Source of the DNA: Liolophura sinensis
Lineage: Eukaryota > Mollusca > Polyplacophora > Chitonida > Chitonidae
Direction: 5' to 3'
Length of the DNA: 64,000 nucleotides
Assembly (NCBI RefSeq): GCF_032854445.1
Contig: NC_088295.1
Location: 53,549,249-53,613,248 of the forward strand
Shown here one piece after another: positions 1-64,000 of this stretch (position 1 is its first letter; each line of letters opens with the position of its first letter). A model generated the notes under the pieces. It saw only the letters and a program-made list of their open reading frames with translations. It ran no database searches and was not told the DNA's origin. The position numbers and the translations under genes were made by a program.

Positions 1-80
1 TCTGTAATAAGGGAATGATTTATACTCTTTGTGTGTGTGTGTTTTAATTATCATCATGTGCTTTATTTTCTTATTTCCAG

Positions 81-3000
81 ATTCAGTATGCTTTCCATGA
101 ATTGCCAGCTGCATCACATCAGGTAAATCTAGGCTTGTCATTATTGTGTTTAATGCAGATGCTTTCAGTTCAGATGTGTTCGTCACGCACTTATCAAAAC
201 TTTTCAGTGGCTGGGAAACATTAGGTTTTAGTTAAATCCAAGCCTTAGAGCATCCTTTAGATTCCACCTCCTTTGCTGTTCTCATGGCCATAGTGGCATT
301 AAGAGGCGGCCAATAATGTGCTTAGGGCCATTTAGCTCATCTTACATGAAGTTTAGTGGGGGAGAAGCTCTGATTGCATGTATTACATTGTACAGTTACA
401 TGTAACAACTAACTTCAGTAAATATCAAAAAATAAAAGTAAAATAATTCTGTTTTACTTCTTGAAATCCCAACAAATGTTGTTGATCAGTATACAAATGT
501 TTTTTTGTTTCTCTGCCAGTCTCTGCGTGACTCTTTGCTTGACCATGCATCAAAAGTTACAGTTGACACACCTCCCAGTATTGTAACACAGGTACAGAAA
601 CATTCATCTGACCATTTATCCACTCATACAGCTTTTGGCCAGATTTTTTTGTTTGTTTTTTTTTTCATAGTATCACAGTATTGTGTTAAGCACATCAACT
701 CAAATCTGGCCTTGTATAAGTTGCATATTGCCAATTCTTAACATTTCATCTTCAACTCTATTATGTTTCCGTTACCATGGCTACTAGAAAATTTGTCAGT
801 GCTCAATATTTTGAAGTGTTTTGTAAGAGTTAGTAAATTTCACTGGAATCCAGTTAGTGTGTTTGTACATGAACTTCATCTTCCTTTAAGAAATGGTTGG
901 TTTTCTTTTAACACTTCACAGCTAAGCCTTGCTTTAGCTGACCTGGCACTGCAAATGGCATCATGGAAAGGAGCACCAACAGATTTGATTCAAAAGTAAG
1001 TGAAAAGATTTATTTTTAAAGTTTACCCCCTTTTTGTTTTGCTTGTATGGATTTCTTTTCTTAATCATTGAGTTGTCAACTTTTTCGTCATGTTAGAGAA
1101 ATATATTCGCTTATTTTTTTTTTTTTTCTTTTGGCCATGTGGCAGGTGCACAGGTGAAAAAGTACAGGTGATCAGTTACTAATAATTTACATGGTACAGT
1201 TGCGTTCATATCCTTATTATTTAGCGTGTTGATTTTCACAGATTTGGAAACAGTATTCAGAACCTGCCATTTTTGTTGGAAGTGTTAACAGTATTGCCTG
1301 AAGAGGTGAGACAGTTTTAATTTCCTGACTATCAAATTATTATTGAAAAAAAAAATACTTAAATCAATGCTTTTTCAACATGGCTGTTGCTTTCAATTAA
1401 CTTTGATTCTACTACATTTTTTCCAGCCACAGAATGGCTTTGTCTTTCTTAAGCTGTTTCGATCACATTTTCACATGATTTAGGTAATGTCTTTTGGGTA
1501 ACATTTGGAATAATATTTATGATTATTATTATTATTATAATTAATTTTATTATTGTTATTTTAATGTTTGAATTATCACTATTTTTTGGCAGATTAATAG
1601 TCGTTCCCCTTCGACTAGGTGCAAACAGACGAAAAGATATCACAGAAGAGTTCCAGTCTGCTTCACCTGCCGTTCTTCATTTACTGGTTCGTTTCCCATG
1701 TACCTGACAGTTGTTGATTACAACTAGATTAAATAATTGTTTCATTGTTCTTCAACATATTTCAGAAGGCTCAGTATAACTTTTACAATAATGTTGTTAA
1801 AATGTAATTCCAAATGTCTGACCTGTTTGATTCAAAGTTTTATTTTCCTTTGAGTCTTTTATGTTTTTAGTGAAAACCTCAGGATTAAACTGAGGTATTG
1901 AACAAGAACATTCTTGAAGATTAACTTACTTATCTACCTGACCTGTTTCTTTTGGATTTGGAATATCCATCTTACTGATTGACCATCACACAACATGCGC
2001 ATGCGGGCAACTATGAAATGACTGACAGATTAAAGCCTGGCATAATACTTGAAACCATCGTTTAAACCAAATGAGGGCATACTGAGCACAACAAACAACT
2101 GGAATCAAAGCTTTCCATGTCTTTCTTCACACGTTTGAGGATGTTTTTTTATTTCTGCATGGCTGACTTGACTTATGTGGCAAAGTGTTCAAGACGCTCA
2201 AATTACAGCGGTAAGAATGTCAACACTTCAGGATAGGATACATATTAGTCCATCATAATCTTTGTTGTGCAAGTGCTAGTATAGATGATTCCACAGAAAA
2301 TGTCTTAATTCCCTAATGAAAACAATAGATGTTTATTAAAGTTCAGTATTGGTCAAAATTGAGGATAAAAAAATTGTCATTACCTTTGGCAGTACAATAT
2401 CTCCAATTTGTGTGTTTTGCGTTGACAGGAGGCGTGTCTGGAGAGCTGTCAATCAGACCCCAAGATCCAGGTGAAGGTGTTCCGATGTTTAGGAAGCTGG
2501 TTTGGGATAGGAGCTGTTCCCCAGAACAACACCAAACTTCTCATGGCACCTTTCCCAAGCGCTGGTGAGAATTTCACACTTTCAAAACTGCTCATACGTC
2601 TGTTTGGTAGATTTTTATTTCAGTGAAATGAGCATTGCGAACTGGTTAATTGTTTCCAGGAATATCTGGCATTTATTGCAGTTCTCTACCAAGTAATATG
2701 CAAGAAAAATGTAGTTCCTTCTTACATGTTAAATACGAAATATTGTAGACTTATTGATCTTGTGTCTGGTCAGAGAATGAGTCTTAGTCATTTCAGTTTT
2801 TGATTCGAAAAAATGTTTTCTGTAGACAATGTATGATGTGTATATTTTGTCTCTATGTCAGATGTCCCACCAGTGTACTAGCAGCCTGCATGAAGCTGCC
2901 ACAGATTGTATCTGCAATGCTCTGTATTGTGCAGAGGTGAGTACAGCAAATATTGTACATTACACTTACATTTAGAAGATCTAAAGATCTAAGGTTACCC

Positions 3001-5218
3001 CTTTTTTATGCACCCATTAAAATAACCCCGTGTGAAAATTAAAAATAATTTGATTTAAACAGATTGTTGCCTAACTTGTTTACTTAACAGTAGACAAAGT
3101 CTTTCAGTTGCCAGATACTTTTAAACAGTAATTATATTTTTTCTCTTGGGATGAAGAACAGAATGTAGTTGGAAAATTCTATGTGTGATTCATTTAATGT
3201 GCCTTACAAGTATGACTGACAAGTCCTTACTGATGAATATATTATTGGTTTTCTTTAAGAACAACATTGGTTGTGTATTATTCATATTTTAGAAATAATG
3301 TACATTTTGCAACTACAGGATATCACAAATAACCTTCCATTGGCTGAGCTGTTGTTACAAGGGGGTGCTGTCCTTGGTGGAAGGATATCAGATGTCGGTT
3401 GCTGAAGAGGATATGGATAAGTAAGTCATCCAGTTCTTGTGCTGTTTTTGTCATATTCATTTTCCTAAGTGCAATTTTAGAGACAAATAAACATGATAAA
3501 ATGACTTTTGGTGCCGATATTTTTCAATATATAAAATCATCCCTACCTACCCCCAACCCCCCCCCCCCCCACCACCCCCACCCCCCCCACCCTCAAATAT
3601 TTTTCCTTTCTGCTAATTTTTCTGGCATAATGCAAGGATGGCATATGTATGTGAAAAAGTCTGTGACCTGTACATGTGATTGTATTTAATGTTTTCTAAA
3701 TTCTTTTAAAACCTTCACCAAGCAAGTGTTGTGCTAGAATGTATCTTCTGGTAGCTGTGATGTGGCCCTATGTCAAGAGATTATCAGCCTGTGAAAGATT
3801 GTCTCTAGCCATGCTGCTCCAGGAGTAATTCAGAGGACACCTTTATACAGTGAAACATAGCTTAGCTAAATGAATAAGAATATAAAAATTATGTTGATTT
3901 TTTTTTTCTTTTTTGTCTAGATCTGTGAATTACTGTAGGATTTTCACCGAGATGGCAGAGTCAGTGTTAGAAAGTCTTAGTGTCCACCCCCACCCAGGTA
4001 AGTTGTCTGTGTAGGCAGACTGTTTTGTATTTTTGAATTTTACTTAAACAAAGCTCAGTTACATTTTCTCATTTTTTTTTTAAAAATATTATTAACTTGT
4101 CAATAAGTTCCTGTCACATGCAAACTTGCTTTCTTTGTTATAGCCACTGAACAGGTTACAGGAGTACATTTTGTAAATGTTAGGTCATCTTTGTCACTTC
4201 ACTATATGGTATCTTCTTCTGTATTTTCAGGGACTAGGGGACTTCAGAATACTAGAACTGCTGTTAACATGTGTGGGGCATCATCAGTACGAGGTATAAA
4301 TAACTTTTCCGAATAAACAGTCCTGATTGCAAACAGTATTATGCTGTGTACTATTTTTGAAGAAAAGTGTATTGGTTTTGAAAATCACTGGTCATCTTTC
4401 CCATCATGGTTTAACAACATCTCAGAATATTGTGTCAAACTAACATACTCTTGAAGCCATTGTCAGAAGAGAATCCTTACATGTATCTTTTTGTGAAACA
4501 TTTGTAAAATATTTTACCCTAAAGTAGATATAGTATCCTGCTGATCACCTTGGTATGGAATGAAGGTTAAGTCATTCCCAATGTAACAGAGCACAGTCTG
4601 ATGAAATATCTTTTTAATCTCATATCACTAATTGGTGTAGAGAAATGGTGAATAAATCTTTCTTCTGTGCCAGGTAGCTGAGATAACCTTCAACTTTTGG
4701 TACAGACTGTCAGAAGACCTGTATCAGAAGAATGATGAGCACATCACGTCCTTATTCAAACCTTTTATACAGAGATTAGGTCATAGCACTCTGTAGACAC
4801 TGCCAGATTGATCCAGACCATGTGAGTTATCACCCCTTAACTCAACTTAATTACCGCCTGTATTTAGTGTTTTGGCAGTTTTTCAGTGGAAATCATGTTC
4901 TTTTTGCCAGATTTTAACTTGACTCACCATTTTTTTCTATTTTAAATTATACCTTCTTGCTCTATCACAGAACACATTGTAATTGTTCCCCTAACCACAC
5001 CACGTTATTTGCCAGTGACAAGGCCTGAATATACTGATTTAGCGACAAACCACAGAAAGGATGAAATGTATTATTTCATGCTGAATCTTGTCTCTGTTTT
5101 TGATCACAGGAAGGTGTACCAAACGAAAGTGATGACTTTTATGACTTCAGGATAAAGTCCTCCGAGCTCATCAAAGATATTGTGTTTATTGTTGGTTCCT
5201 CTTTCATGTTTTACTCAT
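81..5218 (+). CDS. TNPO3: TNPO3 exons 1-12 of the window (frame-damaged part)
   Basis: Exons read by matching family order and splice sites: 81-122, 520-591, 922-995, 1242-1305, 1593-1686, 2429-2564, 2862-2936, 3319-3420, 3921-3997, 4231-4293, 4674-4821, 5110-5218. They cover the N-terminal and central HEAT repeats, starting at [14 protein letters not shown]. Exons at 1593, 2429, 3319, 3921, 4674 and 5110 are each one base longer than the length their flanking phases require, and each excess base sits where the family protein sequence changes frame. The other six are exact. The donor after 1686 (gttcgt) is weak; the other junctions look ordinary. Confidence 0.9.
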
Positions 5219-8200
5219 GTAAGTAAATAAATAAAAAAGCTTAAATCCATAATTTTAGTAGAAATGTGAGCATACAGGGTATTCATTTAGAATTAGAGAG
5301 AGGCACCTCCGTGGCTCAGTTGGTTGGCGCGCTAGTGCAGCGTAATGACCCAGGAGCCCTCTCACCAATGCGGTCAAGACCAGCTCATGCTGGCTTGCTC
5401 TCTGGCCGTACGTGGAAGGTCTGCCAGCAACCTGCGGATGGATGGTCGTGTGTTTCCCCCTGGGCTCTGCCCAGTTTCCACCCACCATAATGCTGGCCGC
5501 CGTCGTATAAGTGAAATATTCTTGAGAACGGCGTAAAACACCAATCAAATAAATAAATAAATAAAATAGAATAAAATAGAACGAAGTCAGAGCTCAAAAG
5601 TAAACGAAAGCCTTTATGTCACAATCACTGGTGGCAAGAGTATCCAAAGTTATCTACTGCAGGGCAGCAGAAGACAGCTTTCAGCACCTGGTGCTTACCT
5701 TTTCTGAACTCCCTAGACATGATAGTTGCCAGTACATCAGCCCTTTGTGTGTGCGTCATAATACAGTGAACAGTCTGTTTGTGGATCTGATAGTTGATCC
5801 ATCAAGTTTCATCAAGCACAAATATGTTAATTATGTCAATGCATTTGCAGATGTTTGAAAACCTTAAAGCACCTTCAACAACGTGGGATATGTCAGAAGC
5901 TTCTCTGTTTGTCATGAGTGCTGTTGCCAAAAACATACTGCCGTAAGTCAACCTTAAGTAATTGTTTTGTTTCTAGAAATCATATTAGTGTTTTAATAAA
6001 ATTTAAGGAACCATCCTCAGCCCTCCAGAGAGTTTTATATCGGAATAACACCTGTTTATGTTTCATTAATCCCCAGAGAAGAGTGAGATTGTACCTCAGG
6101 TGATAAAGAGAGATTGATATCAGAATAACACCTGTTTATGTTTCGTTAATTCCCAGAGAGGAGAATGAGATTGTACCTCAGGTGATCCAGGCTATCCTCA
6201 GTCTTCCAGAGAACACCCACATCGCTGTCAGACACACCAGTATACAGCTGATCGGCGAGCTCTGCGAGTGGATAGAACATCACAAACAAGTGCTAGGTAA
6301 ACATATCATGTATGCTGTTACTCCAGTGTGATCAGCTGCCGCTGTAGTGTAAGGTAACTCTGAGGTTGTCAGTTGACACTGTGGTGGTGAACGGATGTTA
6401 ATTTGTTTACAAAGTTTTACCAATGTTTTTGTCTTCAGTTTTGATTCCTGTCTTAATCTTAGATCATAAACATGTAATGTAATTTTGACATTAGTATCAT
6501 AAGGATATTGTCTCACCAATGCGGTCGCTGTGAGTTCAAGTCCAGCTCATGCTGGCTTCCTCTCCGGCCGTAAGTGGGAAGGTCTGGCAGCAACCTGCGG
6601 ATGGTCGTGGGTTTCCCGGTGGGCTCTGCTCAGTTTCCTCCCACCGTAATGCTGGCCGCCGTCGTATAAGTGAAATATTCTTGAGTACGGCGTAAAACAC
6701 CAATCAAATAAATAAATAAAATAAACCACACGGATATTATCTGATACTAATTCCAATATTTCCTAAGATGCCTTCCTGTTTCTACTTTCCCTGAACACAG
6801 AACCAGTGCTACAGTTCCTTCTGAGCGGTTTACAGAACCCACAGCTGGCCACCGTGGCAGCCACTTCGCTACAGAGCGTGTGTAGCATGTGTCGTGATCA
6901 GATGACAGACCATTTCACAGGGCTCATACAGATTGTACAAGCTGTAGACTCCTTCAGTGTCTCCAATGAAGCTGCTTTGGGTCTTCTTAAAGGTCAGTGT
7001 GAGGCCGACATTTCATCATCCTTTAAACTTTATTGCATAATCATGAAGATAGACGTCCCTCTCTGGCTAAATGTTTAGGTGCTTCCCTGACTTGTTCAGC
7101 TGGTCCCTTAGAAAGGAAGTGTAAGTGTTTGAATTCAGGGTCCTTTACTTTATACTACGTGACTGTTGTGATGTAATGTGTTACATGCTCACACACTAGA
7201 CATGAGTGAAAGGGAGATATTCACCTGTTTTCATTACGTGCTGGATGACTTGCTGGCATCTGTTGGCATCAGTTTTATTTTTGGTATTTGGTCTTTGTTT
7301 AGGTACTGCCACCATATTGGGAAGGATGCCCCATGACAAAGTTACAGAGGGTCTCAAACAACTGTGTTCATTTCAACTTACACCTCTACAAAAGGTAAAC
7401 TCAGCATGAAGGGGATAGTGCAATGACTGTCCCATTGTTGGCCCGTATCAGTATAATGGCTTGGGCGGGGCGGCGTACTTGCCTTCAGTAATTTGTCTCA
7501 GTGAAGCAGCACTAGATAAAAGAGCGGTGGAAATACGTCCTGCAACAAGGAGGCACATTACATGCACTCTAAGGATTCCTTTGTTTCCTTTGTTGAGTAT
7601 GACGTTAAACCCCAAGCACTCACTTACTCAATCAAAAGGTAAACAAAGTGTCTCTTCACTGCAAACAGTACACAGATCACAAATTGCTGTTTTTGTTCTT
7701 GAGATATATGTGTCGATGTAGTATACATATTAATTTTTTAGAAAGATGTAGATTGTATAAACTTGCCTGTTTCATGTTGTTATAGATTTAAAGTCTACCT
7801 GAAGTTTGCTTAGGTGACTTGTCTCTCACCAGTGAGAATGACCTTCACATCTGCTGGTGAAAATCTCATCACATGTGAGAAAGTTCATCAGTTACTTGCC
7901 AGAGTTTGATTGTTTATTCGGGAATTATGGATTCCTTCACCCATGCGACTAACCGTCATTGTATGTAAATTTCAGTACTCTTAGGACTTTAAACACGAGT
8001 GAATGTTGACCTGGACCATGATTTATCTTTTGTCTGACAGCTGCTGGAAGAGGAGACAGGACCACCTACAAAAGATAAAAACAAAGATCCCACTGTGTGG
8101 CTAGATAGATTAGCCGCCATATTCAGGTGAGACAGCAATCTTAGAAACGGCTCCAGCTTGCATACTATACTCATAAAACATTGTAAAACATGATTTGATG

Positions 8201-11200
8201 CTTCAAAATTTTGCAGATTACCATAAATCACATCATTTCTAAGGATATGTTATTAACTATTAAACTATCCTACTTTGGGAGTTAAAGGGACAAATTGAGG
8301 CAGACGACTCCTATGTGCATATGAGGCGGTTAATGTTTGCACTACATGTATGTTTTTGTGATCCCTTGTCTTTGGGAAAGGTGCTGTCCAATCATACTAT
8401 TTTGAAGGGGGCGCCCACGCCTCAGTTGGTTAGCACGCTAGCGCAGCGCAAGACCAGCTCATGCTGGCTTCCTCTCTGGCCGTATGTGGGAAGGTCTGCC
8501 AGTAACCTGCGGATGGTTGTGGGTTTCCCCGGGCTCTGCCTGGTTTCCTCCCACCATAATGCTGGCCACCGTCGTATAAGTGAAATATTCTTGAGTACGG
8601 CGTAAAACACCAATGAAATAAATAAATAAATACTATTTTGGTATATTTGTATCATTTCTTTGTTACATTTATTCTATACTGTAACAAACTTTACAACACC
8701 GTTACTTCTTCCATGGACATTTGCGTTTTACAACAATGTCCAGATATTGATTTATATTTATAATATATATATTGATTTCAGACATACTAATCCCACCATT
8801 AACAATGGCCAAATCCATCCCTGTCAGCCTGTGATACAAGAGGTAAGTTCAAAGAAAACAGCACTGAATTTCACTTTTTGCGTGCTAACATTGTTGCTAA
8901 TGTATAGATTCAGAAGAATAAATGCCAGAAAGTTGATGTAGCACTTAAGTCTGATGTGTGAATATGGGTTTTCATAACATTGTAATTCCATTTAATTTTA
9001 CTATTGTCAGTCATGTGGATCATGTTCTTTTACTCATTATCCTACTTGTTGTGTTTTCAAAGGTTTGGCCAGTGTTGTCAGCAGCCTGTGAGAAGTATCA
9101 GGCAGACGTCAGAGTGATAGAGAGGTTTTGCCGCTGTGTACGATTTGCTGTCCGCTGTGTGGGGAAAGGATCGGCATCGTTATTAACTCCCTTAGTTTCA
9201 CAGGTAACCCGAAAAGATCTGTGATTTTTGTAATCTTTAAATTATCAAATGTGGTATTAAATTATAAAAAAAATTTTTTTCCTTTGCCGTGACATTTTGT
9301 AATTGTATTGAGACAAGTCTTCATGGCAGCTTACCATATTTACTGGTATAACTCACAAGCTTCAAACTTTTTGAAAGAAATAACAGCACTAGACCAGATG
9401 TATACAAAGTAATCCGCAGGAAGGTTAAAGAATATAATTTTTTTATTTTTATGATGTTGCATAACTGAAATCATGCAGGTTAAGACATTCAAAAGCGGTG
9501 CCATGTTATCAGGCTTACCCAGTGAGGCAGGAGTTATTTCCATAACCCCAGGAGGCGTCTGCTTCCACTTGCGTCACCCAAAGCCTGTATTGTCTTTTAA
9601 CAATATGTATGTGGGGTAGGAGTGAGGTGACATCGTGTTTCTGGGTTCTCTAACATGGCGCATCTCATGGTCTTGAAGAATTCCTTGTTATAAATTGACT
9701 TATAGAGTTTTGTCAGAAAAAAAGTCTGACTCTATAAATCTTTTTTCACCCCTCTTCCCACAAAACCCTACATGGTTGGGTCAGTTGTTATTTTTTCTTC
9801 CAGTTATAAACGATTCTGAATGGTCTACCTGTTCTGGGAGAAGGTGTGTCAAGTGTATTTAACTCAACCTCTATGAATGGCATCTATCCATGACAGAAAC
9901 ATAACAGTAAATGACAGACATGTTGTTGTTGTAGATGGTAACACTGTACCAGTCCCACCAACACTCTTGTTTCCTGTACCTGGGCAGTATACTTGTGGAT
10001 GAGTACGGTGGGGACCAGAGCTGTGTGCCAGGCTTACTGGAGATGTTACAGGTAATCCTTCAACCCCTCATCAGACTTTTATTTATCCAAGTATTTACAC
10101 AAAAAATTCACCATGAATGTAATACATTGCCTACTGTGGCTAACTTATTGAGACTATTTAAGTTCACTACATTGCTGTAAAGAGTATTTGAACTATGTGA
10201 GAGAAACCAGCCCTTATTTATCCAAAGTCAGTTTTCAACTTTCATGGCCATTTTTTTCATGATCCCAAGTCATCCTATTTGGTATACAGACTGAGAGAAT
10301 ATCAACCTGAAGTCCTTACTTCCTCCGAGGAGGCTATGTCTTTACCAGCGTTTATTTGTCTAAGTATCTATCCACAGCATTACAGAAAATGTTATCAAAT
10401 ATTTGGCTGAAGTATTGTTCATGGCCTTCCTATAAACCAGACACTAATCTATTCAATTTCAGCACTGATCTTGATCTATATTCAGATCCAGAAACTATTT
10501 TTCACAATCGTCAGATAAAACACAAATACAGAGTATTGTCCCTTTGTTATTATTGAAGGACGTGTGAAGTTACAGTTTCATATTTTATGTTTAAATTTTT
10601 TTTTTTTAATATCGTTTAGTGTCATTCATCAGATAGATTGACTGCATGTTGGAAGAGATCTTGTGAGCTCATTCTTCCTTGTTTGCTGTTACAGGCTTTC
10701 TGTGTACCCACGTTTAAAATCTTAGAAGAACCGAATGGTCTAAGAAATCACCCAGACACAGTTGATGATCTGTTCAGATTAGCTTTACGGTAAATACATC
10801 TACATTAGTCTGTTATTTTCATCACGTCATATGGAATACTGACTTTGACTAACTGTTTATATGTAAAATATTTTGATGGTGTACTGAAAACTAATTTTTA
10901 TCGTTGGTCATTATTGTGTTTTGCATATTTATGCCACTGCCGTATTGATACAGATATGAACATTGTTATATTGTCTCTGTAAAGTTTTGCTAAATGCAAC
11001 TTAAAGCACTGTAAGTTAAAAAGTTTCCTACATATATATATATATATATATAGGAAAAAAAATAATAAAATGCCTTTTCAACTTTCTACATTCTGTTATA
11101 TTCCGGATAACAGAATGTAGAAAGTTGAGAAGGCATTTTATTATTATTTTTTCGCATGTAAATTCTCCTCACCAGGGAATCTTTCTCTGTTTCTTTAAAT

Positions 11201-11234
11201 ATATATATATGCATACATATATACATATACATAC

Positions 11235-11266
<32 letters not shown>

Positions 11267-13197
11267 TCCTTGAAAATAACATGAAGTTTGAAACTGCAGT
11301 TGGAATATAACAGAATGTGTAAAGTTGAGAAGGTGTTTTATTGTTTTTTTCCCTATGTAAATTCTCTTCACCAGGGGAGTTTTCTCTATTTCTCCAAACA
11401 TATATACATATCTATATTATTGACACTAGGTAAAAAGGTGTGTACAGTTTCTCATGGAAGACAGTGTTTATGAGACTGTCTGCCCACCCCATGACTCATG
11501 CCTCTATGTTGGTGCTGTTGAAGGTTTACCCAGCGCTCCCCAGTCTCCTTCCTCCAGTGTCCGATGGCTAAACCCATCCTGTGTTGTGCAATAGCTGCTG
11601 TCTCTCTGGACCATAGGGATGCTAATGCTTCCATCATGAAGTATTTGACTGACTTCATCAAAAGTGCCAGGGATAATGAGGTAAGTTGTTGGTTTTCTTC
11701 ACCTTTTACAGTGGATGAACTGTTGTAATGCTATATTCAGCTCTCTGAGGTTTGTTCCACTGTATTATGCATTATAAGCTTTTTCAGTGAGATGGAACAA
11801 AATTCAAGTAAACTGAACTAAAATCATCTCTTGATTAAAAGAACTGTGGTTTGTCATCAGTTGTCCGTAGCACGAAGACAGCTGTGTGTTCATGGGGCCA
11901 ACAACACTTGAGTTGACGTTTTCTGTAAGTGAAAACCGCTTCTTCAGTATGGTGTACATATCTGATCTCTTCCACCCATATAAATAGAAAATATTTGAGG
12001 TTGGTACAACAATCAGATGAGAAAATGATTTGGCCTGAATGGTCTCCCTTTGATGTTTTGCAGGACAAAGCTGACTTCGAGTGCCGGCAAGGTCTGGTGT
12101 TGTCCATGTTACAGGAGCACGGACAGGCACTCACCCATGCCCTCCTGCACGCCTGCATCTTCTCCCTGCCCTCCTTCATGATGGCTGACATCGCCGATGT
12201 CATGTACGAACTCATGCTCATTGACAGACCTGTAAGTCTTGCTTCTGTAATTTAGACTGATGTGTAAATGACAATCATTGTGCTGCGCAGCATCTCATTA
12301 ATGCTTTTATACATTACCCAAGCTTCAGACAATGTTTTAAATGTATTCATTGTGAAACCTTTTCAAACGTCCTCCTACAAGGTGAATCATTGAGTGGGGT
12401 AAATTAACCTGTGTGGGTTTGTACGTGTCAGACACAGACACATGTTTTTTTGTGAATTTTACCAAAGACTTTGCCCAGTTTCCTCCCATGAAGGTTGAAT
12501 AGTGTATGGAAGTCAGCTAGAATACTCATTTGTGTGTTTCAGATTTTCTGTAAGTGGTTAGAATCGTCCCTGAAGAGTTTACCGACAGAGAGTAGCGGAG
12601 GCTCTGTGACAGCCACTCACAAGCAGCTCACAGATTTCCACAAGTCTGTTACAAGGTCAGTAGTCAAGGTCAGGCTGTCAGTAGTGTTAGGTGAACCAAA
12701 TGTGAAAATGTAACTGAAGGACTGGGGGCTACATTGGAGGCCTGACCTAAGTCTTCCAAGAAGCCAGCCAGCGTTTAATGTGAGGGGGTCATGCGGTAGT
12801 ACAACATGGCAGACTTTGGCAGTAGCCCAGGAGTCAGCTCATGTCAAGCTTTTATGTTTGTTTTTTCAAGTTTTCAGCTTCAAACTGTACACTCCAGTTC
12901 ATAGAAAGTTCCAGATGTCACAAAGATTCATATAAACTGAGGATCCAAAGGCTGTCTAGGTTTATAGCCATGTGGGTTTGGTTTTTTTTTCTGCAAGAAA
13001 GAAATCCTGGTCTTGCGCACTGAACACAGCCACTTATGCCATTTTTATGGGAACATTTGCTGTAGCTCACCTTCTTCTCTGTCTTGTTTTTTTTCAGTGC
13101 TGAAACCACCAAGCAAGTCTCCCATGCGTTGAGGGATTTCTCCGCCTGTACAGATGAGATTGACCTCTGTCCCTTTGTAGATAGCCAAATGTTTTAG
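81..13197 (+). CDS. TNPO3: Transportin-3 (importin-beta family nuclear import receptor), 5' end outside window
   Basis: TNPO3 carries SR-rich splicing factors and other cargo into the nucleus and releases them on RanGTP; the protein is a solenoid of HEAT repeats. Twenty-five exons translate to about 855 residues that follow human TNPO3 in order from its residue 70 or so to the C-terminus. Recognisable stretches include [117 protein letters not shown] and [13 protein letters not shown]. The first roughly 70 residues lie upstream of the window. Exon junctions fit GT-AG rules with matching phases. The frame is broken by six +1 and one -1 single-base indels (see findings). As read, the last exon runs to a TAG at 13195-13197; the family ending, LYR then stop, lies in the next frame at 13155-13157. 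Spliced introns rule out a processed pseudogene. Confidence 0.96.
3548..3593. repeat. C-rich low-complexity tract in a TNPO3 intron
   Basis: An almost pure run of C with a few A (including about 14 consecutive C) lies between TNPO3 exons ending at 3420 and starting at 3921. The complementary strand is G-rich and could form a quadruplex. It is not coding; a proline-rich reading frame across it is an artefact of the tract. Confidence 0.85.
5301..5580 (+). mobile_element. tRNA-derived SINE, family A, near full length
   Basis: A SINE in the TNPO3 intron after exon 12. The head resembles a tRNA: ctccgtggctcagttggt matches a pol III A box, although the B-box segment is partly deleted here. The body (gctcatgctggcttgctctc, then cataatgctggccgccgtcg) recurs in at least eight other places in the window. 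It ends gtgaaatattcttgag, then aaaacaccaatcaaat and AAAT repeats. The family is recognised by this repetition and by the head and tail structure; I do not assign a database name. Confidence 0.88.
5851..13197 (+). CDS. TNPO3: TNPO3 exons 13-25 of the window (mostly clean part)
   Basis: Exons: 5851-5942, 6157-6296, 6801-6992, 7303-7394, 8041-8126, 8782-8842, 9063-9203, 9935-10051, 10695-10789, 11524-11680, 12064-12231, 12543-12655, 13098-13197. The first twelve join without any frame error over about 1.4 kb of coding sequence. They encode the C-terminal HEAT repeats, including the R-helix region that in the human protein contacts SR cargo. The last exon lost one C near 13142: with the base restored it would end LYR and stop at TGA 13155-13157, as in the family; as read it continues out of frame to TAG 13197. 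Confidence 0.93.
6038..6189 (+). repeat. 80-bp tandem duplication carrying a TNPO3 acceptor and exon head
   Basis: Two copies, starting at 6038 and 6118, share gaataacacctgtttatg, a pyrimidine tract, an AG acceptor and the exon head gattgtacctcaggtgat. The second copy is the real exon (6157-6296). The first gives a decoy acceptor at 6075-6076 followed by about 25 exon-like bases, then diverges into an in-frame stop. A further remnant of the exon (atcctcagccctccagagag) lies just upstream near 6012-6033, so more than one round of duplication occurred. Confidence 0.85.
6511..6724 (+). mobile_element. tRNA-derived SINE, family A, 5'-truncated
   Basis: It begins inside the head at tctcaccaatgcggtcgctg and retains the B-box region (gtgagttcaagtccagctc), the complete body and the AAAT tail. 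It sits in the TNPO3 intron before the exon at 6801. The short similar flanks ggatatt on both sides may be remnants of a target-site duplication. Confidence 0.88.
7401..7633 (+). mobile_element. SINE, family B, 5'-truncated, inserted at a TNPO3 splice donor
   Basis: It shares gcagcactagataaaagagcggtgg, in two parts, and gacgttaaaccccaagcact with copies at 35,680 and 56,160, and ends in ACTC-type repeats. It is flanked by an exact 11-bp direct repeat, aaaaggtaaac, at 7390-7400 and 7634-7644. That duplicated target contains the 5' splice site of the TNPO3 exon ending at 7394. Confidence 0.85.
8405..8629 (+). mobile_element. tRNA-derived SINE, family A, with target-site duplication
   Basis: Full length at both ends but with an internal deletion of the B-box stretch. 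The A-box head (cctcagttggttagcacgct) is followed by the usual body and an AAAT tail. It is flanked by an 11-bp direct repeat, atactattttg, at 8394-8404 and 8630-8640, the mark of LINE-type reverse-transcriptase insertion. It lies in the TNPO3 intron before the exon at 8782. Confidence 0.92.
11054..11153. repeat. Near-perfect 46-bp palindrome in a TNPO3 intron
   Basis: The arm 11054-11099 is the reverse complement of 11107-11153, with about one mismatch and a 3-bp length difference, around a 7-bp spacer (attccgg). Core of the arms: actttctacattctgttat and its complement. A second copy of the right arm with its downstream flank (aaattctc, tcaccagg) lies at about 11295-11400, separated by AT microsatellite DNA. 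It would fold into a strong hairpin in RNA. It may be a MITE remnant. Confidence 0.85.
11195..11268. repeat. AT-rich microsatellite
   Basis: Interrupted TA and CATA repeats between the two related palindrome arms in the TNPO3 intron 10790-11523. A shorter pure TA run sits at about 11033-11052. Reading frames through it are artefacts. Confidence 0.85.
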
Positions 13198-16100
13198 CCG
13201 TGTGTGTTAGTGTGTTGTCGATCGTGTGGGTGGCCGAGAATTGCCAGAAAATTGTGAAACTGCGAAATACTCAAAGAATGCCTGAATAGCCCCACAGCCA
13301 ACAGAATGCCCATGTTACAGCCACGTGAGGATGTTCTCAAACATGAATGGATTTCATTCAGAAACTTTCAGTTGTGCAATACTAGTCAGAAAACCTGCAT
13401 CTGGACTTATACTCTAGTATTGAAACAGCTTTCTGGATGTAAAAGTAGAATTGCGAGCAGTAGTGTCATGTCAGTTGACGTGTGTGCTGGGACAGCTGTG
13501 TCACCCTAACCATTGTTGCTGCTGGAGTTCAGTACAGCCTCAAGTACATTGTGGTGAAGCTGTACCGCACAGTGCTCAGGGACTAAACATTACTTGAATA
13601 CAGTATAACAGCTGTAGTGATGACAAAAATGAAATGTTTTCTCCACAAGTACAGTTGTTATTCTGTTGTTTTGTTAAGGACACATAAGTACTTATGCCAA
13701 TTAACCAGTTGTAAAACTTGGCATTTTCTTGGTTATTTCACATATGTACCTCTTTTCAAACAAAAGCCTCGTGTCTAATATGCTAGGCATCGGGACATGA
13801 TAAGGTGCACGACTTCTGACAGCTGGCACTTGAGGCAAGTTTAAGTTCTGGCCTTGGGACAGGACATTTCTCCATTCCCTATTCTCACTGTTCATGGAGA
13901 TTTCATGACAACAAGCTGTCGATGAATTCGTTTTCGTAGTGTTCAGTAAAAACCTCAAATATTGCATGTAAGCTTGTACATTGTGACTTGCCCCAGGGGT
14001 TTATGGTTTACCCCAGGAAACTTGTCTATTCCACCTATAAAACTGATGTCCATTATAAATAAATAAATAAATAAATAAATATAAATCTGCTACTTTAAAT
14101 CTTAGCTCATCACTGAAACAAATTCTTAGTACTTGTTATGAAATAATAGTCATAACAGTGTTGTGTTCTTCTTACTATTTACTTGTAAATACTTGTGTCA
14201 AGCTGAAGTTTGTCATACTTATTTTTCCAGCTGAAAATTTTTCAGATTCTTGAAATTTAAAGGGTAAACCCATCACTGAGAGGCAGTTATTTGAAATCCT
14301 TACAAATGGTTTTGGATACCTGGATGTGGGTGAATTCTTGGCTACTCCATATATAGAAAGCTAGGCATGCTGGATGTATTGTATCAGAGGGGAGCTATCA
14401 GTGGCATATTGAACACCACCCTGCCTGTTGTTGACATTCTTAATATTCTCATTGTGACTGTTGATATTGTGTATGTAGACATGAAAGATGATGAGTGCTG
14501 ATCCTGCGTGTAAATAGTTTGTACATAAATGTATGTCTTATGTTGCTACATTTCTTGATTATTTGCAGCCTTCTTCAGTGTGTGTGTACTGAAATTAAAG
14601 TTAAATAGACAGCTATTATTTTTGTCAGTTGTTTTGAAGTGGCAATACTTGCCTTAATGTTGTAGCAGTGGGAAAATGATCTTAAAATACTTCCCATAAT
14701 GTTGTAACAGTGGGAAAATGATCTTAATATTTTGTATGACACACCCATATTTGTACTTGTATGTGAGTGAGGTGAATACTGGAACATGGCAAGCTGAAGA
14801 GGTGTTTATTTTAGCTCCTCATGATGTATTGGGTGATATTTAGCCCTGAAACAGGACTGAGTATTTTATTATTTATAGCTCTCAGCTGTACATAACAAAA
14901 TAATATAAATGTACTCGGTCTTGTTTCAGGACTCGGTGATATTATACAGTTTACCATTCACCATATAATGGAATACCCAATGTCTGATTTTTGCCATTAT
15001 TTGAATGTCTAGTTTTAGTACTGTACTTACTGAGATGTAGTGGGTGTATTTTTGCATAAGCCAATCTCATCATAAACAAAACTGGGCTAATTTTTTGTAT
15101 CTTTACAATGCACCACGTCTTTCCTGATGCAAAATGTATGGAATACAGATCCTGTAGCCTGTAAATTGAGTACATTTATATGGAGCCACAAGCTGTTGGC
15201 TTGAATTTACTTCACACAGACAAGCAAGTTTTGCACTTTGTTCTAGAATCATTGAATATACTTATAAGCTGTAGTGTTTGCATGACTAAAATTTGCTTTA
15301 TGGAGAGGACTTACGTGCTACTCTGTTCATGTATGTACACAAACACCGTGTTTTCCCCTGGAGAGTTGTAGTATCATGTAAATAAAAACCTGTATGCTGA
15401 TGGCTTGTTTGGAATGTCGAAGGTCCTAAGGCTAGGTATGGGTGCCGGCTGTTCCTGTGACGCTCACCTTTGTCTGCTAGAGGTCTTCGTGTGAGAAGAG
15501 CATCACAAAGTTGAGGATGAATTACCTATCATTTGTCATCAACTGCAGAATCTGTGACCTGAAATATTCCTCAGTAACTGTCATGAATGCCCCTTCGGCC
15601 ACCTGGAGTTCATTATGTCTATTTTGGTGTTGATTAAGCATGTAACTTCTGGTATTTTTTTATCACCTTGCAATCAGTTTGTATTTATCTTTTTTTATGA
15701 GTTTTACTGTCATCTCTGGGTACTTAATTCATTTTTGTCAATTTGCAATGTGTTATTTACATTTATGTAAATGTATATTTTGAAGTAAACTTCGGGTTCT
15801 ACCTAACCATGGCTTAAATTGGGTTTGTTAGGCAAAGAAAAGTTTTAACTAGAAATGGGATGGGTTTTGCTCCAAACAGTTGGCTTGTGATCATGAGTGG
15901 TGCTTTATCTGTTTATCATGACGTCCAGACGTCAGTAGAATTTCATCGACAATCTAATCAGAACTGTTTCTGCCTGGCTGATACTTACTTCAAGAACTGC
16001 TACTGCTATATTGACTTGAACAACATTGAATGTTAGCAACAGAATAGATTTTTTAAGAACTGAATGCTTTATGCCATGCATACAACTTCATTTTAATAAA

Positions 16101-17800
16101 TATCTAAACCCTCTTGAAGTATTGAGATTTTTTTTCTTTCTTTTTTTTTTTTTTTAATATAGTTTTTTTTTTATCCACAGTATTATTTTTCACTTGCCAT
16201 ATGTTACCCTTCTTAGTACAGTGCAGTGCATTATTGTTTTTTGTCTTATTTCTGTATATTCTGTCTGATTCCGTGACAGATGTGTGGGATTTAAGCTATG
16301 GCCAACATGATGACAAATCAAACTGAATCTCATACTCCTCCAAAGTGAATCATAGTTGATAAGAGAACTGCATATATCCTGCAAGAAATTTGTTAACTAA
16401 ATTCCATATGTTTACCTTTAATTACCATTCACTATTCATATGTAGGCCAAATTAAAATAAAGTATTGCATGTACATGTATTTAGTTTTTGTAGAAAACAG
16501 ACACCTGGTGTTACCTATACGTTCAGGAAGTATTCTATGGTAACGTAATTCTAACATAGCATTAAATTTATTCTGTGCTGTCATCAAAATAACGAAGTAG
16601 GCAGTGGTGAAAAATAGGTTCTAGTTTTTCCAAATCATATTTTAGAGCACATGCAGAATTCCTGCAGGAAGTGTAATTTTCCACCTATGATCAATGGAGC
16701 TGACCTTGACTTGCAAACGCTCATACTTGATACTTGATACCACATTATTTCACAGTTTTTGTTTTTCAGTTTTAACAATTCAGTTATCAGATGGCTAAAC
16801 AATGATATGTACATAGAGAAAATAATGTTTTTTCACTAGTTTCATCTGATTTGATTGGTTCAGAATGTTAAGCCACAATAATGTATCCTGTAATGCGTTA
16901 ATTACTTGTCTTTCATTTTATTTAGTGATCAATTTTATTTTCCCCTATGAATTTTAAATCAGTTTGTCTTTTTTTTTTTTTGTTGAAATATATATTTTTT
17001 ACATTTCTTCATCTGTACGGATTTTTTTATTTATTTAGTTCTTGTATGTTTGAAGAGAATATACTACTGGCACAAGACTGAATGCACATTTAGTCCTTTT
17101 CTGTGTTGATGAATATTAAGATCTGGCGATCACTTGAACATTTTGGTTTGAGAGTATGTGTTTATAAATTATGTCTGTGTTGTCCAACTACCTTGAAGCT
17201 TGTTCCATCAAATCTCCATTGCTGTCAAAACCAAAAGCCTCACAGTTAACGCTGAAGTCATAACTCCATGGTTTGGCCCAAGCGTAAGGTTCGTCTATTC
17301 ATCACACGACAAGAAAGTGAGCTTACACATGAATAGCGAGCCTTTTGGCACACTGAATTGTTGTCAGCCTACTTCCATAATACTGTGCCAAGCTTTAGCA
17401 GAGCCATGATACTAAGGCCTGAAATAGTACATGGTAAGTAGTGCGTATAAACATTCATTGTAGATCTTGTATAATTTCACAGGTGCATGGATGTAGGTTA
17501 CATGCAAGACACATAAATATTTCATATTTTAGGTACTTTTTTGAAGGAAATGTACATCTCATTGGCAACTATGATAATGGCAACATCGTGTGGTAATCAC
17601 TGTCACGTTTTAAGACATGCTTCCTCTTTTATGTCAAGATTATGGGTTTTAATATTGGAAAATATATGCTTAGTGCCATAAGCAAAGCATACAATGTCTT
17701 GATAACAACTATAAAAGAGCAAATTTTGTAAAATAACTTTTGTAAATAAACCAATAATGACTCGACTATTTCATTCTGGTTTGTGTTTATATATATATAT
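13198..17800 (+). other. TNPO3 3' UTR and downstream DNA
   Basis: No coding sequence is supported here. The DNA is AT-rich with T-runs and looks like a long 3' UTR passing into intergenic sequence. AATAAA-type signals occur at 15381-15386, 16095-16100, 16456-16461 and 17745-17750; which one is used cannot be told from sequence. An AAAT run sits at about 14053-14081, and two copies of ttgtaacagtgggaaaatga-like sequence lie 50 bp apart near 14,660-14,730. Confidence 0.5.
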
Positions 17801-18910
17801 ATATTGGCTACGAACGGCGGGTACACGCTAGGTGCGGATTCAGTTCTGTCTTAGACATGGAATTTCTAGACCTACCCCCTCCCACCCCCCGCCCCCAACA
17901 AGCCCACTATTTGCGAGGTTGTGGTCAGAATAAGCGATTGATGACGCTCATGGGACTGTATTTTAGAAATCTTACCTTCGTTCAAGATCGCTAGTCTTCC
18001 ACCAATATCGATTGCAAATTTATACACACGTAGTTTGTCAATTTCTTCCCCTCATAAAACTGACCTCCATCTTGTCGGTAAACATTCTCGAGCAGGCCTA
18101 TAGCGCTAAACAATGTGAAGTAAATAAAAAAGTATAGATGCAGAGAGCCGTTTGTGTGGGTATTTTTTTGTTTGTTTGTTCAGAAATTGAATAACTGCGT
18201 TTGGAATCGTTTGTCGAAAAACACTCCTGAATCTCTCTGATGTTAATTCTGTCTGATCTGCACAACTGAATAGTTATTAAAGAGGACAACTTCATCGCAA
18301 ATCGGAAGTCCTGTCTGTCAGGGTTTGTCCGTTCATAATCTGATGATATATCCGTATAGAGGAAGTTGGTAGACCTTCAGTGTTAGTGAAATTGAAAAAC
18401 AAAATACTACCACTGAACGAAGTCAAAGCCATGTCTGAACATGGCGGGTCTGAGATTCACTGATTGGTCGTCGAAATGGTAAAAACCGGTTTTAAGTTAA
18501 AGTTCAGACTGACCGCCTGTATATAAATTTCATAAAACTCACATGCAACTAAAGTCATCAAATATCACTCCAATGATTCCAGCCTTTTTTTCAGAAACAT
18601 TCTGACCATAATTGAAGTCCACGATTATAGTACAGAATCTGAATAAACCTTATCGGATGTTTTTTCTCCGCCTTACAAGGCTCTGGAAAAATGAATATGG
18701 AATTGCAACCTTGCAAAGCTTACATAACCTGAACTGGATAACAGATTTGACGCAGTCTACTTCGCTCCATACAGCTCACTTTCGTTCAAATCATTTCGAT
18801 TTGTTCGTTTCTAATTAGAATCTTTCCTGGTATTCATAAATACGCCGAGAAGTCATATTAATTACAAATAGTAATGCATTAACAATACTCGCAGGTTCTG
18901 TCAGAGCAAA

Positions 18911-19155
18911 CACACTCCAAAAAATAATCTGTTCATTGTAACAGAAAGTCTGTTGTCTGAGTGATGCTAGAATGTTTTCTGTCATTATAACATAATATTC
19001 TGTCATATTCAAAATAATATCCTGTTAGTCTAATAGTATCTTTATGTCTTTATAGAATATGTGTGTTATTTGTAACAGAACAGTCTGCTACAATAGCAGG
19101 ATACATTCTTGCATCACTCAGACAACAGACTTTCAAATTATTTTTTTTTTGAGTG
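18911..19155. mobile_element. Foldback (MITE-like) element with long inverted ends
   Basis: The left arm (18911-18974) and right arm (19102-19155) are inverted copies: aaagtctgttgtctgagtga on the left is matched by tcactcagacaacagacttt on the right. The ends are cactccaaaaaataat and its near-complement with a longer T-run. About 245 bp with no coding capacity, consistent with a non-autonomous DNA transposon. I could not define a target-site duplication. Confidence 0.75.
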
Positions 19156-19209
19156 CACGTGTAAACATACAATGGGATACTACATAGCTTAGTTTAGTCT
19201 AGTGGAGTT

Positions 19210-19580
19210 ACCTACCAATCATAGTCATGTAGTGCTCCCACCTAAACATTACCATCAGTTATAGCCATGTAGTGCGCCCACCTGATGACTGCCCCCAATT
19301 ATAGCCATGTAGTGCTCCCACCTGTTCATTACCGCTAATTATAGCCATGTATTGCCATATCCCACCTCAACATTACCGCCGATCATAGCTGTGTAGTGCT
19401 CCCACCTGAATATTACCGCCAATCATAACTATGTAGAGCTCCCAGATGAACATAGCCGCCAATCATAGCCATGTAGTGCTCCCACCTCAACTTTACCGCC
19501 AATCATAGCTATGTAGTGCTCCCAACTGAACATTACCGCCAGTCATAACTATGTAGTGCTCTCACCTGATCACTTCTGCC
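19210..19580. repeat. 40-bp minisatellite, about 9 copies
   Basis: The unit is close to atagccatgtagtgctccca followed by cctgaacattaccgccaatc. Copies differ by point changes. It lies just beyond the 3' end of CE1, with no reading frame of interest. Confidence 0.9.
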
Positions 19581-19688
19581 AATAATTATTGCAAGGTTTG
19601 CGAAAGGCATTTCAAAATAATTGTATATTGGTTTGGCAATGGGATGTTGAATTAAACACAAAGCTTTCTGTAAAGTAAATAATTACAC

Positions 19689-19694
19689 TTTATT
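19689..19694 (-). terminator. Candidate polyadenylation signal for CE1
   Basis: AATAAA on the minus strand, about 380 bases past the CE1 stop codon. A candidate from motif and distance only. Confidence 0.4.
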
Positions 19695-20074
19695 TAGAAA
19701 AAGGTGCATGTAGATGTGAACTGTGAGAAATAATCAGTCAAAAAATAAAAAGAGATTCAACCAGTTTTCTTCAAAGCAGCTTTGGTGATATTTTCCAGGT
19801 ATCATCATGACCGAGTATCTTGCAAGTGTTTGGAAACGTGAACCATTGTCTACTAGTATGTTTTAAGTAACGGTAGGCTATCTTAAGTTTCTTTGTCAGT
19901 AATATCTAAGTAAGATCTGATATAAGTAAGTAAATGGTGCAAAGATTTCATATTGCACCATTATTAATCAACTTACAGAAATGATGTCTACATGTTACTT
20001 AAAAACCAAAGCAAGACACGCTGTTCAAATGTTTTATGTATACACTCTGCACTTCCGGAAAAGAGTGCTATGAT

Positions 20075-23000
20075 TTAATTTGTCCAAGCGTATTGTAAAA
20101 ATCCATTTGATTCCCAGAAATCACACCGATTCTTGTGAAAGTCATTAACGACGGTAATATTGCTGTCCACAATGGCGGTGGAATTTGGAAGTGCTCGCCA
20201 GTTAGAGGACTTCACTTGCCCAGTTCGGATAAAGTGAAAGACCTCAGTCTGTATGGTTGCCTGGAAATCTCTTTCTGCGGCGGTCAGCGGGTGTATGTAA
20301 TCCTCTAACACGCCAAAGAAAGCAAACATATCTAATGTGTGGTAAGCATAAGCTGGTTTCGATGTTAGGGCAAGATATGACACTTCCTTTGACGGACGTG
20401 ATGTGACCACGTACCTGTACACGTTTGCAGATGACACGGATGCCATGATGTCGGCCTGTGTCCGGGTAGGGCACGTGACCCTGACGTCAGAAACCATGGT
20501 GGTGTATTGATACTCGGGGTCATACTCATTGCTGGTCGGATACAACTGCAGTGCCTCTCGGGAAATATTGCCCCCAAACGTATCTAATCTCATTCGTACA
20601 TTTTCTTCATACACTGTCCAGTTCCAGGACTTGATTCCTTCGGGCATGGCAAAAAAGTCTACTTCTTGAGCAGTTGAACCTGCAACAATACACAGAATAT
20701 AAGATATTGCACGGATCTACCCAATCTACTGTTGGCTTCAAAGTTTCAGTGAGACGCGCCGTTGTAATGAATTTGATTCTTTTACTGCTGCTTTTGAGTA
20801 TATACTAGGACTGGACTGTTTCAGCATTAATTTTAGAAACTCAGGATTTCAGCATGTTATCGTTCATGTAGGCTGCTGTAACATATACTGCTGCATGTAC
20901 ATTGTACGGGTTTTATTCAGCATCCCACCATTTTGTGTACATTTTCACCTTCAATGCCGGATGTCACGCCTGCCTTGTACTGTGCACATGTTGAACTCTC
21001 CTGTGCCAGAGTTTGGTTTGGTGACATTACATAAGAAAATCGTCGAGGAGTGCTTTTCGTTCCCCAGCTATCTAAATGCCGCTCAAACTTGACAACAACC
21101 AGACAACACAGTGTAAGTGTAACATTTACAATTGGATATATGCATGTACATACAAACGGAATCATATACGGTGTTAAATTAATTTTGAAAATGAGGAATC
21201 TGAGGAGCAGGGTACAGTTCGGGAAACAACAACAACGCTTGTGTTAAACTGTGTGCATTTTCGTGTGAACTCCGTGAAGCTTATTGACACTCAGTGGAAC
21301 ACTGTGAATACGCATTATATAACGTTGTGTACTTATACCATTACATTATCGTTATGTATTGTTTCTATCGACATTATTTTATTGTGTTTCATTAATTTAC
21401 CTCAGCATGGTTCGGCAATAAAGACGACTTGTTGTAGAGCTGTGCGTGGTTATCTAATCTGTTAAAGTCCTCCCGGGTGAGGCAGCACACCGGATTTTAC
21501 AACACAGGGGTTCTTGTATCCGTAAAGCCATGATTGGTGATGAGGGGTATGCTCACTGTTACAACTAAAACACAGACATCTAAGCGCATGCAAAGATTAT
21601 CCGTTTCACAAGCGAGAAGCTCGTGGTTCAATCCACAGTCTGGTCATACCTGAGGCCATAAAATCAGCATCTGATGCTCTAAGGGAATAACGCAGAAGAA
21701 CACTTGTCAGTATATTGTGACAGCACGGATGGGGTGTCATGTCCGGTGTCTTCGGAGAAACCGTGGCGGAATAACTGATTAGAGCATTGTACGATTTGTA
21801 TAATGTACTCGTTATAAGTACTCGGTAGCGTCACATTTTTATGTGTGTGCTTTGCAGGGTATGGACATAAGTCAGAAACTAAAGTATTATCACCACACGG
21901 GATCTCTTTGGGACAGGTGAAGCAGCAAAAGACTGACTGACATTTTGTCCTTGTTCCATTTAGAGTCGTATAAATATGACCATCGTGATACCCGTGCGAG
22001 GACCACTTATCTATAGGGTATGTGCTTTCTTACCGACTAGAACAGGAACAGCTATCCGAAGTAAGTGCTCTTCCCAGGCTTGTAATGGCGGAAATGGGAC
22101 CACCACACCTTGACGTGACAGAAAGGAAAACTTTGGATTATACATAGTGACTCAGTGCAATTCATTTGCATTCAGCAGAAGAGTGAGTTAACTGATGTTG
22201 TTTACAATGAGTATTAATACATCTTGTACGAAAGTCATTTTTACACTTACAATGCAGTTGTATAACGTAATCTGCAGGTTGATTTGTCTCCAAACTCAAA
22301 TTGGTAGAAGCGCTGATGTTTAAAAACCTCAACATATGTAGATCGTCTCCAAATTCATAATTTTTTTTGCATCAAAATGGCAAAAGTACCCTGTAGCTGT
22401 ATTCTAGAACACTACCTCTGGTCAAAAGTAAACATTTTAAATATTGTTAATTCAAACCACTGTCTGTGATGCCGTGACAGTTAATCGACTATGGACGCCA
22501 CTCCGACGCCGAGCTCAGAGAGTAGGCTAACTATTTAATACCTTTGAATCGTTGACGTTGGTGCCACTATTTATCAAAGGACAAGACCGGTGGAAAGGGT
22601 GGTGGGGACGAAAATAAAAACAGGACCGCGTGGTCCGTCCCAATTGATAAATTTCTCTGGCACTAAGCATAACACCCATCAGTATTTTACGGATCTAATC
22701 TGCACACAACTTTTAAAGGAAAAGACAACAAAAAATGTAACCTGAGTTATTTGGAAAGAGGGGTGGAAACAGATCTAAATGGCAACAGTCATAACTGTGG
22801 TAACTGGCATGTACAACATCACAAAAATAAACTTACGCTTTTTAAACCTTTGGAATACTTTATCGATGCCTATGCATGTGTTCTATTGTCTTTTCTTTTA
22901 AATATTATGTTGAGTTAGTTAAAGCGCACAAAGTGGTATACGGTATACAGATTTCTTGGTTGGCGAAGTTGCGGTTCTGGTAGTTTGATTTGTTCTACCT

Positions 23001-24764
23001 ACCGTCGGCAATGGCTAACGGATCGTTGAATCTTCCTTTTACGGGTAGCTCATCCAAGTCATCGGCAGCCCATCTCTCAATGGGAATCGCTCTCATCAAC
23101 TGCTCGGCTGTGAGCTGGTATAGACAAGCGACGTCCCGACACCCTGTGTTGTTGAGGAAGGCTAGGTTAGCTGCCGACGCTTCCTCCAGGGTCTTGTTCA
23201 AACTCACGGAACCACTGGAGAGCCAGGCTCTCTGGTAGAGCCCGTCAGCCGCCGGCGACGCCAGAAGTGCATAGACTGACGTTGCCCCTGAGCTGTGTCC
23301 CGCTAGTGTCACCTATTGGTAAGCAGTAAATAAAGTTGGCAGGTCAAGTAATCTAATCTTATCTAACCAGTTGCCCTAATACTTGAATAGTCATACACTG
23401 ATTTAAAGCCTTTAACAATAATAAAGTTTACCCAGTTCGCTTATTAACTGAAAAGCCAACAACTGATAGCAAGGTTATCTACCCTTTCAGCTCAGTTCCC
23501 GAAAAGTCACTATCTGGTATAAAACTTAACTAGGTGACAAAAATAGACATTCGTAAACCAGCCATCAACCAAAATGGACGCCCCGGGTAAATAATCGTAA
23601 TACCAATTTCCAGAACAACGTTCCATAACAAACCGCCACAGAATTAAGACAGTTTAAGAAATTAAAAGAAAAAATGTAATTAAAGCAGTCAAGACTTTTC
23701 AAAGATGATGGACTGGCGCAAGGAATGTTCTAGCCGAATGAATTATATTAGTGTCCACATCGTGAACCATCATGCATTCTAGTTTATAAGTGGTAGATAA
23801 TCAACATATGCATCTAAGTTGCGCTTTGATTATAACTGATCATATACCCAAAGTGGCTATCATATTCAACCTGATGAATATAAAGCCCCTAGACCCTTTC
23901 TTCTCAGTTCCAGAATAATGTGTATCTAAAATGATGTGTTCTCAATAAGTGGATTGTTTCTATATCTGATATGATTAAAGTTTATCTAACCTACCCTCTT
24001 AATGCTTGAATATAGGCACTGTCTACAAAGTATATCTAACTAAAAGATCAGTCTTTTGAAAACATGAACTGTCATGTTAGCCTCTTATGTTACATATCGG
24101 TTTTTTTTGGTTTTTGGGGTTTTTTTTTTGCTTTTTTTTTCATTTGAAAGCACACACAAACGTAAGCTGACACGAACTCTGCACATGTATATTGTACCTC
24201 GAGACAGTTAAGAGAATTTCATGCCAATATCTTGTCAAAATCTGATTACATTGAGGCCACAATGCGATAGGCCTGTACTACATGCAACTGAAAAACTCAG
24301 TTATTTACACGTAACTGTAAAGCACAAGTTACGCACGAAGTTTCATGCATGAATGACATTTGGGGAATATGACTGTAAATACAAACGTTTCAAGAAACTT
24401 CCCAAGTAAAACTTAATTTACATAAGTGCGTTTATTATAGCTCAAGTGCATTAAAACTTTACATAAAGGCAAAATGTCAGTTTTATAATATTTCTTCATA
24501 AAATTAATGTAATATCAAAAATTTGCAGTATAGAAAGTAAATCCGGAGCAACGACGATGTGGCCAACGTGATGGTTGGCAAATGATCAGACGTAACCGGT
24601 GAAAGAAAGTTGTCAATTTAGCTCAGTTAGGGTTGCATACAACCCAACAGTACAGTTAATCATAGCTTCTCTTTATATATGGATGCGTCCTAATTTCTTA
24701 TGTATAGTCTTAATTTTTTGGTGATTGTATTGAATAGTGTCTTGGGAATTGATCGTGGAATTAT

Positions 24765-24823
<59 letters not shown>

Positions 24824-26142
24824 TTTAATGGTAGCCCCATTCTAACGAATAATTTGTACCATGGCTCAGCTAGCCCCATTCTAACGAATAATTTGTGCCA
24901 TGGCTCAGCCATTAGTACCAGTAGGTACGTGTATTTACTATAATAACCATATGGATACACACACATATGTATACTACACACAGATCGTGCAATTACTGAC
25001 CTGTAATGTTCATTAGATTCACGTCATCTTTATTCGGATTACTGATCCAATTTACTAATTTTTGTTTGGGGCCAAATTATTGCTTCATTTGAGACTGTAT
25101 GCTTTTTGGTATGATACAATTTCTTTCGCTAAAATTTGGCTCAGACCAGCACGTATTTCGTCCCTGGGCTATGGAACCTAATCCTCAGGCAAAGGTATCT
25201 AGGCTGTAACACCAGTTTCTGAGTATTTCCATTTCAAAATCGAAAGCTGAATGTACTGAGCTTACCGGAATGTATTGAGCTTACCAGATTCGGGTTGCCA
25301 CCGAACTTCTCAATATTGGCTTTGACCCATTCCAGCACTAGAATCTGGTCCATTAAACCGTAGTTTCCCGAGGTGTTGGTCGAGCTGACCTCTGAGAGGA
25401 GATCGAGAGCGAGGAAGCCGAAGACGCCCAGACGGTAATTCATGCTGACGAACACCATGTTCCCGGATACAGTGATGTTCGGGTTAGGGGAATAGGTAGA
25501 GGTGTTGCCGTCCATTGCCACCAAGCCCCCACCGTGGACATACACGGTAACGGGCAGTCTGGCGGAGGAATTCAAAGTTGGCGTCCAAACGTTCAAAAAG
25601 AGACAATCTTCCGAGCCTTCGTAGAGGACGCCTTTTTGGAAACTTGCCTGGAAGCAATTTTCCCCGAACCGACTCGCATCAATAGTGATAGTGCCGTCCG
25701 AGCCATGGCACTTTCCTGAGGTTCCCGCCTTCAACGGCACCGGAGGCTTCCATCTTAAGGCACCGACGGGTGGTTGAGCATATGGGATTCCTTTGAACAC
25801 GAAAGCTTCTTCGGAGATCGTTCCTTGTATAGTAAAGCAATCCAACTTCACTCTTGCAGGGGTATCTGCAGACGTGTTTGCTGTTCTGACTGCTGTAGGT
25901 TTAGTCGTCGTTGTTGTATTACTTGAGCTGATCGCATCGGCAGAAGACTCCTCAGCGTCGTCCCCCACCCAATTATTCTGTACAATATAAGGCTTTTGCT
26001 GGGTTATTAGATGAGTAACAAGAACAAGGCAGAGGCAGAGCAGGACCATCACAGTAGTGCCAATACACATATAATGAATTCTCTTTGGGCAATATGGATC
26101 CTTTGCCACACCTCCTCTAGCTTCTGTCGCTGTGTCACTCAT
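20075..26142 (-). CDS. CE1: membrane-anchored carboxylesterase/cholinesterase-family protein, 615 aa, four coding exons
   Basis: An alpha/beta-hydrolase of the type B carboxylesterase family. Exons: 26142-25285, 23312-23003, 22108-22034, 20679-20075, with phases 0, 1 and 1. Residues 24-46 form a single membrane segment after a short basic cytosolic tail, then a Ser/Thr-rich linker (about 60-97) and the catalytic domain, which suggests a type II ectoenzyme. Family motifs in order: FKGIPYAQPPVGALRW, SEDCLFLNVWTP, oxyanion-hole HGGG (203-206), NYRLGVFGF, GNYGLMDQILVLEWV, nucleophile GHSSG (Ser293), AQE (candidate acid Glu420) and YHTLDMFAFFG (candidate His528). So the triad looks complete. Substrate is unknown. 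ATG context has A at -3, and a good acceptor 11 bp upstream implies a 5' UTR intron. CE2, with the same exon phases, is its tandem paralogue upstream. Confidence 0.93.
21600..21800 (+). other. Possible degenerate tRNA-derived SINE
   Basis: The segment agctcgtggttcaatccaca resembles a pol III B box in a tRNA-like context, followed by about 150 bp of unassigned sequence. It has no second copy in the window and no clear tail. It lies in CE1 intron 3. Confidence 0.2.
22034..22108 (-). CDS. CE1 coding exon 3 (75 nt)
   Basis: This short exon bridges VDG-type and TAQE-type sequence in the protein. It reads VVVPFPPLQAW, then EEHLLRIAVPVLV, between phase-1 junctions; it has an AG acceptor at 22109-22110 and gtaag donor at 22029-22033 (reverse strand). 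It fills the gap that carboxylesterases need between the end of exon 2 and the acid-residue loop of exon 4. CE2 has an exon of exactly the same length, phase and pattern (31789-31863), which supports both. Confidence 0.92.
24767..24820. repeat. TA dinucleotide microsatellite in CE1 intron 1
   Basis: About 27 uninterrupted TA units. Immediately downstream, two 43-bp copies of a segment containing cattctaacgaataatttgt lie in tandem. The Tyr-Ile repeat frames across the TA run are artefacts. Confidence 0.95.
25245..25284 (-). repeat. 19-bp tandem duplication of the CE1 exon 1 splice donor
   Basis: On the minus strand the intron begins gtaagctcaatacattccg and is followed directly by gtaagctcagtacattc. 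The consensus donor GTAAG is therefore present twice, 19 bp apart: GT at 25283-25284 (true, gives the family frame) and at 25264-25265. Use of the second would add 19 nt and shift the frame. Confidence 0.9.
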
Positions 26143-26153
26143 TGTGCTTAAGT
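26143..26153 (-). other. CE1 5' UTR segment preceded by a splice acceptor
   Basis: Upstream of the ATG on the minus strand is a pyrimidine tract (ttctttcccattttcttccc) followed by AG at 26154-26155, then 11 bases to the start codon. This implies at least one non-coding 5' exon further upstream, which I could not place. Confidence 0.55.
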
Positions 26154-29099
26154 CTGGGAAGAAAATGGGAAAGAAAAATTATTTTATCTATTACTTCGTT
26201 TGGTTTTACCATCGAAATATTTGCATATTTCCGTTATGCATATTCCCTTTAATGGTTACAGGATATAGCCCACACATCGAACTGTCAGGAACGGACAAAA
26301 AGTCAGATGAAATGCAGTCAGATGAAATGCAAATGTCAGTGTTCTGTACTTACCTACAAAAGAGATTCTCCCAATGAAAGACGTATAAGCTCCAAGATGC
26401 TATATCTTACTTGTATATACCGTGTCAACTCTCTCCTTAAACAGGCAAATCTGTGTACCGTATGTTACGGCTTAGTCTGAAATCCAAAATAGGTCAGACG
26501 GCGGTGAATCTGTGTTTACCTTTAGGGTGGTATTGTTGATCATGAATCGGTCGGGACGATGACAGCTTCGCACAACCTTTGTGTTCTACCTGGGACTGTT
26601 ATATACAATAGTCTATGATAGTCCCAGGTTTTACACTAACGGCCGGAGATGCCAAGGTTATAATGCCTCAAATTTAGTACGGTACGCATACATGCACTGC
26701 TCTGGGCAGGTATTGGCAGACATGTACACGGAGTATGCGCGGCTCCCTTTCAACTGTGTACTCTTATTGCAAGAAACCGCTGCTCCTGACCAATGGAGAT
26801 CCACATCCTGCTGTCTTTCTCTCAAAGTTATTAGCACAAACACGCCCCTGTTGCCTATACAAACGAGACAGTGACTTGTGAATTTTGTTTTCGTTTCCTT
26901 GTCAAAATAATAAAAACACCGTAATGGCAATGAAACGGGGACTATTATCAAATAAAAATAAGTGTCAGTATGCATGTACAGTTAGAGTAATCCTTAGAAA
27001 TTATAAACCTTGTTCATAAAGGTGTAGCTTAAGAATATTTTTTCATTTGCTCAACGTGGAAACTGCCTGCGTATATACAGACATTCGTATACGAGCCGTC
27101 AACGTTCCAGGGCCCACTTCCACGAAGCCCTCTTAACGTTAAGAGCGCGTTATTACCATGGGAAACTGCATTGTAGGCATTAGGTCGCCATGGTAGTTAC
27201 GTGCTCTTAACTTTAAGAGGGCTTCGTACAAGTGGACCCTGTTCAATAATCGCAAGGCTAATTCCCAAAAATGACGTATCACGCAATTCACCAAAGAGCT
27301 AAGAATGTATACAAAGTACGAAAATAGTACGGAATCATGCAAAGAGAAGCAGTCCACAGTTTTCAGTGATGTTGGAAAGACACAAGGTGTGTTCTCGGCG
27401 ACTGAGTGAAATTATTCAATCGTGTATAACACATACGCTTCTGCCATAACCACGTATACCATGCATACAGTAACGGCCGCGTCACTTGCTGTTTTTGAAA
27501 CGGATATTTGATACATGATGTCATAGATGTCAGGAGAAACTACCAGTTTAAGTCGCTCCATGGGATTGATCAGTTTCGGGTTTGAAATTTAATATGGAAT
27601 TTATGCTGGAATAACGATTTAATTGATTTAAGACTTTTTCGCTTATACCGTAGTGGTCTGCTTTATGGGTGGAAGTTGAGGCAAACCATCGACCTTTGGC
27701 AAGTGTATAACTGACTGACTTTCCCGTAGGCAATGTACAGATATGAACGCCATATTGGTAGAAGACAAATATTCCTCGACAAATTTTAATCGGCACAAAC
27801 AGCTACACGAGCACCGCCGACAGCTTATATTGCCATCAAACGCCGCTCAATCAGTGTTAGCAAAAGAATGTACAAAATCCCTGCCCACGTTTAAGGCTAT
27901 TGGAATATGGATAACTTCTGATATCATTGGCACTTTTTTCATACATTAATATGTATGTTTCTGGATAAAATTGAATAACGGTTGTGGTGGAAATGCGTAT
28001 ATATTGATGATATAGATTTCACTGAACATTTCTAAAGAACAACTGTTTTAGTAAAATATACTTTTTTATTTCAAGCAGAATATTTCAGAACTGTGCGCGA
28101 CTACAAACAAAGAATATGTAATAAACAAGAAAATATGATTCACAGCAATATACATATAGGCCTGCCAAGTAACACTTTTTGAGAGGATTTAAATATCAAG
28201 AGCCCAAATTTGTCCACTATGCGATACTCTACCACTTCTTCTGAAAATTGCAGTTTGAGTCTGCTGCCATTGAGAGAGTTTAGAAACAAATGTTGAAAGA
28301 TAAACAGCATCAGTTGAAAAACAGATATCATTTTCCGTTCTTCTGATTGGTTGTATACGTAACCAGTCTGCACTGCATTAAAAACACCAACAACAATGCT
28401 TATTTATTGTACACTATAACCCTACACCTAAAAGCAAGTCGCTACCTCGTCACTTCATTGCCTCGCTTCGCTACCAGTACGACTTCAAGATTCAGTCATA
28501 GGAGACTCAACCTTACTACATCTCGTCATCAGTTCCTCCCGTAAGTGCGCGACCACGTCGACTGATAGCATACAAGATCAACTGCCATACTCTTTACAGC
28601 GCATGCTCTGCCACTCACTACGCTCGCTTTCCATCATTACCACCACTAGAAAAGCTTGAGCCCGTATAGGTGTGTCTATCGTTAGCCTCACTTCTCACTT
28701 TTCACTGTCCTCGCTCGGTCCTATAGCCATCATTCATCAATATAATTGTTTCAGGTGTCCGTTTAAATCATGTTGTGATTGCTTTAGATAAAGAAACTTG
28801 ACATGCAACAAGTATTAACGGAAACAAAGGTTTAGACGGAGCTTTTATTGTTTTCTGACGTTACTTACTGCCTCGTTACCATCAACCCAATAACCTTGGC
28901 GTTGTTCAAGATTTATGTAAAAAGTGTTATAGTTGTGGCAGTGAAGTATAGCGAGATCTATAGCGATGTGAAACAATCGTGTAATATGAAGAAAGAAGAT
29001 CAGACTGGTGGGATGATAAAAGAGGTACGAGTAAAGCCGACTGTGTCTCTGGTTAAGGATATTGTTGATACGGCCACAAGCGAAACGTCTCTTATTTTT
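26154..29099. other. Intergenic DNA between CE1 and CE2
   Basis: No coding sequence is supported. It holds a short hairpin at about 26,589-26,630 (acctgggact and its complement), a foldback element at 27,108-27,241, and otherwise unremarkable AT-rich sequence. The CE1 promoter and any 5' UTR exon should lie here. Confidence 0.5.
27108..27241. mobile_element. Foldback (MITE-like) element
   Basis: The left end cagggcccacttccacgaag and its continuation ccctcttaacgttaagagc are matched inverted by gctcttaactttaagagggc and ttcgtacaagtggaccctg at the right. Inner segments (taccatgg, ccatggta) extend the pairing. The termini resemble those of the elements at 33,423 and 41,241. Confidence 0.8.
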
Positions 29100-29105
29100 T
29101 TTATT
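29100..29105 (-). terminator. Candidate polyadenylation signal for CE2
   Basis: AATAAA on the minus strand, about 130 bases past the CE2 stop codon; another at 28843-28848. Motif and distance only. Confidence 0.4.
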
Positions 29106-29236
29106 CGTCTGCTACAGTGAAGGTGCGGCTACCTTAACCAAGACAAACTCTAAAAACAATGCCGCAAAAATCAACACGCATTATTCCGAATGTGTTTGTT
29201 TTCAATTCGTACTGTGCATTGCTTAAACCATTGTGT

Positions 29237-32200
29237 CTAATTCAGCCAGGCGTATGAGAAAAAGCCATTAATACGCCAAAAGTTACATCTCTCTTCCTCA
29301 TAGCGATCAACAACAGTGACGTTGGTGTCGAGTAAAGCCGTCGATTTTGGATACAGCTTCCATGCCTCGGTGCTTACTTTCCCTGTTGTGGCAAAACTCA
29401 AAATCTCCTTCCGCATAACTGACTGGAACGACAAGTCAGAGTCTTTAAGTGGCTGATTGTAAAAATCTTTCATCGTACCGAAAAAGGCAAAAGCGTCTAT
29501 GCAGTGAAAAGAGTATTCCGGGCTAAAAGGAAAACCCAGATAAGGAACAATATCTGAAGGACGAGCAGTGGCAACGTATAGATACACAGCTTTCCCGCCG
29601 GACCCTGCCACCATTGCATGTGCCAGGCGATCCATGGCACAGTTCAAGCGCGCGTCTGACGTCATAGTAGTGAGTAGATATTCCGCACTGCTGCCATTGG
29701 TGAATTTATAAAGTTCCAAAGCTCCTTTAGAAATGTCCGGTCCAAAGGTATCCAATCTGAGCTTGACGTAATCTTCGTACTGAGAGGAATTCCACGACTT
29801 TACATCTGTCCGAGCAGGGAAGAGGTCCACTTCTTGAGCGGTAACTCCTGTGCATAAGAAGAAAAAACAAACAACATTCATTCGGCCACTTATTTACTAA
29901 ATATAATGATTCTTCCCTACGTTATCTCAAAATAAAATTTATTCTTAGGTCAAAACTTAATTAATTAGCGGTAGAGAAATCTCCCCCAGTCAGTGAGAAA
30001 ACGTGTTTGAGTCTGGCTTAATCAGGTGTGGTGTTTTCTTTAAGATTGTAGTATAGTCTTTTGTCAGCAATATTAATGCCGCCGTCATAACCGTAATTTT
30101 CATTACACTTTCCCTTCACCCTAAAAATTGCAAAAAATGAAATGATTCGAATTATGCCTGTTTTGTAAAACCTGAAATTGGGTGGGCCATTTTGTTGTTA
30201 GTGCCCTTAGGACTCAACTTTTGTGTGAAGACTAGTAATGTATGGTAATCCAGAGTGAGTTGTGGTAAAACACCAGAGTGAGTTGTAGTAAAAGACCAGA
30301 GTGAGTTGCGATAAAAGACCAGTTAGCTTTGATAAAAGACCAGTGTTAGTCGTGGTAAAAGACCAGAGTGAGCTGTAGTAAAAGACCAGTGTTAGTTGTG
30401 GTAAAATATCAGGGTGAGTTGTGATAAAAGACCAGTGTTAGTTGTGGTAAAAGGCCAGTGTGAGCTGTGATAAAAGACCAGTGTTAGTTGTAAAAGACCA
30501 GAGGGAGCTGTGGTAAAAGGCAAGAGTGAGCTGTGGTAAAAGACCAGTGTGAGTTGTGGCAAATAACCAGTGTGAGCTGTGGTAAAAGACCAGTGAGTTG
30601 TGTTATAAAGGACCAAAGTCAGCTGTGGCAAAAAAAAACATAGTGAACTGTGGTAAAAGACCAGTGTGAGTTGTGGCAAATAACCAGTGTGAGCTGTGGT
30701 AAAAGACCAGTGTGAGTTGTGGCAAATAACCAGTGTGAGCTGTGGTAAAAGACCAGTGTGAGTGATTTGTGGCAAATAACCAGTGTGAGTTGTGGCAAAT
30801 AACCAGTGTGAGTTGTGGCAAATAACCAGTGTGAGCTGTGGTAAAAGACCAGTGTGAGTTGTGGCAAATAACCAGTGTGAGCTGTGGTAAAAGACCGGTG
30901 TGAGTTGTGGCAAATAACCAGTGTGAGCTGTGGTAAAAGACCAGTGTGAGTTGTGGCAAATAACCAGTGTGAGCTGTGGTAAAAGACCAGTGTGAGTTGT
31001 GGCAAATAACCAGTGTGAGCTGTGGTAAAAGACCAGTGTGAGTTGTGGCAAATAACCAGTGTGAGCTGTGGTAAAAGACCAGTGTGAGTTGTGGCAAATA
31101 ACCAGTGTGAGCTGTGGTAAAAGACCAGTGTGAGTTGTGGCAAATAACCAGTGTGAGCTGTGGTAAAAGACCAGTGTGAGTTGTGGCAAATAACCAGTGT
31201 GAGCTATGGTAAAAGACCAGTGTGAGTTGTGGCAAATAACCAGTGTGAGTTGTGGCAAATAACCAGTGTGAGCTGTGGTAAAAGACCAGTGTGAGTTGTG
31301 GCAAATAACCAGTGTGAGCTGTGGTAAAAGACCAGTGTGACTTGTGGCAAATAACCAGTGTGAGCTGTGGTAAAAGACCAGTGTGAGTTGTGGCAAATAA
31401 CCAGTGTGAGCTGTGGTAAAAGACTGGTGTGAGTTGTGGCAAATAACCAGTGTGAGCTGTGGTAAAAGACCAGTGTGAGTTGTGGCAAATAACCAGTGTG
31501 AGCTGTGGTAAAAGACCAGTGTGAGTTGTGGCAAATAACCAGTGTGAGCTGTGGTAAAAGACCAGTGTGGGTTGTGGCAAATAACCAGTGTGAGCTGTGG
31601 TAAAAGACCAGTGAGTTGTGTAATAAAGGACCATAGTCAGCTGTGGCAAAAAACCAGAGTGAACTGTGTTGAAAGACCAGAGTGAGTTGTGGTAAAAGAT
31701 CAGACCGAGCTGTGTTCAAAGATCAGACCGAGCTGTGGTCAAAGATCAGAGCGAGTTGGGTTCAAAGATCAGAGCGAGCTGTGTCTACCTATAATCACTG
31801 GAGAGTTAATGGTCTGTTCCTTCTTATTCCAAGCCTCCATGGGAACTTTTGGGATGACTATACCTGTGAACAGATTAACCTGGTAAGTCCCTCTTAAAAC
31901 ATTAGGAAGGTAATGTATATAGCAACAATAATTATTCGTCAATATCTCAAACAGAAATGCATGTGAGTAACAACTCGTTGTCGACGGGCATCTTGTTTAT
32001 GAACTGAACTTCACAACTCAGATATCATCTCTGTTTAAAAAACATGAAGGTCAGAATCAATTCTCTTTAAGGTGATCGTCGTAACAGCATGAATGAAATA
32101 TTCTTGAGAATATGCCACAACACCAAAGAATAAGATCGTATGATACACATTCAAATGGTTTCAAGATACTGCAGTAAATACGACACGTGATGCTCTATAG

Positions 32201-34456
32201 ATATTGTTGATCATCTTAAAAGTCTTGGCCCGCTAGCGTAAAGACCTATGTAACAGCGTTATGTAAACGCAGAGTTGTTTCCCCTTGCTTTCCATAATGA
32301 AAATCCGACTGCCGTCTTTACGAAAACGCCTTTACAAATCAACGTCGCCCTCGCTACCATTAAAACTGCATATTCAGTCCTGCGTGAAACAAAGAAGGAA
32401 ATAAATCAATGGAGGACTAGAAGTTTGAAAATGTCTTACCATCTACTATAGCCAATGGTCCATCAAAAATGTTTTTCACAGGCAAGTCAAACAAATCAGC
32501 CATTGCCCAGAAGGGATACTCATGCCACGGGACAGCTTTCAATACCTGACTCGGCTTGAGATTTCGCAAGCACGTGGTATTTGAACAACCAGTATTCCTT
32601 AAGAATTTCTCATTGGCCTTTTCAGCTTGTTCTAACGTACTGTTGAGGATGGGAGAGCCACTCATGATCCAGGCGGCCTGGAACAAACCCTTAGCCATGG
32701 GAGACGCCAACAAGGCATAAACACTGGTTCCTCCAGAGCTCTGCCCAAATATAGTGACCTGTGTAACAGAGAGCAGCCAAAAATATGGAGAACTGAAAAT
32801 GAGTACATGAATACCACACTGTTAATGGCTATCCGGCTACAGCTACTTTCTAAAAGTGAAACGAAGGTTAACATTTAAGGTTTTCAGATGGCTGTGTGAA
32901 AGTCTTCACATCTTTGAATCTCGATATAAAAAAGTGGGATACATTTTTATCAGAATAGTACCCAGTATGCAAATTTGAACACACATCTTAACTCGGTGAT
33001 CCCAATATGTGATAGCATATCCCTCTGTCACATTGACAAAATGTCCTTCAAACACACTGAAACAATGTCCTTCACACACGGACACAATGTCCTTCAGACA
33101 CACGGACACAATATCCTTCAAACACACTGACACAATGTCCTTCACACACGGACACAATGTCCTCCAGACACACGGACACAATGTCCTTCAGACACACGGA
33201 CACAATGTCCTTCGGACACATTGACACAATGTCCTTCAGACACACGGACACAATGTCCTTCGAATACGTTGACACAATGTCCTTTAGATACACGGACACA
33301 ATGTCCTTCAGACACATTGACACAATGTCTTTCAGACACACGGACACAATGTCTTTCAGACACACGGACACAATGTCCTTGAGGCAACTACCATTGTTAT
33401 AGTTGTAAAAACTTCCAATCGTGGGACCGATTCCACAAAGCCGTTTCTGACTTAAGTCAAAATTTAAAATGCCATGTTAAAGCTTATTTGTGGGATTTGG
33501 AAATTTAAATTTTGTCCACCTCTCCAAGGTCATCTTAAGACAAATGTGTCAAATTTTAGCTTTTATTACCAAAACCTAAGCACTGTGAGGTGGTTTTCAA
33601 TTTTGCCTTAAGTCAAAATTGGATTTGTGGAATCGGCCCCTAGTGTTTTAAACTCACAACTCTATTCGTTCACCTTGCTAGGATCGCCTCCAAACTGGGC
33701 TATGTTAGCCTTCACCCATTCTAATGCCAGTATCTGATCCCTAAAGCCGTAGTTCCCAGACGTTTTCCTCTCGTGTTCTCGAGACAGCATGTTCAGGGCC
33801 ATAAACCCGAAGGCGTTCAACCGATAGTTCATACTGACATACACCATGTTGGTTTCCTTAGTAACCTCTTCATTGGGACAGTAAGACTCCGTATTTCCGT
33901 CCATTGCCAATAGGTAGCCGCCGTGGATCCAGACCATCACCGGCAATTTTTCTTCACTTGTCAACTCTGGCGTCCACACGTTAATGTAGAGACAGTCTTC
34001 TGAGCCATTGTGAATGGAAAAGTTTAATAGATTAGGCTGAAAACACATGCTGCCAAACTTGGTGGCATGGTAAGTGGAGTTGTTGCACCGAGAAGAGCTA
34101 TTGTCGATGGCAACTGGGGGCTTCCAGCGAAGGCCTCCAACTGGCGGCTCTGCGTAAGGAATCCCTTTGAACACGAAGACACCTTTAGATCTCTCTCCCT
34201 GTACCTTGAAGCAATCGAGCTGAACAACAGGAGGGAGACCATGGTCTGGTTTGTACAGAAGTGCTACAGCAATAGCAACAGCAATAGCAATCAATGCTAT
34301 AATGAACAGACATAAGCAAACTAGAGTTTTTTTGCTGGCAGATTTCAGGCAAGAACAACACTCGCTTTTGGGTTGCCCTGGGTTAGGAAGTTCTAAGTCC
34401 TTGTCATTTTCGGACGAGGACACGGGGCTGTATACTTTTCTAGAACCCGCAGACAT
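29237..34456 (-). CDS. CE2: membrane-anchored carboxylesterase/cholinesterase-family protein, 595 aa, four coding exons
   Basis: Tandem paralogue of CE1 with the same exon order and phases. Exons: 34456-33674, 32758-32440, 31863-31789, 29847-29237. A Ser/Cys-rich cytosolic tail precedes one membrane segment (about 44-67), then the catalytic domain follows almost at once, without the Ser/Thr linker of CE1. Motifs: FKGIPYAEPPVGGLRW, SEDCLYINVWTP, oxyanion HGG (178-180), NYRLNAFGF, GNYGFRDQILALEWV, nucleophile GQSSG (Ser268), AQE (candidate acid Glu398) and FHCIDAFAFFG (candidate His507). The triad is complete, so it is predicted to be an active esterase with a lumenal or extracellular domain. 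The ATG has the context gccATG. An AG acceptor 39 bp upstream points to a 5' UTR intron. Substrate unknown. Confidence 0.93.
30244..31784. repeat. 23-bp minisatellite (46-bp dimer period), about 65 monomers, in CE2 intron 3
   Basis: Two alternating 23-bp monomers, gtgagttgtggcaaataacc-type and gtgagctgtggtaaaagacc-type, form a 46-bp higher-order unit through most of the array; the edges are more diverged. It starts about 5 nt inside the intron from the exon 3 donor (31784-31788 side) and fills most of the 1.94-kb intron. Neither 23 nor 46 is a multiple of 3, and the minus strand has no stop in the unit, so long open frames (up to 380 codons) run through it in all three minus-strand frames. 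They are not genes. Confidence 0.97.
31789..31863 (-). CDS. CE2 coding exon 3 (75 nt)
   Basis: It reads IVIPKVPMEAW, then NKKEQTINSPVII, in phase 1-1, with acceptor ttcacag and donor gtagac. It joins VDG of exon 2 to GVTAQEVDLF of exon 4 as the family requires. Same length as the CE1 exon at 22034-22108. Its donor is the edge of the 1.5-kb minisatellite. Confidence 0.92.
33038..33380. repeat. 24-bp minisatellite, about 14 copies, in CE2 intron 1
   Basis: The unit is close to acaatgtccttcagacacac plus ggac. Because 24 is a multiple of 3, frames on both strands show an 8-residue repeat (VSVCLKDI-type), which is an artefact of the array inside the intron 32759-33673. Confidence 0.95.
33423..33640. 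mobile_element. Foldback (MITE-like) element in CE2 intron 1
   Basis: The ends gggaccgattccacaaa and tttgtggaatcggcccc are inverted copies, and cttaagtcaaaatt recurs near both ends. About 218 bp, no coding capacity. Ends resemble the elements at 27,108 and 41,241. Confidence 0.75.
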
Positions 34457-34495
34457 GGCGTCTTCTTGGTCAGCTTCACAACGTCGACTTGGTTA
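34457..34495 (-). other. CE2 5' UTR segment preceded by a splice acceptor
   Basis: On the minus strand, tcatgtcttgcag ends at an AG (34496-34497 region) and is followed by 39 bases of leader before the ATG. This suggests a non-coding first exon upstream. A candidate with a strong donor (ctttcg then gtgagtat) ends at 37361. Confidence 0.45.
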
Positions 34496-34985
34496 CCTGC
34501 AAGACATGACAAAATGTGACAATATCAGCATGTTTGGATAGAACAGTCCTATTGATACAAAGGTGGAAAAGGAAAATTGCCGCGTGACCAATAGTGAACT
34601 TCACAGTAGCCTGTGTAGTTGGAAATTCACCGGTATGCTGGAAATAAAGTGTCTTGATTACCGCTAAAAACAAACGGAGCTTCGGTGGTGTACTGTGAGT
34701 TTTGATTTTTAAATATTAACATCTGTAGTTAGGTGAAACGTTGTATGCATACTAAAGAGCTGAAAGATACACATCGATCTTTCGACTTTCAAAAATTTTA
34801 CTCACAAATTAAAGACATTTATTTATTTAGCTTCCCGTTCGCCATTCTCCATGTCAGTTTAATGCTTTTACCGCGGTTAGGTTTATTGCTGGAGGGTGGA
34901 TCCCGAATGAGAACACTACACCTCAGCAGATACCTGACAAACGTCCTGACTTAAGACTGCAGTCAAGCAATATGGATTTCGATTC

Positions 34986-35455
34986 GAACACTAAGATCAC
35001 TGAGACACCATTTAGATCACTGAGACATCACTTAAATCACTGAGACATCATTTAGATAAATGAGATATGATTTAGTTTAATGATACATCATTTAGAGCAC
35101 GGAGACATCACATAGATGGCTGAGACATCATTTAGATCACTGAGACATCACTTAAATCACTGAGACATCATTTAGATAAATGAGATATGATTTAGTTTAA
35201 TGGTACATCATTTAGAGCACGGAGACATCACATAGATGGCTGAGACATCATTTAGATCACTGAGACATCATTTAGATCAATGAGACATCACTTAAATCAC
35301 TGAAACATCACTTAGATCACCGAGACATCATTTAGATCAATGAGATATGATTGAAATCAATAAGACATCATTTCGATCACGGAGACATCATTTAGATCGC
35401 TGACAGAGACATCATTTAGATCGCTGAGACGTCATTTAGATCACTAAGATATCAT
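34986..35455. repeat. 20-bp minisatellite with a 120-bp higher-order repeat
   Basis: The unit is tgagacatcatttagatcac, roughly 23 copies. A block of six units, including variants with gatatgatttagtttaatg and agcacggagacatcacatag, is itself duplicated in tandem at about 35,013-35,254. Located upstream of CE2. Confidence 0.93.
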
Positions 35456-35679
35456 TTAACCTGCGCCTAATGACATCTTGCTTTATGAAATACTTTTACA
35501 AGCAGTTATCAAATAGTTAGTTGAGTCAGTTATTTTTTCTCTGTCTCTTGTTTATACGGATTCCCATCGTAAACAGATCTTTCAAATTTTCACTGATGTA
35601 ATGAGTTGAAGATAATGTTTTATATGGACAGAAGGTATGGATCTATGTGTGTTATTCGTAATGACCTCAAACTTTCTTA

Positions 35680-35788
35680 CTCCGTCCTGCAACAAGGAGG
35701 CACATTGGATGCAGTCTAAGGATTCCTTCGTCGTCATATTGTTAAGTACGACGTTAAACCCCAAGCACTCACTCACTCACTCATTCAC
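35680..35788 (+). mobile_element. SINE, family B, 3' fragment
   Basis: It starts at the shared segment tccgtcctgcaacaaggagg and ends gacgttaaaccccaagcact followed by CACT repeats, matching the 3' halves of the copies at 7401 and 56,160. Heavily 5'-truncated. Confidence 0.8.
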
Positions 35789-36787
35789 ACTTTCTTTTTG
35801 ATACCATCTCATTTATCCCCCATTCAAAGAAAAAAATTAATTTGCAATTTCTTGCGAGGAATTGTTTTGTGAAGAAGATCAACAAGACAACGGACACACA
35901 TAATTCTGTGTGATAAATCTTACGGCGATACATGTAATGTTTTTCATGAGGCGTCCCTTCGGCATTGTGCTTTGAACGGCACTGTTTACATGTATAACTA
36001 TTATCAGTGTTTTCAAGAATCTTGCTGCTACTTTATGAGACAGATTTAAGTGTACTCTGTCACTTAAGAAGTGTGTAGCTAGTGTAGTTTCAGGCCTCCA
36101 AAGGTAACACACAGTAAAGTGAAAAGTTCACACTTTTTCTCCTGGGAAACATAACTACAAGCAGAACAGACTCCGTTATTACAGACTGCTCTTTTCTCTG
36201 CGTTCAGAACGTAGTTCGGCTGTGTGGAGATTTGGAAAGGAGTTTTCAACTTCAAGGTAGTTACGGTTAACACGGGATGTGGTATAGCGCGCAAACATTC
36301 TCACAATGCAAAGTGTTATTTGCATAAGATATCGCCGGCTGGGATTAGAGAGGCGATTCAAGCGACATGTGACCTACATAGGAATAAAAGACATATACTC
36401 AGAATATTCTCCAAGTAAAGGAGTTGGCCCTGCGGGGAGTATATATTTTCGCCGACTATAATAATATAATGCAAACTTAGCAGTACAGTAGCTATAACGG
36501 CATTTTTGTAACCCTGTGCCTGGATCGCCCGGCAGTGTTTTAAAAGTTACATGCTTGTGTGCTTATACATGCACTATATGGAGACATGTACCCATTTTGC
36601 ATCAATTTGTATGTTTAGCACCGCCTATAATTGCCTGTTTTGGTGATACATGGTGGCATTTTCCTTATTATATTCAAAAATATCCGCCTTGTACATTAGC
36701 ATATATATCTAGAATTACACAGGAAAGCCTACACCGGTACTTAATGAATACAGTTTTTTGCAAGAGCAAAACCAACAAAGCTTAAAG

Positions 36788-37158
36788 CCTACTTAATAAT
36801 TACAGTTTCTGCGAGAGCATTAGTTTACAGAGGATAAATCCTACTTAATAATTACAGTTTCTGCGAGAAGCAATAGTCTACACACAATAAATCCTACTTA
36901 ATAATTACAGTTTCTGCGAGAGCAATAGTCTACAGAGGATAAATCCTACTTAATAATTACAGTTTCTGCGAGAGCAATAGTCCTACAGAGGATAAATCCT
37001 GCTTAATAATTACAGTTTCTGCAGAGCAATAGTCTACAGAGGATAAATCCTACTTAATAATTACAGTTTCTGCGAGAGCAATAGTCTACAGAGGATAAAT
37101 CCTGCTTAATAATTACAGTTTCTGCAGAGCAATAGTCTACAGAGGATAAATCCTAGTC
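36788..37158. repeat. 52-bp minisatellite, about 7 copies
   Basis: The unit contains taataattacagtttctgc, gagagcaatagtctacagag and gataaatcc. Copies vary by 1-2 bp. It lies upstream of CE2, between the gene and the candidate non-coding exon near 37,361. Confidence 0.93.
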
Positions 37159-37360
37159 AATAAACAGTTGGAAAGAAGTGGAAAATTAACCGCTGACTAA
37201 GTTGTATATAGACACAGAGCTAGTGTGAATGATAGACATGCATATACTCTGGAGAACTCCAAACTTGCATTGCTATGTGTTTTTGCTCATCCAAGGACGA
37301 GATTGATAATATAGTAGCCTTATAGTAGCGTTATATACTTCATATTCGGTTTATACTCAC

Positions 37361-37545
37361 CGAAAGATTAAGGCTTGAACTAAAATGCAGGCTAGTACAA
37401 CACACGCCGAACTCTTCCACGCTGTGGAGAGGATCATTGGCTTGGGGATCCAGGTCGGCCGCAGACGCTCGTATAGACTTCTTTTCTCTTGAATGACTAC
37501 ACGTAAAGTGATACTGAACATTGTGCTTATGTACTGGTCCCACAC
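37361..37545 (-). other. Candidate non-coding 5' exon of CE2
   Basis: A locally GC-rich stretch ends on the minus strand at a strong donor, ctttcg then gtgagtat. CE2 lies downstream on the same strand and shows a 5' UTR acceptor 39 bp before its ATG. Assigning this as the CE2 first exon is inference; no transcript evidence is available and the 5' boundary is unknown. Confidence 0.3.
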
Positions 37546-37885
37546 AAATTTAGCCTAGGGCGTAGACACAGTACTGGGGTGCATGATTTATTACAAGAGC
37601 TACTCAAAAAGCCTAAAAATGCCTATATGTATAGACCTGTATTAAGTTCGCGCTACTCGTTTATTATGCATAGCTAGAGCTAAAAGTCGCCAGAGACGAA
37701 GGCAAGCGCAAAGCCTAGTAAACATATTTGCACGAATTATTCAAAGCAAACCGTTGAGAAGGTGTACATGACAGAATGCACATTTGTCTGTCATAGGCGT
37801 TAAAATCGTATACCCTACATGTATGCATTTAGTCACTGTACTTTCTGTGCATATAACACATGCATATAACACATGCACTTAGACA

Positions 37886-38022
37886 CCTCACGTAAGCGCG
37901 TGATAAGTCCACTTACACAGCTCACGTAAGTGTGTGATACGTCTTCTTACACACACATCACGTAAGTCTGTGACACTTCCACTTTACACACGTCACGTAA
38001 GCGTGTGACACGTCCACCTTAC
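37886..38022. repeat. Short tandem repeat of about 34 bp, 4 copies
   Basis: Each copy contains cacgtaag, then gtgtga and cgtccacttacac with variation. It lies just before the SINE at 38,152. Confidence 0.8.
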
Positions 38023-38151
38023 ACTTTATACCCTAACATGCTGTTAAACTGTCAGAGAGACGACACAGTATACTGTGTTATTGCGACAAACTCTCCTGTT
38101 ACATATGACATAATTATTCTGTTACTCCAACATAATATTTTTCTTGGTGTA

Positions 38152-38417
38152 TTTATTTATTTATTTGATTGGTGTTTTACGCTGTACTCAAGAATATTTC
38201 ACTTATACGACGGCGGCCAGCATTATGGTGAGTGGAAACCGGGCAGAGCCCGGGGGAAACCCACGACCATCCGCAGGTTGCTGGAAGACCTTCCCACGTA
38301 CGGCCGGAGAGGAAGCCAGCACGAGCTGGACTTGAACTCACAGCGACCGCATTGGTGAGAGATTCCTGGGTCATTACGCTGCGCTAGCGCGCTAACCAAC
38401 TGAGTCACGGAGGCCCC
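38152..38417 (-). mobile_element. tRNA-derived SINE, family A, full length with target-site duplication
   Basis: Read on the minus strand it begins ggggcctccgtgactcagtt (A box), has gtgagttcaagtccagctc (B box), then the shared body and an AAAT tail. It is flanked by an exact 13-bp direct repeat, ttttcttggtgta, at 38139-38151 and 38418-38430. The long exact flank suggests a fairly recent insertion. This is the best-preserved copy for defining the family. Confidence 0.95.
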
Positions 38418-38430
38418 TTTTCTTGGTGTA

Positions 38431-40747
38431 AGGATGTTGCCAGTAATATTATGTTGCAATGACATAATCTAATTTGGCACCACTCAGAAAACATAGCATG
38501 TAAATTTGAAAAGTTAGTTTTTAGCGTTTATGGAATATACATACTGATCACATGCTTTATGTAATGCATTAATAAGTTAAAGATTTTCTGTCCCAAGGAT
38601 TACATTTCAGTCATATTGTAGTGACAATAGATTATTTTATGTATCTCCCAGCTCTTAGTGTTGTACGATTATACGATGTTATACGATGTATAATTTTGTA
38701 TAATTATATGACGTACAAACTTGTTCTGTCAGGTACACTTTCATAACGGTTTGCTTCGTATTATTCATGCAAATATGTTTTCATGTTAAAAAAATTATTT
38801 GCGTTTGCTTCTGTCTCTGGTGACTTTGAGGTCTAGCTACGCATAATAAATGAGTAGCGCAAACTTTAACACGGGTCTAGGCATACATGCTATTGAGAAG
38901 CTACTGTACACAGCCATGCACACAGATAGACGGTTTGACAGACTTTTAACGTTCAAGTGAAGTAGTCATACTTTGTCTGACAAATATATATGGCTTCGTT
39001 TTAATCTGATACCTCCAACGTTTAAGCTGGACCCATTTTAAGGGTCCTTTAAAGGGGGCCAGGGGCCACATGCAATGGATGCCGCCTGGCAGAAATCCAC
39101 TCCTGGGTATTCCTGGGCAATTTAAGTGGCTAAATGTCTAAATAGCTCTGCACTCAGATATTGGTTCCTCGTTCGTTTGGACTCAAGGCCCTGGGCTCCT
39201 GATCTATACAAGCCATCATGCACGCACTATATATAGTACTAAAATGTTCAATTACATGTACGTCCCAGATAGGGTTTTAAAGTCATGCTAGTTTTGGGTT
39301 CAAACTTCATGTCTGGGTTTATAGCCTACATATGTGTATGTTAGGAACCCAGCAAATACCGGTAAGGGGCCTACCTATATGGCCTGTAGTGATCCAAGAG
39401 AGACCATAATTTCCTTCTAAATATAAGCGTCAAGTCCGACATTCCTATACCATTCGTAGTCCGTAAAGGGCGTTCCAAGTCGATAATCGCAAGATCCATT
39501 TCCACAACAACGTTTAACATTAACTCCCGAAGATAAAGGTATGTAAGAAATTATACAAATATACAAATAAAATGTTATTAGCCCCGTCAGTTCATATATT
39601 AGCAGAAAGTGCAACACAACTGTACTATATTGTGGTGTGCTTTCATTTCACCAAGAGATCTACAACATTGTTACTTATACAATTTGATTAAACAGTGGCT
39701 GTTAAGTGGTCACGTGATGTACTTATTACTGCGTTATGTTGATCAAGAAGAAATACGTATAGCTAGCACAATTATTTTGGTCTCCATGAATATGTTGCAG
39801 ATAATGACCAGCGCTTTAATAAACTCTGTTGTGGACGACCGCCATTTTACTTCACAGAGAGAGGCGTCGTCTGACTTGTTGACGTAAGGCGTTTCCCTAA
39901 GTACACGGTAGGTTGATAGATCTAGTTGAGATCCCTATATAAAAGGATACATGAAACGTCTTTTTTTTCTTTCTATTAATACGGAATACTTGATCAGTGT
40001 GGCCTAACATATAAAGACCATAAAAAAGGCTTCTCACTTTTCTTGTTGGGGCGTAAAAATGGCTTTAAATACAGATTTCCAGTCAGGTAATTAAGTAGCC
40101 TGCTGTTGTGACATCATTGTTGAAAGATGTCATCACAACTTCGTTGCGGAAGAGAGCGGGTCCCAGTATATTCATCCATGACGTCATTATTTCCGACCAC
40201 TGGCGGCTATCAAGAAGTATAAAATATATGCCTCAGTATATTTTATGGCACAAATTTCTTCATTTTCTTGTAAGCCATATAGGCCTATTCTTCGTTTCAT
40301 AGTACCTTTCCCTGTATCATTACGCAATACGTGCGACAGTCAGACACTGCATAAAGTGTATATACTATTAACCGCAGACACGTACAATCGTATGATGTGA
40401 CCTAGATTTTCAAGAGGACGCTCCTGAACTGAAAGCTCGCAAGCAATAATACATGCCTGCATGAACAACTATCATGCTTTCCATTTGTTTCGCCACCAGA
40501 GACAATGAAAGCTTTGTCTCGAAAACAAACTTTTAATATGTAATTTAATATTATCAAATAGAAAAGTGTTCTAATCGCATTTTCTTGCAAGTATGTATAC
40601 TCCAACGCACCAATATGTAGAGCTTGTGTTTGGCTATGGCGTGTCAGTCAGTGACTGACGGGAAATTACCGAGGGCTAATATGAATGAAGAGATAAAAAT
40701 CAAGTGGGCATCAAAGGGAGTTAACTCTGTATGATATTTTAGCAAAC
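38431..40747. other. Intergenic DNA upstream of DERA
   Basis: No gene is supported. It holds AT-rich unique sequence. The DERA promoter is expected near its 3' end. The other reading frames here have neither splice context nor recognisable composition. Confidence 0.5.
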
Positions 40748-43700
40748 ATGGCGGCCAGAAATCCAGGCTGTTCGTTTGGTAAGGTGAAGTGTTTCCCACA
40801 TTATACCCAAACGAAGATCACGTGGGCAATTGTGAAGTCTTGTATAATTTCAAGCCGTTATATGCCTGATAATCAACGTTGTCTCCTTTTGCAATTTTGA
40901 AATATATTCTGCACAAATTATAGGCCATGTCAACAATACTGCTTTACTACATGTTTCCAATGTATGTGGGGTAGGGGTGGGAGGGTGAGTGTGGGGTGGT
41001 TGCAGAGGGTGTGAGGATGGTGGGGAGGGGGTGAGGATGGTTCTCGGACGTACTGTTATCTGCGTACCATGAATCAGTTAGCTCCGTCAATCAATTAGGG
41101 TGGGGAAGGAGGGAAGTGAGGATGCCCCTAAGGGTTATTATCCCCATAATAACCCTTAGGGGCATACAGACATGACATGTACACCTGAGTGTGAAGTACC
41201 ATTTTTAAAGTATTTGGTGTCACCCAACGCAGGTTTGATCCCAGGGCCCAGTTTCACAAAGCGGCGTACGATATATTTTAATCGTACACTTGGCGGATGA
41301 TATTTCCACTATTTCCACACTATTGTCCTATATGTGTGATTGTCATACATGTACGACGTCTTTGTGAAACTGGGCCCTGGTCTCCCAGACTTCGAGGTGG
41401 ATGCACTAACCACCAGATTACCAATGGAATTAAGTGTTTTATCCAGATGGTCATACAAAGTATTAGAGTCAATTTATGCTTTACAGACTGATAGATATCT
41501 TGTAACATACAAACATGATAAGGCTGTGGACAAAGCGTGACTTCGGTTACTTCAAATGCGATATCACAAAGACAAACAGTTATGCTTTTTAAACTTTGTG
41601 TGCGATGCATACAGACACATAAATACATTAGTCTGGTCTTGTGTTTTCTGTTTAAGATTCCGCCTGGCTGGACAATGTATACATAAACTTACCAGCCATA
41701 AAGAGGAGAGCAGACACACTTAGCACACGACGCACAGTTAAGAAACAGTGGCAGGTAATCAAAAGGAATTCCTTTACAGTTTTTACTTTAATTTGTGGCT
41801 CAGCGTATAGCTATTCTATAAAGACAAATCTTTACATGTGTTTGGTTATTTACAAATGTGTAAATTGATAGCTAGCTTGATCAGATGAAGTACATGCAGG
41901 TCTTCCACTGTCACAGTGTTTAATAATTTGTTTATTTAATGAATAAATATACATGTGTTTATGTGATACACTTGTGTCATCGGGAATTGAAATCTTAAGA
42001 TAACATGAGATGAACAGACTAATATCATTTTAAGTCAGTTACCCTAATTTTTCTCAAATTTGGGACAGTTATTAGTAGTGGTGAAAATAGAATATTACAT
42101 TTCTTTCCCAGCCTTGTGAAAAAGTAAAGATATGAGAATGTTGGTCATTAGATGGTCTTTCATGTGAGAAAAAAGAAACTCAGTATTCCTGCTAGAATTA
42201 TATATATACTGGCTAAAATAAGCAGACCAGGTGTCCCAAAGTTTAGAAGAAATAGGGTATGTCTTCTGTCTTCGTGTCTGTAAAATGTTAATATCTGCAG
42301 GCTGCCTGGTTGTTGAAGGCTGTCACATGTATAGACCTGACCACTCTCTCAGGTGACGACACCCCAGCCAATACAGCGAGACTTTGCTACAAAGCCAAAC
42401 ATCCAATCAGGGAAGACCTTTTGAAAGCAGTGGGAATGGAAAACAGTGGTAATGTACTGTGTGTTAATGTTTGGACAGATAATCATTATCACTATAGGCC
42501 ATGCTCTAGAAAGTTATGTAATACGATGCTTAAATATGAAACAGCAGGTGAAAACTTGTAGCCCACAACAGGTCTTTTTGATGAAGAATAGCTCTATTAA
42601 TATTGAAGCATGCTTTGGAGATCTTTGAGTTATAACAGGGTATTTCTCATCTGTCTTGATAGCTGGATTGGAAGATGCCTATCTGCTACGAAAACCAGTT
42701 ATTTTTGATATCATTCTGGTTTATTCGCTACAATATGGCTGAAGTATTCCTGCTGTGGCCTTAAACCATATTCAGTATTCATTGATACATGCATGTTTTC
42801 ATATTGTATCACGTTAACACCTTCCCAGACAATGTTTTTAAATTTTGGTAACGAACTAATGGAGAACTGGCTCTTTAATGAAAAAGAGGCTGGTTGAGGC
42901 TATGAAGTATTTGTTCTTTTGAGTAATATGTTGCTGTTTTTATATATTTATTGTACTTGTAAAAGTATTTCACAAACATAATAGCATAACAGCAGGGAAT
43001 CATGTGTTTTTACTCAACTTTAACCCAGCTTTATCAAGTGGGAGATGCTCCCCATGTATTTACATACATGTTAACTTGTATGTACCATTTGTCCTGTTTG
43101 CCTGAATAACACCAGGCTTTACATACATGTTAACTTGTATGTACCATTTGTCCTGTTTGCCTGAATAACACCAGGCTTTACATACATGTTAACTTGTACG
43201 TAGCATTTGTCCTGTTTGCAGGAACAACAGGCTTTACATATATGTTAACTTGTACGTAGCATTTGTCCTGTTTGCAGGAATAACAACAGGCTTTACATAC
43301 ATGTTAACTTGTACGTAGCATTTGTCCTGTTTGCAGGAACAACAGGCTTTACATATATGTTAACTTGTATGTAGCATTTGTCCTGTTTGCAGGAATAACA
43401 ACAGGCTTTACATACATGTTAACTTGTACGTAGCATTTGTCCTGTTTGCAGGAATAACAACAGGCTGTGTATGTGTGTACCCTAGCCGGGTGGCAGAATG
43501 CGTGAAATTCCTCAAAGAGGCAGGTGGACCAGATATCCATGTGGCTTCAGGTAGAACTGCTCTCATTTTCTAGTACATAATCAGTGCCTTTTACCAGATG
43601 TAAACAAAAGCAATGGTCCTGGAACATGAACATGTGGATGGTGTTGTTGTTGGAATCTTAATGTCAAGCTTACTGCTGTGTGTATGTTGTATGAAGTGAT

Positions 43701-46700
43701 TGAGATTTAGGGTGAAAGAGTACATGACACAGAAAAAATGTTTACTTGATTTATTTATTTATTTATTTATGGATTTCTTTATTTATTTGATTGGTGTTTT
43801 ACGCCGCACTCAAGAATATTTCATTCATACGACGGCGGCCAGCATTATGGTGGGAGGGAACTTGGCAGAGTCCGGGGAAAACCCATGACCATCCACAGGG
43901 TCCTGGAAGACCTTCCCACGTACGGTCGCAGAGGAAGCCAGCATGAGCTGGTCTTGAGCTCACAGTGACCGCATTGGTGAGAGGTTCCTGGGTTATTGCG
44001 CTGTGCTAGTGAGCTTACTTGATTTAAAAAGAATATACGTTTGTATATAAGTGTATACAACATAGCAGGTGCTTAGGGGTCAGCTGAGGCAGTAGGAACC
44101 ATCAGATACAGTACAGCTTGCATCTTGCCAATTATCTTACACCCATCATGGCCAGACAGGGGCCTCCGTGGCTCAGTTGAGTAGAGCACTTGCACAAAAC
44201 ATACACATGTAGCAGTTGTGATGATGTCATAAAATCATCCGGGCACGTAATGTCATAAAATCATGCTCCAATTGCCCAGACACAATGGTACCATGTTGGT
44301 GCCATGACATCCGAATCCTGATTCATCATACACGTACAAAGGAACATGATCGGACCATGGTGGACACACCATACGCCGACCATGGAGCCGTCATGGGCAT
44401 AGAATATTCAGCTGGAATGCAGCTACACTGTAGTTGAGGGAAGAGAATTTTCAGGAATCTAAAAAAACCAACAAAAAATGTCATGCTTATGTCAGCCATG
44501 TTAATGTAGGTACAAATAACTATAAGCTTCACTGAGTTCCAACTCATTCCAGTCCAAACATACCTGTTTTAATGCTTTTTGCCTGTTTTGGCTGGTGTTA
44601 TATCAGAAAAATCAAGGGATGGGGGAGGCAAATTTGTCCACCTATTGCATTATCTGTACTTCTTATAGAAAGTAATACCTTAACAATAAGCAGTTATATT
44701 TCATCAGTAGTAACTTAACTGAGGTAAAACTTTTGCTGTTGCCTCCCACAGTTGCTACAGGCTTCCCATCAGGACAATACCCACTGAAGACCCGCCTGGA
44801 GGAGTGTCGGCAGGTGGTCGCCGACGGGGGCGCTGGAGGTGGACGTCGTTATTAACCGACATTACGCCCTGACCGGCAACTGGAAGGGTAGGTGGCACTA
44901 TTTCTATCCGGTGGCACTATTTCTGTCAGGTGGCACTGTTTCTGTCAGGTGGCATGGTTTCTGTCAGGTGGCACTGTTTCTGTCAGGTGGCATAGTTTCT
45001 TTCAGGTCAGGTGGCACAGTTTCTTTCAGGTCAGGTGGCACTGTTTCTGTCAGGTGGCACGGTTTCTGTCAGGTGGCACAGTTTCTGTCAGGGATTGATG
45101 TACAACTGAATGGCTGACAGTGGTGATATAAGATCAGATGTCACTGTTGCTTTTTGTGTTCTGCTCCAGAACTTCCCTAAATATTATCCAGTGTTTTACA
45201 TTTAATGTGCTAATAGCTATGTAAGGGAAAAAAAAAAACAAAGATGGATCTAAATGCCTCGTGGTAGCGGAACTATTGCAGAAATTTAGGGTTGTCATTC
45301 AGTTATGTGTAATCAGGCATGTTTGGAGAGGACTGGAGTGGGTTGTTGTGGAGAGGTTAAGATAAGCATTTCCATCGCTAGGAAACACGCTATGGGTTCA
45401 ATCTCGGCTTTAGACATGGAATTTGTGGATTTTGCTCTTATTGTTCATGGAACATTGTTGAAAATAAGCTGTTGATGACACTTGTGCAGCCATTGATGCA
45501 GTAGTACGTGCATTGAAGACCATCTGTCTTCCATTAGCCTGGTGTTAATATCTGTACGTGATACATGGGAAAAGTTTATCTGTGACTTTCCAAACCCGAA
45601 CACTTCAATTTCTTACGGCTATGAAAAAAGTGACAGTAGTATAAGCTAAAAATTATACTGGAGTAGCCGGAGTATGACATAAAATAACAATCAAACACAT
45701 AGGTTTTTTTTTGGATTGGTGTTTTACGCCGTACTCAAGAATATTTCACTTATTCGATGGTGGCCAGCATTATGGTGGGTGGAAACCGAGCAGAGCCCGG
45801 GGAAAACCCACGACCATCCGCAGGTTGCTGACAGACCTTCCCACGTACAGCCGGAGAGGAAGCCAGCATAAGCTGGTCTTGAATGCGACCGCATTGGTGA
45901 GAGGCTTCTGGGTCACTACGCTGTGCTAACGCGCTAACTGACTGAGCCACGGAGGCCCCCACATAGATTGAAGATTCAGACAAGATGTGTATCACTCCCT
46001 GCCCAGAACAGTGCACACAGAGGTGTATTCTCATTTGTAAAGTTTTTTTTTTGTTTTTTGCCTCTAAAAGTGCAATTTTTGAAGCAAAATTTAAGGCCAT
46101 TTGTCATAGTACTTACAGAGCCAGAGAACATGTATTTAAGAAAGTCTAAATTTTTCCTCTTGGGATGTTTTGTTTTTTGTCTTCATTAGTTGGGTTTGGA
46201 AATCTGAGATATTCATCTTTGCATTGTTGCCTTAGTTCGCTGCAATTTTGCATCCTCCTCAAACAGTATTTATATATTTATTCCTATGTAAACCTCTCCT
46301 CCCTCAGGTGTATACAATGAGGTCAGACAGATGAGAGAAGCGTGTGGGGAAGCTCACCTTAAGACCATCCTGGCTGTGGGAGAACTGGGCTCTATGATTA
46401 ATGTATACAAGGCCAGCATGGCCTGCATGATGGCAGGTGAGTGGTACTGACAGTGGAGGGTACTGCATGAGCAACTTGATGGCAGGTAAGTGGAGGGTAC
46501 TGCATGAGCAACTTGATGGCAGGTAAGTGGAGGGTACTGAATGAGCAACTTGATGGCAGGTAAGTGGAGGGTACTGAATGAGCAACTTGATGGCAGGTGA
46601 GTGGTACTGACAGTGGAGGGTACTGCATGAGCAACTTGATGGCAGGTGAGTGGTACTGACAGTGGAGGGTACTGCATGAGCAACATGATGGCAGGTAAGT

Positions 46701-49700
46701 GGAGGGTACTGCATGAGCAACTTGATGGCAAGTAAGTGGAGGGTACTGCATGAGCAACTTGATGGCAGATAAGTGGTACTGACAGTGGAGGGCACTGCAT
46801 GAGCAACTTGATGGCAGGTGAGTGGTACTCACAGTGGAGGGCACTGCATGAGCAACTTGATCGCAGATAAGTGGTACTCACAGTGAAGGGTACTGCATGA
46901 GCAACTTGATGGCAGATAAGTGATACTCACAGTGAAGGGTACTGCATGAGCAACTTGATGGCAGATAAGTGGTACTCACAGTGTAGGGTACTGCATGAGC
47001 AACTTTATGGCAGGTGAGTGGTACTCACAGTGAAGGGTACTGCATGAGCAACTTGATGGCAGGTGAGTGGTACTGACAGTGGAAGGTACTGCATGAGCAA
47101 CTTGATGGCAGGTGAGTGGTACTGACAGTGGAGGGTACTGCATGAGGAACTTGATGACAGATAAGTGGTACTCACAGTGGAGGGTACTGCATGAGCAACT
47201 TGATGGCAGGTAAGTGGTACTCACAGTGGAGAGTACTGCATGAGATACTTAATGGCAGGTGAGTGGTACTCACAGTCGAGGGCACTGCATGAGATGCTTG
47301 ATGGCAGATAAGTGGTACTTACAGTGGGGGTACTGCATGGGCAACTTGATGGCAGGTAAGTGGTACTGACAGTGGAGGGTACTGCATGAGCAACTTGATG
47401 GCAAATAAGTGCTACTTACAGTGGGGGTACTACATGAGCAGCTTGATGGCAGATAAGTGGTACTGACAGTGGAGAGCACTGCATGAGGAACTTGATGGCA
47501 GGTGAGTGGTACTGACAGTGGAGGGCACTGCATGAGCAACTTGATGGCAGATAAGTGGTACTGAAAGTGGAGGGCACTGCATGAGCAACTTGATGACAGG
47601 TGAGTGGTACTCACAGTGGAGGGTAGTGCATGAGCAACTTGATGGCAGGTGAGTGGTACTCACAGTGGAGGGTACTACAGATAAGTGGTACTCACAGTGA
47701 AGGGTACTGCATGAGCAACTTGATGGCAGGTGAGTGGTACTGACAGTGGAGGGTACTGCATGAGCAACTTGATGGCAGGTGAGTGGTACTCACAGTCGAG
47801 GGCACTGCATGAGATGCTTGATGGCAGATAAGTGGTACTCACAGTGAAGGGTACTGCATGAGCAACTTGATGGCAGGTAAGTGGTACTCACAGTGGAGAG
47901 TACTGCATGAGATACTTGATGGCAGGTAAGTGGTACTCACAGTGGAGGGTACTGCATGAGCAACTTGATGGCAGGTGAGTGGTACTGACAGTGGAGGGTA
48001 CTGCATGAGGAACTTGATGGCAGATAAGTGGTACTGACAGTGGAGGGTACTGCATGAGGAACTTGATGGCAGGTAAGTGGTACTCACAGTGGAGAGTACT
48101 GCATGAGATACTTGATGGCAGGTAAGTGGTACTGACAGTGGAGGGTACTGCATGAGCAACTTGATGGCAGGTGAGTGGTACTCACAGTGGAGGGCACTGC
48201 ATGAGGAACTTGATGGCAGGTGAGTGGTACTGACAGTGGAGGGCACTGCATGAGCAACTTGATGGCAGGTAAGTGGTACTCACAGTGGAGGGCACTGCAT
48301 GAGCAACTTGATGGCAGGTGAGTGGTACTGACAGTGGAGGGTACTGCATGAGCAACTTGATGGCAGGTGAGTGGTACTGACAGTGGAGGGCACTGCATGA
48401 GCAACTTGATGGCAGGTGAGTGGTACTCACAGTGAAGGGTACTACATGAGCAACTTGATGGCAGGTGAGTGGTACTGACAGTGGAGGGCACTGCATGAGC
48501 AACTTGATGGCAGGTGAGTGGTACTCACAGTGAAGGGTACTGCATGAGCAACTTGATGGCAGGTGAGTGGTACTGACAGTGGAGGGCACTGCATGAGCAA
48601 CTTGATGGTGCTGTAGGGCATTAGGACTATACCAGTAAGCCAGGTATTAACTTTAATATGGACTTAAGTGCCGTTAGTTGGTGTTATGACGAGACTGTTA
48701 TTTAATGCTAGTTTAATTTTTATACACTTTTGAAAGGGGTACTAGCAGATTTTCCTCTAACAAAAGATGCCGCCATTGTGACATAGGACTTGCACATCAA
48801 AAAGGTTTTGTTTTACTGCACCAAACATGCTGCGCTCTGTGGGTTCATCTGTGACATATTTGGCTTACCCACTGTGATGATGCGCTGTGGACGCTGGAGT
48901 GGAACACGTCTCACTCCGGACTTATGCCGGTATCCCATAGGCTCAAGTAGATGTAAATAATTGAGGAATTTGTAGATTATGTTTTGCTCTGTCACAAATA
49001 ATCGTGCGGTCGCTGTGAGTTCAAGTCCAGCTCATGCTGGCTTCCTCTCCGGCCGTAAGTGGGAAGGTTTGCCAGCAACCTGCGGATGGTCGTGGGTTTC
49101 CCCCGGGCTGTGCCCGGTTTCCACCCACCATAATGCTGGCCGCCGTCGTATAAGTGAAATATTCTTGAGTGCCACAAGCTATGATCATCAGTGATCAGTA
49201 AAGATTCTGTGGTCAAAAATAGACTCAGTCCAGTCTGTGTGGCAATGATGGACTTTTATTTCTCATAATGTCAGAATGTCCAGGCTTTCATGTCAACCTG
49301 GACTTCTTAAGTGAAAAAGGGAGTGTATATCATAAAACTGATGGTTTAAAATATGTTCTCTAGAAACGGAAAAAGTTGTTCAACTTTTGATGACACTTAT
49401 TGTCTAGTCAACCAGTAACTGGGAGCAGAATTTTACTCAGGAAGACTTACCTTGGACTGTTCATAGTAATTTAGGTCGGTAGCAAATGTCTACAGCACAC
49501 AGTCAAAACTCGCTGTGCTAGCTGGCATGTCAGTTTAGATTCTCTAAAAGAAAAAAACATAGTAGTTTTAGTTATGGAAAATAGCCTTCTGTTGTACATG
49601 GTGGAATGTCTTGTGTGTGTGTGTTTTTTTTCAAAGGTGCTGATTTTATCAAGACTTCTACAGGTAAAGAAGCTGTCAATGCCACCCTTCCAGTAGGCCT

Positions 49701-50540
49701 GGTGATGACCCGAGCGATCAGAGAGTACTACAAGAGAACGGGTTACAAGGTGACAAAAACACAAATAATTAGTATCTGTATATCAATTTCGTTTTTCAGT
49801 ATTTTAAATTCAACAGTTCAATTATTAAACTACTATTGACTTATTATCTAAATGATTCATGCCTAGTAAGTCTGTAAGAATTCAACATTTGTCTCTTTTG
49901 CTATTAATAGTGGTTTGGGAGATGTATTTATTTGAAGATATCAGACATACCAACCGGGAGTTTGCGGTATTGCATTTCGTTTCCGACCATGTGACTTGTT
50001 TAGCATGAGTAAACTAGCCAGGTGTTTGTTTTAAATATGTGTCGTTGCCCACATAATTGAATTGTCTCATTGTTTGATTATATTTTGCAGTCAACCTTCT
50101 CTTTCTAAGCACTTTAACTTTTATGTTTGTGTAAAATTGAAAAAAAAATTAAAATAAAACATGGCATTTCAGATGTTTGTTTTTATATACTGTAAATCTT
50201 CTACCTTTTCAACCTTTCAAGCTCTTAACTTTTTTGGTGCTTTTCGGTGAACACTGTCTGCAAATCTGGTAGACAGAAAAGTGGAAATAGGGGAAAGGAC
50301 ACCTGAAATGATTGAAGGCTTTGTTGTTTACAGGTAGGGTTCAAACCAGCTGGAGGGATCCGGTCTGCTAAGGACGCCTGTACATGGCTGAGCCTGATGA
50401 AGGAGGAGCTCGGGGTGGAGTGGATGCAACCCTTGCTCTTCCGCATTGGGGCAAGTTCTTTGTTGGGGGACATAGAGCGTCAGCTGTTCCACCATGTGAC
50501 TGGTCGCTATGCTGCGGCCCACGAACTACCACTGGCTTAA
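40748..50540 (+). CDS. DERA: Deoxyribose-phosphate aldolase, eight exons, about 319 aa
   Basis: It splits 2-deoxyribose 5-phosphate into glyceraldehyde 3-phosphate and acetaldehyde (EC 4.1.2.4), the last step of deoxynucleoside breakdown, in the cytosol. Exons: 40748-40778, 41657-41754, 42301-42448, 43452-43550, 44752-44887, 46308-46436, 49637-49749, 50334-50540. All junctions are GT-AG with matching phases; the protein is close to the length of human DERA. It starts MAARNPGCSF (context aaacATGg) and ends ELPLA, stop TAA. Class I aldolase residues: Asp156 in VDVVIN, Schiff-base Lys219 in DFIKTSTGK and Lys255 in GFKPAGG, matching E. coli Asp102, Lys167 and Lys201 by motif. Exon 5 has one extra G in a run at 44826-44830 that breaks the frame. 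Introns 3, 5 and 6 carry arrays that include this gene's own splice sites. Confidence 0.97.
40965..41037 (+). repeat. G-rich tract in DERA intron 1
   Basis: Closely spaced runs of three to six G (gtaggggtgggagggtgagt and onward to ggtggggagggggtgagg). It has G-quadruplex potential on the transcribed-sense strand. Low-complexity, not coding. Confidence 0.6.
41122..41165. repeat. Perfect 19-bp stem hairpin in DERA intron 1
   Basis: atgcccctaagggttatta at 41122-41140 is followed by a 6-nt loop and its exact reverse complement at 41147-41165. Confidence 0.9.
41241..41380. mobile_element. Foldback (MITE-like) element with 21-bp perfect inverted ends
   Basis: The left end reads ccagggcccagtttcacaaa then g, and the right end is its exact reverse complement, finishing gaaactgggccctgg at 41380. 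Total 140 bp in DERA intron 1. The termini share the gggcccanttncacnaagc-like pattern with the element at 27,108, so they may be one family. Confidence 0.85.
43059..43465 (+). repeat. 56-59-bp minisatellite carrying the DERA intron 3 acceptor, 7 copies
   Basis: Copies start at 43059, 43118, 43177, 43233, 43292, 43348 and 43407. Each holds acatacatgttaacttgta, a pyrimidine-rich gtcctgtttgc and the sequence that in the last copy is the acceptor plus the first 14 bases of exon 4 (gaataacaacaggc). Copies 3-7 keep an AG acceptor; copies 1 and 2 read gcctg and lack it. Only the last copy continues into the real exon; the others run into a stop soon after. Confidence 0.95.
43753..44014 (-). mobile_element. 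tRNA-derived SINE, family A, with target-site duplication
   Basis: Minus-strand copy in DERA intron 4, with B box, body and AAAT tail (seen as attt repeats on the plus strand). The head is slightly truncated. It is flanked by the 11-bp direct repeat ttacttgattt at 43742-43752 and 44015-44025. Confidence 0.92.
44159..44197 (+). mobile_element. SINE family A head fragment
   Basis: ggggcctccgtggctcagtt followed by gagtagagcacttgcac matches the A-box head only; no body follows. It could also be a tRNA-like fragment of separate origin. Confidence 0.5.
44888..45091 (+). repeat. 19-bp minisatellite starting at the DERA exon 5 donor, 10 copies
   Basis: The unit is ggtggcactgtttctgtca, and the first copy is the donor itself (gtaggtggcac). 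Units have the pyrimidine tract and cag of an acceptor (tttctgtcag) next to gtggca, so the array is a string of weak acceptor- and donor-like sites. Two units carry an extra ttcaggtcag insertion. Confidence 0.93.
45703..45959 (-). mobile_element. tRNA-derived SINE, family A
   Basis: Minus-strand copy in DERA intron 5, running from the A-box head ggggcctccgtggctcagtc to the conserved gtgttttacgccgtactcaa 3' end; the AAAT tail is replaced by a T/A run. A short flank, cacatag, is repeated at 45696-45702 and 45960-45966. Confidence 0.9.
46424..48610 (+). repeat. 49-bp minisatellite grown from the DERA exon 6 donor, about 45 units
   Basis: The array begins with the end of exon 6 (catgatggcag) and its donor gtgagt at 46437. 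The unit is gatggcaggtgagtggtact, gacagtggagggtactgcat and gagcaactt; a 37-bp variant lacks tactgacagtgg. By my count about 45 units follow the true donor and about 32 keep cag then gtgagt or gtaagt; the rest mostly read gataagt, losing the GT. Many units also hold a ctcacag or ctgacag acceptor-like step. The minus strand is open in all frames, giving spurious 130-175-codon frames. Intron 6 spans 46437-49636. Confidence 0.97.
49004..49171 (+). mobile_element. SINE family A fragment, truncated at both ends
   Basis: It runs from gcggtcgctgtgagttcaag (B-box region) to gtgaaatattcttgagt. The head and AAAT tail are missing. It sits in DERA intron 6, about 400 bp after the 49-bp array. Confidence 0.85.
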
Positions 50541-51314
50541 ATCATGGAATGTGATGATAAAAATAGTATATGTGTGGGTGTGTTTTTCTGATTGAAAAAA
50601 AAAATCCAAACTGTCACTTTAATACATTGTATATGGAAACAGTTTTGTTAACTTGTTAAGGCCAAAATACATAATGAACATACAGTGCTCCTTTGATTTA
50701 GATTTACATTGCTGTGATAAGCTGTTCATTGAGATCACATAAAGCAGCTAAAATTAAATGTGCCCTCAGTTTCCTTAAAAAAAATGGTTTCAAGAAATGT
50801 GTATTTTGGTCTGCAAGCATGATACAATTAACCAAGGTAAAATACATGTAAGACAGGAGTGCTTTATCATCATCATTAAATTAGTGGAATTTAAATAATT
50901 AAATTAAATCATAATTATCATCGTAAATAACTTGTGTTATTAGCTGAGTACGAATGTGTTTGGTCCGTTATGCACAGTTCCATATTATACAGTGTATTAG
51001 CACTGAAAACACACACACTGGTTAACTGCTGCAGGACATCTAGATGTAATTTGCTCTATATGCTACATGTCCATTTTAGGTCACAAATGCATATGTGTAC
51101 ACGTATGCATCTGCGACCACCTAGCCTTGCAATGATCAGTTCATTTAAAGTTCATATACATGTACATATATGTTTGAGTATAACATAACATTAATAACAT
51201 CATATTATAAATGATAAATAATGTAATTAGACTGTGTATACACTATGTAAGTATGTGTAAGATATGGGTCAAGGTAGGGTCTTCAGAATCCGTTCAAAAC
51301 TGAACTACTTTAAG

Positions 51315-51780
51315 GAAGTGTCCTGATTAGGAATTCCTTGATGTGTATTGACTGAGAACTCTTCCTGACAGTGTCTTGATTGAGAACTCTTCCTGGAAGC
51401 GTCTTTCCTGCAAACTCTTCCTGACAGTGCCTTCACTGTGAAATCTTCCTGGAAGTTTCTTTACTGGGAACGCTTTGTGGAATTGTCTTGACGAGGAGCT
51501 CTTTCTGGAAGTTTCTTGACTCTTGACTAGGAACTCTTTCTGGAAGTGTCTTTACTGGGAACTCTTTCTGGAAGTGTCTTTACTGGGAACTCTTCCTGGA
51601 AGTTTCTTTACTGGGAACGCTTTGTGGAATTGTCTTGACGAGGAGCTCTTTCTGGAAGTTTCTTGACTCTTGACTGGGAACTCTTTCTGGAAGTGTCTTT
51701 ACTGGGAACTCTTTCTGGAAGTGTCTTTACTGGGAACTCTTCCTGGAAGTTTCTTTACTGGGAACTCTCCCTGGAAGAAT
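51315..51780. repeat. 28-bp minisatellite with a higher-order duplication, about 16 copies
   Basis: The unit is close to actgggaactctttctggaa plus gtgtcttt. A block with the variants aacgctttgtggaattgtct and gacgaggagctctttctgga recurs at about 51,440 and 51,595. Confidence 0.9.
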
Positions 51781-52444
51781 TTGAGATGTGATAAAACCAT
51801 GCCTACATACATGCACGTCAAGACTTGAATGCATGGCTTGAATGAGCGATATTAAATCTCTTTTTATTTTAAACTATGTACAGGCTGATACATCTAGGCA
51901 TCAGTGCGTATCCATTATGGTTCCTTCAGCGTACAGCCTAGGTACTTTAGTGAACCAACTTTCCCATAAACTCTTATAACAACAACAGAAGTATTTTACA
52001 GATTTCTTTGTCTGTCTCATTGGTGATCTTGTTCATGCAGATTAGTATTGGTAGGTTTGACTCTTTGATGTCTCATGGACTGAATATGTGTATTTGAAGC
52101 CCTATTTTACACAGTAATGTAATTTTAATTTGTAGTTTAACTTTTTATCGGTAACGATTACATAAAAAGGTTTGTGGTGGTATATTGTTGACATTCTTCA
52201 GGTTATTGGCTATACTGTTAATACTTCATACTGTGTCATCATGTACATCCGTCGTAGAAAACTTGGATGGGCAAAGTATGTACTTTGAAGGAATTCCCTT
52301 TTCAAGTAAAGGCTTCAATACAAATTAGTTAAGTGGTATGTGAAGCATTCAGGTGTGTCTTACGTAATAAACTTGAATATTTAAAGTCAGCCCTGTTCAA
52401 CATGATACAGGGCTTTGCGCTTCTGTAGATTTGGATTTGCTTTT

Positions 52445-52898
52445 ATAATGTTCTGAGGAGCCAATTTATAATGTTCTGAGGAGCCAATTTATGATTTTCT
52501 GGGGAGCCAGTTTATAATGTTCTGGCAAGCCAATTTATAATGTTCTGGCAAGCCAATTTATAATGTTCTGGCAAGCCAATTTATAATGTTATAATGTTCT
52601 GGGGAGCCAATTTATAATGTTCTGGCGAGCCAATTTATAGTGTTCTGGGGAGCCAATTTATAATGTTCTGGCAAGCCAATTTATAATGTTCTGGCAAGCC
52701 AATTTATAATGTTATAATGTTCTGGGGAGCCAATGTATAATATTCTGGCGAGCCAATTTATAATGTTCTGGCGAGCCAATTTATAATGTTCTTGGGAGCC
52801 AATTTATAATGTTCTGGCAAGCCAATTTATAATGTTCTGAGGAGCCCATTTATTATGTTCTGAGGAGCCAATTTATTATGTTCTGAGGAGCCAATTTG
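52445..52898. repeat. 23-bp minisatellite, about 19 copies
   Basis: The unit is ataatgttctggcaagccaa plus ttt; variants have gggga, gcga or gagga before gcc. A few units carry an extra ataatgtt. Confidence 0.93.
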
Positions 52899-54529
52899 GG
52901 GTATTTCTTCTCCACACTTGTTAATGTACTGCCATGAGAAAGTGTGTTAAAGGTGAGTTGGAATACATAGTGGAGCTCAGTGCTTGGTTTTCTTCTCGGT
53001 TTAAGGATATCCCTTATCACTGTTGTACAACTGTTGAAAAGGTTGTAGGAATGACAGATTGGCAGAGAGAATACCCATGAGGTTGTTGGTATTTGTCACT
53101 GGTACAACATGACTTCAGACTCGGCTACTTGGTCAGAATATACTCTGAAGAACATATTTTTGATGTGGCTTGTTTAGAATATTTGCAGGGAATCTGTAAA
53201 AGACTTCTCACTTGTTAGAGACCTCAGGAAACTTCAGTAATCCCAGTTAATACCTTATCTGTGTTTTATCCATGTTATTAAATCACAGACAGTTTTTGGT
53301 TTAAGTAACTGATGAATATGAGTGTATGTGCCTATGTCATAACAGTGTTATCCTTGTAAATGACTTTGTGCTCATATTTGTATATATGATCTGAAGGACC
53401 AGAGAATTTAATCCCATGTGTGTGTGGTGATTCGAAACAAAGAATCAGATATGTATTTTGGACAATATATTTCCATATGTTACAAGAATGTTGCCTTGTT
53501 GTAATTTCGAATATTTTGATCATGTCTAGATATTCGCCCAATTTCATCTAAAGGGCGTATGACCTTGTCGGATCTTATTTTGTAAAGGTCACGTACACTA
53601 TTTACAGTCAGTATTGTCTTTTGTGTTATCGTCACTCTAATGACGACTTGATGCCCTGCCAATCTATATCTAATCGCCAGCTGAGATGTAGATAGTGAGC
53701 GGCTTTGGTGACGTCACCCCGGGATTTTCTTACAGCGCTTACACCTTAAGCCTTGCTGGGGTTAAACCACTTGTAGAACAGTATCGATATATGGTCCCCA
53801 AAGGTAGTGGATGACCAAATCTGACTTAAACAAGCTTAAGTCGTCTTCAGGTCAATGAGAAGCCTCCCTGTTTTATCACCCTTTGAACAGGGGTTATTTG
53901 GCCTCAGACCGCCATTAATTTTCAATAAGCGACAATGTTAACGTTTAGCGCTGTAGCTCAGTCCCAAACATTCCGTGGCAAAATAAGCTTTGGTGTACAC
54001 CTATCCCAGCCAGCGAGAAAGAAGCCATAAAAATCTTGACATAGGTTGACCGTCAAAATATGGACCTTTCTCAGCCGACAGCTGTGAGGGGTGCCTAGCA
54101 ACGCCAAGTGGACGTCACTCGCAGCCTCATCACCACCTGTCTCATTGTATCCTCTCGCCCAGAATTTCAAACTTTTATCATTAAAACTGATATGTGCCCA
54201 TGTTTAGACAATTTCCATCATTTTGATACCAAGCATGCACCTGTACACCAAAAATGGCAGGCTGCAGAGAAGAAAGACTTCACCCTAAAATACACAGAAT
54301 TACGTTCGTACCGAGAAATGAAAGTGCTCACAGGGTCGGGATTCCATTTGATTGTATGCCATATGTCTGGAGTCCTCGGCACGTTCCTCGAGTAAAGTCT
54401 CCTCCTCATAACGTCGTCAGAGTATGTCGGTGTTCAGATACGAAACTCGACCATGGTGGCGTGACCGAAATCTTACTGAAGATGCAGTGGACCCAAGATA
54501 GCCCTCCAAACCATTTTACAGAGGTTGTA

Positions 54530-54772
54530 TTTATTTATTTATTTTATTTGATTGGTGTTTTACGCCGTACTCAAGAATATTTCACTTATACGACGGCGGC
54601 CAGCATTATGGTGGGTGGAAACCGGGCAGAGCCCGGGGGAAACCCACGACCATCCGCAGGTTGCTGGCAGACCTTCCCACGTACGGCCGGAGAGGAAGCC
54701 AGCATGAGCTGGACTTGAACTCACAGCGACCGCATTGGTGAGAGACTCCTGGGTCATTACTCTGCGCTAGCG
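54530..54772 (-). mobile_element. tRNA-derived SINE, family A, with target-site duplication
   Basis: Minus-strand copy with B box, full body and AAAT tail, truncated within the head. It is flanked by the 12-bp direct repeat acagaggttgta at 54518-54529 and 54773-54784. Confidence 0.93.
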
Positions 54773-56159
54773 ACAGAGGTTGTAAGTCTCAGAAAAAATA
54801 AATACATATGACTCCTCTACCTCAAGTTACCGTCGAGTTAGTGGGACTGAATTTTAATCCTGTACTACATTTTTGAAGGTCAGTGCACATTCTAAGAAAT
54901 CAGCTGTCCTTATTTGCGCATTGCAACACAGGAAATGCAGGAAGCGTCTGATATGTACGGATGTGTTGGGGAAGATGCTGGTAGACAGCAAGTATCAGTA
55001 TATCTTATGAACCCTTTACATGTTAGCAAATTTGGAATGTTTTATCTAGACTCGCTTCTCTCCAGTTGAACGAATGTCGGTAGTTTTGGTTTAAATACTG
55101 GTTTTAGGGTCACTTTCCTGGCGGATATCGTGGCCCATCAAATCAGTGTTTTATTTTATTTTTTTTAACACATGAATATTTTGGATAGATAATGGCAGTG
55201 CCTTGGTATACTATTTACATATGTACATGAGTCAGTGGAATTAATCCTTTTTGTGGTAGCATGTGTATAGCTTAATGTATAGGTTCAAATGCTGCCATGA
55301 TTATTTAACAGAAAGGGGGATAAATAGTAAGCTAGTTGCAGAGATTTACGTTATCTTTACATTGTGTACATTTACATCTCTGTAAATGTCGGTAACCTTA
55401 AACTCAGGCATTTATACGTCGAGGTGTTTCTCTTAGTCTTGCTTTCTCCAGCTAGCGGTCATTATCGATGCCGTTTAGTTTAATGGTGTCCGTGCTCAAA
55501 ACGCAACTATTCCAATACTGTCTACATTGTATTTCCTTTGATTTATTACACTGCGCAAGTCCCTGGTACTCGTTTAAAAAAAAGGGATGTCTGAATATGT
55601 TAAGCGCTATAATTTTCATTTAATCAACCACTGAATTTCATAAATCAGGATTTTCGCGGTCCAGGATGTACGGATTAGTGAGAAGAACAAGTACAGGCTT
55701 TTAAGGGGATCTCCGGGTGAGACCGGATGCCAATTGGATGGCGTTATAAATTTCACTATGTACATGACAGATATTTGAAGATATTTTGAGTTTCTGTTTC
55801 CTTATAGGTCTTTCAAGAATGGTCGCTGTACAGGTAGGAAATGACGTTGCTCGCGACGTAGTCAATCAATTTGCTTTCTAGAATGAAATGTCTCCGGTTT
55901 GTATCCATGATAATTGCAATATCGTGGAAACCAATGGATCCAAACATTCCAAGAAAGAACAGAAAATACTGACAGGGCGGAAGGAAGTGCGTCAGACAAG
56001 ATACAAATGTAGATCGTTCCCATGGAAACTATGTAAAGTTACTTCTGAAAATCGACTGAAACCTTGTTTATACAAATTGTGACAATTGCCAACAGTTCAT
56101 CTGCAGACCCCGAAGCGGTAGTGATAAAGACAAGCTACATCTACATTTTAAGTGCCCTG

Positions 56160-56518
56160 CATACGACCTTCGTTCTACTGCTTAGAGCGTCCGCTTCTGG
56201 AGCGGTAGGTCCAGGATCAATCCCGGGTCGAGTCACACCTAAGACTTTAAAAGAGGAAGTTGTAACTTCCTCGCTTGGCGTTCAGCATGAAAGGGATAGT
56301 GCAACGACTGGTTAACTCTTATCAGTATTATGGCTCGGGCGGGGCGCCATACTTGCCTTCGGTAAGTCCTCTCATTGAAGCAGCACTAGATAAAAGAGCG
56401 GTGGAAACCCGTCCTGCAATAAGGAGGTACATTACATACACCCTAAGGATTCCTTCGTCGTCATATGACGACAAATTGTTGAGCACGACGTTAAACCCCA
56501 AGCATTCACTCACCCGTT
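56160..56518 (+). mobile_element. tRNA-derived SINE, family B, longest copy
   Basis: A tRNA-like head (tagagcgtccgcttctggag, then a B box in ggatcaatcccgggtcgag) is followed by the body shared with copies at 7401 and 35,680 (gcagcactagataaaagagc, gacgttaaaccccaagcatt) and a short CACTC tail. This copy shows that family B is tRNA-derived. Confidence 0.85.
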
Positions 56519-56560
56519 CTACTGCTAAGTAAGGGTTTACCGTGTTAACCGTTGACTAAT

Positions 56561-56655
56561 TTGAGTGGTGTTTAACGCCATGTTCAAGAATGTTTCTGTC
56601 ATTTGACGGCGGTCAGTTTTTATGGTTAGAGGAAACTGGAGTGCCAAGAGTAAAC
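56561..56655 (-). mobile_element. Diverged SINE family A-like 3' fragment
   Basis: gtggtgtttaacgccatgtt, aagaatgtttctgtca and gacggcggtcag are diverged matches to the conserved 3' part of family A on the minus strand. Confidence 0.55.
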
Positions 56656-57789
56656 CACTACCCTTTGGCAAGTTAATGAATGTAACAATAAAACATTAGC
56701 TTTGTCGACCACATATATTGTCACCAATCAAACAATGATATCAGGGGGAATCCACAGATTCTCCGTTAAAGGATAGCTGTTTACTGGTACGAAAACTTTT
56801 TAGGCTACACATATGAATGTATATTAGGCTTCCAGAAGAAAAATGAGCAGATAAAATACATGAGAGAGGATAATGAATACTGCTATTGTCATATATGTTG
56901 CTACAGAGAGAGACAATCTACTTCTACATGTAATTCTATTTATTATTTATATCTGTTTTTTAATATGAATGTACTGTAATAACTAAGGACATATTATACA
57001 ATGGTATGCCTTCATATCATTTTACCTCTGATAAATCAGGTATATGTCACCTTTGTGCAAATTACAAATGGATTCATATATTTACCATTGACATTGTCTG
57101 ACTAATAAACAATGTCTGTGGCTTGATCACACTGTAAAGTCACCAGTAGGTGTCACTGCAATTAAACGTGTCATTACAAAACAGAGTATATGAATATAAA
57201 TATATGACATATGTGATCTTGTTACCAATAGAGAGAATATGAATTTATGTAAAATAATAACATAAAACATCATTCTAGCTTGTTTTCATCCACATAAACC
57301 TCGCTATAATATACACATATTATAGGGGCATGCTGATAGTTTCAAATGGGGTGGTGTGTCAGCTATTTTTCTTTGCTTATAGGCTTAGCACGAATCTAAC
57401 TACTCCTCACTCTGAACACTTTCAAATCAATAAAATGCCCTGGGTTATGGCTTAAAACACCAACCTGGTTATTTAATCCTTTCATATGTAAGATCACTAA
57501 GCCGTAATCGCTTGACTGAACAGGACGTGAACCATCGTATGCACATATAGACCACAGCGCCTATTAATCAACACCTCGCCCCGTTTTCAAAGGCGTATTT
57601 GCAATTAATCCGTGAATTAGTTTTAGTTTTGATTAGAATCATACTGGTTTTGTATTAAGACCAGGCTCGTAGTAATATCTAAGCCCGGTTTAACTTATTC
57701 CACACTCTTGGATAACTAGCCCCTGAGCAATGTAACACAAGTCTTCGCTGCACTGGTTCCACAGTTTACTATATAAGCTGAAGGGTAAC

Positions 57790-57962
57790 TTCCATGAGGT
57801 CGCGGGTTCGAATCCAACGATGGTTGTTTCGGCAGTAGTTTTAAGGCAGAATGATTGTCAAGAAACTGGTGAAGGAACGACCATACATATGACCTCCCTC
57901 ACGTAACTGAATATAATTCTTCACTACGGTCTTAAACACCAATAAATAAATAAATGAATAAC
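57790..57962 (+). mobile_element. Third tRNA-derived SINE type, 5'-truncated
   Basis: cgcgggttcgaatccaacga holds a perfect pol III B-box core, ggttcgaatcc. About 140 bp of unrelated body follows, ending cttaaacaccaataaataaa, so the 3' end resembles family A (acaccaat plus AAAT repeats). Only one copy is in the window. Confidence 0.6.
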
Positions 57963-58886
57963 TGGTGGTCCGTGTAGTGTCAAAATGCTCGTCACGTGCA
58001 TGTTCTCACACAATCACACCACTATTCAGTTAACCGAAACAACTGTTGATAATATGCTGATAGTAAGTGAACCTCGTGAACGTATTTTTCACTAATGGGT
58101 CACTATGTACACATTGTTATGTGTGGCGTCCCGTAATGAGCTATAAAAGACCTCTGGAAATGGCTTAGTGATCTAAATAAATGGCAGAGGTGTAAGGCAA
58201 TTGGATTTTTTTTTCTTTTTTCTTACTTTAATAACATGATTTACAAAATATGAACAGTACCGAAAAGTTTAATATACAACGCATTAGACAAAAGCTATTG
58301 CCAGGAAAACCGTTATACATGTCTGACCCTATTGTACCACTGGGAATACATTAATACTGTATTATAACTTTGGACAGCTCCAGACATCAAATCGAACATA
58401 TAAACGGACAGGTACTGAGTCATGTAAACAGATGGACACATATGTATCCACACGTATTATTATTTCTGAATATGAAGGCATTATTGGCTACATTGTGTTG
58501 TATAGAAATGTGTGAAAACGTGAAGAACGTCAGATTTAGTTCCGGCCTATTGGAATATTTGTTCAGATGATATACACGTTGTTAAGTTTTACAAACTGCA
58601 CGAAAGTCAGCCGATAAAATGAGGCTCATACATTCCCTGTTTAGTCAGTTTTTTTCATTACTGCTAAAATCTTACAGAAATGTACACAGGTCTACATAGT
58701 GGACATAAAGACCACGTAGACAGGCATTCTAATGCTTGAAAACAAGAAGCCTAATCTGTGCAACATATCAATATATATATACATTTCTTTGTAATTTATA
58801 CACATATATGAAACAGGCGACTCACCATTCCGCGCATTAATACGCCTTCATATCGGGGCCTGCATGAATGGCAAAATATATAGCGT

Positions 58887-58890
<4 letters not shown>

Positions 58891-58951
<61 letters not shown>
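58891..58951. repeat. TA dinucleotide microsatellite
   Basis: About 30 TA units, 30 bp beyond the stop codon of the minus-strand 700-residue gene and so probably in its 3' UTR or just past it. Confidence 0.95.
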
Positions 58952-58955
<4 letters not shown>

Positions 58956-58982
58956 TCTTATTGTACACACCTCGTGCAATAA

Positions 58983-61085
58983 TTATTTTTGTAACTTTAA
59001 CACAGGCATCTCCTCAACTTTTTCTACAGCTGGTGAGATGAACACAATGCTTTTGTTAGGTACGTGTTTCCTGGGGAGATTTACTGTCGCACTTCTCGAA
59101 CTTTGCACACCGTCTTCACACTCCGTAGTGCCCTGCGAATCTGCTTCGTCGATGGCCAGCATTATCGCTGATCCAGAAGAGGAACTTATCTTGGACCGGT
59201 CAACGCTCAATCCGGTAGCTGATCCATGGCCGGAAAAGTGATGTTTTAGTGCTTTGTCCGGGAAACGGCCTTCGAAGGACACGTCTATTCGCGGGACGGC
59301 AAGGAAAGCACTGGATGGTTTGTTGATAATCGTTCTCTTTTCTAGCACATTAGATATACCCTTTTCGTCTAAATTACAACCATTGTATTCGTCATCCGAA
59401 AGTGAATCCTCTACAATGGGTGGAATTACTTTGATAACCACCTGAATAGGCTGTTCTGCGGGAAGAATTGTGGTAGAGATTTGGTCATTAGCTGCATTAG
59501 TTTGCTTCCTGTTTCCTCGTTGTTGTCCTGTTTTTTGTACTTCGTCGTTATCGTCTTGACCACATTCGCCTTTCATAGCCACCATTTTGCTGGGTGTGTC
59601 AAGTTCTCTCTGTGACCTTTCATTAATTTGAGACACTGTTGTTGGTTCAGGATCGAATGAAGTCTCTGGGAATTTGGTTTTTTTGGCAAGCACAAGAGCC
59701 GTGGAGACGGGCTTGCATGCAGTACCATTGATAGCTGGAGCCCCAGTATCCAACTCTGCCTTTTGGGTATATGTATCGCAGACAGGCACACTAATGGAGA
59801 CACTTGTTGGAGCACTTGTAGGAACGATATTGGCGGATGAGGGTGGCCGCTCTAATTCCAGTCGAGTTTCTAAATCCGTAATATTAAATTCCATGGCCGT
59901 AGGTGGTGGGTTCAAGAGGGGGCTAAACGAAGGAGACGGTTGTCTTGGTTGATCTCCGAATGGTTTTCTCACACGTCTACGGTACTGTTGTATTAGTTTC
60001 CAATCTAACTCTATATTCATTTTGTCTGGCACAAATCGGTAGATATCTTCGTAGCTCCCCCTTAGTCTTAACCCCTTCATATCGCTTAAAAAAGGCTTGC
60101 GTCCCATCTGAGTGTTACTGTTGTTATCGCAGTTTTTCAACACAGGGTCCAGAAATCTTACCCTCATGGCATCATCTCGTTTCTGCTGCGTCCAGTCAAA
60201 GATCGGATACAACTCCCTATTTTCGTGTTTCGATTTCGTCACGCTGGGAATAATTCCCTTCAGTTCATTGCCCAGCTCCACTTTTGTCACAGCTGTGTTC
60301 TCGCATTTACTGGGGAAATCGTCCAGAACATGAGCTTGTTTTGACATGTTGGTCTCCGGGCTATCATTCGGATCAGGATCATCTTCACTTTGATGACTGG
60401 AATACTTAGACGGAAGACCATCTGGTTGAAACTGAACAGGATAAACACAGTTTTTAGTCGTGGAATCCAAACGAAACGTTTGTGTAACGTTTCTTCGAGA
60501 CATTTTCCTGCTTTCTGGAAAGTCTTTTTCGTTTTGCTTAAAAGAGCTGACCGGTGAAATTTTATGGGTAGTTACATCACGAGGTTTCAAATTAGAATGA
60601 GCGTTGAGATTCTCCTCTAAGCCAAGTTTGTGAAGCTGCGTATACTTTGTATCCGGTGGTGGGTGTAACTTTTTAAGTTTCGTCGGTTTCTTCACTTTCA
60701 TAAATAGTTTGCTGTTGTCCCTCCACAATGCGACTCCATCAGGAATGTTTCTGTGGAGGAGATTTTTTGGATGAACAGAAAATTGCTTCTTAGCGCCACC
60801 CAATGAAGTCATTGGAACGTCACAAGGTCGTGGGGAAACATTGTACTTTTGATGAACACTCTCACGTGTGGAACGATAGTTTCCGCTCAACTTCTGACTG
60901 TTGGCTTTAGAAATGTCGTCCGGCAAGAAAGCATTATTCTGAATCCCATGAAAATAAACATTGTGGTGTAGAGATGGCTTTGAAGGTCGTTTTGGCAGAT
61001 AAACTGACTTTTGAAACTTCAATGCCATGAGCGTCTTTTCACGTCTCGTGTAGAACGAAATTGGAGGAAGTTTTCCTTCTGACAT
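58983..61085 (-). CDS. Unrecognised 700-residue single-exon protein
   Basis: I do not recognise this protein. The frame is open for 2.1 kb without an intron. I chose the ATG at 61085-61083 (aaaATGtcag; protein starts MSEGKLPPISFYTRR); the frame is open 36 bases further upstream but with no earlier ATG. It is hydrophilic, with no signal peptide or membrane segment, rich in Ser, Pro, Lys and Asn and probably disordered for the most part. The least disordered-looking parts are a basic N-terminus (about 1-45) and a segment near 346-378 (EDIYRFVPDKMNIELDWKL, then IQQYRRRVRKPFGD), predicted helical with a basic patch. Acidic clusters (SEDDPDPNDSPE, EDSLSDDEYN) punctuate it. It converges with DERA. 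It could be a lineage-specific scaffold; function unknown. Confidence 0.8.
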   Translation of the reverse strand: MSEGKLPPISFYTRREKTLMALKFQKSVYLPKRPSKPSLHHNVYFHGIQNNAFLPDDISKANSQKLSGNYRSTRESVHQKYNVSPRPCDVPMTSLGGAKKQFSVHPKNLLHRNIPDGVALWRDNSKLFMKVKKPTKLKKLHPPPDTKYTQLHKLGLEENLNAHSNLKPRDVTTHKISPVSSFKQNEKDFPESRKMSRRNVTQTFRLDSTTKNCVYPVQFQPDGLPSKYSSHQSEDDPDPNDSPETNMSKQAHVLDDFPSKCENTAVTKVELGNELKGIIPSVTKSKHENRELYPIFDWTQQKRDDAMRVRFLDPVLKNCDNNSNTQMGRKPFLSDMKGLRLRGSYEDIYRFVPDKMNIELDWKLIQQYRRRVRKPFGDQPRQPSPSFSPLLNPPPTAMEFNITDLETRLELERPPSSANIVPTSAPTSVSISVPVCDTYTQKAELDTGAPAINGTACKPVSTALVLAKKTKFPETSFDPEPTTVSQINERSQRELDTPSKMVAMKGECGQDDNDEVQKTGQQRGNRKQTNAANDQISTTILPAEQPIQVVIKVIPPIVEDSLSDDEYNGCNLDEKGISNVLEKRTIINKPSSAFLAVPRIDVSFEGRFPDKALKHHFSGHGSATGLSVDRSKISSSSGSAIMLAIDEADSQGTTECEDGVQSSRSATVNLPRKHVPNKSIVFISPAVEKVEEMPVLKLQK

Positions 61086-63140
61086 TTTGGACAAGCCTCG
61101 TAAAATAACGTCAGGTACCAACTGTTAACTCCGTCCGTTTTCTTGTCACGCCATCACCTTAAATAGTCAGCTTTTTCTGAAAAAGATACCACTTGAAACA
61201 ATGTAAAGGGCTTGCTCTGGGATGGCCCTTTGGCTGGACTGGCTGATATTTGCAACCTGTCAAGTATAAGTTTCTCTTATTGGACATTGCAACGTGAAAG
61301 CTAACCAAGACATGGTTTTGTACAGAAGAATTAAGCAATACACACACCGTGGGGTTTTTGATTGCGATCATACGCAGTCCATTACCACGGCAAACTATTT
61401 GTCGTCCAGAGGTGTTAGATTACACTTAACAGCCTGGCGATATCGAGAATAAGAGCGCAAATGGAGTTGACGACCTACGGGCTCTCAAGCGACGTTCTAA
61501 CAGGCAACACAAAGCTGCAGTCAATGGCTCAGCATATTCCGATAATGAAAATGTCCACAAGGTGAAATCAATGCGAGCGACTATGGACAAGTCACAACTG
61601 CTGCTGCTATAAGATCGCCAAGTAATTCTTTACATGCCGACTCGGAAATCCGCTCAACGGAAGCTAAATCTGGCTTTATGAATAAGAGTTCGAGGAGTTA
61701 TGGGTGGCTAATAATTAAGCTGTCTGTAAACACAACCAGCTATTTAACTGTATGCACTCACCTATACGCTCAAAGAAATGCTATGTCAGAAATAACTTTT
61801 GCCGCTGATCTTCTGCCACTTCTGTCAAGGTCCATTTAAGGTTGATATGGTCAGCGATATCCCTGTCGGTGAGTACATTATACTATCGCGATTTGTTCAA
61901 TGCTTGCTTACTGTGTTATCAACCAATGATATTTGATCATGGTACAATACGTCTCTGCATTCTCTCTGTATACAGCTACTCGGAATCCGGCCGTAACTCA
62001 ACACCCACTACACTCACCTGGCTTGGGATAACACTCGATAATATTCACTGGGAATTAAGTCAGTTCTGAATTTAGTGACAACTAATTAACCTATAACTAA
62101 GGTTAATCAGTCGGCTTATATGATGGAGAGCAGGTTGCCTAGGTGATGATTGGCCAGCCGTGGTACTATCTTGAGTCTAAGATAGTTTTCTGACTGCACG
62201 ATATCACCATTACAGCTTTATTTCCCAAAACTATCTTCCTTTACCTTTTCTGGCTTGTTTCGGTTTTTTTTCTTTTATCAAGCTCGTTGAAAGGATATCG
62301 ATTTTTTTTTATCTCTTTTTTGTGATTCTACTAAATAGCCGTCACCGGATATGGGAAACCATGTGCGGGTCTCGACGCAGCAGTCCGGAAGGACACTCTC
62401 CTGACAGTTGTTGGCTGACATCAGTCAAATCTACAACAGGAGCCAGTCATGAAAATCAGTTATCACTGGAAGATATGTTATTTGGGGTGGTGTAAACATC
62501 TGTCATGGTGACACATGAATGCAGATGTACAGGTCTAAACAGGATTCCTTAGGGACAGGGCATCAACTACTGTACCAAGAAATGACTGGTTTGATTTGTT
62601 CTTATCTGAAACCACTTTGATGTTATCTAATTGAAAAGTGAGGTATTTTTGCACATAGCAATTGGTTCATTTGTGTATGTTTTACAGCCAATACCTACAT
62701 ATACACCTGCCTGTCTAAAGAAACGTAGGCTTATGTGACCAATATCATAACACAAAGCTGTTTACATGGTGGATATTTACAAGTAGCATATCTTGAAAGA
62801 GCTGCCAAGAGATATGTTTAAAAGCGATATAAGGGTGATATATCCAAGATAATGTATATATGAAACCATCCTACGTGATCATAATAAACCTTCCTACGTA
62901 AAGTAAGCAAAGGCTGGATTTGAACGTGCGTCCCTATTGACTATATTTCAAAGTTAAACATTCAGCTATTCCTCAAGGTATTATAAGTTATCCGCGTGTT
63001 GAGAAGGGTATTTAGGGATTTAAACCCAAATAGGCTACCCTTGTCAACATGTGAATAACGATTTTGCTCCTACAATATTTATCAATTCTAGATAAGGCTT
63101 TAACCCCATATACCCTTCGTAACAATTGGATAACTTATTT
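61086..63140. other. Intergenic DNA upstream of the 700-residue gene
   Basis: No coding sequence is supported. The promoter of the minus-strand gene is expected near 61,100-61,400. Otherwise AT-rich unique sequence. Confidence 0.5.
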
Positions 63141-64000
63141 TATTATACCTCACAGGTTTATTCTCTGTTTTCATTGGTCGAGAGACGGTCACATGATATT
63201 CCGTAAAACATGATATACAATGATCACGCGCCCAACGAATGCAACGTCACGCTCACAAAATATTATCCCACATTCACGAGGCAATATCCAACGATCTCGT
63301 GCTAATATCCAACGATCACGTGCGTTTATTCCACAGCAGTTATCTCCCTTTGAGAGTTCTCTCGTGTCTGCTTGTTCGCAAAGTAAACAACCGGATGGTG
63401 GTTTAAGTGGTAAACGTATGAATTTGTGTTATGACGTAGGTATTACGTAATGTATGTATGATTGCAAAAGGGACCGTCCGAGAGGAGTCGAAGCGGGGAC
63501 ACTGGACCGTAAGCATCTATAGTCATGCTGGTAGATGTACCTTGTTACCACAATAAAACCAGTCTTGTACACAAAGTTTGCGTCTATTCTTTCCCGATCT
63601 GTATGGTTACCGAGCTGTCACACTGGCACCGCGAGCGCGGTCCTGGAAACTTCTCGGACTGATAAAAGGTGAAGACGGAAGTTTCAAATTGTGTCTGTGT
63701 ATGGCCAACCGTTCGGATGACGATGTTGAACTGGTATCGCAATCGTTGCAGAAGTATTCCTTAAACGGACTTTCTGACAGTCCCCAGCGATAAGTAATCA
63801 CGAGAACTTTGATTGCTCTTCAACAGTAATTGCGCAGTTCATTCTTGGAGGGAAATTGTAATCTCCTGAGTGGGCTGGAAACTGTGAAGGTGTCCTTTCA
63901 TTCAACGGAACAGCCGAACTCGGACAAGGAATCCAGGAGAGATTCATGCTAGTATCAATCGGAAAACCCAGTGAAAGACCGGAACGATTAAGTGGTTTCT
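63140..64000 (+). other. Unassigned GC-richer block, possible retroelement edge or start of a gene
   Basis: Composition changes here: more CpG (cacgcgccc, accgcgagcgcggtcc) than in flanking DNA. aatatccaacgatc-cgtgc is repeated at about 63,284 and 63,309. An AATAAA at 63,552 is followed within about 50 bases by a 68-codon open frame without ATG (LYGYRAVTLAPRARSWKLLG, ends TAA 63,793). This could be a long terminal repeat with leader, or a promoter with a first exon. I cannot decide, as the window ends soon after. Confidence 0.2.

Follow-up and report, generated by a model that had tools for sequence, protein, structure and literature searches.

The window, by which is meant the whole 64-kb stretch of DNA that was analysed, carries within a gene recognised from its sequence as DERA a minisatellite in which a consensus 5' splice site is repeated many times over. 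The features that bear on this array are as follows.

43059 to 43466, + strand: acceptor-side array with seven copies of TTTGTCCTGTTTGC.., five of which continue to CAG (TRF, direct sequence count)
44890 to 45092, + strand: 19-bp array (AGGTGGCACTGTTTCTGTC) of weak donors, CAG/GTGGCA, with no exon bases in its unit (TRF, direct sequence count)
46308 to 46436, + strand: DERA exon (6 in the earlier numbering), ending in MACMMAG, the array opening with its last 9 nt (TGATGGCAG); preceded by acceptor CCTCCCTCAG and followed by CAG/GTGAGT; translation GVYNEVRQMREACGEAHLKTILAVGELGSMINVYKASMACMMAG
46428 to 48608, + strand: 49-bp minisatellite with 46 in-register donor positions, of which 33 are CAGGTRAGT (TRF, wraparound alignment, direct count)
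46437 to 46442, + strand: probable true 5' splice site, GTGAGT, the first of the 46 copies (direct count; the frame joins the next exon)
46769 to 48029, + strand: twelve units lacking the donor +1 G, interspersed with intact units (positions read off the sequence and alignment, total by direct count)
49637 to 49749, + strand: next DERA exon, ADFIKTSTGKEAVNATLPVGLVMTRAIREYYKRTGYK (translation, frame joining)

The name DERA, already given in a first-pass annotation of this DNA, holds through joined exons, since both the exon-by-exon search of the genome with the DeoC model and the Pfam search with exon 46308-46436 alone returned nothing. When this exon is joined to the next two, the product matches DeoC PF01791 at 8.7e-12 and DERA structures at 2e-25, and across the junction to exon 49637-49749 the frame reads MMAG-ADFIKTSTGKE. 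With the first donor passed over, the frame instead runs GGT GAG TGG TAC TGA, such that, as had been claimed, any later donor adds an early in-frame stop.

The array combines its 49-bp period with five exon-proximal units of 36-38 bp and a small number of other short ones, and the first-pass annotation was right that it begins in the last bases of the exon, 9 nt upstream of the donor. By direct count the 46 in-register 9-mers comprise 22 CAGGTGAGT, 11 CAGGTAAGT, 11 CAGATAAGT, 1 CAAGTAAGT and 1 CAAATAAGT. The 33 consensus sites consist of what is probably the true donor, at 46437, and 32 decoys, and an earlier hand count of about 32 good donors in about 45 units agrees with the 32 of 45 decoy units found here. 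The +1 G is lost at 46769, 46867, 46916, 46965, 47161, 47308, 47405, 47453, 47551, 47681, 47828 and 48024, and one further copy retains GT with a changed -1. In computed duplexes with unmodified U1 the 11 CAGGTAAGT sites fall short of the true CAGGTGAGT by 0.1 kcal/mol. Direct counting finds no perfect donor site in the array's minus strand and, elsewhere in the window, a single one per strand, and no second copy of the array was found in the 609-Mb genome. Variant units recur as blocks in the wraparound alignment.

Splice sites are touched by three arrays in DERA. The exon that begins at 43452 takes its putative acceptor from the last copy of the acceptor-side array, which therefore extends 15 nt into that exon, and the first base of the 19-bp array is position +3 of the intron behind the exon that ends at 44887.

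The comparison of GTRAGT with the rest of the unit, proposed earlier as a check on donor function, gives a mixed answer within the DERA array. Over 40 of the 46 units (six short units without an aligned donor column were left uncounted in the cohort statistics) deviation is greater in the donor 9-mer than elsewhere in the unit, 0.083 vs 0.046, the 9-mer ranking 42 of 49 windows, whereas if A and G at +3 are counted as equal the value falls to 0.033, slightly below 0.046, since no change has occurred at +2 or from +4 to +6. The +1 G, the base indispensable to a donor, is among the most variable positions of the unit. The decay within the array thus offers no clear sign of donor upkeep.

Seeding from an exon edge, as the first-pass annotation had it, is supported both in DERA and in many other genes, and is general in this genome. 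The array start lies inside a coding exon in 32 of 55 other sampled donor arrays (judged by eye, some calls being tentative), similar donor arrays also occur where no exon was visible, and the largest of those sampled reach 94 units. Pfam matches at E <= 0.001 were obtained for 12 of 31 frames judged exonic vs 0 of 12 non-exonic frames, the latter being shorter overall and by that alone less likely to match, and in 11 of the 12 matched exon-edge arrays the match ends 0-4 residues from the donor. In 33 exon-edge arrays the fraction of the unit that is exonic is compatible with a uniform distribution (KS p = 0.13), which fits seeding in random phase; the boundary phase as a proof of seeding was itself rejected, since the donor is not a point at which array starts concentrate. 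Neither period nor phase showed any constraint among these 33 arrays. The period is a multiple of 3 in 11 of them, and with the immediate stop in DERA this led to the rejection of a coding use of the units.

Exon calls for L003-L018 were made before any +1 statistics (L005, L008, L014 and L016 being marked likely or doubtful), and those for L019-L058 preceded the statistics on the larger set; L039-L058, 20 arrays selected for a mutated middle unit, were partly unblinded in that some +1/+5 states were visible. The Pfam search passed over seven of the 55 arrays, whose open frames were shorter than 20 aa (L004, L007, L015, L018, L023, L043 and L054), L030 was searched in a different frame from that judged coding, and L032 was excluded from all counts as no array by the criterion used. 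Listed places left out of the sample were C2:176925 (same unit as C2:109440), C6:4289523 (irregular spacing), C1:49776929, C1:63656860, C4:12180444, C5:18581470, C6:43724649, C6:80203933, C6:80795726, C6:81274346, C8:48326380, C9:27757296, C10:2727043, C10:23809209, C11:32278410, C13:2372529, C13:3113035 and C13:28554770. Five of the tandem-motif searches are represented by their first 100 places each.

The DERA array belongs to a known but obscure kind, the 'mirages' of lancelets (amphioxus), in connection with which Canestro et al. 2002 is cited. The sections of the two papers concerned place mirages in Adh3, with units of 10-72 bp, in the globins BflGb6 and BflGb9, with units of 150-160 bp, and in TnC, with similar repeats in PGBD5, and report that regular splicing is undisturbed by them (PMC3087553, PMC3902484). 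As described there, mirages are minisatellite-like tandem duplications across the exon-intron boundary, both 5' and 3', with AG/GT in many units. The same is seen in DERA, where the unit spans the boundary with 9 nt of exon 46308-46436 included, GT is present in 34 of 46 copies and CAGGTRAGT in 33 of 46, and an acceptor-side array, 43059-43466, accompanies that at the donor. What differs from those accounts is the scale, with up to 94 units, many consensus donors and dozens of sampled arrays in one genome.

Most likely the DERA array is an exon-edge mirage minisatellite, tolerated as a near-neutral by-product and not a device. A tandem duplication would have arisen where exon meets donor, and its later expansion and re-copying would have taken place within the intron, which presumably tolerates slippage or unequal exchange, with the exon itself held intact by selection. 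The decoy donors would be passengers, carried along because the seed contained a donor. The exon-adjacent first donor is most likely still chosen, through exon definition, and the rare use of a later one would put a stop directly into the message, which would then be degraded. Genes with some 10 to 90 near-equal 5' splice sites after a single exon represent an unengineered test of the preference for the exon-adjacent donor, and of how costly decoys are.

A related question is whether minisatellites arise preferentially at splice sites in this genome, with exon-edge arrays commoner than chance placement predicts, a proposition that is possible but doubtful. The donor motif gives 996 tandem matches vs 249, 45 and 201 for three other 9-mers, although these are few control motifs, and the donor-motif loci include 7 clusters among 59, the control loci 2 among 85 (p = 0.03, or 0.01 and 0.05 with other gap limits). 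Corrected for frequency (19.8 vs 12.8 loci per Mb) the excess over the reversed motif is about 2.6- to 5-fold, but the distinct arrays in C1:0-18.84 Mb, 16 vs 4, give p = 0.07 against the expected ratio of 1.6. DERA itself has three arrays touching splice sites. That donor-motif arrays outnumber the controls also counts against the by-product reading, in that random seeding may be too little to explain it. Against a preferred birthplace, in 20 myosin-head matches picked without regard to repeats, arrays accompany one donor and no acceptor out of 20 each, a rate not clearly above the approximately 1% predicted by array density. Were arrays over-represented at exon edges, the birth of minisatellites would be tied to splice sites, and mirages, found gene by gene in the lancelet papers, would become a countable genome-wide trait.

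It is unlikely that the neutral birth of an array is followed by the slow selective disabling of its decoys, chiefly at the +1 G. The deviation at +1 is 0.28 in DERA, 0.36 in L006, 0.27 in L012, whose eight remaining donor bases do not exceed 0.01, and 0.32 in L039, and the replacement base varies (A, T, C). Exon-edge arrays have lost +1 more often than the others (0.133, n = 33, vs 0.067, n = 18; p = 0.017), which hints at selection, but in the cohort unselected on +1/+5 status the values are 0.129 vs 0.070 with p = 0.10 (20 vs 12 arrays), and the full genome-wide lists hold 68 matches with a +1-dead middle unit (about 25 arrays) beside 41 that are +5-dead (about 28 arrays). Nor are dead units exon-proximal overall (p = 0.93; 15 exon-edge arrays with at least three dead units), and the first six DERA decoys are intact. 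Furthermore, L009, without a visible exon, deviates by 0.41 at +1, whereas 8 of the 33 exon-edge arrays deviate by only 0.00 to 0.04 and L026, with 67 units, has lost none. Hypervariability at +1 was rejected as a general law, being striking in the first set, weaker in the larger and non-significant in the mutation-unselected cohort, and is kept as a lead only. The larger set shows an excess deviation of exon-edge over other arrays at +4 as well (0.052 vs 0.015, p = 0.05). Positions -2, -1, +2, +4, +5 and +6 deviate below the rest of the unit in exon-edge arrays (p 1.6e-5 to 0.03), as do -2, -1, +2 and +4 in the other arrays; these low values are compatible with upkeep but cannot be read as such because the arrays were found by the intact motif.

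The combined picture, in which minisatellites are born by preference at splice sites, a long series of consensus donors stands behind an exon in dozens to hundreds of genes and selection slowly disables the decoys at the +1 G, is offered as decidedly tentative. If birthplace preference and purging were both true, the genome would hold a standing natural experiment on a spliceosome choosing the first of many equal donors.

A rheostat of unproductive splicing, in which later donors are used at a set rate, the DERA message is sent to decay and unit number tunes expression, would draw on the early stop and on the consensus quality of the 32 decoys. The free period and phase of the 33 exon-edge arrays, and the reported absence of an effect of lancelet mirages on splicing, make it improbable. 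The idea from the first-pass annotation that the array recruits many U1 snRNPs and so shields the pre-mRNA from premature polyadenylation (telescripting) is very improbable. Protection from intronic polyadenylation by U1 is an established phenomenon, the 33 sites are complementary to the U1 5' end at a computed -11.6 or -11.7 kcal/mol each, and the donor 9-mer deviates a little less than the unit once +3 A/G are equated; yet 12 of the 46 sites are dead at +1, neither AATAAA nor ATTAAA occurs on the sense strand of the array or the rest of the intron, the exon-edge arrays are free of phase or frame constraint, and similar arrays lie where no exon was seen, and the idea is thus left unsupported. 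Recursive splicing, with each AG/GT junction as a ratchet point, would have CAG/GTRAGT in 33 units to work with, but the bases before the AG (GCATGAGCAACTTGATGG) contain no pyrimidine tract, and it is barely credible. An assembly artefact is just as hard to credit: repeats are difficult to assemble, but the mixed unit types and block duplications argue against a simple collapse, and the sharply defined edges of the array and the recurrence of its architecture across many genes likewise tell against an artefact.

Outside lancelets, the human 6-16 minisatellite is said to supply multiple splice donor sites (reportedly Turri et al. 1995). For this gene, IFI6 (6-16, G1P3), the relevant passage describes two downstream repeat units that act as donors and give isoforms (PMC4526556). 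As in DERA, a minisatellite at an exon end multiplies the donor. The frame in IFI6, on a reading of that one passage, stays open through the downstream units, whereas in DERA a stop comes right after the first donor and a later donor would lead to early termination. Minisatellite expansion at exon-intron boundaries is likewise described, as internal tandem repeats, in human segmental-duplication genes (PMC2812944), where, in the part of the paper concerned, the genes are recently duplicated, the repeats are linked to novel introns and a donor series is not described. Finally, the gain of introns through tandem genomic duplication resembles the DERA case in that a segment with splice signals is duplicated; such duplications are reported to create a new intron, whereas the DERA array lengthens an existing one.

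The window lies at bases 53549249-53613248 of C1, a 96-Mb sequence of the 609-Mb assembly, and its DERA exon at 46308-46436 translates as GVYNEVRQMREACGEAHLKTILAVGELGSMINVYKASMACMMAG. When joined to the next two exons this exon matches DeoC (PF01791, 8.7e-12) as well as solved deoxyribose-phosphate aldolases, of which the best is 5eky (2e-25). The 49-bp array starts in the last 9 bases of the exon and ends at 48608, and a search of the 609-Mb genome found this locus only, with no second. By direct count there are 46 in-register donor positions (22 CAGGTGAGT, 11 CAGGTAAGT, 11 CAGATAAGT, 1 CAAGTAAGT and 1 CAAATAAGT), over which the figure of 32 donor-keeping units among about 45 in the first-pass annotation proves exact. 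Use of a later donor would lead to an in-frame stop. By eye, the unit seems to include the last 14 bases of the exon (CTGCATGA..TGGCAG), interrupted by a 9-base insert, which suggests that the initial duplication was of ~40 bp. Variant units come back in blocks, which is a sign of repeated re-copying.

In three anatomical marks the array agrees with a mirage, a minisatellite that spans an exon-intron boundary. The mirages of lancelet genes reportedly leave regular splicing intact, retain AG/GT signals in many units and are unstable in length, with a mode of origin that the authors term unclear (PMC3087553, PMC3902484). In human IFI6 a minisatellite reportedly supplies several donors, which are in use (PMC4526556). 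Among the matches listed in a literature search that lay mostly outside subscription journals, no paper dealt with donor arrays of the DERA kind, genome-wide or in molluscs. Two further arrays lie at DERA splice sites:

43059-43466, acceptor-side array ending 15 bases into the exon that starts at 43452
44890-45092, third DERA array, starting at intron base +3 behind the exon ending at 44887, with weak donors

The first of these carries the acceptor stretch TTTGTCCTGTTTGC seven times, and five of the seven continue to CAG, the last being the presumed true acceptor; four intact copies stand upstream of it, so that splicing must choose the last of a series. This array is an acceptor-side mirage. 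The inferred true site thus opens the series in the donor array and closes it in the acceptor array.

A pattern of CAGGTRAGT three times at a spacing of 15-45 bases matches the genome 996 times. The motif controls, few in number, give 249 matches (donor motif reversed), 45 (another permutation) and 201 (that permutation reversed); singly, the donor motif occurs 19,904 times and its reverse 7,585 times. Within the 100 sites listed first for either motif, clusters of at least three within 300 bases take in 45 donor motifs versus 10 control motifs. Clusters account for 7/59 donor versus 2/85 control loci at a gap of 300 (p = 0.03), 5/71 versus 0/97 at 100 (p = 0.01) and 7/54 versus 3/82 at 600 (p = 0.05). 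By eye, C1:0-18.84 Mb holds 16 distinct donor arrays versus 4 for the control (p = 0.07 against the motif-frequency ratio). The pattern overlooks longer-period arrays such as those at C1:1291132-1292274 (11 copies) and C1:1413360-1414502 (14 copies) of the whole genome (G000), where perfect donor motifs recur mostly every 82-96 bases.

Fifty-six donor arrays were fetched and 55 analysed, L032 being dropped as no array by the criterion used; for 20 (L039-L058) the source listings admitted only arrays whose middle unit was mutated. Judged by eye, the start of the array falls inside an open reading frame terminating at the first donor in 32 of the 55; a further 18 have no such frame and 5 are uncertain. 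Pfam was run on 48 frames, in each case the longest open one ahead of the first donor, and gave a match at E <= 0.001 in 12/31 'exon' arrays, 1/5 uncertain ones and 0/12 others, the non-exonic frames being generally shorter. Ten of the 12 'exon' matches pass Pfam's curated cut-off, and in 11 the domain match ends 0-4 residues from the donor, the exception being L039 (21). At E <= 0.05, where about two chance matches are expected over 48 frames, 17/31 'exon' arrays match.

Sampled 'exon' donor arrays with a Pfam match at E <= 0.001 in the frame before the first donor
L006, SNF2
L011, fucosidase
L012, Fe-hydrogenase-like, 94 units
L020, GH31
L025, MH2
L026, DAGK_acc
L033, LIM
L039, haem peroxidase
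L041, sushi
L042, FANCI
L048, RNA methyltransferase
L052, OATP

Twenty myosin-head matches, not picked for repeats and several from the same genes, include a single donor array at an exon edge (L076, unit of 66 bp, ATCAG/GTATGT, 8 copies) and no acceptor array; close inspection covered the four loci where an array lay about 80 bases or less from the match. This sample holds 15 arrays in 64.8 kb; the window holds 14 per 64 kb.

The first-pass annotation had suggested that multiplied donors could buffer the gene with U1, generate transcript noise or be neutral, with decay of GTRAGT relative to the rest of the unit as the test. Over 40 aligned units the donor 9-mer of DERA deviates more than the unit remainder (0.083 versus 0.046, rank 42/49), but slightly less (0.033) when A and G at +3 are equated, because +2 and +4 to +6 are invariant. 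The +1 G is among the most variable positions of the unit, being lost in 12/46 copies. On the sense strand, the array and the remaining intron contain neither AATAAA nor ATTAAA. In the set of 33 exon-edge arrays, to which DERA belongs, the part of the unit taken from the exon shows no significant departure from an even spread (KS p = 0.13), and 11 have periods that are multiples of 3. Units that have lost the donor are overall no closer to the exon (p = 0.93; 15 arrays with at least three such units), those of DERA being somewhat closer (mean relative place 0.34 versus 0.54). The DERA array fits a tolerated by-product.

Pointing away from the by-product reading is the excess deviation of the +1 G in exon-edge arrays, 0.133 versus 0.067 in the others (33 versus 18 arrays, p = 0.017), or 0.129 versus 0.070 in the cohort unselected for mutation status (20 versus 12 arrays, p = 0.10). 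The replacing base varies from array to array, and genome-wide the middle unit is dead at +1 in about 25 arrays and at +5 in about 28, which are similar numbers. In exon-edge arrays, donor bases other than -3 and +3 (and +1) deviate less than the unit remainder, and the remaining arrays show the same for -2, -1, +2 and +4; such low deviation is expected from the way the arrays were chosen alone, since they were found by an intact motif. These deviations are treated as leads. A donor-motif array without a visible exon, L009 (G000 C1:4535000-4540300), has lost the +1 G in 20/49 units, which argues against a simple decoy-purging idea.

In the DERA exon ending at 44887 the frame changes at a five-G run, 44826-44830 (one frame reads ..VVADGGAGGGRRY*, a different one ALEVDVVINR..), either an assembly slip or a true frameshift. 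An open frame of 713 aa on the minus strand (58983-61124) has no Pfam match at E <= 0.01. A dispersed, SINE-like repeat has at least five copies in the window, with similar translated stretches:

about 38114-38358, 43750-44005, 45683-45925, 48976-49194 and 54502-54741, SINE-like repeat copies
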